A DNA stretch of 64,000 nt from Flavobacteriaceae bacterium EG-1 (GTDB lineage Bacteria; Bacteroidota; Bacteroidia; Flavobacteriales; Flavobacteriaceae), in the NCBI RefSeq assembly GCF_009649685.1, contig NZ_WJPK01000006.1, forward strand, positions 62,001 through 126,000. The letters run 5' to 3'. The position numbers and the translations under genes were made by a program. The notes under the pieces are model-generated. The model saw only the letters and a program-made list of their open reading frames with translations. It ran no database searches and had not been told where the DNA came from. Shown here one piece after another: positions 1 to 64,000 of this stretch. Numbering within the stretch: position 1 is the first letter of the stretch; each line of letters opens with the position of its first letter.

Positions 1-407
1 TTATAAATTTTTAAAATCTTATCTTTTAAATCTAAGATTACTCTTTGAGCAGTCTTTGCTCCTATACCTTTGATACTTTGAATTGTAGGAACATCTCCTG
101 TAGCAATGGCATCTCTAATTTGAATTGGAGTCAATGAAGATAACATGGTACGTGCTGTACTAGAACCAATTCCGGAAACTGATAAAAGTAATCGAAATAT
201 TTCACGCTCACTCTTTTCTGCAAAACCGAACAATGAATGAGCATCTTCTTTTACTTGTAAATGAGTATAAATATGAACACTTTCCGAATCTAAAACCTTA
301 GAAAAGGTATTCAAAGAAATATTAACGAAATAACCTACACCAGCGCATTCTACAATTAAATGCGTGGGATTTTTCTCAATTAACTTTCCTTTTAAATGAT
401 GAATCAT
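1..407 (-). CDS. ruvA: Holliday junction branch migration protein RuvA (C-terminus cut off by window edge)
   Basis: RuvA binds four-way DNA junctions and loads the RuvB motor. The visible 135 residues start MIHHLKGKL and contain the N-terminal OB-fold domain (about 1-65) and the two helix-hairpin-helix elements (SGIGSSTA near 83-90 and IKGIGAKTA near 118-126). The reading frame is open to base 1, so about the last 60 residues (the RuvB-binding domain III) lie outside the window. The start at 407 gives the usual family N-terminus. The malic enzyme gene lies upstream on the same strand. ruvB is about 18 kb away, so the two are not in one operon. Identification is firm. Confidence 0.95.
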   Translation of the reverse strand, partial: MIHHLKGKLIEKNPTHLIVECAGVGYFVNISLNTFSKVLDSESVHIYTHLQVKEDAHSLFGFAEKSEREIFRLLLSVSGIGSSTARTMLSSLTPIQIRDAIATGDVPTIQSIKGIGAKTAQRVILDLKDKILKIY

Positions 408-489
408 GTCTTATTTATGTTACTAAATAGTGTAATTATCAATTTAAACACACTACCAAACTTTCCAAACATTACGAAATAAGTAAAAT

Positions 490-2784
490 CTACTTTTTAC
501 TTTTCGCTTTTTTCCTTTTCTCTCTTTCTTGCGAATCAATTACAGCAATTGCCGCCATATTTACAATTTCGTCGACGCTAGCACCTAATTGCATTACATG
601 TACTGCTTTCTTTAAACCAACCATAATTGGACCAATAGATGCCGACCCATTTAGTTCTTTCAATAATTTATACGTAATATTTGCCGACTCTAAATTTGGA
701 AAAACCAATGTATTAACGCGTTTACCAGCTAATTTAGAAAAAGGAAAACGACTTTTATGTAATTCTTGATTTAATGCAAAATCTATTTGCACCTCTCCAT
801 CTACAACCAAATCTGGATTTTTTTCATGTAAAATTCGAACTGCCTCTCTAACCTTTTTAGCATTCGGATGAGAAGACGAACCAAAATTTGCGTATGACGC
901 TAGCGCCATAACCGGATCAAAACCAAATGTTGATGCAACATTAGCAGTCATTTGGGCAATTTCAGCTATTTCTTCAGCATTAGGATCTATATTAATTGAA
1001 GTATCCGCCAAAAATAACGGCCCTCTTTGAGTGTTCATTATATTTACTGTAGCGACTCTTTTTACACCGGCTGCACGACCTATAACTTCAAACACAGGAG
1101 TCACTACTTTAGGATATGCCTTAGAATAACCAGAAATCATTCCGTCAGCATCTCCTTCTGCTACCATCATAGCACCAAAATAATTGCGATCTCGCATTTG
1201 CGATTTAGCACTATACAAAGTTACTCCCTGTCGTTTTCTTGCTTGCCAATGCTTTTGAGCATATTGATTACGCTTGTCTAAAGAATCACTTAATTGTAAA
1301 TCAATTATTTGAACATCCGCATTGAATTCTAAATCCTCTTTTAAATCTAGAATAGTCTCACTATTCCCTAAAAGTATAGGAATAGCAATACCTTCTTCAT
1401 GAACAATTTGAGCAGCTCTAAGAACATCCATCTGATCTGCTTCTGCAAATACAATTTTCTTAGGATTAGATTTTGCTCTGTTGTGCAACATGCGCACTAC
1501 TTTATTATCGTTACCTGAACGCAACCATAATTCCTCTTTATATTTATCCCAATCTTCAATAGGATTTTTAGCTACTCCACTTTCAATTGCAGCTTTTGCA
1601 ACCGCTGGTGGAATATCTATGATAAGCCTTGGATCAAAAGGCTTAGGAATAATGTATTCTTGACCAAATGACAATCGAGTCTCACCATATGCAATATTCA
1701 CTTGCTCAGGTACAGATTCCTTTGCAAGTTTTGCAATTGCAACCACAGCGGCTTTTTTCATTTCTTCATTAATAGAGGTAGCTCTAACATCTAATGCGCC
1801 TCTAAAAATGTATGGAAATCCTAAAACATTATTCACCTGATTAGGATGATCTGATCTGCCTGTTGCCATGATTACATCTGGCCTAGTTGTAACCGCCAAT
1901 TCATATTCAATCTCCGGATCCGGATTCGCCATAGCAAACACTATCGGATTCTTCGCCATCGACTTTAGCATTTCTGGTGAAACAACATTCGCAATAGATA
2001 ATCCAATAAAAACATCAGCATCCTGCATCGCCTCAGCTAAAGTATCTATCTTTCTATCGGTACTAAATTCTGCTTTTTCAACCGAAAGACTTTCACGATC
2101 ACTTCGAATAACGCCCTTACTATCCAGCATTACTATATTTTTATCACTTGCACCAAAACTTTTATAGAGCCTAGTACAAGAAACTGCAGCAGCACCTGCT
2201 CCACTTACAACAATTTTTACTTCATCAATTTTTTTACCTGCAATTTCTAAAGCATTAATAAGAGCTGCAGCTGAAATAATTGCCGTTCCATGTTGATCAT
2301 CATGCATTACAGGAATATCCAATTCCGCTTTTAATCTCCTTTCAATTTCAAAAGCTTCTGGCGCACTAATATCTTCCAAATTAATTCCACCAAAAGTTGG
2401 TGCAATCATTTTTACTGTTTCAATAAATTTATCGGGATCTTTAGTATCCACTTCAATATCAATTCCATCAATATCAGAAAATATTTTAAACAATAATGCT
2501 TTTCCTTCCATAACTGGTTTCGAAGCTTCAGGTCCAATATCACCCAAACCTAAAACAGCTGTACCGTTAGAAATAATAGCCACCATGTTTCCTTTTGAAG
2601 TATACCGATAAGCAAGTTCTTTATCCTTATGAATTTCTAAACAAGGCTCAGCTACTCCTGGTGAATATGCTAAAGCAAGATCTCTTTGGGTTGTATAAGG
2701 TTTGGTAGGTACTATTTTAATTTTACCAGGTTGCGGCTTTGCATGATATACTAATGCTTCTCTCCGCAGCTTTTGATTCGCCAT
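490..2784 (-). CDS. maeB: NADP-dependent malic enzyme with C-terminal phosphotransacetylase-like domain
   Basis: Oxidatively decarboxylates malate to pyruvate, producing NADPH in the cytoplasm. The 764 residues match the long MaeB type: malic enzyme N-domain (AYSPGVAEPC near residue 40), Rossmann NAD(P)-binding domain (GAGAAAVSC near 195), then a phosphate acetyl/butyryl-transferase-like domain from about 430 to the end. In this family the C-terminal domain is usually regulatory and not an active transacetylase. The start is supported by a TAACTTTG promoter element 20 bp upstream. ruvA lies downstream on the same strand. No frameshift is seen. Confidence 0.95.
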   Translation of the reverse strand: MANQKLRREALVYHAKPQPGKIKIVPTKPYTTQRDLALAYSPGVAEPCLEIHKDKELAYRYTSKGNMVAIISNGTAVLGLGDIGPEASKPVMEGKALLFKIFSDIDGIDIEVDTKDPDKFIETVKMIAPTFGGINLEDISAPEAFEIERRLKAELDIPVMHDDQHGTAIISAAALINALEIAGKKIDEVKIVVSGAGAAAVSCTRLYKSFGASDKNIVMLDSKGVIRSDRESLSVEKAEFSTDRKIDTLAEAMQDADVFIGLSIANVVSPEMLKSMAKNPIVFAMANPDPEIEYELAVTTRPDVIMATGRSDHPNQVNNVLGFPYIFRGALDVRATSINEEMKKAAVVAIAKLAKESVPEQVNIAYGETRLSFGQEYIIPKPFDPRLIIDIPPAVAKAAIESGVAKNPIEDWDKYKEELWLRSGNDNKVVRMLHNRAKSNPKKIVFAEADQMDVLRAAQIVHEEGIAIPILLGNSETILDLKEDLEFNADVQIIDLQLSDSLDKRNQYAQKHWQARKRQGVTLYSAKSQMRDRNYFGAMMVAEGDADGMISGYSKAYPKVVTPVFEVIGRAAGVKRVATVNIMNTQRGPLFLADTSINIDPNAEEIAEIAQMTANVASTFGFDPVMALASYANFGSSSHPNAKKVREAVRILHEKNPDLVVDGEVQIDFALNQELHKSRFPFSKLAGKRVNTLVFPNLESANITYKLLKELNGSASIGPIMVGLKKAVHVMQLGASVDEIVNMAAIAVIDSQEREKRKKAKSKK

Positions 2785-2803
2785 GTCTCTAGAATTTGAT
2801 TGA

Positions 2804-2811
2804 CAAAGTTA
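2804..2811 (-). promoter_or_regulatory. Candidate Bacteroidetes -7 promoter element for maeB
   Basis: On the minus strand the sequence reads TAACTTTG, an exact match to the TAnnTTTG element used by Bacteroidetes sigma-70. It would start transcription about 14 nt before the maeB start codon. No clear TTTG -33 box is seen at the expected spacing. Confidence 0.5.
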
Positions 2812-2931
2812 GGACAATAGATTCAATAATAAATGCGCCATATCAATCTTAAATGAATCTTTATAAACACTAAAAATATAGGGTGTTAATATTCTACCTT
2901 TTTTGTTCTCTTAAAACGCAACAGGGCCGAT

Positions 2932-3858
2932 TTAATCGAGAAAACTGATGTTGCGCTTTAATCCGGAAAATTTGGTTCGTTTTACTGCCGATTTTTGAAA
3001 CACCTTGCGAAATACATCTTCGGTTATCTCTTTCCAATCTTGTTTTGACATTTCTAACAATTCCGGATGCGGATTAAAAAGTGGCTCTTTGTGGGGTTTT
3101 GAAAAACGATTCCAAGGACATACATCTTGACATACATCACATCCAAAAATCCAGTCATCAAATTGTCCTTTTACCGAAGTAGGTATTTCATTTTTCAATT
3201 CTATAGTAAAATACGAAATACACTTACTGCCATCAACAATATAGGGATCAACAATTGCCTCGGTAGGACAGGCGTCTATACATGCCGTACAGGTACCACA
3301 ATGATCGGTAACTGGTGCATCATATTCCAATTCTAAATCGATTATTAATTCAGCAATAAAATAAAACGAACCTACTTGTTGCGTTAGTAAATTACTGTGT
3401 TTACCAATCCACCCAAGTCCGCTTTTTGCCGCCCATGCTTTATCTAAAACTGGTGCAGAATCTACAAACGCTCTACCACCCACTTCCCCTATTTCTTCGG
3501 AAATAAATTCTTGTAGTTCTTTTAATTTTGATTTGATGACATGATGGTAATCATGCCCATATGCGTACTTAGAAATTTTAAAGGTATTATTGGCTTGTTC
3601 TTCGTGCGGATAATAATTTAGCAATAAAGAAACAACAGATTTAGCGTCGTCTACTAATTTAGTTGGGTCCAACCTTTTGTCAAAATGGTTTTGCATATAC
3701 CCCATTTCGCCATTCATATTCTTATTGAGCCAACTTTCTAAACGTGGCGCTTCTTCTTCTAAAAACTCCGCCTTAGAAATACCGCAAGACAAAAAACCTA
3801 GGCGCTTAGCTTCGGTTTTTATTAATTCCGCATGCTTTTGATTCGAATTCACAAGCAT
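2932..3858 (-). CDS. queG: Epoxyqueuosine reductase QueG
   Basis: Catalyses the last step of queuosine synthesis, reducing epoxyqueuosine to queuosine in the tRNA wobble position, using cobalamin and two 4Fe-4S clusters. The 308 residues carry the conserved VDSAP segment with the catalytic Asp near 133, a first ferredoxin motif (Cys187, 190, 193, 197) and a second set (Cys240, 243, 247). Length is normal for the Bacteroidetes form, which lacks the HEAT-like tail seen in some homologues. It is cytoplasmic. As far as I recall queG often sits beside ruvB in this family; here a 14-kb accessory block separates them. Confidence 0.95.
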
Positions 3859-3915
3859 AAAAATAAGACAATATCTAGTAGCAGCACTTACGGAAACATG
3901 TCCACCTATACTATT

Positions 3916-4452
3916 TTACAAATATTGAATCTGATATTCATTAATTGTTAGTCCGTCTTCAAACGCTTTGCTTGAAAGGAGTTTTAATTGATGCGGTTTT
4001 TTTGAAGTGCCAAAGAGCCGAATACCATCACCCAGAACCAAAGGATTAAATTTTATCTTGACCACATCTATTAATTCATGATCTAATAGCCATCCTGCAA
4101 ACTTACCGCCACCACACATATAAATATCGGTCTCGGACTTTGCCTTTAGGTCTTTGACAATATCGACTTCTAACTTGCAAATATGTACTTGGCTACTTTG
4201 ATTTTCGAATTGCAAGCCCAATGAAAAAATATAATGTTGCATATGTGGGTATGCCGGCTGACCTGCTACCAAACCATACTTATAACCAAATTCATAGGTT
4301 TTACGCCCCATGATTACGGTTTTAAAATCTTTTAAATCTTCAAGATATGTATTTACACCTTCACCTGATGCCACGAAACCACTGATATCTTCATTCGGAC
4401 CTGCAATAAAACCATCGATTGAAGTTGCTACGTAGTAAATTATTTTTTTCAT
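3916..4452 (-). CDS. Dihydrofolate reductase family protein (RibD C-terminal-like)
   Basis: A 178-residue cytoplasmic protein with the RibD-C/DHFR-like fold. It starts MKKIIYYVATSIDGFIAGP, where SIDGFIA is the family signature, has MGRKTYE near residue 48 and MCGGGKFAGWLL in the second half (the nucleotide-binding region). Members of this family (YwjB/YyaP type) are NADPH-dependent reductases of mostly unknown substrate, and this is probably not the housekeeping FolA. It lies 57 bp before queG on the same strand at the edge of an accessory block. The substrate cannot be inferred. Confidence 0.85.
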   Translation of the reverse strand: MKKIIYYVATSIDGFIAGPNEDISGFVASGEGVNTYLEDLKDFKTVIMGRKTYEFGYKYGLVAGQPAYPHMQHYIFSLGLQFENQSSQVHICKLEVDIVKDLKAKSETDIYMCGGGKFAGWLLDHELIDVVKIKFNPLVLGDGIRLFGTSKKPHQLKLLSSKAFEDGLTINEYQIQYL

Positions 4453-4546
4453 AACCTTGAAGTTACAATTTTATAATCGATTCATAAATGACTTTTGAAT
4501 TGCTATCTCTTTTTCAAATTAGAATTTTTTTGTAGAATTATTAAAT

Positions 4547-5365
4547 TTACTTTTTATTAAAAAAGTCAACAATGGTTTCGGTAAAAAGTGCACCTACTTT
4601 TGTTTCTTTTTGAGGTACGGCGTGCCCCAATTTGGGTACAATCCATAATGATGATTCAGGGATTGAGTTAAATAACTCCAGAGCGATATCAACAGATATT
4701 ATCGGATCTTCATCACCACTAATAATTAAAGTCGGGCAGTTTATAGTTGAGAGGTACGGAGCCGTAAAATTCAAGTCAGTATATGAATCAGACATTTGAT
4801 TGTAGTATTTTAAAAGAAGTCTAATTTGATCTTCACCACCAGGTTGAACGGCATTCATATAATCAATCCAACTAGGATTGTCTATAGCAATTTTCTCATA
4901 GGTTAGTCCTGCCAGCCATTCTCTAGCAACCGGTTGAAAATAAGGTGCCGAACCAATTAAAATTAGAGATTGAATTCGGGTGGTATCCATTGTTGCCATG
5001 TGCAATAATGCCATGGCGCCACCACTAAAACCCATGGCAGAGAATTTATCGATTTTCAACTCATCAAGTAAACCATAGAAATCGATAGCTGAGGCTTTAA
5101 AGGAGAATTCATCTTCAGTGGTCGTAGATTGACCATGCCCTCTAGTATCTACTGAAATGACCCTATTATTTTTACTTAATTCATCTACCCATGGAGACCA
5201 CATATCATGCGTCATGGTATGACCATGCAATAAAAGAATTGCATCACCTTCTCCTTGAATTTCATAATACAGCTTTACCCCGTTTACTTCTGCAAAACTG
5301 CCTTCTTGAGCCAATAGCCCCGGCATCAATACAATTGATATTGCTAGAATGATTAATTTTTTCAT
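4547..5365 (-). CDS. Exported alpha/beta hydrolase
   Basis: A 272-residue alpha/beta hydrolase fold protein with a Sec signal peptide (MKKLIILAIS..., cleavage near LLAQ, residue 20), so probably periplasmic. The oxyanion motif LLLHGHT is near 45-51. The nucleophile elbow is GFSGGA with Ser114, the acid is Asp218 or Asp220 (SGDEDP) and the catalytic His is His248 (LGHAVP). The triad is complete, so it should be an active esterase or related hydrolase; the substrate is unknown. It lies 26 bp downstream of another exported esterase gene and is probably co-transcribed with it. Confidence 0.85.
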   Translation of the reverse strand: MKKLIILAISIVLMPGLLAQEGSFAEVNGVKLYYEIQGEGDAILLLHGHTMTHDMWSPWVDELSKNNRVISVDTRGHGQSTTTEDEFSFKASAIDFYGLLDELKIDKFSAMGFSGGAMALLHMATMDTTRIQSLILIGSAPYFQPVAREWLAGLTYEKIAIDNPSWIDYMNAVQPGGEDQIRLLLKYYNQMSDSYTDLNFTAPYLSTINCPTLIISGDEDPIISVDIALELFNSIPESSLWIVPKLGHAVPQKETKVGALFTETIVDFFNKK

Positions 5366-5391
5366 GTTGTCACTTATTTACTTCCTATTTA

Positions 5392-6441
5392 TTAAAACGT
5401 TAGATATGTATCAAAAAATGGTAGCATATCGTTTAAGGCCCTTCCATCATCGGTCCAAAGTTTATTGGAATGATCACCTATATAGATTTCTGCATAATGT
5501 TTAATTCCTAAAGCTTCAAGCTTTTTACTGAATTCTAAACAGGTGTTGGGTATCAAATTATTATCTTCATTTCTGCCCCAATCGAGTTTCAATGCTTTTA
5601 ATTTTTTAAGATCTTGAATGTGATCATCTATCATTCCTATTGCCGATTTCTTTTTCCATTTCTCAATAACATCGTAATTGGCAATTATGCTATCGTTGAC
5701 ATATTCAAAAGGAAAATCCATATAATAAGGTGGGTTTTCTAGGTTTGGAGAATACGCTCTACCCATGGAAACCAGCACATTTGGCAAAAACTCGGCATAA
5801 CCCGTTATTAGTTGTTCTCGCGATGAAATTTCATTTATTCTTTTGTGTGTATTTGAGTTAAATCCGAATTCTTCTGTAAGTGTTCCTAAATGAGCGGGAG
5901 ACAAGGCGTAAACACTTGAAAATACATCAGAAAAGAGCATGCCCATCTTAATTGCGCCCTGACCTCCCATGGAATGACCGGCAACTCCACGGCTTTCAGC
6001 TTGTGATAAGGTTCTGTATTTTTTATCGATAAATCCTACCAATTCAATACCCGTAAAATCGGCCCATTTTCCGGTTAGACTTGAATTTGTATACCAACTT
6101 CCTCGATATAGGGTATGTTGGTTTGGCATAACCACAATAACTGGTTTTATTTTACCCGTGTTGATGGCTTTATCCATTAATTTATCAAAGTTGTCATAAG
6201 CAATTGCAAGGCTATCGCTCCAAGTAAATCCATGCAAATAGTAGATAACTGGGTAGCGATCTGTAGTTTTATCATAACCCGGAGGAAGGTAAACCGTTAT
6301 TCTACGGGTTGGGTCTTCGCCACCTGGGTTTTCCAAGTAGGCAGAATACAGTTGGTCAATAATTATTTTACCTTTTGTGTCTTGACCAAATGCTACATTG
6401 AACAAAAAGGTGAATAGTGCCGTTAGAAGTAGCTTTTTCAT
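5392..6441 (-). CDS. Exported esterase of the esterase D / putative esterase family
   Basis: A 349-residue protein with a signal peptide (MKKLLLTALF..., cleavage near AFGQ, residue 20) and an esterase D/feruloyl-esterase-like alpha/beta hydrolase domain. RRITVYLPPGYD near 46-57 and YYLHGFTWS near 67-75 are typical, and the nucleophile elbow is GHSMGG with Ser157. Members hydrolyse carboxylic esters of sugars, siderophores or hydroxycinnamates; the sequence does not say which. It lies between a TonB-dependent receptor-like gene upstream and a second exported hydrolase downstream, which would suit uptake and cleavage of an esterified substrate (inference). Confidence 0.85.
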   Translation of the reverse strand: MKKLLLTALFTFLFNVAFGQDTKGKIIIDQLYSAYLENPGGEDPTRRITVYLPPGYDKTTDRYPVIYYLHGFTWSDSLAIAYDNFDKLMDKAINTGKIKPVIVVMPNQHTLYRGSWYTNSSLTGKWADFTGIELVGFIDKKYRTLSQAESRGVAGHSMGGQGAIKMGMLFSDVFSSVYALSPAHLGTLTEEFGFNSNTHKRINEISSREQLITGYAEFLPNVLVSMGRAYSPNLENPPYYMDFPFEYVNDSIIANYDVIEKWKKKSAIGMIDDHIQDLKKLKALKLDWGRNEDNNLIPNTCLEFSKKLEALGIKHYAEIYIGDHSNKLWTDDGRALNDMLPFFDTYLTF

Positions 6442-6498
6442 TTTAGTAGATTTTACGAATTACCAATTAACTGGGGAACATCTATTTTGTATTTGCAT

Positions 6499-8922
6499 TC
6501 ACATACGATCTCGCTCTTCTTGCGAACCTATTTTTCGATTTCTTTTTTCCTTTACTTTTTGATTCCCAAAAGGAAAAGAATAGGTTAATTGAAAAACCCG
6601 TTCAGACCAATCGTTGTCACCAAAAGTTCGTATACCTAATTCGGGTTGATCATACTCCCAATCGATAATGCCGCTGGTAGCTGTTATATCTTGAATACTA
6701 AATGTTAGTGTACTTTCATTTCCGAATTTCTTACTGATTCCGAAATTGACATAGGGCCGCCATGTGTATACTTGGTCGCCGGACATATGCGGAGAAATAT
6801 ACCTAACATCGACATTGGCGGTCCACGAGTTTCCAAACTCGAAAATGTTGGTTAATTGTGCCGTAACTGTAATGAGACCTTTTTCAAAGGGCAAAGGCCG
6901 ATTTGATGCGTCTTTAACTTTTTTGTAGGCACCATCTAAATTCCAGTTCATTTTCCAGATTTCACCAATCTTAACGGGAAAGCTCATACTCAAGAGCAGC
7001 CCGTCCATCCGATCAAAATTGATCGGGGTACTGGTCTGAACACCACTTTCCTTATCAACGGTATTATACCATGAAATTGCCCCGACGGTTCTGTTGATCT
7101 CGAAAGCGATCAAAAAGGAACGATGGTTGTAAGCCAGTCGCGCCGAATTGGTAAACGAAGGCCTAAGGCGGGTATTTGAAAATACGGTTAGGCTAGGGTC
7201 TATCAACACGTAGTATCCGACCAACATCAAAAAATCTGGACGCTCGATGCGTCGGTTAAATGACGCGGTGACCTTACGCACAGAATCAATGGCATAACTT
7301 GCCCTGACGACGGGAAAGGGATTGGTGTAGGTAACTTCAAAATCATTTTCCCCCAGAACATCGTTAAGTTGATATTTATAATTTTCCAAACGTATGCCGA
7401 GGCTGGTTTCCCATTTTTCATTCCATTTTTTTTTATAAGTGGCGTAAGTGGCTAAAATGGTTTCATCGATATCTTGATCCGTTTGAAAGGCCGGATCTTC
7501 GCTCCATATTTCTTCAGCTCTGTTCCGAGCCTGTGAAACGGTATTTGAATGGTTGAACGTGCCTTTCAGTCCCACCTCAAGTTTGCTACCGTTCTCCCAT
7601 TCATGTTCAAAATCGCCCTTTGCCGTATAGATTTCGAAGCGGGAATCTCGGTCGGCCAAGACCTGCTGGTTTTCGGCCTCGGGATTAAGGTTGGATAGGC
7701 CTGAAAAATTTTCCGTGTCAAGCACTACCCTGTCTACATCTAGATTAAGGGAGCTGTTGGTGCCAAGTCGTCGAAAGTAGTTCAGGTTGACAAAGATATT
7801 TCGGTTCGGATTGTCGAGGTCGAGCAGAAATTCCGAATTCAAATCCGGTATTCCATTGATGGTGCCCCTCGAACTACTTCTAAAATCCTGGCCGGACATG
7901 TTGCTACTTGAATAACCGAACAAAGCCCCGATGATGTTGTCGTCGTCGATTTCAAGATCGGCTCCCATGGTAAATCCGGATGAAACGAACCTAGGGTCTG
8001 TGTACAATAACTGGTTTTCGTAAAAATATAGGTTGCCCTCATATTCATATTCCCTAAAATGGTTGAGTTGCCATAAGGGCGATTTGTTGTGTGATCCGGT
8101 GATAGTACCATAAATATTCAAACCGTTGTTGCGATAGTTCAGGTCTAAGCTCCCGCTGCCTTTTTCCCTTTGCCCTATGCCAGCGATCAAGCTTGCATTG
8201 CCGCTCAAACCGGTTATTTTTCTTTCCTTTAATACGATGTGGATGATGCCCGCTGCATTGTTGGAATCATACTTTGCCGATGGCTGATGAATGATCTCAA
8301 TTCGGTCGATGTTTTCGGCTTGCATGCCCTTTAGCTGTTGTATTAGTGTGCCAGGGGGTACACGTGACACCCTATCATTGATCATGACCAATACTTCTCC
8401 CTTATTGTTTAGGCTGATGCTGTTGGCATTTTCGCGAACGATGACCCCAGGTGCCTTTTGTAGCACCTGTAGCGCATTGTTGCCGCTAAAGGTTGGTAGC
8501 GAGCTGACGTTTACAATCAGTCGGTCGTTTTTTTGTTGGAAAAGTGCTTTTTTGCCTACAACCTGAACACCTTGTAATTGTTGTCTACTTACCGTTAATT
8601 GAATTGTACCCAAAGAAAATTCTTCAGAGTCCATGATGGAAATATTCCTGAAAAATGGTTCATACCCTAAAAGGGAAATATTTAGTACATAGTTCCCGAA
8701 TGGTATACTTTCAATACTAAATCTACCAGCAGTATTAGTGGTTACACCTTTTACCAAAACAGAATCTTGTTGTCGCAAAAGTAACACATGTGCAAAAGAC
8801 ATTACTTCTTCGTTTTCATCATTAACCTTACCACTCAAGACACCAATTTGAGCGGATGAAAACTGACTAAAACTTATGAATAAAACAGTAAACATCAAGT
8901 TATTATAATTGAATTGTAGCAT
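6499..8922 (-). CDS. TonB-dependent receptor-like outer membrane beta-barrel protein
   Basis: An 807-residue outer membrane protein. It has a signal peptide (cleavage near FSSAQ, residue 25), a carboxypeptidase-regulatory-like beta-sandwich (about 27-110, GKVNDENEEV...), a plug-like segment (LQVLQKAPGVIV near 150, then IEIIHQPSAKYD near 210) and a long barrel of alternating aromatic strands to the C-terminus. This is the architecture of the OMP_b-brl_3 group. No SusD partner lies nearby, so it is not a classical SusCD pair. The ligand is unknown. Base composition is odd: positions about 6720-8570 are near 47-52% GC in sampled lines, while both ends of the gene and its neighbours are nearer 32-38%. 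Confidence 0.85.
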   Translation of the reverse strand: MLQFNYNNLMFTVLFISFSQFSSAQIGVLSGKVNDENEEVMSFAHVLLLRQQDSVLVKGVTTNTAGRFSIESIPFGNYVLNISLLGYEPFFRNISIMDSEEFSLGTIQLTVSRQQLQGVQVVGKKALFQQKNDRLIVNVSSLPTFSGNNALQVLQKAPGVIVRENANSISLNNKGEVLVMINDRVSRVPPGTLIQQLKGMQAENIDRIEIIHQPSAKYDSNNAAGIIHIVLKERKITGLSGNASLIAGIGQREKGSGSLDLNYRNNGLNIYGTITGSHNKSPLWQLNHFREYEYEGNLYFYENQLLYTDPRFVSSGFTMGADLEIDDDNIIGALFGYSSSNMSGQDFRSSSRGTINGIPDLNSEFLLDLDNPNRNIFVNLNYFRRLGTNSSLNLDVDRVVLDTENFSGLSNLNPEAENQQVLADRDSRFEIYTAKGDFEHEWENGSKLEVGLKGTFNHSNTVSQARNRAEEIWSEDPAFQTDQDIDETILATYATYKKKWNEKWETSLGIRLENYKYQLNDVLGENDFEVTYTNPFPVVRASYAIDSVRKVTASFNRRIERPDFLMLVGYYVLIDPSLTVFSNTRLRPSFTNSARLAYNHRSFLIAFEINRTVGAISWYNTVDKESGVQTSTPINFDRMDGLLLSMSFPVKIGEIWKMNWNLDGAYKKVKDASNRPLPFEKGLITVTAQLTNIFEFGNSWTANVDVRYISPHMSGDQVYTWRPYVNFGISKKFGNESTLTFSIQDITATSGIIDWEYDQPELGIRTFGDNDWSERVFQLTYSFPFGNQKVKEKRNRKIGSQEERDRM

Positions 8923-8961
8923 CTTTGGGATAACTTTTAACTTGATTGATTAATACCAAAT

Positions 8962-10155
8962 TTACCTCGGCTGAAGGTCTGGATCAATCCCCATCATAGC
9001 CTTTGCTAAAAACTCACGTGAGATATAAGCATTCGCAGGATGAATTTTGCCCAATCTCGCATCTCGGAACATGCGTTCAAAACCAGCTTTGTGCAGTAAA
9101 CCATATCCTCCCATTATATCCATTGCTTTATCTACAACTTTCCAAGAACCTTCCACGGACCGGCATTTAGCAGCAACTATTTTAACACCCCAAGCAGGAC
9201 CATAATCTTTACCCTCACTCCATTCTCGTGCAACAGTATCTAAATGAGGCCCAATTCCTTCTATCTCCATTACCATTTCACCAACGTCATGTTGTATAAC
9301 ACCATTATACGCCATTGATGGGCGATCAAATGAAATTGATTTTTTCTGCGGAAGTTTTTCTAAAACCATGTGTAATACACGTTGTGCAAGACCGTAATAA
9401 ACATTTGCAAACCCCATTAATGCCCAGCAAAATACCCCCAACACAAAACCATCCATACCCTTAAAACCGGTTGGAAGTTTTCGAACAATCATTGCATCTG
9501 GCACAAATACACCATTTAAAATGGTATCATCAGAACGTGTAGCGCGCATACCTAAAACATCATCCCAAGATTCTTTTATTTCATAATTTTTAGTTTCCCT
9601 AGGCATAAAAGCATGAATTACTAATGGATTATCTGGATCACTATTATCTTGTCCATGAAAACCTAAATAATCCCAAACAGGTGTTAAACTACCAAACATT
9701 TTATGACCGGTAAATTTATACCCGCCCTCAACTTTTTCTGCTTTACAAGTAGAATAGGTTGCAGGGGAATCATTACCAGATTCGCCATGGCCAGCAGCAA
9801 AAACTTTACCTTTTCCGGCTTCTTCCAATAACCATTGTATGGAGGTATCACCGGCTCTCCATAAATCGGCAACCAAACCCGTCCAATACACATGCATATT
9901 TAAAGCAAGTGCCGTAGGGGCCGCGTGATATGCTAATTTTCGAGTTATTTGTTCCACTTCGTCTAACAACATGCCATAGCCACCAAATTCTTCTGGAACC
10001 GCAATTAATAAATACCCAGCTTCTTTTAGATCATCAAAATCTTCTTGAAAAAACAAGTTATTGGCATCGTAATGTGCCGCTCGTTTTCCACAATTTTCGA
10101 AAATGGTTTCTAATTTCTCTAAGAGTTCTATTTTATTGTTACTTTTTGTTTTCAT
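8962..10155 (-). CDS. Acyl-CoA dehydrogenase family protein
   Basis: A 397-residue flavoprotein of the acyl-CoA dehydrogenase fold. It has an N-terminal helical domain (LIAVPEEFGGYGM near 53-65), a middle beta-domain (GGYKFTGHKMFGSLTP near 143-158, WDDVLGMRATRSDD near 196-210) and a C-terminal helical domain with IMGGYGLLHKAGFERMFRD near 348-366. No signal peptide, so cytoplasmic. The divergence from standard fatty acid enzymes, and a C-terminus resembling flavin-dependent monooxygenase relatives, leave the substrate open. It sits 40 bp upstream of the TonB receptor-like gene on the same strand. It is distinct from the 754-residue enzyme at 19249. Confidence 0.8.
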   Translation of the reverse strand: MKTKSNNKIELLEKLETIFENCGKRAAHYDANNLFFQEDFDDLKEAGYLLIAVPEEFGGYGMLLDEVEQITRKLAYHAAPTALALNMHVYWTGLVADLWRAGDTSIQWLLEEAGKGKVFAAGHGESGNDSPATYSTCKAEKVEGGYKFTGHKMFGSLTPVWDYLGFHGQDNSDPDNPLVIHAFMPRETKNYEIKESWDDVLGMRATRSDDTILNGVFVPDAMIVRKLPTGFKGMDGFVLGVFCWALMGFANVYYGLAQRVLHMVLEKLPQKKSISFDRPSMAYNGVIQHDVGEMVMEIEGIGPHLDTVAREWSEGKDYGPAWGVKIVAAKCRSVEGSWKVVDKAMDIMGGYGLLHKAGFERMFRDARLGKIHPANAYISREFLAKAMMGIDPDLQPR

Positions 10156-10194
10156 GGTGTGTCGTATTAAAGCATATATTTTAGTAATCTTAAA

Positions 10195-11154
10195 TTAATT
10201 TCTGTCTAGAAAATCCAATACCATTGAATTAAATTCTATTGGATTTTCGACTTGTAACCCATGCGATGCTTTTGGCAAAATCTCAAGTTCATTATTGGGT
10301 AAGAGCGTGACTAAAGTGTCTATTATTTTACCAAAAAATCGTGGTGAATGTTCGCCTTTAATTAACAATGTGGGAACATTCAGTTGTTCGACTTCATTCG
10401 TAGCTATTGGCGTCCAATTATTCTTAGAAATAAATCCTCCTTCCGATTCAGTAGTATTTTGCAACCACAGATTTCTAACTTCCTGTGGGACCTTACTATA
10501 ATAATCTTTACTACCCATTACTCCTGCTACAAAAGTGGCAACTGCCGAATCTTTTTGTTGTTGGGCAAAGAATTTTGTGGCAGGCAGAATAACCGTATTA
10601 TTAATATCTGAAATCAACGAATCGCCTTCTTTCGACCCTGCCATTAAAGGTGCAACGGCAGGCTCGCCTAACACCAAACTTGAAACTAATTCTGGATGAT
10701 CAATTGCTGTTTTTAAAACAGTGTAACCTCCCCAAGAATGACCAACAAGGTGCGCCGATTCTAAGTCTAATTTTTTTAATAGCTGAGCAAGATCTTTCGC
10801 ATGTTGTCCTGCAGAATAATCGAGTGTATCCGATAACGGTTGGGCATTTGGCCATGCGTAACGACGACTATATGCAATAACTCGATACTTGCTCGCGAAC
10901 GTATCAATTTGATTTTGCCAAGCTCTATAATCTCCAATACTGCCATGAACGAACACCAATGGTTCTCCTTTTCCAATATCTACATAATTAAAGGTATCCC
11001 CATTAATATTTATCTGTTTAAGTATATGGGTATTGGGTTGTTTTTGAATTGCTTCCAATGTAGACTTTTTCTCAACTACAGTTTCTTTTTTATTGTTATT
11101 GCGACATGCAGCAGCAAACAACATAACAAACAAAATGGTAAATAGGTTTTTCAT
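10195..11154 (-). CDS. Alpha/beta hydrolase lipoprotein
   Basis: A 319-residue alpha/beta hydrolase with a lipoprotein signal (MKNLFTILFVMLFAAAC, lipidated Cys17), so anchored to a membrane in the envelope. It has FVHGSIGD near 68-75, the nucleophile elbow GHSWGG with Ser140, and a C-terminal ASHGLQVE carrying the catalytic His. The acid position falls in KGEHSP where many relatives have Asp, so Glu may serve as the acid. The substrate is unknown. It is the third hydrolase in this 8-kb stretch. The gap to the next upstream gene is 243 bp and contains nothing clear beyond AT-rich sequence. Confidence 0.8.
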   Translation of the reverse strand: MKNLFTILFVMLFAAACRNNNKKETVVEKKSTLEAIQKQPNTHILKQININGDTFNYVDIGKGEPLVFVHGSIGDYRAWQNQIDTFASKYRVIAYSRRYAWPNAQPLSDTLDYSAGQHAKDLAQLLKKLDLESAHLVGHSWGGYTVLKTAIDHPELVSSLVLGEPAVAPLMAGSKEGDSLISDINNTVILPATKFFAQQQKDSAVATFVAGVMGSKDYYSKVPQEVRNLWLQNTTESEGGFISKNNWTPIATNEVEQLNVPTLLIKGEHSPRFFGKIIDTLVTLLPNNELEILPKASHGLQVENPIEFNSMVLDFLDRN

Positions 11155-11397
11155 ACTTCCTAAATTTTGATTTTGAATATATTTTACGTCAGCTTAAAAG
11201 ATTTAAAATCTTCTTCACTAAAAAACATTAATAAATTTTCAACAAAAGAGGGGGAAGTTTTGAGCTACTGTATTAATTAAAAAAACTCAAATATTTGATT
11301 TTCATAAAGTTACTCATCAGAAATCGATATTAATGTAAATTATGTATCTAATGATAGAACATATGTATCATTTGTATAAATCGCATGATAAATGCAA

Positions 11398-12204
11398 CTA
11401 AAACGACACAAGTAGCTCTTTTAAAAGAACAACTACTGCCATTAAAAGAATAAACCAGCCAAAACTTTTTTTAAGATTTTTATTTTTAATAAATGTCGCT
11501 AGATAAACCCCTATAAAAATACCTGTGCATGAAATTAAGGTGAAAACTAAAAGAAATACCCAATTGACTTCTATACTATTTATTCCACCAAAAAATCCGA
11601 TTAAAGATTTTATTGCAATAATAAAAAGGGAAGTCGCTACCGCTTTTTTCATTGGCAATTTCACGAAGAATACGAGGACCGGAATAATTAAAAAACCACC
11701 ACCAATACCCACCAAACCAGTTAGTGTTCCAATAACTACACCTCCAACAATTAACAAGGGAAAGTTATAAGTAATTGTTACGTTTTCTTTAATCGAATTA
11801 TGATTATTGCGAATCATAGACATCGATGCCAATATCATTAATCCTGAAAAAAGGAGCATAACGGCCATATTCTTTGTTAATACAAATTCGCCTATTCTTA
11901 CTATATTATCTGGAATTATCGTTAAAATATATCGTCGAGTAATATAAACAGTAATAAAAGCAGGTATCGCAAAAACAAGTGCCACTTTAAAATCAATTAA
12001 TCCTTTTTTAAAATTTTTCAAGGCACCAATAGTAGCCGAAGTTCCAACTACAAATAATGAATATGTTGTTGTGGCAATAGGACTAATTTGGAACATATAC
12101 GTTAAAATTGGAATAGCCAAAATGGAGCCCCCTCCCCCCAATAGCCCCAACACTAAACCAATTGTTAATGCTCCAAAATATCCTAAAACATGTACAATTT
12201 CCAT
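11398..12204 (-). CDS. TauE/SafE family membrane permease
   Basis: A 268-residue inner membrane protein with about eight hydrophobic helices in two halves, each with the family glycine-rich motif (GLVLGLLGGGGSILAIPIL near 16-34; GLVGIGGGFLIIPVLV near 163-178). TauE/SafE (UPF0721) proteins export or import sulfonates, sulfite and related sulfur anions. It is the last gene of a tight four-gene operon with a TsdA-like cytochrome c and two DsrE-type proteins, with 19 bp between it and the DsrE gene. That context supports a sulfur oxyanion or sulfane-sulfur substrate (inference). Confidence 0.88.
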   Translation of the reverse strand: MEIVHVLGYFGALTIGLVLGLLGGGGSILAIPILTYMFQISPIATTTYSLFVVGTSATIGALKNFKKGLIDFKVALVFAIPAFITVYITRRYILTIIPDNIVRIGEFVLTKNMAVMLLFSGLMILASMSMIRNNHNSIKENVTITYNFPLLIVGGVVIGTLTGLVGIGGGFLIIPVLVFFVKLPMKKAVATSLFIIAIKSLIGFFGGINSIEVNWVFLLVFTLISCTGIFIGVYLATFIKNKNLKKSFGWFILLMAVVVLLKELLVSF

Positions 12205-12223
12205 ACTCTTACCATCGCAAATA

Positions 12224-12637
12224 TTATTTACCTTCCTTTATATAGCCCCAACCCAGTTGTTGTTTTGCTACAATCTCATAAATACCATCAGGCACAGTTG
12301 TAACTCCAGGAATTAAATCATCTTTACCTTTTTTATTTCTTTTTAAAGTGTTTTCACAAACCACGATTGACACATTCTCATTTTGTATAATATCACGAAG
12401 TGTCTCGCCCGCAGCAGAAGAATTATTATCTACCATACTATAGGCACTACTATAAATAACCATTTCAAACTCGGAATCGGGATAACTTTCAGACATTAAT
12501 CGCAGGTGTCTAGCCGCCGATCTATGTACATCCGCATTAGCACTGGTTACATCAAAAACTACCTTTATTGGTTGCTCTTGAGCACTACTGCTACTTGCAA
12601 CAAACAGAGCCATGACTAATACTATTAGATTTTTCAT
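12224..12637 (-). CDS. Exported DsrE family protein
   Basis: A 137-residue protein with a signal peptide (cleavage near SSSAQ, residue 20) followed by a single DsrE-fold domain. KVVFDVTS is near 25-32, a conserved Cys94 lies in VVCENTL, and the C-terminus has the family ending VPDGIYEIVAKQQLGWGYI. DsrE-fold proteins often carry persulfide sulfur on the equivalent Cys during sulfur trafficking. Export to the periplasm is predicted here, unlike classical cytoplasmic DsrEFH. It lies between the Tat-exported paralogue (18 bp upstream) and the TauE gene (19 bp downstream). Confidence 0.85.
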   Translation of the reverse strand: MKNLIVLVMALFVASSSSAQEQPIKVVFDVTSANADVHRSAARHLRLMSESYPDSEFEMVIYSSAYSMVDNNSSAAGETLRDIIQNENVSIVVCENTLKRNKKGKDDLIPGVTTVPDGIYEIVAKQQLGWGYIKEGK

Positions 12638-12655
12638 CTTTTATATTTTTAGTTC

Positions 12656-13336
12656 TTAATTACTTGCAAAAATGTAACCACAACCATTTTCTTGTGCTCT
12701 TCCCAAGGCCCAAACTCCTGATGGAACTACTTGTATTCCTGGTTGCACTGCATCCAACCACTCTTGATATACTTCTTTAGCATCTAAGCCCATTTTTTGA
12801 GCAACAACCCCACTATACACAGATAAGGCCAAATTGCAGACACAGAACAAAGCCCCTCTTTTTTGCATATCTTTTATTCCTTGAATCACTGGCATTGGAA
12901 AATCTCCTTCTTTTGGCTCGTAATACGGGTTACGTAAAGAAGGTGCCTTAGTACTGTTATCTGTAACACCAAAAACCTCACCTAGATTGTACTTTTTCCA
13001 TACTTCAGTTTTTAATGCAAACGGAATAGCATTATGTCTTAAAACGGTCATTGCTGTAATATCTTCATCCTTCGAACCTGTTTCATTATTACTTAAATAG
13101 AAGGCCCAATTCCATATAACAGGAAAACCATCATGTGGTGTAGAACCATCATAAACTATTCTGTGTTTTCCTTTTATATTTTTAAACCAATCGTCTGCAG
13201 CAGCCATTTTTTCATCATCAAATGATGTCGTATTTGCCAAGACAGGATTAGAAATTATCGAAAGGGTACTTGCTGTAGCCCCCATTAATACTGCTCCCAT
13301 GAAATTTCTTCTAGAATTTTTACGCTTTGTTTTCAT
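12656..13336 (-). CDS. Tat-exported DsrE-like protein
   Basis: A 226-residue protein with a twin-arginine signal (NSRRNFMGAV, Arg9-Arg10; cleavage near VLAN, about 34), so exported folded, possibly with a cofactor. The mature part looks like an enlarged DsrE domain. HRIVYDGS near 58-65 matches the first strand, GALFCVCN (Cys165, Cys167) matches the DsrE cysteine strand, and VVPSGVWALGRAQENGCGYI at the end parallels the ending of the neighbouring DsrE protein. A third Cys is at 219. It lies 6 bp downstream of the cytochrome c gene and is clearly co-transcribed. The function is inferred only from fold and context. Confidence 0.7.
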   Translation of the reverse strand: MKTKRKNSRRNFMGAVLMGATASTLSIISNPVLANTTSFDDEKMAAADDWFKNIKGKHRIVYDGSTPHDGFPVIWNWAFYLSNNETGSKDEDITAMTVLRHNAIPFALKTEVWKKYNLGEVFGVTDNSTKAPSLRNPYYEPKEGDFPMPVIQGIKDMQKRGALFCVCNLALSVYSGVVAQKMGLDAKEVYQEWLDAVQPGIQVVPSGVWALGRAQENGCGYIFASN

Positions 13337-13342
13337 AATAGT

Positions 13343-14389
13343 CTATTTAGATTTAACAATATTGTACTTCTTTTTATAGTATTCTTTGATGGGTGAAAAA
13401 GGCCCCAATTGATGTTGCTTAACTGAGAAAGTATCGGCATACGGAGGGTATGGTGTTGATACTGGTTTTTTCTTTATGTCCGGAAAATCAACTTCTTTAT
13501 TTTTCTTTTCAGGTCTTTCTTGTTGATTGATGTATCCTGCAACATCATAAGCCTCATCATCCGTTAAAATTGGATTTTCATAGGTTGCACCATAAGGCAT
13601 ATTGGCCTTAATAAATTGTGCAGCGGTAATTACTCTAGTCATACCTGCTCCATTATTGTAAGAATCACTTCCCCACAAGGGTGGAAATTCATAAGCTATA
13701 CTGTCTGCTAACCATTTACCTTGACCATTTTTTTCATGACACACAATGCAATTTGCATTAAACACTTTTTTACCATTGGTAAGATTAACTGCCCTTGATG
13801 GTATATTTATTTGAACAAAACCCTGACCTTTAATTTTACCGTCGGCTGGAGCGAATCTGCTTAACCAATTCATGTAAGCTATTAATGCCAACATTTCTTC
13901 ACTTTCAGTAGGGAGAGCAATTCCGTTCATGCTACGTTCCATACAGCCGTTAACGCGTTCCACTATCGTACCTATTTTATTTTCTCTTCCTCGAAACTGT
14001 GGAAATCGCTGTATAATTCCAATTAATGGAGCTGCATATGGTTTTGTACCTGACCATAAGTGGCAATTCGCACATGACAAATTATTACCAGAAAATTTAC
14101 CTCCCTTTTTTTTAGGCCCTATAAATTTGGAAGTATAACGGAATACTTCAAAACCCTTTTTTATTTTTCTATTTTCATCTGAATCATTTAGCCGTGAAAC
14201 ATTATAATTCTTTGTATAAATTTCCATACTCGAATTATCATTTTCATTGCCCTGAAATTTCTCATCTAAGCAAAACCCCAGTGCTACAATGGCAATTAAT
14301 AGTAGTGGCAGAATCACATGTAAACTACCTGAAATCATTTTGCTATACGAGTTGTATAGATATTTTCTTATCACAATGAATATGTGCAT
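13343..14389 (-). CDS. Dihaem cytochrome c resembling thiosulfate dehydrogenase TsdA
   Basis: A 348-residue c-type cytochrome with an N-terminal membrane anchor (about 20-38) and two haem motifs, CANCH (106-110) and CIVCH (214-218). Around the first haem, CANCHLWSGTKPYAAP and then NGCMERSMNG, with Cys149, match the TsdA pattern in which a Cys is an axial haem ligand. TsdA oxidises two thiosulfate to tetrathionate, or runs in reverse, in the periplasm. A second start at codon 18 (14338) is possible. It is the first gene of the operon with two exported DsrE-like proteins and a TauE permease. The substrate is inferred, not shown. Confidence 0.72.
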   Translation of the reverse strand: MHIFIVIRKYLYNSYSKMISGSLHVILPLLLIAIVALGFCLDEKFQGNENDNSSMEIYTKNYNVSRLNDSDENRKIKKGFEVFRYTSKFIGPKKKGGKFSGNNLSCANCHLWSGTKPYAAPLIGIIQRFPQFRGRENKIGTIVERVNGCMERSMNGIALPTESEEMLALIAYMNWLSRFAPADGKIKGQGFVQINIPSRAVNLTNGKKVFNANCIVCHEKNGQGKWLADSIAYEFPPLWGSDSYNNGAGMTRVITAAQFIKANMPYGATYENPILTDDEAYDVAGYINQQERPEKKNKEVDFPDIKKKPVSTPYPPYADTFSVKQHQLGPFSPIKEYYKKKYNIVKSK

Positions 14390-14654
14390 AGTGTATATTC
14401 AAATTAATTTTTTGTAAAAAAATTGGACAATAATATACCTGTAGGCTATTCAATGCCTATGATTAATTTTAAATTTCAAGGGGGATTCGGCTACGGGAAA
14501 AGACTAGAATTCTTGCTCCGAATTATTAAAGTAAAACTACGATAGCTTCCATTAAGAAAATGTCAATTTTAATTCAAAGGTTCGCACAAATAAACCAAGA
14601 ATGTACTTTCTGTCTCAAATAATGAAACAAATGAATCAACTTGGTAAATTAATA

Positions 14655-15737
14655 CTAAAAATGAGTATTGGAAAGCTTAGCAAATTGTGTTGGTAAAATG
14701 TCGAATCTTTTTCTAAAAACTCTTGTAAAATAAGTAGGACTGTTGAAGCCAAGTTCATAAGCTATTTCAGCTACGTTCTTATTATTTTTTTTCAGTGCAC
14801 TTAAGGATCGACGTAACCGCATTTCACGAATAAGTTGATTGGGTGCCATCTCTGTAAGGGCCTTTATCTTTCTATAGGTTTGTGCTTTACTAAGCCCTAA
14901 TTGGCTACTTAGATGTACACTTGTAAAATTAGTATTCGAAATTTCCTGATTAAGAATAGTCCATAATTTGGTACAAAAAGCTAAGTGCGCACTCGATAAT
15001 CTACGTACATCATTACCAATTTTTTCCTGATTTTTTTCTGATTTTCCTGCTAATCCTATTGTAATATTATCTATTTGTACAATTCTGATTTTACTTAAAT
15101 CATTAAGCGCCACTAAAGCTTTCTTAGTTTCTTCAAATAGTACTTTACCGTTTTCATCAACAGGTTTTCCTGTAACAAGAGCCAAGGTATATTCGAGATT
15201 GCAAGTAAAAGTATTGAGGTAATCCCTAATGGATTTTACTGCAGTTATAGATTTACTAGCACTAACAAATGATACTAAAATACTGTCTTCAGGAAGTACA
15301 ATTCTTTTACCTCCGCATGTTTCGATTAAACTATAAAGTTTATCTAGTACATGTGCTTTAATATCCTCAAAAAAAATAGGGCAAATCATAATAATACTCC
15401 GATAGCCCGTATCTATATCCCCAGTTAATGTGAGGGCCATATCATTTTCATCTTTAGCACCCTCACCTAAAAACACTTTGAAATCAATTTCGCTTGAAAG
15501 TTCGATAACATTACAAGCACCTATTCCATGAGCAGCCATATGAACAGCTTCACAGGCTTGTTTATTTGGAGCATCTAACAAGCAAAATACCTTTTTCTCC
15601 GAAAGATTTAAAAAATACTTGAGACTAGTAACTCCAAACTTACTCTGAACCGCAATATCTTTATGATGCCCTTTCATCGCGGCAATTTGATCAAAAGCCT
15701 CATCTTCGACTACGTGTATGTCCATAAATAGTGGCAT
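14655..15737 (-). CDS. DUF4242 / cyclase-like / AraC-type regulator, paralogue 1
   Basis: A 360-residue cytoplasmic protein with three parts. Residues 1-90 are a DUF4242 (SCO4226 nickel-binding-like) domain, with HHKDIAVQSKFGV and VHMAAHGIGACNVIE. Residues about 115-235 resemble a class III nucleotide cyclase homology domain (YTLALVTGKPVDENGKVLF matches the cyclase segment after the second metal site). Residues about 260-360 are an AraC DNA-binding domain (LGLSKAQTYRKI, then GFNSPTYFTRVFRKRF). The first metal-binding Asp of the cyclase is missing (IIMICPIFF), so catalysis is unlikely. It is the last of three tandem paralogues and lies 265 bp upstream of the TsdA-like operon. The ligand is unknown. 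Confidence 0.75.
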   Translation of the reverse strand: MPLFMDIHVVEDEAFDQIAAMKGHHKDIAVQSKFGVTSLKYFLNLSEKKVFCLLDAPNKQACEAVHMAAHGIGACNVIELSSEIDFKVFLGEGAKDENDMALTLTGDIDTGYRSIIMICPIFFEDIKAHVLDKLYSLIETCGGKRIVLPEDSILVSFVSASKSITAVKSIRDYLNTFTCNLEYTLALVTGKPVDENGKVLFEETKKALVALNDLSKIRIVQIDNITIGLAGKSEKNQEKIGNDVRRLSSAHLAFCTKLWTILNQEISNTNFTSVHLSSQLGLSKAQTYRKIKALTEMAPNQLIREMRLRRSLSALKKNNKNVAEIAYELGFNSPTYFTRVFRKRFDILPTQFAKLSNTHF

Positions 15738-15761
15738 GTACTAAAAATACAGAATTTTTAG

Positions 15762-16838
15762 TCAAATTGCATTTAATCGTGCAAAGGATGTTGGAAGTAC
15801 ATCATACCTATTTCTAAAAACTCTTGTAAAATATGTAGGACTATTAAAGCCTAGTTCATATGCAATTTCGGCCACCGTTTGTTGATTACATTTTAGTGCT
15901 TTTAGTGATCTTCGTAATCTAAGCTCTCTAATTAATGCATTCGGTGACATCCCAGTTAACGATTTTATCTTTCTATAAGTTTGTGCTTTACTCAGGTTTA
16001 ATTGATGTCCTAGGTTCTCACTTTTGAAATCAGCATTATTCAATTCGCTATTTAGAATTTTTGTTAGTCTTTCACAAAATAATAAATCAGATGTGTTCAC
16101 TATTTTCACATTAGCATGATTCACTTTTGGAGTATTGGATTCTTTATGAGATAGTGCTTCGGTAATAGCATCCATATAAACTACTTTACTTAAACCAATC
16201 CAACATAACGTTCGCACCCTTTTTTTTGTTTCTTCAAAAAGATCTACTCCATTTTCATCAACTGGATTTCCACTAACCAAAGCCAATCGATATTCAAAAT
16301 TATCTGGAATTGTTTTCAATAATTTAGCAATTGCCATTGCGGCAATTATTGCATCTGAAGCCAATAAAAATGATGCCATAGTTTCATCATCATTTGGTTG
16401 TCGCACAATTTTTCCATGGAATTTATCTATTAATAGCCTTGTTTCCTTTACATAATGTGCGTAATTACCTGAGAAGTCTGATGTATTTATCAACATAATT
16501 GTTCTAAAACCTGTATCGATTTCACCGTCCGACGTGTATGCCAAATCATCCTTTTGTGTACTTCCACGAGACATGAATATATTATACTCATCATCAGAAA
16601 CTTCAATAATATTACAGGCCGTCATACCATGTGATTCTGAATGTGTTTTATGACAAGCTTCTTTATTTGGGCCTTCCATAAGACAAAAGACCATTTTATC
16701 TTTTTCGTTCACCCAATACTTTCGTTGTATAACGCCAAAACGTTCTTGTACAGCAAGGTCATGTAAATGCGCCTGAATTACATCCTCTACTGTAAAATCA
16801 TCAGATTCAACTTTATGTATATCCATATATAGCGGCAT
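15762..16838 (-). CDS. DUF4242 / cyclase-like / AraC-type regulator, paralogue 2
   Basis: 358 residues with the same three-part build as its neighbour: a DUF4242 domain (residues 1-90; HLHDLAVQERFGV, HSESHGMTACNIIE), a cyclase-like middle (about 115-235; RTIMLINTSDF, YRLALVSGNPVDENGVDLF) and an AraC domain (LNLSKAQTYRKI, GFNSPTYFTRVFRNRYDVLP). The first cyclase Asp is Asn here and the usual catalytic Asn/Arg pair is absent, so the domain is probably a sensor. Its AraC domain is close to that of paralogue 1, suggesting a recent duplication. Gaps of 24 and 18 bp to its neighbours indicate one operon. Confidence 0.75.
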   Translation of the reverse strand: MPLYMDIHKVESDDFTVEDVIQAHLHDLAVQERFGVIQRKYWVNEKDKMVFCLMEGPNKEACHKTHSESHGMTACNIIEVSDDEYNIFMSRGSTQKDDLAYTSDGEIDTGFRTIMLINTSDFSGNYAHYVKETRLLIDKFHGKIVRQPNDDETMASFLLASDAIIAAMAIAKLLKTIPDNFEYRLALVSGNPVDENGVDLFEETKKRVRTLCWIGLSKVVYMDAITEALSHKESNTPKVNHANVKIVNTSDLLFCERLTKILNSELNNADFKSENLGHQLNLSKAQTYRKIKSLTGMSPNALIRELRLRRSLKALKCNQQTVAEIAYELGFNSPTYFTRVFRNRYDVLPTSFARLNAI

Positions 16839-16856
16839 AATTCTTAGTTTTAAATT

Positions 16857-17969
16857 CTACATTTTTAACTTGGTATAACTTAATGGTAATAATCCAAATC
16901 TTTTTTGAAAACATTTAATAAAGTAAGACGGACTATTAAAACCTGTATCAAAAGCTGTTTGCGAAACATTAAGTCCTTTTTCACCTAACAACACCAAAGA
17001 TTTTAACAATCTATATTCTCGCAATATGGCATTTGGAGATTTACCAGTTATTGCAGTACATTTACGATACAATTGCGATTTACTAATTGCTAAAAATTGG
17101 CAAAAGCCATTTATTCCGAAATCGGAATTTTGCCAATTAACATCCAATACATTTACGATTTGCTCTAACGACTTTTCTTCTGATGCTTTTAGTCTTTTAA
17201 TATCTTTTTGAATTTCACTTCCCTTTTGGAAATCGGGTTTATACAATTCGCTAACCATTGCAGAAATTGTTATACTTTGTTTTGATGCTATAGTACAAGC
17301 GTATTGCGCAAATAGTACCGTTTTACCAAACAGTGAATTACTTTGATCCACAGGAAGACCAGCATGCAAACCCATTCTTAAATTGATGATTTCTGCTGCA
17401 ACATGTAAAGATTTTCTAATGGCTATTGCACATTCAACTGCAAGTGAGACTGAAGCAAATGAAATTACAAAAGCATCAGCATTCATTTCAACTTCACTTC
17501 CTTCATGTTTTTGCACCTGTTCTCGAACTGTATTGTAATACAAAGTAAATAACTGGTCAACTTTTTCCTTTTTTAATTCATTTCGCATTAATCTACCATC
17601 TTTAGTGGTGACAGCTAAAATGACCCTAAATGCCGGATCGTTGAATATTTTTACACCAGGTAAACTTGGATCAAAATAATGTTCGGGGTCTGCTATTCTA
17701 CCTAAAAAAGCTTCAACTACTTTACCATTAACTGGAATAATTTCGTGCGGAACAAGACCGTGGGAGTGATTGTGCATTAGATGCACCGCTTCTTTATTGG
17801 GAGCATCGATAAGACAAAAAACTCTACCTCTACCCTCATCCACCCAGTACGTTAAATTTCGACATCCAAATTTATTTTGAATACCCAAATCCTTTTGATG
17901 AGCGTCTGCTGCATGTTTGGCTTCTATTCCAGGAACTATATGTGAGTCCATGTAAATTGGCATGTTCAA
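16857..17969 (-). CDS. DUF4242 / cyclase-like / AraC-type regulator, paralogue 3
   Basis: 370 residues and the most upstream of the three tandem regulators. The DUF4242 domain is residues 1-90 (HQKDLGIQNKFGC, HNHSHGLVPHEII). The middle domain (about 115-250) is the clearest cyclase relative of the three: NADAFVISFASVSLAVECA, then LRMGLHAGLPVDQSNSLFG and KTVLFAQYACTIA follow class III cyclase order, but the first metal Asp and the catalytic Asn/Arg are replaced. The C-terminal AraC domain has LAISKSQLYRKC and GFNSPSYFIKCFQKRF and is more diverged than in the other two. The start at 17969 gives MNMPIYMDSH; Met3 (17963) is equally possible. Confidence 0.75.
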   Translation of the reverse strand: MNMPIYMDSHIVPGIEAKHAADAHQKDLGIQNKFGCRNLTYWVDEGRGRVFCLIDAPNKEAVHLMHNHSHGLVPHEIIPVNGKVVEAFLGRIADPEHYFDPSLPGVKIFNDPAFRVILAVTTKDGRLMRNELKKEKVDQLFTLYYNTVREQVQKHEGSEVEMNADAFVISFASVSLAVECAIAIRKSLHVAAEIINLRMGLHAGLPVDQSNSLFGKTVLFAQYACTIASKQSITISAMVSELYKPDFQKGSEIQKDIKRLKASEEKSLEQIVNVLDVNWQNSDFGINGFCQFLAISKSQLYRKCTAITGKSPNAILREYRLLKSLVLLGEKGLNVSQTAFDTGFNSPSYFIKCFQKRFGLLPLSYTKLKM

Positions 17970-18137
17970 AAAAATTTAATAAAACTTTTGATTCAGCAAA
18001 GGAGGGAATACTCTAAAAATAAGGAATTTAAGTAGGAGAAAATCGAACTTTTGATTCAATTAATGATAAAAACGTTTCATATCTAGTATAAATATGCCAC
18101 GGTTTCCTTTTTGTCTCAACTAAACAATGTAAAATAG

Positions 18138-19160
18138 CTAAAATAAACCTGGTTGCGCACCACCCTTTATTCTTCCCAAATGCTTATACGCTAATTCGGT
18201 AACTTCTCTACCCCTTGGCGTACGCATGATAAAACCTTGTTGTATAAGAAAAGGCTCATATACTTCTTCTATAGTTTCGGCACTTTCAGAAACTGCTGTT
18301 GCTAATGTGGTAATACCAACAGGCCCACCTTTAAACTTATCAATAATAGTGGTTAAGATCTTATTATCCATCTCATCTAAACCATGTGCATCAACATTTA
18401 AGGCTTTAAGACTATACTTGGAGATTTCCATATCAATATTTCCATTTCCTTTAATTTGAGCAAAATCTCTAACACGTCTTAATAATGCATTACAAATTCG
18501 AGGTGTACCTCTACTTCGACCTGCTATTTCTATAGATGCTTCATTAGTAATTTGAACATTCAATATATGAGAACTACGCTGAACAATGGTCGATAGTAAT
18601 TCAGTATCATAATATTGTAATCTACTTTGAATTCCAAAACGTGCGCGCATTGGCGCGGTTAAAAGCCCCGACCTAGTTGTTGCTCCAATTAAAGTAAACG
18701 GGTTTAAATTTATTTGTACAGAGCGTGCATTCGGCCCTGTCTCTATCATAATATCAATTTTATAATCCTCCATTGCCGAATACAAATACTCTTCAACAAT
18801 TGGGCTTAAACGATGAATCTCATCAATAAAGAGTACATCTCTATCGTCTAAATTAGTTAACAAACCAGCCAAATCTCCCGGTTTATCTAATACAGGACCC
18901 GATGTAACTTTAATTCCAACGCCAAGTTCATTAGCCAAAATATGAGCTAAAGTAGTTTTTCCTAATCCAGGTGGGCCATGAAACAAAGTATGATCTAAAG
19001 CCTCATTACGTTGATTTGCGGCTTCTACAAACACCTTAAGATTCTCAAGAACCTGTGCTTGACCGGTAAAGTCATCAAATGAGACTGGACGTAATGCCCT
19101 TTCAACGTCAAGTTCTGCTTGCGAAAAATTCTCGCTTGAAGGATCTAAATTCTCGTTCAT
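18138..19160 (-). CDS. ruvB: Holliday junction branch migration helicase RuvB
   Basis: The 340-residue AAA+ motor of the RuvABC system. Walker A is GPPGLGKTT, near 64-72, Walker B is FIDEIHR near 114-120, and sensor 1 lies near GATTRSG. A C-terminal winged helix ends [14 protein letters not shown]. The N-terminus [12 protein letters not shown] is the usual one in the family, which fixes the start even though a -7 promoter element lies only about 6 bp upstream. It is divergent from the acyl-CoA oxidase-like gene, 88 bp away. Confidence 0.96.
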
Positions 19161-19165
19161 ATTCT

Positions 19166-19173
19166 CAAAGATA
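19166..19173 (-). promoter_or_regulatory. Candidate -7 promoter element immediately before ruvB
   Basis: The minus strand reads TATCTTTG, an exact TAnnTTTG match, with a TTG at 19197-19199 on the same strand, 23 bp further up. The box ends 5 bp before the ruvB ATG, so transcription would begin at or next to the start codon. Confidence 0.45.
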
Positions 19174-19248
19174 ATTAAACACTATTTAACTCGTTTCAAT
19201 CTTATTATACTTCCGTAAATTTTCAATAGAAATTCGTAATTTCAACTT

Positions 19249-21513
19249 ATGCAAAATACTAATTATACCTCTGGCGTTCTTCAATACATTCCTTTCTTTT
19301 ATGTTATTTGGTCTGATAATTTAATTACCGCTTCAGAACTTAATGTTGTGCAAAAATCTATTTTAGATGATCAAAGTCTTTCCAATGAGGATAGAAAACA
19401 ACTTAAATCTTGGTTAAACCCTAAAAACCCTCCTGTAGATAATGAATTAAAAAATTGGAACCATATTGTATCTAATTCTAATGTTAATCTAATTGAGAGT
19501 GAAACATATCCGTTAGCAGCATTTAGTCAAAAGTTTGTTTGTAAATATTATGACACCTGCCCATTTAATGAAAACCTAAAGAATATTGAAATAAATTTAG
19601 GTATTCAACCCAACCACTACAATCACCTTTTTGATATAGAGGTTATTCATGCAAGTACTTCGAATTTTTATGATGCTAGCCAAATTGATACTATTTTAAA
19701 AGGAAAACATGCCAAAGTTGTTGATGATTTTAGAACTGTTTTAAATGACCCTATTTTTAAGTGGGATGTGCATAGAAACAAAAAAGAGTTTAGAGAAGTT
19801 GTCTTAAATCAAGTTAAGTTTTTAGCATCCAAAGGTTATGGGGCCTTGGCGTACCCAAAAGAATATGGTGGTAAAAATGATATGGAGGGGTACGCCTATA
19901 TGTTTGAAAACATGATGTATGTTGACGGAAGTCTTACAATAAAATTTGGTGTGCAAGTAGGATTATTTGGGGGTAGTATTCAAAAATTAGGCACAAAAAG
20001 ACATCATGATTTGTACTTAACGGATGCGGGTTCTGCAAAATTACTTGGTTGTTTTGCAATGACAGAAACTGGTCATGGTTCTAATGTACGAGGAATTAAA
20101 ACTACTGCTACTTATGATAAAAAAACAGATAGTATTATTGTACATACACCAGGGAAAAATGACAACAAAGAATATATTGGCAATGCGCTACATTCTACAA
20201 TGGCTTCCGTTTTCGCCCAACTTATTGTAGATGGCAAAAATGAAGGTGTACACGCTATTTTAGTGCCATTACGTGATAAAAACCATAATGAACTTCCTGG
20301 AATTACAGTAGAGGACAATGGATACAAATTAGGTTTAAATGGAGTAGATAATGGTAAAATTTGGTTTAATCAAGTTGCGGTTCCTCGTGCTAATCTATTA
20401 AACAAATACGGGGAAATAAAACCTGATGGAAGTTATTATTCGGATATAAAAAATCCGAATAAACGATTTTTCACCATGCTTGGCACTTTGGTTGGTGGAC
20501 GTATTTGTGTAGCAAGAGCAGGATTGGGCGGTGCAAAAATGGCTTTAGCCGTCGCTGTTAAACATGCTCTCAAAAGAAGACAATTTAATGACAGCATAAA
20601 AATTCAGGAAGATTTATTAATGGATTATCCTTCGCACCAATTGCGATTGACCCCTTTAATTGCCAGTGCTTATGTATATCATTTTGCGTTAGATAAGATG
20701 ATGGCTGTTTATTGTGACGATTCGCAACCCGACAAACGAAAAGTAGAAACCCAGGTTGCAGGACTTAAATCGATTATTACCTGGTACGCAAATGACACCA
20801 TACAAGAATGTAGAGAAGCTTGCGGTGGCAAAGGCTACCTTATTGAAAATAGAATTGCAGACCTAAAAGGTGATGTTGATATTTTTACAACATTTGAAGG
20901 GGACAATACCGTTCTTTTACAACTAGCTGCTAAAGGAGTACTCTCAGATTTCAAATCTGAGTTTAATAGTGCAGGCTTCACTTCAGTATTAAAAATATTA
21001 GGAATTCAAATTAGTGATAAATTAACTACTATTAACCCTATTTATAGCAATAAAATAGATAAGGACCATTTATACAACTTAAAATTCCACAAACATGCCT
21101 TTAATTATAAGACTCGAAGACTAACATATACGTTAGCCATGCGAATTAGAGGATATATTAAAAAAGGAATTCCGTCGTATCAAGCATTTATGAAAGTTCA
21201 AACACATGTTATTGAACTAGGTAAAGCCTACAGTACGGAACTTGCTTACATTACTTATTGCGAGTACTTAGACACTATAAAAGACGACAAAAATAAAGCA
21301 CTATTTACAAAATTGGGAACTCTATTTGCTTTACAAGAAATACGTAAGAATTCTGAATGGTATTTAGAACAAGGATATCTTGGTGGAACTAAATCCAAAG
21401 CTATTAGACAAAGAGTAGAACGATTATGTACAGAATTAAGACCACATATTGGTGTGTTGGTTGATGGTTTTGGAATTCCTGACCATTGTATGAGCGCACC
21501 AATTGCTAAGTAG
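19249..21513 (+). CDS. Acyl-CoA dehydrogenase / acyl-CoA oxidase-like flavoprotein
   Basis: A 754-residue cytoplasmic enzyme of the long acyl-CoA oxidase-like type. After an N-terminal extension it has the flavin-binding core (CFAMTETGHGSNVRGIKTTA near 266-285; LGLNGVDNGKIWFNQVAVPR near 362-380), an ACOX-type helical domain (ACGGKGYLIENRIADLKGD near 523-541; TTFEGDNTVLLQLAAKG near 545-561) and an extra C-terminal acyl-CoA oxidase domain. It should form the 2,3-double bond in acyl-CoA, passing electrons to oxygen or to an electron-transfer flavoprotein. In Flavobacteriaceae this gene often sits beside ruvB and the oxidase operon, as here. Confidence 0.88.
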   Translation: MQNTNYTSGVLQYIPFFYVIWSDNLITASELNVVQKSILDDQSLSNEDRKQLKSWLNPKNPPVDNELKNWNHIVSNSNVNLIESETYPLAAFSQKFVCKYYDTCPFNENLKNIEINLGIQPNHYNHLFDIEVIHASTSNFYDASQIDTILKGKHAKVVDDFRTVLNDPIFKWDVHRNKKEFREVVLNQVKFLASKGYGALAYPKEYGGKNDMEGYAYMFENMMYVDGSLTIKFGVQVGLFGGSIQKLGTKRHHDLYLTDAGSAKLLGCFAMTETGHGSNVRGIKTTATYDKKTDSIIVHTPGKNDNKEYIGNALHSTMASVFAQLIVDGKNEGVHAILVPLRDKNHNELPGITVEDNGYKLGLNGVDNGKIWFNQVAVPRANLLNKYGEIKPDGSYYSDIKNPNKRFFTMLGTLVGGRICVARAGLGGAKMALAVAVKHALKRRQFNDSIKIQEDLLMDYPSHQLRLTPLIASAYVYHFALDKMMAVYCDDSQPDKRKVETQVAGLKSIITWYANDTIQECREACGGKGYLIENRIADLKGDVDIFTTFEGDNTVLLQLAAKGVLSDFKSEFNSAGFTSVLKILGIQISDKLTTINPIYSNKIDKDHLYNLKFHKHAFNYKTRRLTYTLAMRIRGYIKKGIPSYQAFMKVQTHVIELGKAYSTELAYITYCEYLDTIKDDKNKALFTKLGTLFALQEIRKNSEWYLEQGYLGGTKSKAIRQRVERLCTELRPHIGVLVDGFGIPDHCMSAPIAK

Positions 21514-21532
21514 TAAACTAATTACTTAAATT

Positions 21533-22357
21533 CTAATTCTCCTTATGCAGTTGTGATTTATCTAAAAATTTCACAATTGAAATCGTTGAATTACCATACA
21601 GATGAGTTTTGGCTGTTCCTCGAGAAGTTAGCTCAAAATTTGTTAAGGCATTTACATCAGCATTGGTAGAACCTTCCAGGTTTAACGTAATATCAGAAGC
21701 TTCGAGTCGCGAACCTTTAAAATTGGAGTTATCATACAAATTAACATTCAAGATGTCTGACGAACCCTCCATTCGAACCGATGCATTTTTACGCATTTCT
21801 ATGGCATTCGTTTCTGTTACAGCATAAATACGTGCATCTATTCGATCTTTTAGGTTGATATTGACTGAATCTGCTTCAATATTTAAATCAGCAGAACTAT
21901 TTCCTTCCATGTTAATATCAACGACAGCCGCACTAGCAAGCATTTCTAATTTAGAAGCATTATACGTATTTATTATCAAATTATCTGGCACAGTAACTTT
22001 TTCTTTTATAACAAGTTTACCATCCCGTAACGTAATACCATCTAATTCTCTAAAACGAATAATTATATTAAACTTCTTACTACCTGTAACTTTATAGAAA
22101 CAACTAATTTCTAATGTATTCCCAGAAACTTTGAATTTAAGAATATCAATTAAATTATCATCAGCTTCAATAAAATAACCTGGCTCATCAGCTTGTTCTA
22201 AGGTAACATCCAAATCATCCTTTAATTCAACAGAACTAAATTCTGGTAGTACATCTTCTACGATAACAACATTTCTATTGCCTTTAATTTTAGGTTTACG
22301 TTGCGAAAATCCTTGGAAACAAAAAACTATGGAAACTATTAATACGAGATTTTTCAT
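21533..22357 (-). CDS. Exported DUF2807 (head GIN domain) protein
   Basis: A 274-residue protein with a signal peptide (cleavage near CFQGFSQ, residue 19) followed by a repeat-rich beta-helix-like DUF2807 domain. Strands such as VELKDDLDVTLEQ, LEISCFYKV and ITLNLEGSTNADVNALTNFEL show the regular alternation of the family. The protein is probably periplasmic or surface-bound; no enzyme activity is known for the family. It is convergent with the acyl-CoA oxidase-like gene, with 19 bp between them and no clear terminator. Confidence 0.8.
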   Translation of the reverse strand: MKNLVLIVSIVFCFQGFSQRKPKIKGNRNVVIVEDVLPEFSSVELKDDLDVTLEQADEPGYFIEADDNLIDILKFKVSGNTLEISCFYKVTGSKKFNIIIRFRELDGITLRDGKLVIKEKVTVPDNLIINTYNASKLEMLASAAVVDINMEGNSSADLNIEADSVNINLKDRIDARIYAVTETNAIEMRKNASVRMEGSSDILNVNLYDNSNFKGSRLEASDITLNLEGSTNADVNALTNFELTSRGTAKTHLYGNSTISIVKFLDKSQLHKEN

Positions 22358-22432
22358 CTTAGTGTTCTTTCTTTTTTAAAGATATTATAAAAACTGACAT
22401 AACACCAAACTACTAAAATTATGCCATAAAAA

Positions 22433-22469
22433 AACCCTGACTCTTTTTTAAGATTCAGGGTTCTAAAAT
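22433..22469 (-). terminator. Intrinsic terminator after coxA
   Basis: On the minus strand AACCCTGA (22462-22455) pairs with TCAGGGTT (22440-22433). The stem extends inward through one mismatch to about 12 bp around an A-rich loop and is followed by a run of T. It lies 20 bp beyond the coxA stop and ends the eight-gene respiratory operon. Confidence 0.85.
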
Positions 22470-22482
22470 ATTATAATATTCC

Positions 22483-24306
22483 CTAATGATGCAGTTCTTC
22501 TTCATCATCTTTCATAGGTACCGTTTGCGGTACAAAATCTTGACTAGCTATTATATACTCACCATTGTCATCCGTTTTACTATAATCATAAGGCCAACGG
22601 TATACGTGAGGTATTGCACCTTCCCAGTTTCCATGTATATGCTTCAACTCTGTTGTCCACTCTAATGTAGTTGCATTCCAAGGATTCTTCGGACCAACTT
22701 TTCCGTAGAAAATACTACGAACAAAGTTAAAAGCAAATATTAATTGTGCTCCTGCTGTTATTAAGGCAAAAACTGTCATTAATACTTGAACATCAGTCAA
22801 CTCATCGAACATTGGAAAAGCCGTATTTTCATAATATCTACGCGGAACACCTGCCATACCAACAAAATGCATGGGGAAAAATATACCGTAAGAACCAACT
22901 GCTGTTATCCAGAAGTGTACATATCCTAGATTTTTGTTCATCATTTTACCTTCAAACATCTTAGGGAACCAATGATAAACCCCAGCAAACAAACCATACA
23001 ATGCTGAAATACCCATAACTAAATGAAAGTGTGCTACAACAAAATATGTATCATGAACATTAATATCTAAAGTACTATCCCCAAGAATTATTCCTGTAAG
23101 TCCCCCAGTAATAAAAGTAGAAACCATACCAATAGAAAATAACATACCTGTATTTAATTGTAAGTTTCCTTTCCATAAAGTTGTAATCCAGTTAAACGAT
23201 TTTACCGCAGAAGGTATTGCAATTAATAATGTTGTAAAAGTAAATACAGAACCTAAAAATGGATTCATTCCTGATAGAAACATGTGGTGACCCCAAACGA
23301 TGGTTGATAAAAATGCAATTGCTATAATCGATGCAATCATTGCACGATAACCAAAAATTGGTTTTCTAGCATTTACAGCCATAACTTCAGATACAATACC
23401 CATTGCAGGTAATATTACTATGTACACTTCCGGATGACCCAAGAACCAGAATAAGTGCTCATAAAGCACAGGAGAACCACCTTGATAATGTAACACCTCA
23501 CCTTGAATGAATATATCAGATAAGAAGAATGAAGTTCCAAAACTTCTATCCATTAACAGCAACAAACCAGCAGACAATAAGACTGGAAACGATATTACAC
23601 CTATAATTGCAGTAACGAAAAAAGCCCATATTGTTAATGGCATTCTGGTCATTGACATTCCTTGTGTACGTAAATTTAAAACGGTAACTATATAGTTTAA
23701 CGAGCCTAATAATGAAGATGCGATAAAAACCGTCATCGCAACTAACCATAATGTCATACCTAATCCTGAACCTGATTGCGCCATGGGCAATGCACTAAGT
23801 GGAGGGTAAACCGTCCATCCGGCAGATGCAGGTCCAGATTCAATAAACAATGAACTCAACATAATAATACTTGACAAAAAGAAAAGCCAGTATGAAACCA
23901 TATTTAAGAATCCTGAAGCCATATCCCTTGCACCTACTTGCAATGGAATAAGTAGATTACTAAACGTTCCACTTAAACCTGCAGTTAATACAAAGAATAC
24001 CATTATGGTACCATGTATTGTAACTAATGCTAAATAAACATCAGCATCCATTACACCATCAGGTGCCCATTTACCCAATACTGTCTCAAAAATTCCAAAA
24101 GACTCACCAGGCCATGCCAATTGCATTCTAAACAATAGCGACATACTAATACCAATAAAGCCCATTATAAGGCCAGTAATCAAATACTGCTTCGAGATCA
24201 TTTTATGATCCTGACTAAAGATGTATTTGGTTATAAAGGTCTGTTTATGGTGATGTCCGTGATCATCTCCATGTTCGTCCTCGTGTCCGTGTCCTAATTC
24301 CGACAT
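22483..24306 (-). CDS. ctaD: Cytochrome c oxidase subunit I (aa3-type)
   Basis: The 607-residue catalytic subunit, with twelve or more membrane helices carrying haem a, haem a3 and CuB. Family markers are present: WFLGHPEVYIVILPAMG (CuB His and Tyr region), WGHHMFLSGMNP, and HDTYFVVAHFHLVMGISA (haem ligands). A His-rich cytoplasmic N-terminus (GHGHEDEHGDDHGHHH) is common in this group. It is the last gene of the operon, 34 bp after the subunit II gene. Subunit III is not in this window. It reduces oxygen with electrons delivered from alternative complex III. Confidence 0.96.
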   Translation of the reverse strand: MSELGHGHEDEHGDDHGHHHKQTFITKYIFSQDHKMISKQYLITGLIMGFIGISMSLLFRMQLAWPGESFGIFETVLGKWAPDGVMDADVYLALVTIHGTIMVFFVLTAGLSGTFSNLLIPLQVGARDMASGFLNMVSYWLFFLSSIIMLSSLFIESGPASAGWTVYPPLSALPMAQSGSGLGMTLWLVAMTVFIASSLLGSLNYIVTVLNLRTQGMSMTRMPLTIWAFFVTAIIGVISFPVLLSAGLLLLMDRSFGTSFFLSDIFIQGEVLHYQGGSPVLYEHLFWFLGHPEVYIVILPAMGIVSEVMAVNARKPIFGYRAMIASIIAIAFLSTIVWGHHMFLSGMNPFLGSVFTFTTLLIAIPSAVKSFNWITTLWKGNLQLNTGMLFSIGMVSTFITGGLTGIILGDSTLDINVHDTYFVVAHFHLVMGISALYGLFAGVYHWFPKMFEGKMMNKNLGYVHFWITAVGSYGIFFPMHFVGMAGVPRRYYENTAFPMFDELTDVQVLMTVFALITAGAQLIFAFNFVRSIFYGKVGPKNPWNATTLEWTTELKHIHGNWEGAIPHVYRWPYDYSKTDDNGEYIIASQDFVPQTVPMKDDEEELHH

Positions 24307-24340
24307 AATCAGTTATTTATTTTTTTGTCTTATTGTTTTA

Positions 24341-25399
24341 TTATTCTGCAACAGCCATACTTTGACCAAAGGTCTTTTGATCAGCTATCCATTTGTTGAA
24401 ATCATCCTCAGATTCAACAATAATCTTCATTTGCATATTGTAATGTGATTTTCCACAAATCTTATTACAAATCAACAGAAAATCATACTCCCAAGGATCA
24501 GAATTTGGCTCCCCATTAGCAGCTTTCTCAGCTCTAATTTTATTAGTTCTTTTAACTTTTTCAACCACATCTGGATCCTGTCTCATTTCCGCTGTAGTTT
24601 TTATTGGAGTAAATGAGAATTCTGTAATCATACCAGGAACACAATTCATTTGCGCCCTAAAATGTGGCATATAGGCCGAATGTAAAACATCCTGTGAACG
24701 CATCTTAAAATTCACCTTACGACCAACAGGTAAGTGTAGTTCTTTCACTATAACATCATCATTACCATAGGCATCACCTTCATCAATACCCAAAATATTA
24801 GCTTTATCAATATCAATTAACCTAACATTTGAATCTCCTAATACATTATCATCTCCAGCGTAACGGGCTGTCCAATTAAATTGTTGCGCATATAACTCAA
24901 CTATAATAGGATCGTCTTCATCATTAACATCTGTAATTACCGTCCATGTATATAGTCCCCAAATGATTAGACCAGCTAATACAATTGTTGGAATTATAGT
25001 CCAAATAAACTCGAGTTTATCATTATCTGCAAAATACAATGCTTTTTTACCTTCTTCACCTCTATACTTATAAGCAAAATAGTGCAATAACGCTTGCGTA
25101 ATAGTTTGTACAATAAAAATTAATACGAACGATATTAACATTAACAAGTCATATTCTCCACCATGAGCGGAAGCAGCCTCCGGCAAAAGCATTTTAGAAT
25201 ACTTCCAAAAGCTAAAAATTGTGATACCATAAATGAATATCAAAAAGGCAAACATCAAATATCCATTGTATTTATTGTCCTTGTCGGTAGCAACTTCGCT
25301 ATTACTTGAATTGGTTTGCGAGAGCTCAAATATTTTGGCCATTTGCCAAACAGCAATAGCTACTAAAACCAAAACAATTAAAATCAAAAATGTATTCAT
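24341..25399 (-). CDS. coxB: Cytochrome c oxidase subunit II
   Basis: 352 residues. Three hydrophobic segments come first (about 1-20, 48-70 and 84-110, with another near 135-150), followed by the periplasmic cupredoxin domain that holds the binuclear CuA centre. HSAYMPHFRAQMN and CNKICGKSHYNMQM supply the CuA ligands (two His, two Cys, Met). No haem c motif is present, so an outside or partner cytochrome must deliver electrons. It sits between actF (26 bp upstream) and coxA. Confidence 0.95.
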   Translation of the reverse strand: MNTFLILIVLVLVAIAVWQMAKIFELSQTNSSNSEVATDKDNKYNGYLMFAFLIFIYGITIFSFWKYSKMLLPEAASAHGGEYDLLMLISFVLIFIVQTITQALLHYFAYKYRGEEGKKALYFADNDKLEFIWTIIPTIVLAGLIIWGLYTWTVITDVNDEDDPIIVELYAQQFNWTARYAGDDNVLGDSNVRLIDIDKANILGIDEGDAYGNDDVIVKELHLPVGRKVNFKMRSQDVLHSAYMPHFRAQMNCVPGMITEFSFTPIKTTAEMRQDPDVVEKVKRTNKIRAEKAANGEPNSDPWEYDFLLICNKICGKSHYNMQMKIIVESEDDFNKWIADQKTFGQSMAVAE

Positions 25400-25425
25400 C
25401 GTATGACTTAATTATATCTTAAAAA

Positions 25426-26742
25426 CTAATAATGAAAATGTCTACTTTCCTCAATAAAAGGATTACGTTTAGGTTGTAATGGAGCGTTTGTCAGTGCTCT
25501 AAATACCCAGAATAAAAACAATCCTGCAAAAAACAATATACCTCCTAATTCAGGTATACCAATACCCCAATGTGTGCCAACAGTTGCCGGCATTATAGCA
25601 TTATAAATATCCATATAATGACCTGCTAATATAACGATACCTGTCATACATACAAACCAATTCATTCGCTTAAAATCGCTATTCATAAGTAATAACACAG
25701 GGAATAAAAAGTTCATTGCTATCATTCCGAAAAAAGGTAATTTATAATTCTCTATTCTTGTAACATAATATGTAACTTCTTCAGGAATATTAGCATACCA
25801 AATTAACATGAATTGTGAAAACCACAAGTATGTCCAAAAAATACTAATACCAAACATAAATTTTGCTAAATCATGAATATGACTATTATTAACATCTGGC
25901 AAATACCCTTTAGACTTTAGATACACTGTTACCATTGCAATAGTGGTTATACCCGACACAAACATACTTGCAAAAATATACCATCCGAATAATGTACTAA
26001 ACCAATGTGGATCTACACTCATTATCCAATCCCATGACATCATTGATTCAGTAACCAAATAAAACACTAGGAAACCAGCTGACCATCTAAAATTTAATTT
26101 AAAATTAGAATTGTCATCAGATTCGTCTTGACGTAAAGATAGTTTTCTGGAATACTCACGATAAAATATCCAGCCACCCAAAAATATAGCTGCTCTTAAC
26201 AAAAAGAAATAAGGATTTAAATAACCTGATTTCCCTTGTATTAATTCATCATGCGCAACCACCTCTGGATCCATCCACACAAATAAATGATTCATATGTG
26301 CAACCGACAGAGCCAAAATAGCAAATACAATGATACCTCCCGGTACAATATAAGCCGTAATACCTTCCATAACTCTAAATAGCAATGGTGACCAACCTGC
26401 TTGAGCTGCACGTTGTATGGCATAAAACGCTAACGCACCTAAAGCTATCATAAAGAAAAAGAAAGCAGCAACATATAATGCCGACCATGGTCTATTTTTT
26501 AATTGTGCTAACATATGTTCATCATGAGCAGAATCGTGATGAGCATCATCTCCATGACCTTCTACTGCATGTGTTACTTCTCCACCATGTGCGGAACCAT
26601 GACCATCATCATGACTTGCTACAATAGCCTTAGCCTCTTCAACTGTACTAGGCGCAGAAAGAAAACCTGTTATTATGAATAATGCTCCAATAGCCATCAT
26701 AATAAACGAACCTATTTTTAATCGATTTGAAAATGTGTACAT
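25426..26742 (-). CDS. actF: Alternative complex III subunit ActF
   Basis: A 438-residue integral membrane protein with about ten helices, resembling a shortened ActC/NrfD-type fold. An N-terminal periplasmic or loop segment is very rich in His, Asp and Gly (HDDGHGSAHGG..., residues about 44-80). ActF contributes to the quinol-side membrane part of alternative complex III. It lies 18 bp after actE and ends 26 bp before coxB, linking quinol oxidation and oxygen reduction in one transcript. Confidence 0.9.
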   Translation of the reverse strand: MYTFSNRLKIGSFIMMAIGALFIITGFLSAPSTVEEAKAIVASHDDGHGSAHGGEVTHAVEGHGDDAHHDSAHDEHMLAQLKNRPWSALYVAAFFFFMIALGALAFYAIQRAAQAGWSPLLFRVMEGITAYIVPGGIIVFAILALSVAHMNHLFVWMDPEVVAHDELIQGKSGYLNPYFFLLRAAIFLGGWIFYREYSRKLSLRQDESDDNSNFKLNFRWSAGFLVFYLVTESMMSWDWIMSVDPHWFSTLFGWYIFASMFVSGITTIAMVTVYLKSKGYLPDVNNSHIHDLAKFMFGISIFWTYLWFSQFMLIWYANIPEEVTYYVTRIENYKLPFFGMIAMNFLFPVLLLMNSDFKRMNWFVCMTGIVILAGHYMDIYNAIMPATVGTHWGIGIPELGGILFFAGLFLFWVFRALTNAPLQPKRNPFIEESRHFHY

Positions 26743-26760
26743 ATCTTGTATGCTAAAGTA

Positions 26761-27321
26761 TTATTTTGTTAATTCTTGTTTCAGTTTCATAACATATTCT
26801 GAAACTTGCCACATTTCTTTTGTATCCATTTGAGAGGCATAAGAACCCATTGAATTCAACCCGTAATGAATAGTATGATAACTTGTACCAACTGTAATAT
26901 TTCTGGCGGCATCCGCATAACTAGGAACACCTAATATTTTTTCACGCTTTACAAGATTTCCTTGACCATCTCCTTTGTTTCCATGACAAATGGCGCAATA
27001 TATTGCATATAATTTTTGACCTTCAGCAAGGTTTTCATCAATTTTTAAAGAATCTAAAGGACTTTGCATCAATCTTGCTATCTCTTTTCCCTCCGGGGTA
27101 TTTTCATTACCATAGGGTAACCATCCTCTGGAAATGGTATTAGCGGGTGGAACCATTGCTTCTTGTCCGTTAGGTAAAATACCAGCCTCACCATAGGCTT
27201 CATAGCCCACGGGAACATACATATTTGGGAAATACTGATAATTAGGAGCATTATCGCTTTTACACGAAGACACTATCCAAACTAGTGCAAATACGCTTAC
27301 TATTTTGCTAAAACTGTTCAT
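26761..27321 (-). CDS. actE: Alternative complex III monohaem cytochrome c ActE
   Basis: A 186-residue lipoprotein-type cytochrome (signal ending VWIVSSC, Cys20) with one haem motif, CAICH, near residues 112-116. A Met ligand is probable in the NSMGSYASQM segment. ActE is the monohaem subunit of the complex, on the periplasmic face. It is 1 bp from actD and 18 bp from actF, so tightly co-transcribed. Confidence 0.92.
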   Translation of the reverse strand: MNSFSKIVSVFALVWIVSSCKSDNAPNYQYFPNMYVPVGYEAYGEAGILPNGQEAMVPPANTISRGWLPYGNENTPEGKEIARLMQSPLDSLKIDENLAEGQKLYAIYCAICHGNKGDGQGNLVKREKILGVPSYADAARNITVGTSYHTIHYGLNSMGSYASQMDTKEMWQVSEYVMKLKQELTK

Positions 27322-27322
27322 A

Positions 27323-27853
27323 CTAATGAAGGTTTTTCTCTGTCATATTAATCTCAACAGCACCTGTATCGAGCAATAAATCTTTTAACTCTTGTTCATT
27401 GTTGTGTACTTCAATTTCCATTACGAAATGGTCATCCGTAGTACGCACATCTGGATTTTCCGCTTTCTTAAATGGCCATAGTTTACTTCTCATATAAAAA
27501 GTAATAACCATTAAGTGAGCAGCGAAGAATACAGTTAATTCAAACATAATAGGCACAAAAGCCGGCATGTTTTCAATATAACTGAAACTTGGCTTACCCC
27601 CAATATCTTGAGGCCAATCAACAATCATAATATTGTTCATCATCCAAATTGCAACGCTTAATCCTAAACAACCATACATGAAAGATGTGATTGCTATTCG
27701 CGTTGGAGCTAGCCCCATTGCCTTATCTAGACCATGTACTGGGAATGGACAATATACTTCTTCTATATGATGCTTGGCAGCTTTTACTTTTTTGACAGCA
27801 TGCATTAATACATCGTCATCATTGTAATATGCCTGAATAACTTTAGATGCCAT
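27323..27853 (-). CDS. actD: Alternative complex III subunit ActD (DUF3341)
   Basis: A 176-residue membrane protein of the DUF3341 family. It has a cytoplasmic N-terminal domain (VEEVYCPFPVHGLDKAMGL-like segment near 33-50) and two membrane helices (about 55-75 and 97-118) with a short loop. ActD packs against ActC in known complexes; it has no cofactor. It is 2 bp after actC. No anomalies. Confidence 0.92.
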   Translation of the reverse strand: MASKVIQAYYNDDDVLMHAVKKVKAAKHHIEEVYCPFPVHGLDKAMGLAPTRIAITSFMYGCLGLSVAIWMMNNIMIVDWPQDIGGKPSFSYIENMPAFVPIMFELTVFFAAHLMVITFYMRSKLWPFKKAENPDVRTTDDHFVMEIEVHNNEQELKDLLLDTGAVEINMTEKNLH

Positions 27854-27855
27854 AT

Positions 27856-29607
27856 CTATTTATTGTTATTTAGAATTCTTGCTTGGCCAGCCCAATCATC
27901 ACGCTGTGCCCTTCCTGGGAATGATTCAGTAATAGAATCTAATAGATTATATTCCTTTTCAGTCATTCTACCAACTTGTGCAAATGTAAATATGCCAATT
28001 TGGTTTAGTGTTTTTTCCATCTGTGGGCCAATACCTTTAACTTTCTTCAAGTCATCAGCTGTTTCTTTGGTAGCATCAAATGTTCCAATAGAACTCAACA
28101 AATCAGACACTCCTGTTTTATCATCCTTCGCCGGTACTACCTCACCCATTAAAACATCATCAGTAATCAATTCAGATTTAGATTCAATCACTTTCCCACC
28201 TTTTTCAATTTGATATAATGGCTGACCAGCATCACGTAATTTTTTATATTTCTCACCAGAAGATTTCAATATTGATTTTACTTCTGCTTGTGCTATAACC
28301 GGGAACGTTCTAGAATACAATAAGAACAGCACAAAGAAGAAACCTATAGTGCCAATAAAGATTCCAATATCAACAAAAGTTGGCGAGAACATTGTCCATG
28401 AAGATGGTAGGTAATCTCTATGCAATGACGTTACAATAATTACAAAACGCTCAAACCACATACCTATGTTTACCACAATTGAAATAAAGAATGAGAACAT
28501 TATACTTGTTCGCAATTTCTTGAACCACATAAATTGAGGCGAAAATACGTTACAAGTCATCATTGACCAATATGCCCACCAGTAAGGTCCAGTTGCCCTA
28601 TTCAAGAATGCATATTGTTCATATTCCACACCTGAGTACCATGCCATAAACAACTCTGTAATATACGCACAACCGACAATGGATCCAGTTAACATTATTA
28701 CAATGTTCATTAATTCTATATGTTGCACGGTAATATAAGCCTCTAAACTACATACTTTGCGCATAATAATTAAAAGCGTATTCACCATCGCAAATCCCGA
28801 GAAAATCGCACCTGCAACAAAATATGGAGGGAATATGGTTGTATGCCATCCTGGTATTACCGATGTAGCAAAGTCAAATGATACAATTGTATGTACGGAA
28901 AGTACAAGTGGTGTTGCAAGACCAGCCAATACCAATGACACTTCTTCAAATCGCTGCCAATCTTTAGCACGACCTGTCCAACCAAAACTCAATAAACCGT
29001 ATATTTTCTTTTGGAACGGCTTAACTGCTCTATCACGTATCATCGCAAAATCAGGAAGTAATCCTGTCCACCAGAAAACTAACGAAACAGATAAATAAGT
29101 AGATATTGCAAATACATCCCACAGTAAAGGTGAGTTAAAGTTCACCCACAATGAACCGAATTGATTTGGTATAGGTAACACCCAATACCCTAACCATGGT
29201 CGACCCATATGTATTACAGGAAACAATCCAGCTTGAATTACAGAGAAGATGGTCATTGCTTCTGCCGAACGGTTAATAGCCATTCTCCATTTCTGTCTAA
29301 ACAAAAGTAGTACGGCAGAGATTAAGGTTCCGGCATGACCGATACCTACCCACCAAACAAAGTTGGTAATATCCCAGGCCCAACCAACTGTCTTATTCAG
29401 ACCCCATGTTCCTATACCTGTTGAAACTGTATAAACAATACATCCAACTCCCCATAGAAAAGCCACCAATGCAATGGAAAAAACTATCCACCAATGTTTG
29501 TTAGCCTTACCTTCTACTGGCCTTGATATATCTACAGATACATCATGGTAGCCCTTGTCTCCAAGAACTAGCGGTTTACGTATTGGTGCTTCGTAATGCG
29601 ACGCCAT
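27856..29607 (-). CDS. actC: Alternative complex III subunit ActC (NrfD family) with C-terminal HhH extension
   Basis: 583 residues. The first 450 or so form an NrfD/PsrC-like membrane domain of about ten helices that binds quinol. The last 130 residues are an unusual soluble tail: a linker (about 450-500), then a helix-hairpin-helix module (LKKVKGIGPQMEKTLNQIGI, about 520-540) ending in SFPGRAQRDDWAGQARIL. That module resembles the HhH unit found as a fusion on bacterial complex I subunit E and ribosomal L21 proteins. Its role here is unknown. It follows actB by 34 bp. Confidence 0.93.
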   Translation of the reverse strand: MASHYEAPIRKPLVLGDKGYHDVSVDISRPVEGKANKHWWIVFSIALVAFLWGVGCIVYTVSTGIGTWGLNKTVGWAWDITNFVWWVGIGHAGTLISAVLLLFRQKWRMAINRSAEAMTIFSVIQAGLFPVIHMGRPWLGYWVLPIPNQFGSLWVNFNSPLLWDVFAISTYLSVSLVFWWTGLLPDFAMIRDRAVKPFQKKIYGLLSFGWTGRAKDWQRFEEVSLVLAGLATPLVLSVHTIVSFDFATSVIPGWHTTIFPPYFVAGAIFSGFAMVNTLLIIMRKVCSLEAYITVQHIELMNIVIMLTGSIVGCAYITELFMAWYSGVEYEQYAFLNRATGPYWWAYWSMMTCNVFSPQFMWFKKLRTSIMFSFFISIVVNIGMWFERFVIIVTSLHRDYLPSSWTMFSPTFVDIGIFIGTIGFFFVLFLLYSRTFPVIAQAEVKSILKSSGEKYKKLRDAGQPLYQIEKGGKVIESKSELITDDVLMGEVVPAKDDKTGVSDLLSSIGTFDATKETADDLKKVKGIGPQMEKTLNQIGIFTFAQVGRMTEKEYNLLDSITESFPGRAQRDDWAGQARILNNNK

Positions 29608-29641
29608 AATTTAATTTATTATTACTATGCTTATTCTTTAA

Positions 29642-32600
29642 TTATGCTTCGTTTGTATTTCTCACTTTTACATGATAAAACACATTTGGTTTTGTTCCAA
29701 CATGTTCTAACAAGTGATACATACGGTCACTCTCTTTTAATTTAGACACTTCACTCTCATGGTCATTAACATCACCAAACACCATTGCCCCACTACTACA
29801 AGCAGCTGAACATGCCGTCTGGAACTCATCATCCTTCACTGGACGACCATCTCTCTTAGCATCAAGAATTGATTTCTGTGTCATTTGAATACACATAGAA
29901 CATTTCTCCATTACTCCCCTAGAACGAACGTTAACATCAGGATTAACAACCATTTTACCTAGGTCATTGTTCATATGATAATCAAACTCATCATTATTAT
30001 TATACAAGAACCAGTTAAATCTTCTTACTTTATACGGACAGTTATTAGCACAATATCTTGTACCAACACATCTATTATAGGCCATATGATTTTGACCTTG
30101 TCTACTATGTGATGTAGCAGCAACCGGACAAACAGTTTCACAAGGAGCATGATTACAATGTTGACACATTACTGGTTGAAAAGCAACCTGAGGATTAGCA
30201 GTTGGATGTTCTAATTCACCAAACCCTCCTAAAGAACCTTTATCACCTGAAAGACCATCAAACTCTTCTTTTTTGATATTATCTTCTTCAAAAGTCTCTT
30301 CGGAAGAGTAATATCTATCAATACGCAACCAGTGCATATCTCTAGATTTTCGAACCTCTTCTTTTCCAACAACAGGAACATTATTCTCAGCATGACATGC
30401 AATAACACAGGCACCACATCCAGTACACGCATTTAAGTCTATTGAAAGATTAAAATGATGCCCGATAGAACGATCAAAACTATCCCATAAATCTACACTT
30501 GTAGCCGGAACTTCATTATGATCCAAAGAAACTTGAGGAACATGATTCCATTCTGCATGATCTTTAGTATTAAATATCTCTAAGGTTGTTTCCTTAATAA
30601 TATCACCACGCCCCATAAGTGTATTATGCAATTGCACACATGCAAACTCATGATTACCGGCAGCTTTTTCAATCGTTACTGATTGAACATTTTTTAAATC
30701 TTGATACAGCGGATACGCATTAACACCAGTTTGCATTTCTGATTTTAACCCTACCTTTTTTCCATACCCAAACGAAAGACCAACTGAACCTGCAGCCTGA
30801 CCTGGTTGAATAATCACTGGTACATTATTTACTGAAACACCATTTACGGTTAACTTAGCATAACTACCATCTAAACCACCATTCGCAACATTTTCATTTA
30901 CGAATCCTAATTTAGCTGCATCAGCCTTAGAAACAGTAACATAATTATCCCAAGAAACCCTAGTTATTGGATCAGGAAACTCTTGCAACCATGGATTACC
31001 AGCTTGCTGTCCATCCCCCATACCAGTTTTAGTATACAACTGCAACTCCATTCCAGCCATGTTCGCACTTGCCAAACTTTGAACTGCAGCAGCAATAGAG
31101 ACAGAAGCAACCTCTTCTTCACCTTCTAAACCTTCAACTCCAACTTCTTTATCAGTCGTAGTTACAATTGAAATAACTGGATCACCTTCATCACTTGTAA
31201 TTTCACTTATAGCATCAGCAGGAACAAAAACTCCGGCTTGTAATGCTCTACCCCAATCACTACCTGCTAAAACAGAAGCACTCCAAGTTTCTTTTATAAA
31301 ATCGTAATAACTTTTATCGCTACCCATCCAGTTTAAAAGTGCAGCCTGAAATTGTCTTGTATCAAACAATTCAGTAATTGTAGGCTGCATTAAACTATAA
31401 TGTCCTTTTTTTAATTGAGCATCACCCCAAGATTCTAAATAATGATTAGATGCCGCTGTATATTGAGTAACTTCTGTCGTTTCATTCCAATTTGTTGAAA
31501 ACACTACAGAAAGATCAACATTACCAAGACCATCTTTAAAGTCTGCTGCATTTGGCAATGTATACATTGGATTAACACCATCCATAATTAAAGCACCAAC
31601 ACTTCCTGACTTCATAGAAGAAATCAGCTCACTTAAAGCTGCACTATTTCCCTGCCGAGTATATCTAGGTGATTTTGCATCAAATGCTTTACTACCTAAC
31701 ATCTCATTTATAGCAAGAACAACCGTCTGCACATTAACATCATCAATTCCCGAAACCACAACAGAGCCACTCATATCCTTGCGAATAAGTTGTGCCGTAC
31801 TCTCAATTGCTTTTTCAACATTTTCAGGCAATTCACCTCCTGCTGAAGTCCCATTTAATTTAGCATATAACTTCGCTAAAGCAATCATCTGTTGCGAAGG
31901 CGTCAAAGGAACTCGCTTATCAGCATTAGCACCTGCCAAAGACATATTAGCCTCAAACTGCACATGCTTTGACATCTTTCCGTTCTTAGGCACTCGACCT
32001 TTTGAATATCCAGCATCATAACCTCCACCTTGCCAATCACCCAAAATATCTGCTCCAAACGAAACAATTACATTCGCTTTTGAAAAATCATAATCCGCTA
32101 AAGCACGCTCACCATATTTAGCTTCGAATGCAGAAAGTGCTGCATCTTCCGAAACCGCATCATAAGTCACGTGATTAACATTCCCAAAAACTGCCTTAAA
32201 TTCAGAAATCAATCTAGTTGTAGAAGGACTTGCATAAGTTTGAGTTAACAATGCAATTTGTTTTCCAGAATTCTTCAACGACCCTAATTTAGCCTTTACA
32301 GCCGCATCAAGTGTAGACCATTCTGTAGGCTCACCATTAGTCACAGGCCCCTGTAACCTTTTACTATCATATAAAGACAAAACTGAAGCTTGCACTCGAG
32401 CATTACCCGAGCCAGCAACTCTTGCTTCATTATTATTTTCAATTTTAATTGGCCTTCCCTCTCTTGTCTTAACCAAAATGCTAGCAAAATCAAACCCGTC
32501 AGCTATCGTAGTCGCATAATAATTAGCCACTCCTGGAACTATGTTTTCCGGCTGAACAACATAAGGAATTGATTTAATAACTGGCCCCTCACAGGCAGCT

Positions 32601-32803
32601 AAGGACGCTGCTGCAGTACTGAAACCAACATATTTCAAAAAATCACGTCTGTTAGTTGAAGTTTCTGACAAAGTTTCTTTGTCTCCCAAAAACTCATCAA
32701 CAGGTATTTCTTGAACAAATTCGTTCTGTTTTAGCGTCTCAACAATGGAATCGTTCGGATTTAATTCCGCTTCGTTTTTCCAATATTTTTTGTTTGATGC
32801 CAT
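29642..32803 (-). CDS. actB: Alternative complex III iron-sulfur protein ActB
   Basis: A 1053-residue fusion of a molybdopterin-oxidoreductase-like domain that in this family lacks the cofactor (about 80-740) and a ferredoxin-like domain with four Cys clusters (CTGCGACVIACH, CQHCNHAPCETVCP, CVGTRYCANNCPY, then CSMCIQ with CSAACSSGA; about 780-1010). A twin-arginine motif (TNRRDFLKYVG, near 50-60) with a following hydrophobic stretch and Cys suggests Tat export as a lipoprotein. It moves electrons from quinol towards the cytochrome subunits. It follows actA by 34 bp. Confidence 0.95.
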   Translation of the reverse strand: MASNKKYWKNEAELNPNDSIVETLKQNEFVQEIPVDEFLGDKETLSETSTNRRDFLKYVGFSTAAASLAACEGPVIKSIPYVVQPENIVPGVANYYATTIADGFDFASILVKTREGRPIKIENNNEARVAGSGNARVQASVLSLYDSKRLQGPVTNGEPTEWSTLDAAVKAKLGSLKNSGKQIALLTQTYASPSTTRLISEFKAVFGNVNHVTYDAVSEDAALSAFEAKYGERALADYDFSKANVIVSFGADILGDWQGGGYDAGYSKGRVPKNGKMSKHVQFEANMSLAGANADKRVPLTPSQQMIALAKLYAKLNGTSAGGELPENVEKAIESTAQLIRKDMSGSVVVSGIDDVNVQTVVLAINEMLGSKAFDAKSPRYTRQGNSAALSELISSMKSGSVGALIMDGVNPMYTLPNAADFKDGLGNVDLSVVFSTNWNETTEVTQYTAASNHYLESWGDAQLKKGHYSLMQPTITELFDTRQFQAALLNWMGSDKSYYDFIKETWSASVLAGSDWGRALQAGVFVPADAISEITSDEGDPVISIVTTTDKEVGVEGLEGEEEVASVSIAAAVQSLASANMAGMELQLYTKTGMGDGQQAGNPWLQEFPDPITRVSWDNYVTVSKADAAKLGFVNENVANGGLDGSYAKLTVNGVSVNNVPVIIQPGQAAGSVGLSFGYGKKVGLKSEMQTGVNAYPLYQDLKNVQSVTIEKAAGNHEFACVQLHNTLMGRGDIIKETTLEIFNTKDHAEWNHVPQVSLDHNEVPATSVDLWDSFDRSIGHHFNLSIDLNACTGCGACVIACHAENNVPVVGKEEVRKSRDMHWLRIDRYYSSEETFEEDNIKKEEFDGLSGDKGSLGGFGELEHPTANPQVAFQPVMCQHCNHAPCETVCPVAATSHSRQGQNHMAYNRCVGTRYCANNCPYKVRRFNWFLYNNNDEFDYHMNNDLGKMVVNPDVNVRSRGVMEKCSMCIQMTQKSILDAKRDGRPVKDDEFQTACSAACSSGAMVFGDVNDHESEVSKLKESDRMYHLLEHVGTKPNVFYHVKVRNTNEA

Positions 32804-32837
32804 ACTTAATATCTGTAATTAGCTACTTAATTCTTGT

Positions 32838-34175
32838 TTAATAATGACACTTTCCACATTCCAAACCACCCATTTGTGCAGCAGTCAATTTCTCAACTCC
32901 ATACTTTTTCGAAAGCTCTTCATGAATTTTAGCGTAATAATCATTACCCTCAACCTTAACATTCGTTTCTCGGTGACAATTAATGCACCACCCCATAGTT
33001 AAAGGAGAAAATTGTTCAACAATTTCCATCTCCTCAATAGGACCATGACATGTTTGACACTCAACACCTGCAACAGTTACGTGCTGTGAATGATTGAAAT
33101 ATGCAAAATCTGGTAAATTATGAACTCGCACCCATTTAACCGGCTTACTTTCACCTGTATACTTTTGGTTATCCTCATCCCAACCTACAGCTTTATAAAG
33201 CTCTTTAATCTGCGCTGTATAAAATTCATTGGTATAACCATTTGCCAAATCATCTTTACTAGGTCCTTCCGGATTGCCCTTGTATTCATAAATAGACTTA
33301 TGACAATTCATGCAAACATTCAATGAAGGTATACCTGATGTTTTAGAAACCCTAGCCGAAGAATGACAATATTTACACTCTATTTTATTATCACCAGCAT
33401 GAATTTTATGGGAAAAATGAATAGGCTGTATAGGAGCATAACCTTGATCCACACCTACTTGCATAAAATAACCATATGCAAAATACGCTCCAGATAACAA
33501 CAACAAAATAACACTAACAAGAACTAAAAATTGATTTTTTACAAAAGCCTTCCACAACGGTAATCGTTTTGCTTTCTCCTCAACCAATTCAACTCCATTA
33601 GCAACTGCAATACGTTGCAACGTTTTATTCACCAAGAGAAGCATAACCACTAGCAATCCAAAAACCAGAGCCAACGCACCCAATATCACCTCATTTGAAA
33701 TACCACCAGTACCACCTTGAGACACAACCTCACCACTAGCACCTGAAGCTGCTGGCACAGGAGTAGCCGGCTCAGCATCTGTATACGCCAAAATATGATC
33801 TATATCCTCATTACTTAAGGTTGGAAAGGCCGTCATAGCCGCCTGATTAAACTCAGCATACACCTTATTTGCATAAGCATCTCCTGAGGAAATCATTCCA
33901 GGACTATTCTTAATCCAAGAGTACAACCACTCTTTATCTAATCCTTCATCTTCCGCTAATCGAGCTGTTACCTTAGCCAATGCAGGACCGGTCATTTTTC
34001 TATCCAAAGCGTGACAAGCAGCACAATTTTGATTAAATAATTGCTTTCCCTTCACAGCATCACCACCCGAAACACCCTCTTCTTGAGCAAACAGCGACAA
34101 AGAAAAAAGTAGGAAAATTACTGCACTAATACTGAAAACTCTAGAAAACTGATTTCGGTAATGAACCTTTTTCAT
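32838..34175 (-). CDS. actA: Alternative complex III cytochrome ActA with extra N-terminal monohaem domain
   Basis: 445 residues from the preferred ATG at 34175. Translation from the further upstream ATG (34226) adds 17 residues before the signal-like segment and is unlikely. Order: signal anchor (about 12-30), a monohaem cytochrome c domain (CAACH 51-55, probable Met ligand near 114), two membrane helices (about 162-184 and 214-238), then five haem motifs (CKYCH 267-271, CMNCH 288-292, CQTCH 373-377, CINCH 397-401, CGKCH 440-444). The last five are the standard pentahaem ActA. The sixth haem domain could pass electrons to the oxidase, whose subunit II has no haem (inference). It is the first gene of the respiratory operon. 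Confidence 0.92.
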   Translation of the reverse strand: MKKVHYRNQFSRVFSISAVIFLLFSLSLFAQEEGVSGGDAVKGKQLFNQNCAACHALDRKMTGPALAKVTARLAEDEGLDKEWLYSWIKNSPGMISSGDAYANKVYAEFNQAAMTAFPTLSNEDIDHILAYTDAEPATPVPAASGASGEVVSQGGTGGISNEVILGALALVFGLLVVMLLLVNKTLQRIAVANGVELVEEKAKRLPLWKAFVKNQFLVLVSVILLLLSGAYFAYGYFMQVGVDQGYAPIQPIHFSHKIHAGDNKIECKYCHSSARVSKTSGIPSLNVCMNCHKSIYEYKGNPEGPSKDDLANGYTNEFYTAQIKELYKAVGWDEDNQKYTGESKPVKWVRVHNLPDFAYFNHSQHVTVAGVECQTCHGPIEEMEIVEQFSPLTMGWCINCHRETNVKVEGNDYYAKIHEELSKKYGVEKLTAAQMGGLECGKCHY

Positions 34176-34267
34176 ATTAATTAAATTGCTTTCGGAATCT
34201 TGGCATGATATTTTCGTTAAGTACATTCTTTGGAGCTTAGTTTAAATATCTACCCTTAAATTGAAGG

Positions 34268-34275
34268 CAAAAATA
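34268..34275 (-). promoter_or_regulatory. Candidate -7 element for the act-cox operon
   Basis: The minus strand reads TATTTTTG, an exact TAnnTTTG match, about 90 bp before the preferred actA start. No clear -33 TTTG lies at the usual distance. It is the best promoter candidate in the 240-bp gap shared with the divergent SPOR gene. Confidence 0.4.
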
Positions 34276-34374
34276 CAACATAGACTTTATTTTGAAAATG
34301 TTAAGTTATTTATAATTTATAATTTATAATTATTCTAAATAGTAGATAATTATAGGGAATAAAACTGAAAAAAT

Positions 34375-34382
34375 TACCTTTG
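34375..34382 (+). promoter_or_regulatory. Candidate -7 element for the SPOR protein gene
   Basis: TACCTTTG matches TAnnTTTG exactly and lies 33 bp before the ATG at 34416. No -33 box is obvious. Confidence 0.45.
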
Positions 34383-34415
34383 TTCAAGCAATTAAAAATC
34401 AACATCATAGCTTAA

Positions 34416-34787
34416 ATGAAAACATTTATATATACCATAATCCTAATAAGTTCTTTAAATTTTGCTCATGCGCAATCAGGTAAAATTAATATTATTCAAG
34501 ATCAAAAATTAGATAAATTACTTGAGCAGTACAAAACTGCCAATGCTAGTTCTGAATATTATCGAATACAAGTAGGTTTTGGCTCTCATGCAAAAGCAAC
34601 CCGTATTAAGTCTGAAGTAGAAGTAGATTTTCCTAACCTATATTCAAAAATTGATTTTGACTCGCCAACATACAGAGTTCGTGTTGGTCGATTTAAAAAC
34701 AAACTCGATGCTGAACGCAAATTCATCGAGGTTAGAGCAAAGTATCCGGATGCGATGTTATTAAAACCAAAAAAATCGTCTAAATAA
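34416..34787 (+). CDS. Exported SPOR domain protein
   Basis: A 123-residue protein with a signal peptide (cleavage near FAHAQ, residue 20) and one SPOR domain (about 48-118: YYRIQVGFGSHAKATRIKSE ... YRVRVGRFKNKLDAERKF). SPOR domains bind denuded septal peptidoglycan, so it is probably periplasmic and may act at cell division. The domain almost fills the mature protein. It is divergent from the act-cox operon and convergent with infB. Its stop codon lies in the loop of the terminator hairpin. Confidence 0.85.
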   Translation: MKTFIYTIILISSLNFAHAQSGKINIIQDQKLDKLLEQYKTANASSEYYRIQVGFGSHAKATRIKSEVEVDFPNLYSKIDFDSPTYRVRVGRFKNKLDAERKFIEVRAKYPDAMLLKPKKSSK

Positions 34788-34803
34788 GACGATTTTTTTT
34801 TTA
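34771..34803 (+). terminator. Bidirectional intrinsic terminator between SPOR gene and infB
   Basis: AAAAATCGTC (34771-34780) pairs perfectly with GACGATTTTT (34788-34797) around a 7-nt loop, followed by further T. The loop holds the SPOR stop codon. The A run on the other side lets it serve infB, ending at 34828, as well. Confidence 0.85.
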
Positions 34804-34827
34804 CAATTTAAAAGTGTATTCCTTTTA

Positions 34828-37596
34828 TTATTTCAATTTCTTTTTTACTGCAACTTCTTGGAAACACTCAACAATATCTCCTTCTTTAATATCATTGTAG
34901 TTTTTAATTTGCAAACCACAATCATATCCTTTAGCAACCTCTTTAACATCATCTTTAAATCGCTTCAAGGATGCTAATTCACCCGTGTAAACCACAACAC
35001 CGTCACGAATTAAACGAATTCCACCGCTTCTATATATTTTTCCAGAAGTAACCATACAACCAGCAATAGTTCCTACTTTTGAAATTTTGAAGGTTTCACG
35101 AATTTCCGCATTACCCGTAATTTCTTCTTTAATTTCAGGAGATAGCATTCCTTCCATTGCATCTTTCAAATCATTTATGGCATCATAAATAATTGAATAC
35201 ATTCTAATATCAATTTCTTCTTTATCAGCAATGTCTCGTGCATTACCCATTGGCCTTACGTTAAAACCAATAACAATAGCGTCGGATGCTGATGCTAATA
35301 AAACATCAGACTCCGTAATAGCACCTACACCTTTATGTATGATATTTACCTGTATCTCCGCAGTTGATAATTTTTGGAATGAATCTGTTAATGCCTCAAC
35401 CGACCCATCAACATCACCTTTCAAAATAATATTAAGTTCTTTAAAGTCACCTAATGCTATTCTACGTCCTATTTCATCTAGCGTTATATGACGTTGTGTA
35501 CGAACAGATTGTTCTCGTTGTAATTGAGAACGTTTTGTTGCTATTTGTTTTGCCTCTCTTTCATCATCCATTACATTAAAACGATCACCTGCCTGAGGAG
35601 CACCATCTAAACCTAATATTGATATAGGAGTTGCAGGGCCCGCTGCCTGAACTTCATGACCTCGTTCATCCTGCATAGCTTTAACTTTACCACTATGTGT
35701 ACCAGCCAAAACATAATCACCAATTTTCAAAGTTCCATTTTGAACCAAAATCGTAGAAACATAACCACGACCTTTATCTAAAAATGCTTCAACAACCGTT
35801 CCTGATGACATTCTATCAGGATTGGCTTTCAGCTCTAACAATTCTGCTTCTAAAAGAACTTTTTCCAAAAGCTCCTTAACACCATCTCCTGTTTTAGCTG
35901 AAATATCATGAGACTGAATTTTACCTCCCCAATCTTCAACTAAAAGATTCATCTGAGCTAATCCCTCTTTAATCTTATCAGGATTTGCCGCTGGTCTATC
36001 AATTTTATTAATAGCAAAAACAATTGGCACACCCGCAGCTTGCGCATGGCTAATAGCTTCTTTTGTTTGAGGCATAATATCATCATCTGCAGCAATTACA
36101 ATAACAGCAATATCAGTTACCTGCGCACCTCTTGCACGCATTGCAGTAAAGGCTTCGTGACCAGGAGTATCTAAAAATGTTATCTTTTGACCGCCTTCTA
36201 ATTGCACACCATAAGCACCAATATGTTGTGTAATACCGCCACTTTCTCCAGCAATAACATTTGCTTCACGAATATAATCTAGTAAAGAAGTTTTACCGTG
36301 ATCCACGTGACCCATTACCGTAACAATAGGAGCTCGCGGTTTCAAATCTTCTTCCGCATCAACTTCCTCTATTATAGACTCTTCAATATCTGATGTTACA
36401 AATTCAACTTCGTAGCCAAATTCTTCAGCAACTATAGACAGTGTTTCCGCATCTAATCTTTGGTTCATGGTAACCATAATACCCAAAGACATACACGCAG
36501 AAATAATCTGAGTTGTAGATACATCCATCATTGTAGCAACCTCACTTGCGGTAACAAATTCAGTTACTTTTAATATTTTGCTTTCTAATTCTTGTTGTTC
36601 TAAATCTTTCTCTGTCTGCTCACGATGTTGATCTCGCTTGCTTCTTCTATATTTAGCACCTTTACCCTTCTTAGATTTTCCTTGAAGTTTCTCTAGCGTT
36701 TCACGTACTTGTTTTTGTACATCCTCCTCAGTTGGCTCTACTTTTGGAGCGCTAAAACGCTTATTCCCAGAGGCAGCCTTCCGTGCTGCAAAAGAATTAT
36801 CTTTTCTTCCACCACCACCGGTATTACTAACAATACGTCTTCTTCGTTTTTTACGGTCGTTATTATCAGTTGATTTAGGTGCTGGTTTTTTCTTCTCAGG
36901 TTTTTTAAACTGATCTAAATTAATTTTATCTCCTGTTATCTTTGGACCTGATAATTTTTTATACTGAGTTTTAATTTTCTCAGCATTTCTAGGATCAACT
37001 TCAGCTGGAGTTTCTGGCTTAGCCTCTTCCTTTATTTCTTCTTTTTTAGGCTTAGCTTCTACAACTTCCTTCTTTACTTCTGGCGTCTCAATCTTTTGGG
37101 CCACAATTTTTGGACCTTTTAATTTTGGCGCTTCTATTTTAACCTCCTCAATCTTAACCTTCTCAACAGGTTTAGGAGTCTCAACTACTGGCTCCTCAAC
37201 TTTTTCTGGCTCAGACTTCTTTGTCTTTTTTCCATCAAGGTCAATTTTACCTACGGTCTTCGGACCAGACAACTCCACCTTTGCCTTAACCACTTCATTA
37301 GAAGAAGATTTTCTTTCTCTAGCTACTCTTCGTTCTTCTTGCTCTTGTTCCGCACGTACACGAATAGCTTCTTTTTCTTTACGCTTTTCTTCACCGACCT
37401 CTTTAGACGCAACTTTCTTGCTCATATCGGTCTGAAACTCATCTTGGAGCACTTGATATATCTCATTGGAAATTTTTGTGGTAGGCCTTGCCTCCACATC
37501 ATGACCTTTTGAGGCTAAATAATCAACCGCACGGTCCAATGAAATATTAAGCTCCCTAAGGACCTTATTAAGTCTTATCGTTGCATTTCCTGCCAT
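34828..37596 (-). CDS. infB: Translation initiation factor IF-2
   Basis: A 922-residue GTPase that brings initiator tRNA to the 30S subunit. The N-terminal 420 residues hold a short IF2_N-like helix bundle ([20 protein letters not shown] near 6-25) and a long charged Lys/Glu linker. The G domain has GHVDHGKTS (G1), DTPGHEA (G3) and NKID (G4). Domains II to IV follow, with the fMet-tRNA-binding C-domain at the end. It lies 40 bp after nusA in the standard rimP-nusA-infB order. Confidence 0.97.
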
Positions 37597-37636
37597 AAAT
37601 GATATTACTTTTCTGCAATTTTTCGCTAATATATAG

Positions 37637-38869
37637 CTATTCTTCCAATTCTTCTTTTAGTATTCTTACAACTTCTGAAATTGTCTCTTCTTCCAAATCA
37701 GTACGTTTTACCAAATCTGCCACATCTTGTTCTAAAACACTTCTAGCGGTATCCATTCCAATTTTCTTGAATTCTTCAATAATCCAAGCATCAATTTCAT
37801 CAGAAAACTCTGCCAATTCTACATCCTCTTCAACACCTTCTCTAAACACATCTATCTCATAACCAGTTAATTTACCAGCAAGCCGAATATTGTGCCCTCC
37901 TCTACCTATTGCCTTAGAAACTTCTTCTGGTTTTAAATAAACTTGAGCTGTCATCTTCTCATCGTTCAACTTCACAGAGGATACTCTTGCCGGGCTTAAA
38001 GCTCTTGTCACTAACAACTGAGGATTACTTGTCCAGTTTATAACATCGATATTTTCATTTCCTAATTCACGAACTATTCCATGAATACGAGAACCTTTCA
38101 TTCCAACACAAGCACCCACCGGATCGATGCGATCGTCATAAGAATCAACCGCAACTTTTGCTTTTTCACCAGGTATACGAACTGCTTTTTTTATTGTAAT
38201 TAAACCATCAAACACTTCTGGTATTTCCTGAAAAAACAACTGCTCTAAAAATTTAGGAGATGCTCTTGACATAATAATTGAAGGCTTACTACCCTTTAAT
38301 TCAACACTTTCAATTATTCCTCTAACATTGTCGCCCTTTCTAAAAAAGTCTGAAGGTATCTGTCTATCCTTAGGTAGGATAATTTCATTTCCTTCATCAT
38401 CTAATAAAATGATAGCTTTATGTCTAATGTGATGCACTTCGGCAGTATAAATCTCCCCTTCTAAATCCTTGAACTGCTTATAAATAGTAGTATTATCGTG
38501 TTCGTGAATTTTTGAAATTAAATTTTGACGCAACGCTAATATAGCTCTTCTACCTAAGTCTATTAATTTAACTTCTTCAGAAACATCCTCGCCAACTTCA
38601 AAATCGGGCTCAATTTTTTGTGCCTCAGCTAAAGAAATTTCTTCATTAGGATCTTCAACTTCACCATTTTCTACTACAATTCTATTTCTCCAAATCTCTA
38701 AATCTCCCTTATCTGGATTAATAATGATATCAAAATTGTCATCAGAACCAAACTTACGCTTAAGGGCTCCTCTAAAGACTTCCTCCAAAATAGCCATTAA
38801 CGTTACTCTATCAATGAATTTATCATCTTTGAATTCGGAGAACGATTCAATCAATGCAATATTTTCCAT
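37637..38869 (-). CDS. nusA: Transcription termination/antitermination factor NusA
   Basis: 410 residues: the N-terminal RNA polymerase-binding domain (about 1-130), an S1 domain (about 135-200), then KH1 and KH2 ([18 protein letters not shown] near 277-295; [20 protein letters not shown] near 344-363). The C-terminal acidic repeats of E. coli NusA are absent, as usual in Bacteroidetes. It modulates pausing and termination. It lies 12 bp after rimP. Confidence 0.96.
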
Positions 38870-38881
38870 CAGTAATTACAA

Positions 38882-39343
38882 TTAAAATTTTAATATAACT
38901 TTAGCTTCTTTTATTTCAGAAAACTCAATGTTCTGTTTTTTCTGAACTGTCACTTTTCCTTTTCCAATTGGCTTTGGCTCTCGAGCTTTCCACTCAAGCA
39001 CAATACCATCATCTGTGGTTTCTGTTAAATTTCCTTCGAAAGAATTTTCACTAGTTTTTACTTTCAACTTTCTTCCAATATTTTTTCTAAACTGTCTCGG
39101 CATCAAAAGCGGTGATGACGCTCCAGCAGAAGTAACTTCTAAAGAAAAATCGAATTCTTCACGATCTAGATTATGCTCTATAGCTCTACTTACGCGCATA
39201 CAATCTTTCAATAAAATGCCGTTATCGCCATCTAAAACTATCTTAATAGAATTGTCGGCAGTAATTGAAAAATCGATTAAAAACAATGATTCATCTTCGT
39301 TTAATGCCCCATCTAAAAGCGCCTTAACCTGTTCTTTCAGCAT
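38882..39343 (-). CDS. rimP: Ribosome maturation factor RimP
   Basis: A 153-residue protein needed for 30S assembly. The ATG at 39343 (MLKEQVKALL) is preferred; the frame can be extended to a TTG at 39355 but that adds only four residues. N-terminal alpha/beta domain: IKIVLDGDNGILLKDCMRVS near 48-67; FDFSLEVTSAGASSPL near 78-93. A C-terminal SH3-like domain follows. It is the first gene of rimP-nusA-infB. A terminator-like hairpin stands about 16 nt upstream of the start. Confidence 0.92.
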   Translation of the reverse strand: MLKEQVKALLDGALNEDESLFLIDFSITADNSIKIVLDGDNGILLKDCMRVSRAIEHNLDREEFDFSLEVTSAGASSPLLMPRQFRKNIGRKLKVKTSENSFEGNLTETTDDGIVLEWKAREPKPIGKGKVTVQKKQNIEFSEIKEAKVILKF

Positions 39344-39358
39344 AAAATTTAGCAATAA

Positions 39359-39382
39359 AAAAGAGGACTATTGTCCCCTCAT
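39359..39382 (-). promoter_or_regulatory. Terminator-like hairpin with a four-codon reading frame in the rimP leader
   Basis: On the minus strand AGGGGAC pairs with GTCCTCT (one G-T pair) around the loop AATA, followed by TTTTTATT. No gene ends here, so the hairpin lies inside the leader of rimP-nusA-infB. The same bases contain ATG AGG GGA CAA TAG (39382 to 39368). It may be an attenuator; this is inference from position and shape. Confidence 0.45.
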
Positions 39383-39409
39383 GAATACTTCGATATCCTT
39401 TCAGTGGCA

Positions 39410-39417
39410 CAAATATA
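39410..39417 (-). promoter_or_regulatory. Candidate -7 element for rimP-nusA-infB
   Basis: The minus strand reads TATATTTG, an exact TAnnTTTG match. It would start transcription near 39402, upstream of the leader hairpin. No good -33 box is seen. Confidence 0.45.
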
Positions 39418-39568
39418 CATAAATTTTTCATTTATTTACATCCTCACTTTTAAGTTTCAATCCTATTTTTTTTTCACATAAAACATTAAACATTAAATAA
39501 CATACTTTAACTTTCGTTATATTCTCACTTTCTATTTAACCTTTTATAAGGCTCCTAAAAACCCGACC

Positions 39569-40930
39569 ATGGAAATTTTCTCTTCTTACAATATGATTAT
39601 TGGTGCTGCGGCCATTGTAATTATTTCATTTTGGTTTAATGGTATTTCTAAAAAAACCAATATCCCATCTGTACTAATGCTTATAGTATTAGGTATTCTA
39701 CTTCAATTCGCTCTAAAGTATTTTATGGGTGATGGAATAAATTTCGAACAAAACCTTAGAGGAACTCTCGAAATAATTGGCACCGTAGGATTAATAATGA
39801 TTGTTCTTGAAGCAGCCCTTGAGCTCGAATTAAAAAGGGAAAAATTAATTCCTATTCTAAAATCTATGGCAATTGCACTAATAGGGCTTGTAGGTTCTGC
39901 TTGGGTTGCTGCGTTAATACTATACCAATTTATTGACGGTATGACTATGCAAGCAGCTTGGCTCTATGCAACTCCACTATCTATACTATCTTCTGCTATA
40001 ATTATTCCTAGTGTCAGCGGATTAAGCCCTAATAAAAAAGAATTTCATATTTACGAAAGCACCTTTTCAGACATTATGGGAATAATGATGTTCTATTTTT
40101 TAACTGGTGGACTAAACCCCGAAACAGATTCTGGACCGGCTAGTTTCGCAATAAATATAATTGTAACAATTGTAATAGCTATAATTGCGAGCTATGCACT
40201 AGTATTAATCTTTCAGCGCATAAAAAGTCAGGCCAAGCAGTTCTTATTAATAGCAGTTTTACTTCTGTTGTATGCCATAGGAAAGAAAATGCATCTTTCC
40301 TCTTTGATTATTATTTTAATTTTCGGTCTTGTTATTGCCAATGTTAAATTATTCTTCCCTGGAAGAACGGCTATTTTTTTAGAGAAAGAAAAAATGCATC
40401 AAATATATCATGAGCTACATATTATCACTTTAGAAACTGCATTCGTAGTACGAACATTTTTCTTTGTGATTTTTGGAATCACCATCGTACTTTCCTCACT
40501 ATTAAGTTTAAATGTGGCATTAGTGAGTATTTTAATAATTGCCTCCATTTACGCCATTCGCTTTGTACTACTTCGTGTCTTTATAGGATCTGACATTCTA
40601 CCACAAGTATTTATCGCCCCTAGAGGACTTATCACCATCTTACTATTTTATGCCATACCAGTTGAAGCAGAAGTAGCGGGTTTTGAGTCTGGGATTTTAT
40701 TATTTGTAATTATAGCCACTAGTTTAATTATGACATGGGCAATGATTAAAGACAAAAAGAAAATTGGAACTATGTTAGATGAAATTGACGAAGAACATTT
40801 AGAAAGAAATGAGGCAGAAGACGAACTTCGCGAACACCGAGAAAAAATTGAAGAAAGTGAATCTTATATTAATGAAAACACTATTAAAAATTTTGAGTCA
40901 AAAGAAGGCATTGACCCTACAAACCATTAA
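39569..40930 (+). CDS. Cation:proton antiporter (CPA1/NhaP-like)
   Basis: A 453-residue inner membrane protein with about twelve hydrophobic helices, of the monovalent cation:proton antiporter family. SFWFNGISKKTNIPSVLMLI near 20-39 and SSAIIIPSVSGL near 146-157 fit the transport core, and APRGLITILLFYAIP near 349-363 is the conserved C-terminal helix. A charged cytoplasmic tail (about 400-453, rich in Glu and Lys) may be regulatory. It probably exchanges Na+ or K+ for H+. It is divergent from rimP and followed by a strong terminator. Confidence 0.88.
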   Translation: MEIFSSYNMIIGAAAIVIISFWFNGISKKTNIPSVLMLIVLGILLQFALKYFMGDGINFEQNLRGTLEIIGTVGLIMIVLEAALELELKREKLIPILKSMAIALIGLVGSAWVAALILYQFIDGMTMQAAWLYATPLSILSSAIIIPSVSGLSPNKKEFHIYESTFSDIMGIMMFYFLTGGLNPETDSGPASFAINIIVTIVIAIIASYALVLIFQRIKSQAKQFLLIAVLLLLYAIGKKMHLSSLIIILIFGLVIANVKLFFPGRTAIFLEKEKMHQIYHELHIITLETAFVVRTFFFVIFGITIVLSSLLSLNVALVSILIIASIYAIRFVLLRVFIGSDILPQVFIAPRGLITILLFYAIPVEAEVAGFESGILLFVIIATSLIMTWAMIKDKKKIGTMLDEIDEEHLERNEAEDELREHREKIEESESYINENTIKNFESKEGIDPTNH

Positions 40931-40936
40931 AATGTA

Positions 40937-40969
40937 AAAAATCCTGATGTTTTTATCATCAGGATTTTT
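40937..40969. terminator. Bidirectional terminator between the antiporter gene and tRNA-Gln
   Basis: AAAAATCCTGATG (40937-40949) pairs perfectly with CATCAGGATTTTT (40957-40969), a 13-bp stem with a 7-nt loop. It works in both directions, ending the antiporter gene (plus) and tRNA-Gln (minus). Confidence 0.88.
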
Positions 40970-40980
40970 CTAAAACTAAG

Positions 40981-41052
40981 TTGGCCCACAAGGACTCGAA
41001 CCTTGAATGACGGTACCAAAAACCGGAGTGTTGCCAATTACACCATGGGCCA
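40981..41052 (-). tRNA. tRNA-Gln (anticodon TTG)
   Basis: On the minus strand TGGCCCA at the 5' end pairs with TGGGCCA at the 3' end. The D-arm contains GTGTAATTGGCAAC, the anticodon loop is TTTTGGT with anticodon TTG, and the T-arm is AAGGTTCGAGTCCTT. CCA is not encoded. Length is 72 nt. A near-perfect promoter lies just upstream and a terminator just downstream, so it is transcribed alone. Confidence 0.96.
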
Positions 41053-41070
41053 ATAATTTGTAAGAGCGTG

Positions 41071-41101
41071 CAAATTTAAAACAAAGTTTGGTTTGCACAA
41101 A
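41071..41101 (-). promoter_or_regulatory. Promoter of tRNA-Gln
   Basis: On the minus strand TTTG (41101-41098), a 19-bp spacer and TAAATTTG (41078-41071) match the Bacteroidetes consensus in both boxes and spacing. The predicted start lies about 13 nt before the mature tRNA. Confidence 0.8.
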
Positions 41102-41222
41102 CATTTTTTTAGACATTACTCGAAAAAATTACTCTTCAAACTTGTTAAACCTTTATAAAATATAACTAGTCATATTTATATTTATTACTAAATTCGTGCC
41201 GACGATAAACCTTAATTATAGT

Positions 41223-44200
41223 ATGTTTTCAAAAGATTTTGAAAAGTGGGACCGCATCTTAGGGTGGGTCGTTTTTTTTATAGCACTTGTTGTATATGCA
41301 ATAACAGTTGAACCAACCAATAGTTTTTGGGATGCAGGAGAGTATATTGCAACCTCATCCAAACTTCAAGTTGGACATCCACCAGGGGCACCTTTACTTC
41401 AAATGATTGGAGCCTTTTTCTCTATGTTTGCTTTTGAACCAAATCAAGTAGCTCGAATGGTAAATTACGTTTCTGGCGTTTCAAGTGCTTTTACCATTCT
41501 TTTCATGTTTTGGACCATTACCAATTTAACACGCAAATTAATCGCAAAAAATGAAACCATTAATAACGCCAAAGCCATTGCAATATTAGGTAGTGGTATC
41601 GTTGGTTCATTAGCCTTTACATTTTCAGATAGTTTTTGGTTTAACGCAGTAGAAACTGAGGTTTATGCTAGTGCTAGCCTTATTATGGCTTTATTATTAT
41701 GGCTAGGTTTAAAATGGGTGGACAATATAGATGACCCAAGGGGAAATAAATGGCTTATTTTAATCTCATTTGTTGTTGGATTAACCTTCGGCGTGCAATT
41801 CATGGGCTTTTTAGCAATCCCATCAATTGGCCTACTTTTTTATTTTAAAAAATACAAGACCACGACGGTTAAGAATTTTCTATTAGCCAATGTTGCTGTA
41901 ATAGCAATTTTAATGTTAGTTTATAAATTTTCGCTTACCTACGTACTTCAATTTTTTGGTTGGGGAGAGTTATTTTTTGTAAACAGTATAGGCCTACCTT
42001 TTAATTCGGGCTCAATAATTATTGGCATTTTATTTATTGCTGCATTCTACTTCGGCTTAAATTTTACCCGTAAAAACAACTACAGAACAGCAAATACAAT
42101 CGTTCTGTGTTTAATGTTTTTATTTCTTGGATTCTCATCTTGGATAATGCTACCAATACGTGCAAATGCCAAAGTTGTAATTAATGAAAATAACCCTGAA
42201 GATGCACGAGCACTTCTTGCCTACTATAATCGTGATCAATACCCTGGTGTAGACAGCCCAGTATACGGCACTTATTACTCAAATATGTTCGCCCCAGCGG
42301 GTAAAAATCAAGATGTTAAACCCAAGTACGAAAAAGATGAAGTACAAGGAAAATATGTAATTGTCAACGATTACATCAATGCAGATCAAGGTCCAGACCC
42401 AAAACATGTTGGAATACTACCTCGATTATGGAGTAGCCAGCATGCCAAAAACTATATGCAGTATTTTGGTCCACTGGATTTTAAAATGACACAATCCAAT
42501 GAAGAATTAGCCCGTGCTGTAAGACAAGTAAAAGAAGGTTTTGCTAATGGTGAAATTGATGCAGAACAATACATAGGGTTTTTAAATAGATTTAGTGATT
42601 ATATAGAAGTTCAACCACCTTCTGTTTGGGACAATATAAAATACATGGTTCAATTTCAGTGGGGCTACATGTATTGGCGTTATTTTATGTGGAATTTTAC
42701 CGGAAAACAAAATGATATTCAAGGTAGATACAACGGAAATGGCGAATGGTTAAGTGGATTTAATTTTATTGATAGTCCGCGTTTAGGTAGCCAAGAAAAT
42801 TTACCTACTGAAGTAGAAAATAATAAGGGTAGAAACACCTATTTCTTCTTGCCTCTTTTACTCGGTATTTATGGACTTATATTTCAAATTTCAAAGAATC
42901 CAAAACAATTCTGGGTACTATTAATATTCTTTTTGTTTACAGGATTAGCTATTCAATTTTATACAAATCCATATATATTTCAACCTCGTGAACGTGACTA
43001 TTCTTTAGTAGGCTCATTTTACGTTTTTGCCTTATGGATTGGTATTGGAGTTTATGGCCTCTTCCATGATTTTAAAAAATGGATTGCTCCTAAAATATTA
43101 GCACCTGCCAGCACTATTATATGCCTACTAGCAGTTCCCCTCTTAATGGCCTTTCAAAACTGGGATGATCATGACCGATCCAATCGATTTACTGCAAATG
43201 CATCAGCAAAAGCTTATTTAGACTCTTGTAAAGAAGATGCAGGATCCATTCTATTCACGATTGGTGACAATGACACTTTCCCTACTTGGTACGTACAAGA
43301 AGTGGAAGGTTACCGCACCGACGTTCGGATAGTGTGCACCAGTCTATTTGAAACGGATTGGTATATAGACCAAATGAAACAAAAGGCCTACGAAAGCCCA
43401 GCTATTCCTTCTCAAATAACACATGAGAAATATCGTTATGGCAATAGAGATGTGCTTTATTATCAGAAAGCAACAGACAATAGATGGCCAATACAAGATT
43501 TTATAAATTGGGTAGACAGTGATAAACCACAAACTAAATTACGTCATATTTTAACACAAAGAAATGCTGACCTAACAGACTATCCTGATAGCTTTTTAAA
43601 CACGGTTTACTATCCAACTCATAAAATAAGAATACCTGTAAACAAACAAAATGTTTTAGAAAGTGGACTTGTAAAAGAAAAAGATTCCGCCTTAATTGTT
43701 GATTATATTGACATTGATATCTCACAAAGTGCCATCACCAAAAAAAGCATGATGATGCTCGATATAGTAGCAAACAATGATTGGAAAAGACCATTGTATT
43801 TTTCTGGTGGTAGTTTTGATGACGCAGAATATATTTGGATGAAAGATTACCTTCAACTCGATGGGTTAACATACAAATTGGTACCAATTAAAACAGAACG
43901 AAAAAATGCCTTTGACATGGGGCGTATTGACACCGATTTAATGTATGATATTGTTAAAAAATGGGATTGGGGAAATTCTGGTAGTGATGAAATCTACCAC
44001 GACACTCAAACTAGAATTCAAGGCATTTCATATCGAAGTAATTTGGCCCGCCTTACAGAAGCACTTATTAAAGAAGAAAAAATAGATAAAGCCAAAGAAA
44101 TTATCGACATGTCTATAACTAATATGCCGGTAGAACATTTTGCTTATTATACTTTCGTAGAACCTTTTGTAGACGGCTATTACAAGGTTGGTGAAACTAC

Positions 44201-44573
44201 TAAGGCAAGAGCACTTTTCGATAAATTAAAAATAATTTACCAAGAACGCTTAGAGTATTATGATGGAATGACGATTGACGAACAATATGAGAATATTGAT
44301 GAAATTATTGATGACATGTCTGCTTATCGTAGAGTAATTGACATATTAATAAATAATAATGACCGTGAAATGGCGGAAAAAGAAACTTTAATCTTCAATG
44401 AATACATAGATAAATTCGAGCACTTCTACAAAGACAATATTTTAGAAGAAGATGAATTACAGCCAACAGGTAGTACAAATCCTGATATGAGTGATACTAT
44501 GCCAATTCCGGATACAATTGCAAACGATGGCACCCAAACTAAGGACACCGTTTTAGCAACAGATGTAAATTAA
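41223..44573 (+). CDS. DUF2723 family multi-spanning membrane protein
   Basis: 1116 residues from the ATG at 41223; a GTG at 41196 would add nine residues. The N-terminal half has about eleven membrane helices with the family signature EPTNSFWDAGEYIATSSKLQ (near 32-51) and VGHPPGAPL just after. A long soluble part follows (GDNDTFPTWYVQEVEGYRTD-like segment near 690), and the C-terminus has TPR-like helices (about 940-1050). The fold resembles glycosyltransferase-C proteins such as TMEM260 O-mannosyltransferases, so protein or lipid glycosylation is plausible but unproven. It stands alone between a tRNA and a terminator. Confidence 0.85.
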   Translation: MFSKDFEKWDRILGWVVFFIALVVYAITVEPTNSFWDAGEYIATSSKLQVGHPPGAPLLQMIGAFFSMFAFEPNQVARMVNYVSGVSSAFTILFMFWTITNLTRKLIAKNETINNAKAIAILGSGIVGSLAFTFSDSFWFNAVETEVYASASLIMALLLWLGLKWVDNIDDPRGNKWLILISFVVGLTFGVQFMGFLAIPSIGLLFYFKKYKTTTVKNFLLANVAVIAILMLVYKFSLTYVLQFFGWGELFFVNSIGLPFNSGSIIIGILFIAAFYFGLNFTRKNNYRTANTIVLCLMFLFLGFSSWIMLPIRANAKVVINENNPEDARALLAYYNRDQYPGVDSPVYGTYYSNMFAPAGKNQDVKPKYEKDEVQGKYVIVNDYINADQGPDPKHVGILPRLWSSQHAKNYMQYFGPLDFKMTQSNEELARAVRQVKEGFANGEIDAEQYIGFLNRFSDYIEVQPPSVWDNIKYMVQFQWGYMYWRYFMWNFTGKQNDIQGRYNGNGEWLSGFNFIDSPRLGSQENLPTEVENNKGRNTYFFLPLLLGIYGLIFQISKNPKQFWVLLIFFLFTGLAIQFYTNPYIFQPRERDYSLVGSFYVFALWIGIGVYGLFHDFKKWIAPKILAPASTIICLLAVPLLMAFQNWDDHDRSNRFTANASAKAYLDSCKEDAGSILFTIGDNDTFPTWYVQEVEGYRTDVRIVCTSLFETDWYIDQMKQKAYESPAIPSQITHEKYRYGNRDVLYYQKATDNRWPIQDFINWVDSDKPQTKLRHILTQRNADLTDYPDSFLNTVYYPTHKIRIPVNKQNVLESGLVKEKDSALIVDYIDIDISQSAITKKSMMMLDIVANNDWKRPLYFSGGSFDDAEYIWMKDYLQLDGLTYKLVPIKTERKNAFDMGRIDTDLMYDIVKKWDWGNSGSDEIYHDTQTRIQGISYRSNLARLTEALIKEEKIDKAKEIIDMSITNMPVEHFAYYTFVEPFVDGYYKVGETTKARALFDKLKIIYQERLEYYDGMTIDEQYENIDEIIDDMSAYRRVIDILINNNDREMAEKETLIFNEYIDKFEHFYKDNILEEDELQPTGSTNPDMSDTMPIPDTIANDGTQTKDTVLATDVN

Positions 44574-44589
44574 AATAAAAGCTATACTT

Positions 44590-44632
44590 AAATTGCCTAA
44601 AAAATGAACTTTTATTTTTAGGCAATTTTACT
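44590..44632 (+). terminator. Intrinsic terminator after the DUF2723 gene
   Basis: AAATTGCCTAAAAA (44590-44603) pairs with TTTTTAGGCAATTT (44615-44628), a 14-bp stem with an 11-nt loop starting 17 bp after the stop codon. The T run after the stem is short. Confidence 0.75.
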
Positions 44633-44826
44633 ATTAGAGAATTGAAGATTTCACAATCTTAAAATCGCTAAACATAGCATTTAATCTAAATTTTAAAACA
44701 AATAAAATCTAATAAAATTTACGGAAGACTCTTTTCAATAAAACAACTCTTATACGCACATTATCCTATTCGGAAACAACTTCCAAACATTTAGATTTAT
44801 TTAAATAAAGCAGTATAGAATCTAGT

Positions 44827-45123
44827 TTAAACGTATTCGTTTAAAATCCCAATTAAGGTATTGGCATCTTGCTCACCACTTTGGCGCCAGACCATTTCAC
44901 CTTTTTTGTAAATCATTAAAGTAGGCAAACCTTTCACGCGTAAGGCTTGTGAGAGTTCTTTATTTTTATCAACATCTATTTTGATGACCTTACCCTTGTC
45001 ACCCAAAGCAGCAGCTACATCCTTCAACACAGGATGCATTGAAGTAGATTGTTCATTCCATTCTGCATAAAAATCCAACAAAACTGGAACCTTCAAATCT
45101 ATAAGTTCACCAAATTTTGACAT
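44827..45123 (-). CDS. Thioredoxin-fold protein lacking the active-site cysteines
   Basis: A 98-residue cytoplasmic protein that aligns with thioredoxin without gaps (PVLLDFYAEW, then GLPTLMIYKKGE with the cis-Pro). The WCGPC site reads WNEQS and there is no Cys anywhere in the protein, so it cannot act as a dithiol reductase. It may be a chaperone or binding partner. A TACTTTTG promoter element lies 24 bp upstream. It is monocistronic. Confidence 0.85.
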   Translation of the reverse strand: MSKFGELIDLKVPVLLDFYAEWNEQSTSMHPVLKDVAAALGDKGKVIKIDVDKNKELSQALRVKGLPTLMIYKKGEMVWRQSGEQDANTLIGILNEYV

Positions 45124-45147
45124 AATTTAAAACATTGAGTTACTATT

Positions 45148-45155
45148 CAAAAGTA
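45148..45155 (-). promoter_or_regulatory. Candidate -7 element for the thioredoxin-fold gene
   Basis: The minus strand reads TACTTTTG, an exact TAnnTTTG match, ending 24 bp before the start codon. Confidence 0.4.
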
Positions 45156-45216
45156 ATGAAAAATGTTAAAAGAGTATATTCGTTAAGGCTTTTGTAGCAC
45201 TAGAACGTAGTTAAAA

Positions 45217-46452
45217 TCATGTTAATGAATTTCTTTTCAATGTAATCACAGTAATTTCAGGCCATATACCTACCCTTCCAGGGTAGCCTAAAAACCCAAA
45301 TCCCCTATTTACATTTATATATTGGCCCATTTGCTCATAAATACCAGCCCAATATTTATAACGCCACTTCACAGGACTCCATTTTATCCAACCTGGTATT
45401 TCGATACCAAATTGCATTCCATGCGTATGCCCACTTAATGTTAAGTGATAATGTAAATCATCTTCTACTACAACATCTTCCCAATGCGATGGGTCATGAC
45501 TCAATAGAATCTTAAAATCGTCCGAATTGATTTTGCTTACAGCTTTTTTAAGATCACCCGCCTTTTTAAATCCTCCTCTACCCCAATTCTCGACACCTAT
45601 TAAAGCAATTTTTGCGCCATTTTTTTCAAGGTATCTGCTATCATTTAAGATTAAATCAAAACCTATTTCTTTTTGAAGATTTTTTAAATCTTCTAAATTT
45701 TGAGCTTTTTCTTGTGGTGACGGCCAATCTACATAATCTCCGTAATCATGATTTCCCAAAATAGAATACTTACCATCATTAGCTTCTAACTTGGCAAAAA
45801 GTTTCGCCCAAGGTTTCATTTCAGATGCTTTGTTGTTCACCATATCACCCGTAAAAAAAAGCACATCGCTTTTTTGTTGATTTATTAAATCTATTGCATA
45901 AGCTATTTTTTGGTGATTATCAAAACTACCACTGTGAATGTCTGAAATTTGCGTAATTTGATAACCATCAAATTCATTTGGCAAATCATCAAAAGTTAAA
46001 TCATATTTCAACACCTTAAAATTATACTTGCCTTTATACATGCCATATAACAATGCACCAAAAGGTAGTGCAGCAATACCTAAAGCCATTATACTTAGAA
46101 ATCTACGACGAGATGGAAGATTAAATTCATTAGAGACACCAGAAATTTTTTGATATGCTGCAGATAAAAAGCGAAAAATATCTTCTGAAAAAAGAAAAAT
46201 AATACTTACAAGCTTAAAGGCCATAACTGCTAACAACAAACCTGCAGCATAACTCATAGGCCTACTCAATACACGCCCTTCAGAAGCCCCAAAAGTCCAT
46301 TGGTAAATAAAATTAGCAAGAACCAAAATTGATACTCCTGCAACAAAATAATAAACCCATTGCAATTTAGTCGCAGTTTTTAATGCTTGAAGCATATAAA
46401 AACCCAACAAAAAATAAATCGCGATAAAAAATAACCATCTAAACATTTCCAA
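45217..46452 (-). CDS. Membrane-anchored metallophosphoesterase
   Basis: 411 residues with four N-terminal hydrophobic helices (about 5-25, 33-53, 67-88 and 118-140) and a calcineurin-type phosphoesterase domain (about 160-400). The metal-binding motifs are complete: ISDIHSGS, FTGDMVN, LGNHDYGD, LSHDPSHW and SGHTHGMQ. Relatives such as YkuE act on membrane lipids (UDP-diacylglucosamine or phosphatidylglycerol-type headgroups). The exact substrate is unknown. It follows cutC on the same strand with 52 bp between them. Confidence 0.88.
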   Translation of the reverse strand: MEMFRWLFFIAIYFLLGFYMLQALKTATKLQWVYYFVAGVSILVLANFIYQWTFGASEGRVLSRPMSYAAGLLLAVMAFKLVSIIFLFSEDIFRFLSAAYQKISGVSNEFNLPSRRRFLSIMALGIAALPFGALLYGMYKGKYNFKVLKYDLTFDDLPNEFDGYQITQISDIHSGSFDNHQKIAYAIDLINQQKSDVLFFTGDMVNNKASEMKPWAKLFAKLEANDGKYSILGNHDYGDYVDWPSPQEKAQNLEDLKNLQKEIGFDLILNDSRYLEKNGAKIALIGVENWGRGGFKKAGDLKKAVSKINSDDFKILLSHDPSHWEDVVVEDDLHYHLTLSGHTHGMQFGIEIPGWIKWSPVKWRYKYWAGIYEQMGQYINVNRGFGFLGYPGRVGIWPEITVITLKRNSLT

Positions 46453-46462
46453 AAATTTTACA

Positions 46463-46470
46463 CAAAGGTA
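46463..46470 (-). promoter_or_regulatory. Candidate -7 element for the metallophosphoesterase gene
   Basis: The minus strand reads TACCTTTG, an exact TAnnTTTG match, about 10 bp before the start codon, so the leader would be only a few nucleotides long. Confidence 0.4.
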
Positions 46471-46504
46471 TTTTATAATACCTTCCTTATATTACCTTTT
46501 GGTA

Positions 46505-47233
46505 TTATTTAACTGAATTTACCACCTCTTGAATTATCTCAAATTGAGATATTGGCAAAAACGTATCAGATAACATTTGTGATGAATTCATACCTACTTT
46601 TGGATTGTTATTTAATTTTTGCATCATTTTAACTGCCGATAAATGAATTGCGGTAAAACCTTTCTCCTTGAACAAATGCGCATTATTTACATTAATGCCC
46701 GAACCTGGCATAATTACAGTTTTTCCTACTTTTTCATTTAATTGACCAAGAAAATCAAGTCCTTCAATCGCTTTTTTTTCTTGACCGGAAGTTAAAATAG
46801 TATCTATTACTGAATTATCAATCCACCGCAATGCTTGCACAGGATTCTTTACCCAATCAAATGCTCGATGAAAAGTTATTTTTAAATCACCACACAACAA
46901 AATCAGTTGATTAAGATTCTTTTCATCCAAATTAAAATCAGCATCGAGCATGCCAAAAACCACACCATCAAATTGAAGCTTCTTACAAAGCTTTATGTTT
47001 TCCTTCATAATATCCAATTCACCATTATCATAAGTAAAATTACCACTACGAGGCCTAATTAACACTCGAACAGGAATCGATATTTTTTCTCTTACCGCTT
47101 TTAACAATCCATATGAAGGCGTTATTCCACCAACTGCTAGCTCAGAACAAAGTTCAATTCGGTCTGCTCCCGCCTTTTCGGCATTCAAGGCAGATTCCAA
47201 CGAATTGGCACAAACTTCTACAATCATATTCAT
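46505..47233 (-). CDS. cutC: CutC family protein
   Basis: A 242-residue TIM-barrel protein of the CutC family, long linked with copper homeostasis though its biochemical role is unsettled. It has VEVCANSLESALNAEKAGAD near 5-24, RIELCSELAVGGITPSYG next, FHRAFDW near 128, and PGSGIN near 181. The open frame extends upstream to 47329, but that part overlaps the divergent asparaginase gene and lacks family sequence. Starts at 47233 (MNMIVEV) or 47227 (MIVEV) are realistic. Only 37 bp separate it from the divergent gene. Confidence 0.9.
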   Translation of the reverse strand: MNMIVEVCANSLESALNAEKAGADRIELCSELAVGGITPSYGLLKAVREKISIPVRVLIRPRSGNFTYDNGELDIMKENIKLCKKLQFDGVVFGMLDADFNLDEKNLNQLILLCGDLKITFHRAFDWVKNPVQALRWIDNSVIDTILTSGQEKKAIEGLDFLGQLNEKVGKTVIMPGSGINVNNAHLFKEKGFTAIHLSAVKMMQKLNNNPKVGMNSSQMLSDTFLPISQFEIIQEVVNSVK

Positions 47234-47270
47234 TATATTTAGCGGTCCTAAATGTAACCAGATATAGGTC

Positions 47271-48266
47271 ATGAAAAGAAGAAAATTTTTAAAAAAATCG
47301 TCAATTGGTACCGCAGGAGTGTTTTCCACCCCGCTAATTGCCTCTTGTCAAGAAACGTCTAAGGATTCATCTTTATTAAATGACGATACCAAAATTACAA
47401 GACCGATAGTCGTTTGTACTTGGAATTTTCACAATGCAACAGCTAAGGCGTGGGAAATACTTAGTTCGGGCGGAAATGCTTTAGATGCTATTGAACAAGG
47501 TGTAATGATTGAAGAAGCAGATACCAAAAACCAAACTGTCGGAGTTGGTGGTCGACCTGACCGAGATGGAAATGTCACATTAGATGCTTGTATCATGGAT
47601 AAAGACAGTAACTGTGGTGCCGTGTTGTGCATGCAAAATATATCCCACCCAATTTCTGTTGCTAGAAAAGTTATGGAAGAAACCCCACATGTTATGTTAG
47701 CGGGTAAAGGAGCTGAGCAATTTGCTTATGAACAAGGATTTGAAAAAACAAATCTTTTAACTGAGCAATCAAAAAAAGAGTGGCTCGATTGGAAAAAAAC
47801 TTCGAAATATGAGACTATAATAAATATAGAAAATCACGATACTATTGGTATGTTAGCAATTGACGAAAATGGGGATATTGCAGGAGGTTGCACCACTAGC
47901 GGTATGGGCTATAAATATGCTGGTCGTGTTGGAGACTCACCCATTATTGGAGCCGGATTATTTGTTGACAATGAAATAGGTGGCGCAACTGCTACTGGTG
48001 TTGGAGAAGAAGTAGTACGTACAGTTGGTAGTTTTTTAATTGTAGAATTAATGCGCCAAGGTAAAACACCGCAAGAAGCATGTGAAGAAGGAGTAAAAAG
48101 GATAATGCAAAAAAACAAAGGCCGAAAAGATTTTCAAATTGGCTTTTTAGCAATTAATAAAAAAGGTGAGACTGGTGGCTATTGTATTCACCCAGGATTC
48201 TCATACAGTCAGTACACCAAAGAAGGGCAAATTAATCATCCTGCGGAATCATTTATCAAAGCTTAA
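47271..48266 (+). CDS. Tat-exported N4-(beta-N-acetylglucosaminyl)-L-asparaginase / isoaspartyl peptidase
   Basis: A 331-residue Ntn-hydrolase of the glycosylasparaginase family. The signal MKRRKFLKKSSIGTAG carries twin arginines and ends in LIASC, so a Tat-exported lipoprotein (Cys26) is likely. The autoproteolysis site is HDTIGML with Thr191 as nucleophile. GRVGDSPIIGAG near 218-229 and GATATGVGEEV near 238-248 are family motifs. It would remove Asn-linked GlcNAc or isoaspartyl residues from peptides. polA begins 18 bp downstream on the same strand. Confidence 0.92.
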   Translation: MKRRKFLKKSSIGTAGVFSTPLIASCQETSKDSSLLNDDTKITRPIVVCTWNFHNATAKAWEILSSGGNALDAIEQGVMIEEADTKNQTVGVGGRPDRDGNVTLDACIMDKDSNCGAVLCMQNISHPISVARKVMEETPHVMLAGKGAEQFAYEQGFEKTNLLTEQSKKEWLDWKKTSKYETIINIENHDTIGMLAIDENGDIAGGCTTSGMGYKYAGRVGDSPIIGAGLFVDNEIGGATATGVGEEVVRTVGSFLIVELMRQGKTPQEACEEGVKRIMQKNKGRKDFQIGFLAINKKGETGGYCIHPGFSYSQYTKEGQINHPAESFIKA

Positions 48267-48284
48267 AAAACACAAAATATTATA

Positions 48285-51119
48285 ATGTCAGAACAAAAAA
48301 GACTTTTCCTACTCGATGCATACGCACTTATTTTTCGTGGTTATTATGCATTTATAAAGAATCCACGTATAAATTCTAAAGGCATGGACACCTCTGCCAT
48401 TTTAGGTTTCACCAACTCTTTACTTGATGTAATTAAAAGAGAACGTCCAGATCATTTAGCTGTATGTTTTGACAAAGGAGGAAGTGTTTCAAGGGTAGAA
48501 ATGTTTGAAGCCTATAAAGCCAATAGAGATGAAACTCCTGACGGCATAAAAATAGCTATTCCCTATATCGAGAATATTTTAAAAGCAATGAATATACCTG
48601 TCATTTTTAAGGAAGGTTATGAAGCCGACGATATTATTGGCACGCTTGCTAAAAAAGCAGAAAAAGAAGGGTACAAAACATATATGGTTACTCCGGATAA
48701 AGATTTTGCCCAATTGGTAAGCGAGAATATTTTTATGTATCGTCCAATGTTTGGAGGTGGATATGAAACTTGGGGAATACCTGAGGTTCAGAAAAAATTT
48801 GAAGTTGAACGCCCAGAACAAGTAATTGACTATTTGGGCATGATGGGAGATTCTGTAGATAATATACCAGGGCTACCAGGAGTAGGCGAAAAAACAGCTA
48901 AGAAGTTTATAGCTGCATATGGAAGTATGGAAGGACTTTTAGCCAACACACATGAACTAAAAGGAAAAATGAAAGAGAAAGTAGAGGCAAATGCCGAACT
49001 TGGAATGCTTTCTAAAGAATTGGCTAAAATATTATTGGATGTTCCAGTAGAGTTTGATGAAAAAGATTTTGAAATGTGCGACCCAGACGTAACGGCTGTC
49101 ACAGAAATTTTTCAAGAACTTGAGTTTAGAAGATTGCTAGATAATTTCATTAAAACCTTTTCATCGAATCCAGAAATAATAACTCAAACTTCCAATCAAA
49201 AGAAACCAAAAGAAGAAACAACTAAAACCAGCGCTGCTGGTGCAGGTCAATTTTCTCTTTTTGGAGGCAGCCAAGATAGCACCGCTCCTATAACAGAAAA
49301 CAGTCGTAAAACTATTTCAAATACTTCACATGTATACCAAAGTATTGCACCTGGAATGGCTATGAAATTATTTGTGCAAAATTTAGTTAAACAAGCATCG
49401 GTGTGTTTTGACACCGAAACTACAGGACTAAATCCTATTACTGCTGAGTTAGTTGGCATAGCTTTTTCATGGGAAGCGGGCAAAGGGTATTACGTTCCTT
49501 TTCCAGAAGAAAAAGAAGAAGCACAAGCTTTAATAGAATTATTACGACCATTTTTCGAGTCTGAAGAAATAGAAAAAATAGGTCAAAACTTAAAATACGA
49601 TATTAAAGTTCTACAAAAGTACACCATAGCAGTTAAAGGTAAACTTTTTGATACGATGTTAGCCCACTACCTTATTAATGCTGACATGCGCCACAATATG
49701 GACGTATTAGCAGAAACTTACCTCAATTACACACCCATATCAATTACCACACTAATTGGTAAAAAAGGTAAAAATCAATTGTCAATGCGTGATGTTCCGT
49801 TAGAAAAAATAACTGAGTATGCCGTTGAAGATGCAGACATCACTTATCAATTAGCTCAACATTTTAAACCAGAATTGGCAGAGGCTAACAATGAGAAATT
49901 ATTTAATGACATAGAAATTCCGTTATTACGCGTTCTTTCTGACATGGAACTTGAGGGCATAAACCTCGATATTTTGTTTTTAAATTCTCTTGCCAAAGAC
50001 TTAGATAGAGACATTAAAAATCTGGAAGCTAATATCTACGAGGCTGCTGATGAAGAATTTAATATTGCTAGCCCAAAACAGTTGGGTGAAATTTTATTCA
50101 ACAAGCTTAAGTTAGTAGACAAACCAAAAAAAACTAAAACGGGTCAATTCTCAACATCTGAAGACGTACTTTCATATTTAGCAAAAGACCACGAAATTAT
50201 TCAGAATGTTTTGGAGTATAGGGGTCTAGCAAAATTAAAAAGCACTTATGTTGACGCTTTACCATTGCAGGTGGAACCCGACACTGGTCGTGTACATACC
50301 AACTATATGCAAACCGTGGCTGCAACTGGCAGATTAGCTAGCAACGACCCAAACTTACAAAATATACCTATTAGAACCGAAAGAGGTAGACAAGTGCGCA
50401 AAGCTTTTATACCAAGAGATGAAAATCATATTTTACTAGCAGCAGATTATTCGCAAATAGAACTTAGAATCATAGCAGCCTTAAGCGATGAAAACACTAT
50501 GATTGATGCGTTTAAAAATGGTGAAGATATTCACGCTTCTACCGCAGCAAAAGTTTTTAATGTACCGCTTTCTGAAGTTACAAGAGAACAAAGGAGTAAT
50601 GCTAAAACTGTTAATTTTGGTATTATCTATGGTGTATCTGCTTTTGGATTGAGTAATCAAACCGATTTATCTCGTTCAGAAGCTAAGGAGTTAATTGATA
50701 CGTACTATCAAACCTATCCGAAGCTTCGAAATTACATGAGTGAATTAGTTGATTTTGCCCGTGAAAATGGATATGTACAAACTGTGCTTGGAAGGAGACG
50801 ATATTTAAAAGATATAAACTCTAGAAATGCTGTTGTACGTGGTGCGGCAGAACGAAACGCCGTTAATGCTCCTATTCAAGGTAGTGCCGCTGATATAATA
50901 AAAATAGCAATGATAAATATTCACAGAAAGCTATCTGAAAATAATTACAAAACTAAAATGCTTTTACAAGTACATGATGAATTAGTCTTTGATGTACCAA
51001 AAACAGAGCTAACAATAATGAAAGAGCTAATTAAACAAGAAATGGAAAACGCTTTTACCTTAGCGGTTCCATTAGATGTTGAGTTAGGTGAAGGCCAGGA
51101 TTGGTTAGCAGCACACTAA
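48285..51119 (+). CDS. polA: DNA polymerase I
   Basis: 944 residues with all three activities. The 5' nuclease is about 1-290 (EGYEADDIIGTLAKKAE near 105; GDSVDNIPGLPGVGEKTA near 188). The 3'-5' exonuclease is about 340-520 with an intact CFDTETTGLNP, so proofreading should work. The polymerase is about 540-944, with DPNLQNIPIRTERGRQVRKA, DYSQIELRI and QVHDELVFD. It fills gaps in repair and Okazaki fragment processing. A variable linker (about 300-340) separates the nuclease domains. Confidence 0.97.
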   Translation: MSEQKRLFLLDAYALIFRGYYAFIKNPRINSKGMDTSAILGFTNSLLDVIKRERPDHLAVCFDKGGSVSRVEMFEAYKANRDETPDGIKIAIPYIENILKAMNIPVIFKEGYEADDIIGTLAKKAEKEGYKTYMVTPDKDFAQLVSENIFMYRPMFGGGYETWGIPEVQKKFEVERPEQVIDYLGMMGDSVDNIPGLPGVGEKTAKKFIAAYGSMEGLLANTHELKGKMKEKVEANAELGMLSKELAKILLDVPVEFDEKDFEMCDPDVTAVTEIFQELEFRRLLDNFIKTFSSNPEIITQTSNQKKPKEETTKTSAAGAGQFSLFGGSQDSTAPITENSRKTISNTSHVYQSIAPGMAMKLFVQNLVKQASVCFDTETTGLNPITAELVGIAFSWEAGKGYYVPFPEEKEEAQALIELLRPFFESEEIEKIGQNLKYDIKVLQKYTIAVKGKLFDTMLAHYLINADMRHNMDVLAETYLNYTPISITTLIGKKGKNQLSMRDVPLEKITEYAVEDADITYQLAQHFKPELAEANNEKLFNDIEIPLLRVLSDMELEGINLDILFLNSLAKDLDRDIKNLEANIYEAADEEFNIASPKQLGEILFNKLKLVDKPKKTKTGQFSTSEDVLSYLAKDHEIIQNVLEYRGLAKLKSTYVDALPLQVEPDTGRVHTNYMQTVAATGRLASNDPNLQNIPIRTERGRQVRKAFIPRDENHILLAADYSQIELRIIAALSDENTMIDAFKNGEDIHASTAAKVFNVPLSEVTREQRSNAKTVNFGIIYGVSAFGLSNQTDLSRSEAKELIDTYYQTYPKLRNYMSELVDFARENGYVQTVLGRRRYLKDINSRNAVVRGAAERNAVNAPIQGSAADIIKIAMINIHRKLSENNYKTKMLLQVHDELVFDVPKTELTIMKELIKQEMENAFTLAVPLDVELGEGQDWLAAH

Positions 51120-51246
51120 TTATACTATTGTAAATGAACAACATATAGTTAAAACTAAGCTAAAATTTTATTCGCCTATACGATTCAACTATTAACCTAC
51201 GTTCAAATAAGGCACTATACCCAAATAAGGGTTTTAGTTGGTTAAT

Positions 51247-51576
51247 ATGAAAAAAATACTATTCTTATTATTGTTTGTTTGTACATTATCTTTTACGATG
51301 AATGCACAAAGTGATTCCGATTCTTATAATCAAACACTAAAAATTAAAGTATTTCCCAACCCTGCAACTAACGTAGTTAATATACTAGGCTTAAAAAACA
51401 GCATAAAAGCTAACATAAGTATCTCAGATGCATATGGCAACAAAGTACTTGAACACCAATGGGGAATAAAAAATAATGCTTTAAACATTCCAATTAGCTC
51501 ATTAAACCCTGGTATTTATATTGCTACAATTCGTTCACAAGAACAGCAAATTCAAACGAAGTTTTATAAAAAATAA
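51247..51576 (+). CDS. Small secreted protein consisting of a T9SS type A sorting domain
   Basis: 109 residues from the ATG at 51247; an in-frame TTG three codons earlier is unlikely. A signal peptide (MKKILFLLLF..., cleavage near TMNAQ, about residue 21) is followed at once by a type A sorting domain (KVFPNPATNVVNI near 34-46, then NISISDAYGNKVL and PGIYIATI). There is no passenger domain. Such domains direct proteins through the type IX secretion system to the surface. It may be a minimal surface adhesin, a remnant, or a regulator of the machinery. It stands alone. Confidence 0.85.
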   Translation: MKKILFLLLFVCTLSFTMNAQSDSDSYNQTLKIKVFPNPATNVVNILGLKNSIKANISISDAYGNKVLEHQWGIKNNALNIPISSLNPGIYIATIRSQEQQIQTKFYKK

Positions 51577-51624
51577 AACTCTCCATTTCTGAAGAGCCCT
51601 ATAATATTATTCAACTTTTATTCT

Positions 51625-52128
51625 TTATCTTTTTTCAAATATCAACTCGCCTTCTGAATCGAAATTAGAATATCCTAAATCGGTTGCTAAAATCGTCATT
51701 AAACTTCCATTAATAATAGGAGTAATGCTTACTTTTTGATTTTCAGCATCAACATATGTTAAGGTTTCACCATCATATGTATAAACACTTGTTTCCGTAT
51801 CCATTTCCGATGGACAAGGAATATCTAAACCAGAACCAGTTGAATTAACCCCTATATTTAAATAGTTGGCAGCATTATTAGCCTCTAAAGTCATATCCGA
51901 ATTAAAGGTAAATGATACAATCGTACAATTTTTGTTTGTAAGATGACTTAAAATAGCACTTCCAAACTTCGCATCATCACTTGCCTGATCATCAACTTTT
52001 AGTTCAATAGCATCCCAAGTGCCATAAATTTTACTTTGTCCAGTTTCATCATTCACATCCTCCTTGTCATCAGAACATGAAAAACCAAAAACAGTTATAG
52101 TTAATAATAAAATAAATTTTAATCGCAT
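51625..52128 (-). CDS. Lipocalin-like lipoprotein
   Basis: A 167-residue lipoprotein (signal MRLKFILLLTITVFGFSC, Cys18, then an acidic SDDKED stretch of the kind that directs Bacteroidetes lipoproteins to the surface). The rest resembles a lipocalin-like beta-barrel: IYGTWDAIELKVD near 34-46, FTFNSDMTLEANN near 74-86, TYVDAENQKVSIT near 129-141. The ligand is unknown. It is convergent with the T9SS protein gene, 48 bp away. Confidence 0.75.
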   Translation of the reverse strand: MRLKFILLLTITVFGFSCSDDKEDVNDETGQSKIYGTWDAIELKVDDQASDDAKFGSAILSHLTNKNCTIVSFTFNSDMTLEANNAANYLNIGVNSTGSGLDIPCPSEMDTETSVYTYDGETLTYVDAENQKVSITPIINGSLMTILATDLGYSNFDSEGELIFEKR

Positions 52129-52165
52129 AATTAAAGTGTATAGTAGTTTGTTTAGGTTATAAACG

Positions 52166-52173
52166 CAAATTTA
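52166..52173 (-). promoter_or_regulatory. Candidate -7 element for the lipocalin-like gene
   Basis: The minus strand reads TAAATTTG, an exact TAnnTTTG match, 38 bp before the start codon. A TTG at 52192-52190 is 16 bp upstream, closer than ideal. Confidence 0.4.
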
Positions 52174-52496
52174 TAACCAATATTTTAATCAACATAAAAC
52201 CAAATCAAACACACAACATTTTGATTTTTAAATAGATACAATAATATTTTACGAAATAAATATTTATACATTTAAAATAGTGCTTCTAATATCAACCTAT
52301 TAACAACACATTTTGAATACAATTAGTAGCAATAATCAAACTCATAAGCTTCCAGAAATTACTTATTATATCACCACAAAAGCATTTTAATTCCTTTTGA
52401 TATTCTTAAAACAATATATTTTTTAAGAGCTATCTATCAATTTGTCTTATATTTGGCAGCCTTTTTAACAAAAAAATAGCAAAAAACAAGGATCAA

Positions 52497-52556
52497 ATGA
52501 CTTCTGAAAATAATTCATTAAATAATTCGGAAACAACCATTTGTTATTCAACTTAA
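52497..52556 (+). CDS. Possible 19-residue small ORF upstream of rplM
   Basis: ATG to TAA encodes MTSENNSLNNSETTICYST. AAGGATCAA just before the ATG resembles a ribosome binding site, and a TATATTTG box (52448-52455) lies about 42 bp upstream. It ends beside the rplM -7 element and overlaps its -33 box. No family is recognised and chance is a real possibility. Confidence 0.2.
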   Translation: MTSENNSLNNSETTICYST

Positions 52557-52570
52557 TAGTTGTACATTTG
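52540..52570 (+). promoter_or_regulatory. Promoter of rplM-rpsI
   Basis: TTTG (52540-52543), a 19-bp spacer and TACATTTG (52563-52570) match the Bacteroidetes consensus in both elements and spacing. Transcription would start near 52576, giving a leader of about 40 nt before the rplM GTG. Confidence 0.8.
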
Positions 52571-52573
52571 CAG

Positions 52574-52586
52574 CCCGTTTAACGGG
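52574..52586 (+). promoter_or_regulatory. Short hairpin in the rplM leader
   Basis: CCCGTT and AACGGG form a compact GC-rich stem with a one-base centre (or 5 bp with a 3-nt loop) at or just after the predicted transcription start. It could be part of an L13 or S9 autoregulatory leader, or could stabilise the 5' end. Confidence 0.35.
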
Positions 52587-52617
52587 ATTGAAGTGTTTAA
52601 TACAAAAAATATAAGTA

Positions 52618-53073
52618 GTGGATACATTGAGCTACAAGACGATTTCGGCCAATAGAAAAACAGTTGATAAGCAATGGTTGCTTGTTGATGCCGAAGGAGA
52701 AACTTTAGGACGTTTAGCGTCTAAAGTTGCAAAATTACTAAGAGGAAAGCATAAACCAAGCTTTACACCACATGTAGATTGTGGTGATAATGTGGTTATT
52801 ATCAATGCCGAAAAAATTACCTTAACAGGTAATAAATGGGATACAAAAACCTACTCAAGATATACTGGTTATCCAGGTGGACAACGTACTTCTTCAGTTA
52901 AGGAATTGTTAGCCAAAAATCCAGAACGTATTGTAGAAAAAGCAGTAAAAGGCATGTTACCTAAAAACAGATTAGGTGCTGATCTTTTTAGAAACTTAAA
53001 AGTTTATGCTGGTACAGAACACGGTCAAGAAGCACAAAAGCCAAAAGCTTTTAACCTAAAAGATTTTAAATAG
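52618..53073 (+). CDS. rplM: 50S ribosomal protein L13
   Basis: 151 residues. The start is GTG at 52618, giving [13 protein letters not shown], the usual N-terminus in Flavobacteriaceae; a later ATG would cut the conserved start. Family motifs include [20 protein letters not shown] near 24-43 and [10 protein letters not shown] near 82-91, and GMLPKNRLG near 115. It is an early assembly protein of the large subunit. rpsI follows with no gap. Confidence 0.97.
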
Positions 53074-53460
53074 ATGGAGACGATTCATAAAATTGGAAGA
53101 AGAAAAAAAGCCGTTGCCCGTGTATACGTTTCTAGCGGAAAAGGCGCAATTACTGTAAATAACAGAGATTTAAACGACTATTTTAGCACTGCTACATTGC
53201 AATATAAAGTAAAACAACCTTTTGCTTTAACAGAGAATGTAGACAGCTACGATGTTAAAGTTAATGTTTATGGTGGTGGAATCACTGGCCAAGCAGAGGC
53301 TGTAAGATTAGCTATATCTAGAGCTTTGTGTGCTATTGATGAAGAAAACCGAGGAATTTTAAAACCTGAAGGCTTATTAACTAGAGACCCTAGAATGGTT
53401 GAACGTAAGAAATTCGGTCAGAAGAAAGCTAGAAAGAAATTCCAATTCTCTAAGCGTTAA
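53074..53460 (+). CDS. rpsI: 30S ribosomal protein S9
   Basis: 128 residues, from [18 protein letters not shown] to the basic tail ending [27 protein letters not shown] near 68-86 is the core motif, and the C-terminal Lys/Arg tail reaches the P-site tRNA. Its start codon directly follows the rplM stop, the usual translationally coupled pair. Confidence 0.97.
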
Positions 53461-53471
53461 TATAATTATCA

Positions 53472-53510
53472 TACTAAAACCTTGCTCACACAAGGTTTTA
53501 GTACTTTTTA
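53472..53510 (+). terminator. Intrinsic terminator after rplM-rpsI
   Basis: TACTAAAACCTTG (53472-53484) pairs perfectly with CAAGGTTTTAGTA (53491-53503), a 13-bp stem with a 6-nt loop followed by CTTTTTAT. It lies 12 bp after the rpsI stop. Confidence 0.9.
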
Positions 53511-53533
53511 TACAATTACATTATTAATAACAC

Positions 53534-53599
53534 CTTCTCAAAGCGAGAAGTACTATCAAGATTAATCAAGTTCATTGAAAGTTTTCTGCACTGTGCAGA
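53534..53599 (+). promoter_or_regulatory. Two hairpins in the region upstream of rpsB
   Basis: CTTCTC/GAGAAG (53534-53550, 5-nt loop) and TCTGCA/TGCAGA (53585-53599, 3-nt loop) lie between the rpsI terminator and rpsB in 282 bp without a gene. No TAnnTTTG element is found here, so I cannot say whether both are transcribed. They are candidates for an S2 autoregulatory leader. Confidence 0.35.
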
Positions 53600-53742
53600 G
53601 ACAATTAAAAATCCTTTAGATCTTTCCAAAAAGTTTTAAAGGTAAATTAGTTTAGCATCTAAATACTGGAGGCTTTTTTCGCAACAGCGGATAATACCAC
53701 TTCAATATTGCTAATTCAAAAGAACGTAAACTAAATTTAAAA

Positions 53743-54816
53743 ATGGCTAAAAAAGTCGAAGTAAAAGATTTATTGGAAGCAGGTGTACACTTTGGTCACC
53801 TAACACGTAAGTGGAACCCGAATATGGCACCCTATATCTACATGGAGCGCAACGGGATTCACGTTATCAACCTTTATAAAACAACAGCAAAATTAGACGA
53901 AGCGAATGAGGCATTAGCAAAAATTGCAGCTTCTGGTCGTAAAATTTTATTTGTTGCAACGAAAAAGCAAGCCAAAGACATTGTTGCTGATAAAGTTGCA
54001 AATGTAAACATGCCTTATATTACTGAAAGATGGCCCGGTGGAATGCTAACCAACTTTGTTACTATTCGAAAAGCCGTTAAGAAAATGGCTATGATTGACC
54101 GAATGAAAAAAGACGGTACCTTCAATACATTATCTAAAAAAGAAAGGCTACAAGTAAATCGTTTACGCTCTAAATTAGAAAAAAACTTAGGTTCTATTTC
54201 TGACATGACTCGTTTACCGGGTGCATTATTCATTGTTGATACAATGCGTGAACACATTGCAGTTAAAGAAGCTCAAAAATTGAACATTCCAATTTTTGCT
54301 ATGGTTGACACAAACTGCGACCCTAAGGAAGTAGATTATATTATACCTGCTAATGATGATGCTTCAAAATCTATTGACATTATCATGACTTCAGTAACTA
54401 ACGCAGTTGCTGAAGGCTTAGCCGAACGCAAATCTGAAAAAGCAGCTGAATCTTCTGCTAAAGAAGAAAAGACACCAGCAAAAGAAGCGAAACCTTCTAA
54501 AAAGGAAGAAGCTCCAAAAGCTGTAGCAGAGAAAAAAGAAGAGCCAAAAAAGAAAGTTGAAAAATCAGACGATTTAACTAAAATAGAAGGTGTTGGTCCT
54601 AAAGCTGCTGAGGCTTTAGTAAATGCAGGCATCGACACTTACGCCAAAATGTCTGAGGCAGATGCTGATAACATGAAAGAAATCTTGACAGAAGCGAGCT
54701 CAAGAATGGCTCATTTAGATCCTACATCTTGGCCAAAACAAGCTAAAATGGCTGCCGATGGAAATTGGGATGAGCTAAAAGTTTGGCAAGATAATGTAAA
54801 AGGTGGAAAAGAGTAA
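53743..54816 (+). CDS. rpsB: 30S ribosomal protein S2 with C-terminal HhH extension
   Basis: 357 residues, against about 225-250 for typical S2. The S2 core is residues 1-230 (EAGVHFGHLTRKWNPNMAPY near 12-31; FVATKKQAKDI near 70-80; ERWPGGMLTN near 94-103). Then comes a Lys/Glu/Ala-rich linker (about 232-278) and a helix-hairpin-helix module (LTKIEGVGPKAAEALVNAGI, about 280-300) ending in WPKQAKMAADGNWDELKVWQ. Long S2 tails are known in Bacteroidetes; their role is unclear. tsf follows. Confidence 0.95.
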   Translation: MAKKVEVKDLLEAGVHFGHLTRKWNPNMAPYIYMERNGIHVINLYKTTAKLDEANEALAKIAASGRKILFVATKKQAKDIVADKVANVNMPYITERWPGGMLTNFVTIRKAVKKMAMIDRMKKDGTFNTLSKKERLQVNRLRSKLEKNLGSISDMTRLPGALFIVDTMREHIAVKEAQKLNIPIFAMVDTNCDPKEVDYIIPANDDASKSIDIIMTSVTNAVAEGLAERKSEKAAESSAKEEKTPAKEAKPSKKEEAPKAVAEKKEEPKKKVEKSDDLTKIEGVGPKAAEALVNAGIDTYAKMSEADADNMKEILTEASSRMAHLDPTSWPKQAKMAADGNWDELKVWQDNVKGGKE

Positions 54817-54873
54817 TTAACTAAATATAATATGAATTTCCGCATTTTCGGAAATGACAATAAATATAAAATT

Positions 54874-55842
54874 ATGGCAAAAATTACCGCCGCAGAAGTA
54901 AACAAATTAAGAAAGGCAACTGGAGCCGGAATGATGGATTGCAAAAACGCTTTGGTCGAGGCCGAAGGTGATTTTGACAAAGCGATTGAAGTATTACGTA
55001 AGAAAGGTCAAAAAGTTGCAGCAAAAAGAGCAGATCGAGATTCTTCAGAAGGTGCGGCTATTTCAAAATTAAATGCTGACAAAACTGTTGGTGTTGCTAT
55101 TGTACTAGGCTGCGAAACAGACTTTGTAGGGAAAAACGAAAATTTCGTTTCACTTGCCAACCAATTGGCAGAATTAGCACTTAACTACAATTCTAAAGAA
55201 GAGTTTTTAGCTGCTGATTTTGAAGGAATGACTGTTGCCGACAAATTAGTAGAACAAACTGGTGTTATTGGTGAAAAATTAGAAATTACTGCTTTTGAAA
55301 AATTAGAGGCACCATATGTTGGAACTTACGTACACATTAATAAAATTGCTGCACTTGTAGGCCTTTCTGCAAAAGTTGACACTGCTGAAGTTCTAGCTAA
55401 AGATATTTCTATGCAAGTCGCTTCTATGGGAGCAACAACATTGTCTTATAAAGATTTTGACCCTGCCTTTATTGCTGCAGAAACAGAAGCAAGAATTGCA
55501 GTTATTGAAAAAGACAATATAGAACTTGGTCGCTTAGGTAAAACACTTAAGAATGTACCACAGTACATTTCAATGGCGCAACTTACTGACGAAGTACTAG
55601 CACAAGCTGAAGCAGATGCAAAAGCACAGCTTAAAGCTGAAGGTAAGCCTGAACAAATATGGGATAAAATTCTTCCTGGTAAAATGGAAAGATTTATTTC
55701 TGATAACACTACTTTGGACCAAGAACAATGCTTATTGGATCAAAACTTTATTAAAGATGAGAAGATTAATGTTGCAACATACGTTGAATCTCATGGTGAT
55801 GTACACGTTACAGGTTTTAAACGCGCAACAGTAGGGGAATAA
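54874..55842 (+). CDS. tsf: Elongation factor Ts
   Basis: 322 residues from the ATG at 54874 (MAKITAAEVNKLRKATGAGM). The frame is open 14 codons further upstream, but that part lacks family sequence. The N-terminal UBA-like domain has TGAGMMDCKNALVEAEGDFD near 15-34, the core has CETDFVGKNENF near 78-89, and the protein ends in HVTGFKRATVGE. It exchanges GDP for GTP on EF-Tu. It forms the standard pair with rpsB, 57 bp away. Confidence 0.95.
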   Translation: MAKITAAEVNKLRKATGAGMMDCKNALVEAEGDFDKAIEVLRKKGQKVAAKRADRDSSEGAAISKLNADKTVGVAIVLGCETDFVGKNENFVSLANQLAELALNYNSKEEFLAADFEGMTVADKLVEQTGVIGEKLEITAFEKLEAPYVGTYVHINKIAALVGLSAKVDTAEVLAKDISMQVASMGATTLSYKDFDPAFIAAETEARIAVIEKDNIELGRLGKTLKNVPQYISMAQLTDEVLAQAEADAKAQLKAEGKPEQIWDKILPGKMERFISDNTTLDQEQCLLDQNFIKDEKINVATYVESHGDVHVTGFKRATVGE

Positions 55843-55878
55843 CGAATAACCTTAAAGGATAAAACCCAAAATAAAAAA

Positions 55879-55907
55879 ACTGCTAAGTATACTTAGCAGT
55901 TTTTTTA
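55879..55907. terminator. Bidirectional terminator between tsf and the M61 peptidase gene
   Basis: ACTGCTAAGTA followed directly by TACTTAGCAGT is a perfect 22-bp palindrome (55879-55900) flanked by an A run on the left and a T run on the right. It serves the convergent genes on both strands. Confidence 0.9.
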
Positions 55908-55991
55908 TGAATAGTTATTACCTCAAACATATTCGAAGTTTTAAGACAGAACACCACCTAATTTAGGTAATGCAGTACTATTTCTGTTTCC

Positions 55992-57863
55992 TTACTTTTT
56001 CAACCACGCCGCTCTAATTGCAGCCTCATTACCGTTTAATCCTTCTATAGGAGTAATTGTTTCAACTTGCAAAGTGGGTACACCCACTTTACCCTTTAAT
56101 ATAGTTTCTACACCATTACGATCTACTACCATTTCTATTTCGGTTTCTGGCGTCCAGGTAAAACTTTGGCCTATTATTGCACGAATAGCCTCAAGATTTA
56201 TTGGAGTACCATTTATACTTTTTAAGACATCACCACCCTTTGCACCTAAATCATTAAAAAAACTATTTAAGGTAATACCATTTCTAATGAAGATTATATT
56301 CTGATCCTCAGGATTAGCATCAATGAACGGAATTTCACCGTTTAAAAAATACCCTGTTTGTTGCTCAACAATTGCACTTGTTAAACCAACTTTCGCTAAA
56401 AATTCATTATAATTAATAGGGGTTGTGCCAATAACATAAGCATCAAAGAAATTACGAATTTCCGGATATGTCATAACTACAATTTCGTCAATTAAACTTT
56501 CATCTTTAAATGGAGTATTATTTCCATATTTTTTGGACAGTTCTTTCATCAACCATAACACGCCTTTTTCTCCACCACTCAATTCACGTAATTGAATATC
56601 TAATACCATATTAATCAAAGCCCCTTTTTCATACACATTGGCATAATTCTTTTCGTATGGCTGTTTCAAAATATTCTTACTCATTTCTGTAAAAGACATG
56701 GTATCATCATATGCTTTTGCATTATTCACTTTTTCCATCAATCTCGAGTAAAATTCATCTTCATCAATCAAACCTTGTTGTATCTGAAAAAGATTTGCAA
56801 AGTACTCGGTTGTTCCTTCATACATCCAAAGATGCTGAGACATCTTTGGGTTGTTAAAGTCGAAATATTGCACTTCTTCAGAATGAACATTTAAAGGAGT
56901 AACAATATGAAAAAATTCGTGCGACACTACATCTTTCATTGCCTCATCTAAAGCAGGTTTAGGCATTTTCTCTGGCAAAACCACTACCGTTGAAGTATGA
57001 TGCTCTAAAGCACCAAAACCAGCTGCATCTGTACTTTCTAGAGTCGACAGGTACAATAGAATATTATATTCTTTAGTTCCATCAATTTCACCTAAAAAGT
57101 TCTTTTGCGCCCTCATCATCTCCTCCATTTGTGGCTTTAAACTAGTCGCCGAGTAAATACCAGTTGGAGAATACACACTTAAAGTAACCCTAATATCATT
57201 TACTGTAAAAGACTCAGTATTCGGCTTAGCATATAAAATGGGATTATCAATTACTTCAAAATATCGCGCCGCTAAAAATGTTTCTGTTTCTAAACCTTCA
57301 TTCTCTTCTACCTTCTTTTTTAATGATGTTGTTGAAACTAAATTACTTGGTTTTTTTACTAACAACTCATAAGGCCTCTCCTTCAATCCTTTAAAATAAC
57401 CCACAAAACCATGGAGATTTAACATAAAATTCTCTCCTTTAAGAATATTCGTTCCGGCAGGGGAAAAAACTGCATCTTTAACTTCTGATTCGGTATCATA
57501 GGTATCATTTACATAATATATAACCTTATCAAGACCAGTTGCATTTGATATACTCCATGTGTTATCATCCATTTTATTAAATGGCAATTCCACTCCTTTT
57601 TCATCTAACGCCTTAAAACCTTCAATATATTGGCCATAATTATCACTACTGTATGTACCAGGAACTGTTTTTGGTATATAGAAAACAACGGTCTCTTTAT
57701 TTAAATCACCAGGATTAATAGTCACCATAACCTTATCATCAACCACGTTTATCAAATCAATAGTGGCATGAACATTGGAAATTTTAGCTGATTTAATGTT
57801 TTTAGACGCCCCACAACTATAGAGTAATAATATTAGAGAAGCTAAAATTGAAGTTTTTTTCAT
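55992..57863 (-). CDS. M61 family metallopeptidase (lipoprotein, with PDZ domain)
   Basis: 623 residues with a lipoprotein signal (MKKTSILASLILLLYSC, Cys17). Order: an N-terminal beta-sandwich domain (about 30-190), the catalytic domain with the zinc motif HEFFH (near 310) and a downstream Glu ligand in MYEGTTEYFA, then a C-terminal PDZ-like domain (about 510-600). M61 enzymes are glycyl-type aminopeptidases or related; it should act at the periplasmic or outer-membrane face. It is convergent with tsf and monocistronic. Confidence 0.9.
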   Translation of the reverse strand: MKKTSILASLILLLYSCGASKNIKSAKISNVHATIDLINVVDDKVMVTINPGDLNKETVVFYIPKTVPGTYSSDNYGQYIEGFKALDEKGVELPFNKMDDNTWSISNATGLDKVIYYVNDTYDTESEVKDAVFSPAGTNILKGENFMLNLHGFVGYFKGLKERPYELLVKKPSNLVSTTSLKKKVEENEGLETETFLAARYFEVIDNPILYAKPNTESFTVNDIRVTLSVYSPTGIYSATSLKPQMEEMMRAQKNFLGEIDGTKEYNILLYLSTLESTDAAGFGALEHHTSTVVVLPEKMPKPALDEAMKDVVSHEFFHIVTPLNVHSEEVQYFDFNNPKMSQHLWMYEGTTEYFANLFQIQQGLIDEDEFYSRLMEKVNNAKAYDDTMSFTEMSKNILKQPYEKNYANVYEKGALINMVLDIQLRELSGGEKGVLWLMKELSKKYGNNTPFKDESLIDEIVVMTYPEIRNFFDAYVIGTTPINYNEFLAKVGLTSAIVEQQTGYFLNGEIPFIDANPEDQNIIFIRNGITLNSFFNDLGAKGGDVLKSINGTPINLEAIRAIIGQSFTWTPETEIEMVVDRNGVETILKGKVGVPTLQVETITPIEGLNGNEAAIRAAWLKK

Positions 57864-58069
57864 TTCTAAAATGTTAGTTTATTTGTTTTAAAGTATTGAA
57901 TGAATCTAATTTATTATCAGCACACAATACGTTTGAATGACTATTTTCATCCAAACAATAATATGCTAAACAATAACGAGGATTTCAAGACACAAGATTA
58001 TTAAATTAAATTAACCTAATAGTGTCTTTTAAGAAATAATTAGCCCTGAAAATCGTATGAAATTCTGAA

Positions 58070-58099
58070 TTTGAGCCTAACTTTTTTTGATTATTTTTG
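58070..58099 (+). promoter_or_regulatory. Promoter of pyrH-frr
   Basis: TTTG (58070-58073), an 18-bp spacer and TATTTTTG (58092-58099) match the Bacteroidetes consensus. The ATG of pyrH is 20 bp after the -7 element. Confidence 0.78.
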
Positions 58100-58119
58100 T
58101 CTGACTATAAAAACATAAA

Positions 58120-58827
58120 ATGCCATACAAGAGAATACTGCTCAAACTTAGTGGCGAAGCACTAATGGGGGAACGTCAATACGGAATAGACCCAAATAGA
58201 CTTGCCGAATACGCCCAAGAAATTAAGGAAGTTGTAGATAAAGGAATTGAAGTTGCCATCGTAATTGGTGGAGGAAACATCTTTAGAGGCCTATCTGGAG
58301 CCAGCCAGGGAATGGATCGTGTACAAGGTGACCACATGGGAATGCTTGCAACCGTTATAAATGGTTTAGCATTACAAAGTGCTTTAGAAGTACAAGGTGT
58401 GCAAACCAGACTACAATCTGCTATTCAAATAAATGAAGTGGCAGAACCCTTCATACGCCGTAGAGCTATGCGCCATTTAGAAAAAGGACGCGTGGTTATT
58501 TTTGGAGGAGGTACTGGTAATCCATATTTTACAACGGACTCTGCAGCTGTATTAAGAGCTATCGAAATTGAAGCCGATGTAATTTTAAAAGGCACGAGAG
58601 TTGATGGCATTTACACCTCTGACCCAGAGAAAGATAAAACTGCTACTAAATTTGACACCATTTCTTTTAAAGATGTACTTACAAAAGGACTTAAAGTTAT
58701 GGATACAACAGCCTTTACCTTAAGCCAAGAAAATGAATTACCAATTGTAGTTTTTGACATGAACACAAAAGGTAACTTAATTAAATTAGTATCAGGTGAA
58801 AATATTGGCACAGTTGTAGATATCTAA
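58120..58827 (+). CDS. pyrH: UMP kinase
   Basis: A 235-residue amino acid kinase-fold enzyme that phosphorylates UMP to [20 protein letters not shown] opens the protein. [10 protein letters not shown] near 47-56 is the substrate and nucleotide site, [15 protein letters not shown] near 129-143 is a family signature, and [12 protein letters not shown] near 160-171 follows. It is a cytoplasmic hexamer, usually regulated by GTP and UTP. frr follows after 19 bp in the usual pairing. Confidence 0.96.
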
Positions 58828-58846
58828 TTTTTGAATAGGATTTATT

Positions 58847-59401
58847 ATGAACGAAGAGATTAATTTTTTATTAGACGCTACCAAAGAAAGTATGGATGGC
58901 GCCATTACCCACTTAGAAAGAGCCTTCATGAAAATTCGTGCAGGCAAAGCAAGTCCAGCTATGTTATCATCCGTTAAGGTTGATTATTATGGCTCTCCCA
59001 CTCCATTGGCACAAGTGGCAAACATAAACACCCCAGACGGACGGACAATTTCTGTACAACCTTGGGAAAAAAATATGTTACAAGAAATTGAAAAAGCTAT
59101 TATGAATGCTAACCTTGGTTTTAACCCTATGAACAATGGTGATTTTATCATCATAAATGTTCCGCCATTAACTGAGGAACGCAGACGCGATTTAGCAAAG
59201 CAAGCCAAAGCCGAAGCTGAAGATGCAAAGGTTAGTATTCGTACTGCCAGACAAGAAGCAAATAAAGATATTCGAGATTTAGAAGTGTCTGAAGATTTAC
59301 AAAAAAATGTAGAAGTGGATGTGCAAGCACTAACAGATAAATACACAAAAAAAATAGATGCGTTTTTAGCTGTTAAGGAAGCAGAAATTATGAAAGTTTA
59401 A
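58847..59401 (+). CDS. frr: Ribosome recycling factor
   Basis: A 184-residue tRNA-shaped factor that, with EF-G, splits the ribosome after termination. KIRAGKASPAMLSSVKVDYYGSP near 28-50 (hinge and domain II entry), NTPDGRTISVQPWEKNML near 61-78 and PPLTEERRRDLAKQAK near 105-120 are conserved. The length is standard. It ends the pyrH-frr operon before a clear terminator. Confidence 0.96.
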   Translation: MNEEINFLLDATKESMDGAITHLERAFMKIRAGKASPAMLSSVKVDYYGSPTPLAQVANINTPDGRTISVQPWEKNMLQEIEKAIMNANLGFNPMNNGDFIIINVPPLTEERRRDLAKQAKAEAEDAKVSIRTARQEANKDIRDLEVSEDLQKNVEVDVQALTDKYTKKIDAFLAVKEAEIMKV

Positions 59402-59447
59402 AATGCTATACATAATTATAATATAAAAATCAACTTCAATTAATATT

Positions 59448-59477
59448 AAAGCGACTTCAACAGTCGCTTTTTATTTT
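59448..59477 (+). terminator. Intrinsic terminator after pyrH-frr
   Basis: AAAGCGACT (59448-59456) pairs perfectly with AGTCGCTTT (59462-59470) around a 5-nt loop, followed by a T-rich stretch. Confidence 0.87.
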
Positions 59478-59499
59478 AGGAACACTCCACACCATTCTT

Positions 59500-59507
59500 T
59501 ACCTTTG
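59500..59507 (+). promoter_or_regulatory. Candidate -7 element for the RND transporter gene
   Basis: TACCTTTG matches TAnnTTTG exactly and lies 20 bp before the ATG, just after the frr terminator. No good -33 box is seen. Confidence 0.5.
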
Positions 59508-59527
59508 CAACGGACAACTACTTATTT

Positions 59528-61930
59528 ATGGCAGGCAGGATAATGCAAGGTTTTTGGGCGAAGACAGCCAATATCATTCTTCGAAATAGAATATTAATGC
59601 TTCTGCTAATTGGCGGAATCACTCTTTTTTTAGCATTACAATGGGAGAATATGCGCTTTAGCAACTCTCAAGCAAATTTATTACCTGATGATCATCCAGT
59701 AAATATTGCCTATCGCAATTTTTTAAATCAATTTGGCGAAGAAGGAAACGCCATAGTTCTTGGTATAAATGATAGCGCCTTATTCAATCTCGACAACTTT
59801 AATCGTTGGAATAAGTTAAGTAAACAATTACAAGCTTTCCCTGAGATTGATTTTGTTATATCTGTCGACAACCTTCAAGAACTTGTTAAAGAGAAGGATG
59901 CTTTTACAATGAAGCCTTTAATACTATCCGAAATTAAATCGCAACAAGAACTTGACAGTATCACTAAGCACCTATTTAATGATTTACCTTTTTATGAAGA
60001 TTTACTATACAACAAAGATTCTAAAACAATAAGAACTGTAGCTAATCTCGATAAAGACATCGTAAACACCTCGGTTCGTAAAGACTTTATTTTAGAAGAC
60101 TTAAATAATTTAGTTGAAAAATTTGAAGATGAAACAGGCCTAAATGTTCACGTTTCGGGTATGCCATACATTCGAACAATGAACTCGCAAAATATTATCG
60201 ATGAAATCTACAAGTTCATATTAGCAGCTCTTTTAGTAACTTCTTTAATTTTCTTTTTCTTCTTTAGAAGTATTCGCGCTACTTTAATTTCGATGAGTGT
60301 CGTAATCGTAGGAGTTATGTGGGCTTTCGGAATTCTTGGTCTATTACAATATGAGATTACGGTTCTTACTGCCTTAATACCCCCACTTATAATTGTAATA
60401 GGTATTCCTAACTGTGTTTTTCTAATTAATAAATACCAACAAGAAGTAAAAAAACATGGAAATCAAGCCCTTTCATTACAGCGAGTTATATCTAAAATAG
60501 GGAATGCAACCTTAATGACGAACGTAACTACTGCATCTGGCTTTGCCACATTCATAATTACCGACAGTAAATTGCTTGCCGAATTTGGAATTGTAGCATC
60601 AATTAACATACTCTGCATCTTTCTTTTATCATTATTGATAATCCCAATTGTGTATAGCTATATGTCTTTACCAAAAACAAAGCATTTAAAACACTTAAAT
60701 AAAAAATGGATAGACACCTTTGTTAGTTGGATGGAAGACATTGTACGAAACAAACGTATTGCTGTTTATATCTCTTCTATTGTGTTATTAGTATTGAGCA
60801 TCATAGGTATTTATCAAATAGAAATCTCAGGTAGTATTATTGAAGATATGCCTAAGAAAACTGAATTTTTTGCAGATATCCGTTTTTTTGAAAAAGAGTT
60901 TGATGGGATAATGCCCGTTGAGATAGTGATTGACACTAAACGACCTAACGGCGTTATGAAACCTACGACACTAAAAAGAATAGATCGTTTAGGAGATGTT
61001 ATTGTAGAAATTCCAGAATTATCAAAACCTGTTTCTGTCGTAAATCTTGTAAAATATTCGAAACAAGCTTTTTATAATGGCATTCCTAAATACTATCAAT
61101 TACCAACCTCTCAAGAAAATAATTTTATCATGGATGCTGCTAGAAAATCTACTGGCAATAATAATCTACTAGAGAATTTTATAGATAGTACAGGGCAAAT
61201 AGCACGAATGACAACTTTTATGCGTGATGTAAAAACGGATCGTATGGAAGATATTGAAGCTCGTCTTCAAGAAAATATTGAAAAAATATTTCCCTCGGAA
61301 CGCTATTCGGTTTATATGACCGGAGGGGCGCTGCTCTTTTTAAAAGGCACAAAATATCTTGTAAAAAACCTTGTATTATCATTGGCATTGGCCATTGGAC
61401 TAATTGCTTTATTTATGGCCTATTTATTCCGCTCCTTTAGAATGATAATAATATCGTTAATTCCTAACCTTTTACCATTAATAATTACGGCAGGGATAAT
61501 GGGTTTTGTTGGCGTACCTATTAAACCCTCTACGATACTTGTATTTAGTATCGCCTTTGGAATTTCAGTTGATGACACTATACATTTTCTTGCAAAATAC
61601 AGACAAGAACTTATTGTAAATCAATGGCGAATAAAAAAATCGGTTTATGCCGCATTAAGAGAAACAGGGGTAAGTATGTTCTACACTTCAATTGTACTTT
61701 TCTTTGGATTTTCTGTATTTGTAATATCTAATTTCGGAGGCACAGTAGCCTTAGGTTCTTTAGTATCTGCAACTTTATTATTTGCAATGCTAGCAAATTT
61801 AATTTTACTTCCATCTTTACTATTGTCTTTAGAAAGAAGCATTGCCAATAAAGAAGTTTTCAAAAAACCTCAAATCAATATCTTACCTAAAGAAGAGCCA
61901 ACAACTAATGAATTCGACGACGAAGAATAA
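59528..61930 (+). CDS. RND superfamily exporter (MMPL / sterol-sensing type)
   Basis: An 800-residue inner membrane protein with the two-fold RND layout. One helix (about 20-37) and a periplasmic domain (about 40-220) precede helices about 225-385; then comes another helix (about 415-432), a second periplasmic domain and helices about 615-770. GISVDDTIHFLAKYRQE near 678-694 is the conserved proton-relay type segment. There is no membrane fusion protein or outer membrane channel gene beside it, so it is of the MMPL/HpnN-like class that moves lipids or hydrophobic compounds. The substrate is unknown. asnS follows after 80 bp. Confidence 0.88.
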   Translation: MAGRIMQGFWAKTANIILRNRILMLLLIGGITLFLALQWENMRFSNSQANLLPDDHPVNIAYRNFLNQFGEEGNAIVLGINDSALFNLDNFNRWNKLSKQLQAFPEIDFVISVDNLQELVKEKDAFTMKPLILSEIKSQQELDSITKHLFNDLPFYEDLLYNKDSKTIRTVANLDKDIVNTSVRKDFILEDLNNLVEKFEDETGLNVHVSGMPYIRTMNSQNIIDEIYKFILAALLVTSLIFFFFFRSIRATLISMSVVIVGVMWAFGILGLLQYEITVLTALIPPLIIVIGIPNCVFLINKYQQEVKKHGNQALSLQRVISKIGNATLMTNVTTASGFATFIITDSKLLAEFGIVASINILCIFLLSLLIIPIVYSYMSLPKTKHLKHLNKKWIDTFVSWMEDIVRNKRIAVYISSIVLLVLSIIGIYQIEISGSIIEDMPKKTEFFADIRFFEKEFDGIMPVEIVIDTKRPNGVMKPTTLKRIDRLGDVIVEIPELSKPVSVVNLVKYSKQAFYNGIPKYYQLPTSQENNFIMDAARKSTGNNNLLENFIDSTGQIARMTTFMRDVKTDRMEDIEARLQENIEKIFPSERYSVYMTGGALLFLKGTKYLVKNLVLSLALAIGLIALFMAYLFRSFRMIIISLIPNLLPLIITAGIMGFVGVPIKPSTILVFSIAFGISVDDTIHFLAKYRQELIVNQWRIKKSVYAALRETGVSMFYTSIVLFFGFSVFVISNFGGTVALGSLVSATLLFAMLANLILLPSLLLSLERSIANKEVFKKPQINILPKEEPTTNEFDDEE

Positions 61931-61976
61931 GCTCGTATTTACAGTCATTCTGTTCGAATATTTTTAGTCAAAAGGC

Positions 61977-61984
61977 TATCTTTG
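61977..61984 (+). promoter_or_regulatory. Candidate -7 element for asnS
   Basis: TATCTTTG matches TAnnTTTG exactly and lies 26 bp before the asnS ATG. No clear -33 element. Confidence 0.5.
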
Positions 61985-62010
61985 AGAATTAATTCAAGAC
62001 GCATTTTTTC

Positions 62011-63444
62011 ATGAAATCTATTAGTATTAAAGAAATTCTTTCTACCGAACCAAAACAGCAAGAAGTCACCGTTAACGGATGGGTTAAGACTTTTAGAAGT
62101 AACCGTTTTGTAGCATTAAATGATGGCTCTACCATTCATAATATACAATGTGTAGTAGATTTTGAAGATTTCGACGAAGAACTTTTAAAACAAATAGCTA
62201 CTGGTGCAGCCTTAAGAATTACAGGAGCTCTAGTTGAAAGCCAAGGAAAAGGACAACGTGTTGAAATACAGGTGAGTAAAATTTTTATACATGGTTCAGC
62301 AGACCCTGAATCATACCCGATTCAACCAAAAAAGCATTCAATGGAATTCTTGCGTGAAAAGGCGCATTTAAGAGTTCGTACTAATACTTTTTCGGCTGTT
62401 ATGCGCGTACGTTCAGCTCTCGCTTTCGCAGTACATAAATATTTTACCGATAATGGATTCTATTACTTTCAAGCACCAATAATTACGGGGTCTGATGCTG
62501 AAGGTGCAGGAGAGATGTTTAGAGTAACTACTTTAGATGGCAAAAACCCTCCAATAGATGAAAATGGTGCGATAAACCATAAAGAAGATTTTTTTGGTAA
62601 AGAAACTAACCTTACCGTATCTGGACAGCTAGAAGCTGAAGCTTACGCTATGGGGCTAGGTAAGGTATATACTTTTGGACCTACTTTTAGAGCTGAAAAC
62701 TCAAACACCTCAAGACATTTAGCCGAATTTTGGATGATTGAACCTGAAATGGCATTCTTCGATTTAGACGCCAACATGGATTTAGCTGAAGATTTTATTA
62801 AGGCGGTACTTTCTTACGTCATAGAAAACTGTTTGGATGATTTGGAATTCTTAGAAAAAAGATTGTTAGATGAAGAAAAAACCAAACCGCAAGCCGAAAG
62901 AAGTGACATGCCCTTAATAGACAAATTAAAATTTATAATTGATAATAACTTCAAAAGAGTTACCTATACTGAAGCTATAGACATTTTAAGAAATAGCAAA
63001 CCTAATAAAAAGAAAAAATTTAAATACCCAATAAATGAGTGGGGTGCAGATTTACAAAGTGAACATGAACGCTACTTAGTAGAAAAACATTTTAAGTGCC
63101 CCGTTATACTTTTTGATTACCCTGCAAAAATTAAGGCATTTTATATGCGTTTAAATGAAGATGGTAAAACCGTAAGAGCAATGGATATTCTTTTCCCTGG
63201 CATTGGTGAAATAGTCGGAGGATCACAACGTGAAGAACGCTTAGATGTATTAAAAGAAAAAATGGCTGCTTTAGATATTCCGGAGGAAGAACTTTGGTGG
63301 TATTTAGACCTTAGAAAATTTGGCACCGCCGTACATAGTGGATTTGGACTTGGCTTTGAAAGACTTGTTCTTTTTGCAACAGGCATGGGAAATATTAGAG
63401 ATGTTATCCCATTTCCAAGAACCCCGCAAAATGCAGAATTTTAA
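62011..63444 (+). CDS. asnS: Asparaginyl-tRNA synthetase
   Basis: A 477-residue class IIb synthetase that charges tRNA-Asn. The N-terminal OB-fold anticodon-binding domain is about 12-105 ([19 protein letters not shown]). The catalytic domain has motif 2 ([21 protein letters not shown] region near 230-250) and motif 3 ([15 protein letters not shown] near 447-461). The length and the insert (about 280-330) are usual for AsnRS. It lies upstream of rpoN on the same strand. Confidence 0.96.
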
Positions 63445-63484
63445 TTGAAAATGGTTAACTTTATAAGAAGCTGAAACAACCTAA

Positions 63485-64000
63485 ATGCTAAAACAACACT
63501 TACAATTTAAACTTTCGCAGAAGCTATCTCCGCAGCAGATTCAACTCATGAAGTTGATTCAATTGCCTACTCAAGCATTTGAACAAAGATTAAAACAAGA
63601 ACTCGAAGAAAACCCTGCACTGGAAGGAGGCAAAGAAAAAAGTGATGATTTAGAAAATGATTATGATGACAATTATGACAATGAAACAGATAGTGAAACA
63701 ATTGCGGCAGAAGACATAAATATTGACGATTATTTAAGTGATGATGAGATTCCTGATTATCGAACTAAAGCGAACAACTACAGTGCAGATGACGATGAGA
63801 AAAGCATTCCATATGCCGCTGGAATTTCGTTCACTCAATCTTTAATAAATCAACTTAACACCGTTTATCTAAGTGATGAAGAATGGAATATAGCTGAATT
63901 CTTAATTGGTAGTGTTGATGAAAGCGGTTATATAAGAAGACCACTTGCCGATATTCTTGATGATTTAGCTTTTACGCAGAATATTTATACCGATGAAAAA
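63485..64000 (+). CDS. rpoN: RNA polymerase sigma-54 factor RpoN (cut by window end)
   Basis: The first 172 residues of sigma-54. Region I is MLKQHLQFKLSQKLSPQQIQ, rich in Gln and Leu, with LIQLPTQAFEQRLKQELEEN next. This is the activator-responsive part. Region II is a long acidic stretch (about 50-115, many Asp and Glu). The start of the core-binding region follows (SVDESGYIRRPLADI near 140). The promoter-binding C-terminus lies outside the window. It starts 40 bp after asnS and is probably co-transcribed with it. Confidence 0.95.
   Translation, partial: MLKQHLQFKLSQKLSPQQIQLMKLIQLPTQAFEQRLKQELEENPALEGGKEKSDDLENDYDDNYDNETDSETIAAEDINIDDYLSDDEIPDYRTKANNYSADDDEKSIPYAAGISFTQSLINQLNTVYLSDEEWNIAEFLIGSVDESGYIRRPLADILDDLAFTQNIYTDEK

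Follow-up and report, generated by a model that had tools for sequence, protein, structure and literature searches.

Three tandem AraC-family proteins with DUF4242 and degenerate class III cyclase domains, and the 21-bp repeats beside their genes

What might three neighboring regulators sense, and which genes might they control, when each carries a DUF4242 domain and a cyclase-like domain ahead of its DNA-binding domain? The question arises from a 64,000-nucleotide stretch (the window) of a marine Flavobacteriaceae genome, that of Flavobacteriaceae bacterium EG-1. It is addressed here by computation on the domains, their degeneracy, distribution and gene linkage, and the conserved repeats found nearby. 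The genes are three adjacent minus-strand ORFs with gaps of 24 and 18 bp, confirming the tandem arrangement proposed in a sequence-only reading of this DNA (Table 1). The order of transcription is P3, P2, P1, and the operon begins 174 bp after ruvB. The P3 ORF was called from TTG 17969; the starts of its homologues agree with ATG 17963 (MPIYMD).

Table 1. Features of the regulator locus and its predicted operators and targets (window coordinates)
Feature	Position	Strand	Details
P3, first gene of operon	16857..17963	-	368 aa counted from ATG 17963; DUF4242 ~1-83; degenerate cyclase domain ~105-246; AraC domain ~274-363
P2	15762..16838	-	358 aa; DUF4242 1-84; degenerate cyclase domain 105-235; AraC domain 263-352
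P1	14655..15737	-	360 aa; DUF4242 1-83; degenerate cyclase domain 106-236; AraC domain 263-352
Two TGAATCAAAA sites, P3 promoter region	17986..18058	-	18058-18049 and 17995-17986; conserved in L006 and L008
Predicted operator 1	14556..14638	-	Four units from 14638, 14617, 14596 and 14576 (periods 21, 21, 20); between P1 and tsdA
Promoter-like site	14532..14566	-	TTGACA 14566-14561 / TATCGT 14544-14539; TAnnTTTG-like TAGTTTTA 14539-14532
Predicted target 1a, TsdA-like dihaem cytochrome c	13343..14389	-	Thiosulfate dehydrogenase homologue; 4wqc, E 2.7e-45
Predicted target 1b, Tat-signal protein	12656..13336	-	Conserved tsdA neighbor in three genera
Predicted target 1c, secreted DsrE-like protein	12224..12637	-	E 5e-4, just under Pfam cut-off
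Predicted target 1d, TauE/SafE-type (TSUP) exporter	11398..12204	-	Pfam
Predicted operator 2	11329..11370	-	Two units from 11370 and 11349 (period 21), then TAACTTTA
Predicted target 2a, secreted alpha/beta-hydrolase	10195..11154	-	
Predicted target 2b, acyl-CoA-dehydrogenase-like flavoprotein	8962..10155	-	PF08028 type

All three proteins have the domain order that had been read from the sequence, DUF4242 followed by a class III cyclase-like domain and an AraC domain, as judged by Pfam, profile searches of the PDB and two AlphaFold models. HMM searches of the segments place the three N-termini above the curated Pfam cut-off of PF14026 (SCO4226-like, DUF4242; E = 2e-11, 4e-16, and 6e-19), and the C-termini above those of HTH_18 (E ~1e-18; 65.7–67 bits against 33.6) and HTH_AraC (40.7–43 bits against 26.6). 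By these tests P1, P2, and P3 are members of both PF14026 and the AraC/XylS family. The middle segments have no match in Pfam. The NCBIfam LipJ cyclase model covers residues 131–242 of P3 (E = 2.9e-11), at a score far below its equivalog cut-off, and a family profile searched against the PDB aligns exactly the middle segment with 3mr7 (6.8e-15), Ma1120 (5e-14), and Rv1900c (1.4e-9). Bacteroidota class III cyclases were likewise found by profile (E ~1e-15). In the AlphaFold models of P2 and P3 (pLDDT 83.9 and 80.4), similarity to Ma1120 is given by TM scores of 0.63–0.68, and the AraC domains score 0.87–0.90; the P2 model matches SCO4226 (4oi6) with TM 0.84 over a ferredoxin-like fold. The resemblance of the middle region to class III cyclases and of the N-terminus to DUF4242, on which the sequence-only reading depended, therefore both hold, and by fold and sequence homology the middle segment is a class III cyclase-homology domain (CHD).

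The CHDs can be aligned end to end with Ma1120 and Rv1900c/LipJ and have a like fold, but have lost their Asp-1, Asn, and Arg. In an alignment with Ma1120, 3mr7, and Bacteroidota cyclases, the first metal-binding Asp (Asp-1) is replaced by Cys, Asn, and Thr in P1, P2, and P3, respectively, the transition-state Asn by Lys, Lys, and Leu, and the transition-state Arg by Ala, Thr, and Tyr. Only the Asp-2 position of this set is retained, as Asp in all three proteins. The loss of the first metal Asp and of the catalytic Asn and Arg, noted in the sequence-only reading, is thus borne out throughout, and judged by these residues the three CHDs are cyclase homologues, not cyclases. In AraC-fused proteins generally, the positions of Asp-1, Asn, and Arg are highly variable in a decay-like manner, and some relatives retain Asp-1 or one of Asn and Arg. 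In the gene pairs of family f38 (L098, L100, L102, L103), one copy has Arg without Asn and the other Asn without Arg. Complementary active sites were considered for these pairs and rejected, as one of Asn and Arg would be missing from every interface site.

A survey found the three-domain order across the Bacteroidota, as single, paired, or triple genes. Of 392 genomes sampled from the phylum, 20 encode proteins combining DUF4242 and CHD (one of the proteins ends at a contig end), and all of these proteins bear an AraC domain except L099. Among the nearest 99 genomes PF14026 is present in 20, mostly in frames of 355–390 aa. Most loci hold a single three-domain gene. Four genomes carry the f38 gene pair, in fixed order and with its members in separate clades, and recurring orders are also seen for P3–P2 in Pricia MAG contigs (with a third gene in one) and for P2–P1 in Aurantibacter. 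P1, P2, and P3 diverge deeply in the tree, and of its two main clades one contains P3 and the other P1 and P2, which rules out a recent tandem duplication; together with the recurring gene order, this indicates that the window genes are old, distinct lineages kept together. Such a fixed order of diverged paralogues makes hetero-oligomers or divided work among the three proteins more plausible. In Pseudozobellia sp. WGM2 a 110-aa P3-like remnant (L007:4643–4975) lies directly upstream of an intact P2 orthologue and points to the loss of one pair member.

Two-domain relatives bear on the origin of this architecture. L099, from the same phylum, is a DUF4242–CHD protein without AraC in which Asp-1, Lys, Asp-2, Asn, and Arg are all kept. 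Five proteins from plasmids of Rhizobiaceae and Azospirillum (L106–L110) share the first two domains, also lack AraC and are labeled "nickel-binding protein" where annotated; they are 35–38% identical to P3, and all five keep the whole catalytic set but Asn, which is Gln. No shared neighborhood was seen for the rhizobial genes in three annotated loci. L099 and L106–L110 lie on the same side of one branch (support 90/87). If the root is placed there, the proteins with AraC form a single group, which would be accounted for by catalysis having been lost after one fusion to AraC. The existence of two-domain relatives with intact or nearly intact catalytic residues suggests that the transcription factor probably arose from a cyclase. 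This would be an apparent enzyme-to-regulator case with apparent intermediates still extant: two-domain proteins that are intact, and AraC-fused proteins in which decay is partial or complete.

Downstream of the regulator genes, a direct repeat with a period of 21 bp stands out. Over 37 gaps, period 21 is an outlier against dinucleotide shuffles (z 7.3, next 2.8). Measured against other periods it reaches z 7.2 in the downstream gaps, compared with 1.0 in 190 control gaps of the same loci and 0.7 in the upstream gaps of the same genes. A lag-21 repeat upstream as a general rule was consequently rejected; in the P3 lineage alone, single TGAATCAAAA sites are conserved there, and the two before P3 suggest possible autoregulation. 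After thinning of close relatives period 21 is still top (z 5.2), but the repeat is degenerate and often weak in individual loci: considered one by one, only six of 25 thinned loci have 21 as their best period. In the window the gap downstream of P1 (14390–14654) holds a four-unit repeat that is kept in Aurantibacter, Pricia, and two Pseudozobellia despite a different downstream gene, which is an EncM-like oxygenase in P. thermophila and tsdA in the window. The −35-like box TTGACA lies within the last unit of this predicted operator, as in the araI2 layout; the direct half-sites araI1–I2 of AraC have a 21-bp period and adjoin the −35 region. In Pseudozobellia (L005, L007), where P2 stands alone, a four-unit predicted operator also follows it, so three regulators are not required for four units. 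The downstream gaps of the f38 pairs resemble GCAACAAATGTTGCA, and a GCAACAAATG-like copy recurs 21 bp further on.

The 4.45-Mb genome was scanned with an operator sequence model (R1), yielding E-values that are rough. The best match (window 14555–14642, E = 3e-23) is a training sequence. The second (11332–11389, E = 0.0057) lies 3.2 kb away, ahead of the genes for the alpha/beta-hydrolase and the acyl-CoA-dehydrogenase-like protein, and is taken as predicted operator 2. The third has a value near to it (E = 0.0067) and no evident target, and the remaining matches were dismissed as patternless and chance-like. The chance of a random second match within 5 kb of the first is about 0.2%. Operator 2 recurs before the orthologous genes in Pseudozobellia sp. 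WGM2 (L007, E = 4e-4) and in Aurantibacter crassamenti (E = 1e-3), where the hydrolase is gone and the dehydrogenase retained. The repeats mark the genes most likely to be switched on by the regulators, among them a putative thiosulfate-oxidation operon. The Tat-signal protein of that operon belongs to no Pfam family and has a weak NCBIfam match to the TetH-type thiosulfate dehydrogenase model (E = 0.011).

The commonest neighbor of the three-domain genes in other genomes is a FAD_binding_4/BBE protein of ~460 aa, present at 20 of 42 loci, always on the same strand, and not nearby at the other 22. In 19 of the 20 linked loci it lies <1.8 kb downstream of the regulator. Among solved structures, the closest relative of this protein is by a wide margin EncM (E ~1e-138, compared with 3e-74 for the next family). 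This EncM-like FAD oxygenase is found in 26 of the 392 genomes, namely 9 of the 20 that carry a three-domain gene against 17 of the 372 that do not (Fisher p = 6e-7), and it accompanies both main regulator clades, so that the link is probably old. A search of the EG-1 genome at E 1e-100 returned no EncM-like oxygenase, and the usual target thus seems to be absent there. Further recurrent neighbors are SnoaL-like proteins (10 loci), secreted stand-alone DUF4242 proteins (7), nitrilases (5), truncated globins (3), and cupins. The link to the regulator also gives a way to approach what EncM-like flavin oxygenases do in Bacteroidota.

In the reading that we consider probable, these are one-component AraC-family regulators with a DUF4242–dead-cyclase sensing half that act on the 21-bp repeats. 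DUF4242 and the CHD, whose ancestor was probably a working cyclase, would form the sensing and dimerizing half, the state of which would be relayed to the AraC domain. Dimers would bind the direct repeats just downstream of the regulator genes and recruit RNA polymerase to the adjoining promoter, as at araI1–I2. P1, P2, and P3 would accordingly be expected to activate, not repress. The controlled operon in many Bacteroidota would comprise the EncM-like oxygenase together with small SnoaL-like, cupin, and truncated-globin partners, while in the genus of EG-1 the same operator would stand before tsdA-dsrE-tauE and before the hydrolase–acyl-CoA-dehydrogenase operon. A ligand may bind in DUF4242, in the old cyclase cleft, or in both, and the three proteins may cooperate. 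It is tempting, if rather doubtful, to go further and suppose that the dead cleft still binds a nucleotide or pathway compound, that DUF4242 reads a second signal through the invariant D/H/H/D/C/H set, and that P1, P2, and P3 form mixed dimers on the four-site operator.

Other readings of the same data differ in where they place the function. The repeats could belong to some other regulator and be tied to the three-domain proteins only indirectly, as adjoining operons could have different regulators and operator binding is a prediction. This is improbable, given that the repeat follows three-domain genes in many families, is absent from other gaps of the same loci, and has the 21-bp spacing of AraC-type sites. 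It is very hard to believe that P1, P2, and P3 have remained nucleotide cyclases that may work as mixed dimers, with the AraC domain as an accessory. The retained fold and Asp-2 would suit such enzymes, as would the relatives that keep Asp-1 or one of Asn and Arg and the f38 copies that keep Arg and Asn, respectively. However, Asp-1, Asn, and Arg are absent from each of the three proteins, so no pairing of them restores a site; the f38 interface sites are incomplete too, and the adjoining predicted operators indicate DNA binding as the function.

That the proteins are metal-responsive regulators, with DUF4242 binding nickel or another metal and the cyclase domain as a mere dimerizing spacer, is unlikely overall but deserves serious attention. 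Most invariant residues fall in DUF4242; D6, H8, H24, D27, C52, and H66 are found in 53 of 53 members, and SCO4226 of Streptomyces coelicolor (4OI3/4OI6), a stand-alone protein of 82 residues with the same fold, has the same set (D6/H8/H23/D26/C51/H65). SCO4226 binds Ni2+ through Ni-1 ligands D43, S46, and H76, with a measured affinity of only 10 μM (PMC4186839). Against the metal reading, this Ni-1 set is not conserved in the family (H76 is Ile or Val in 53 of 53, S46 is variable, and D43 is Asp or Asn), which rules out nickel sensing through that site, and there is no known metal exporter or importer among the recurrent linked families. P1, P2, and P3 are not SCO4226 equivalogs, scoring 28.7–44.9 bits with NF033706 (SCO4226 nickel-binding protein) against an equivalog cut-off of 125 bits. 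In the SCO4226 structure the side-chains of M5, Y50, and L52 are directed into the dimer interface, so D6, H8, and C51, at alternate positions, should face the helices bearing H23, D26, and H65. The invariant set may therefore form an internal site, for a metal or otherwise. The predicted operators and regulon provide concrete tests of what DUF4242, the subject of one crystal study so far, senses.

The proteins resemble E. coli AraC in their C-terminal double helix-turn-helix, N-terminal sensing half, and 21-bp half-site period, but here the sensing half is DUF4242 plus CHD, not a cupin or other known AraC sensor. Cyclase and DNA-binding domains are joined in one chain in mycobacterial CHD-HTH proteins such as Rv0386, and also in a 778-aa protein of the EG-1 genome (L111, G000:C6:28528–30864). 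The latter differs in its intact catalytic set (Asp-1, Asp-2, Asn, Arg), lack of DUF4242, and long TPR-like middle preceding a C-terminal AraC-type domain. Cyclase–AraC fusion has therefore arisen in more than one form, and the kind is known. The titles and abstracts returned by a literature search on DUF4242 and SCO4226 do not describe the present architecture, and a search on class III cyclase with AraC found nothing; at that level the DUF4242–pseudocyclase–AraC variant, its predicted operator, and its predicted regulon appear undescribed. New in this analysis are the EncM-like linkage, the 21-bp repeat after the regulator gene, and the predicted operators before two operons.

The top Foldseek match across two domains is the photoactivated adenylyl cyclase OaPAC, in which a ferredoxin-like sensor likewise precedes a CHD. 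It differs in that the sensor is BLUF, not DUF4242, in domain placement (rmsd ~17 Å), and in being an active enzyme. DUF4242 also occurs in other settings. The secreted stand-alone DUF4242 proteins beside a three-domain regulator (L069, L070, L071, L092, L094, L095, L097) retain C52 and, in most cases, H66, whereas D6, H8, H24, and D27 are not kept, and proteins or gene remnants with two tandem DUF4242 domains are found at L059 and in genomes G214 and G479.
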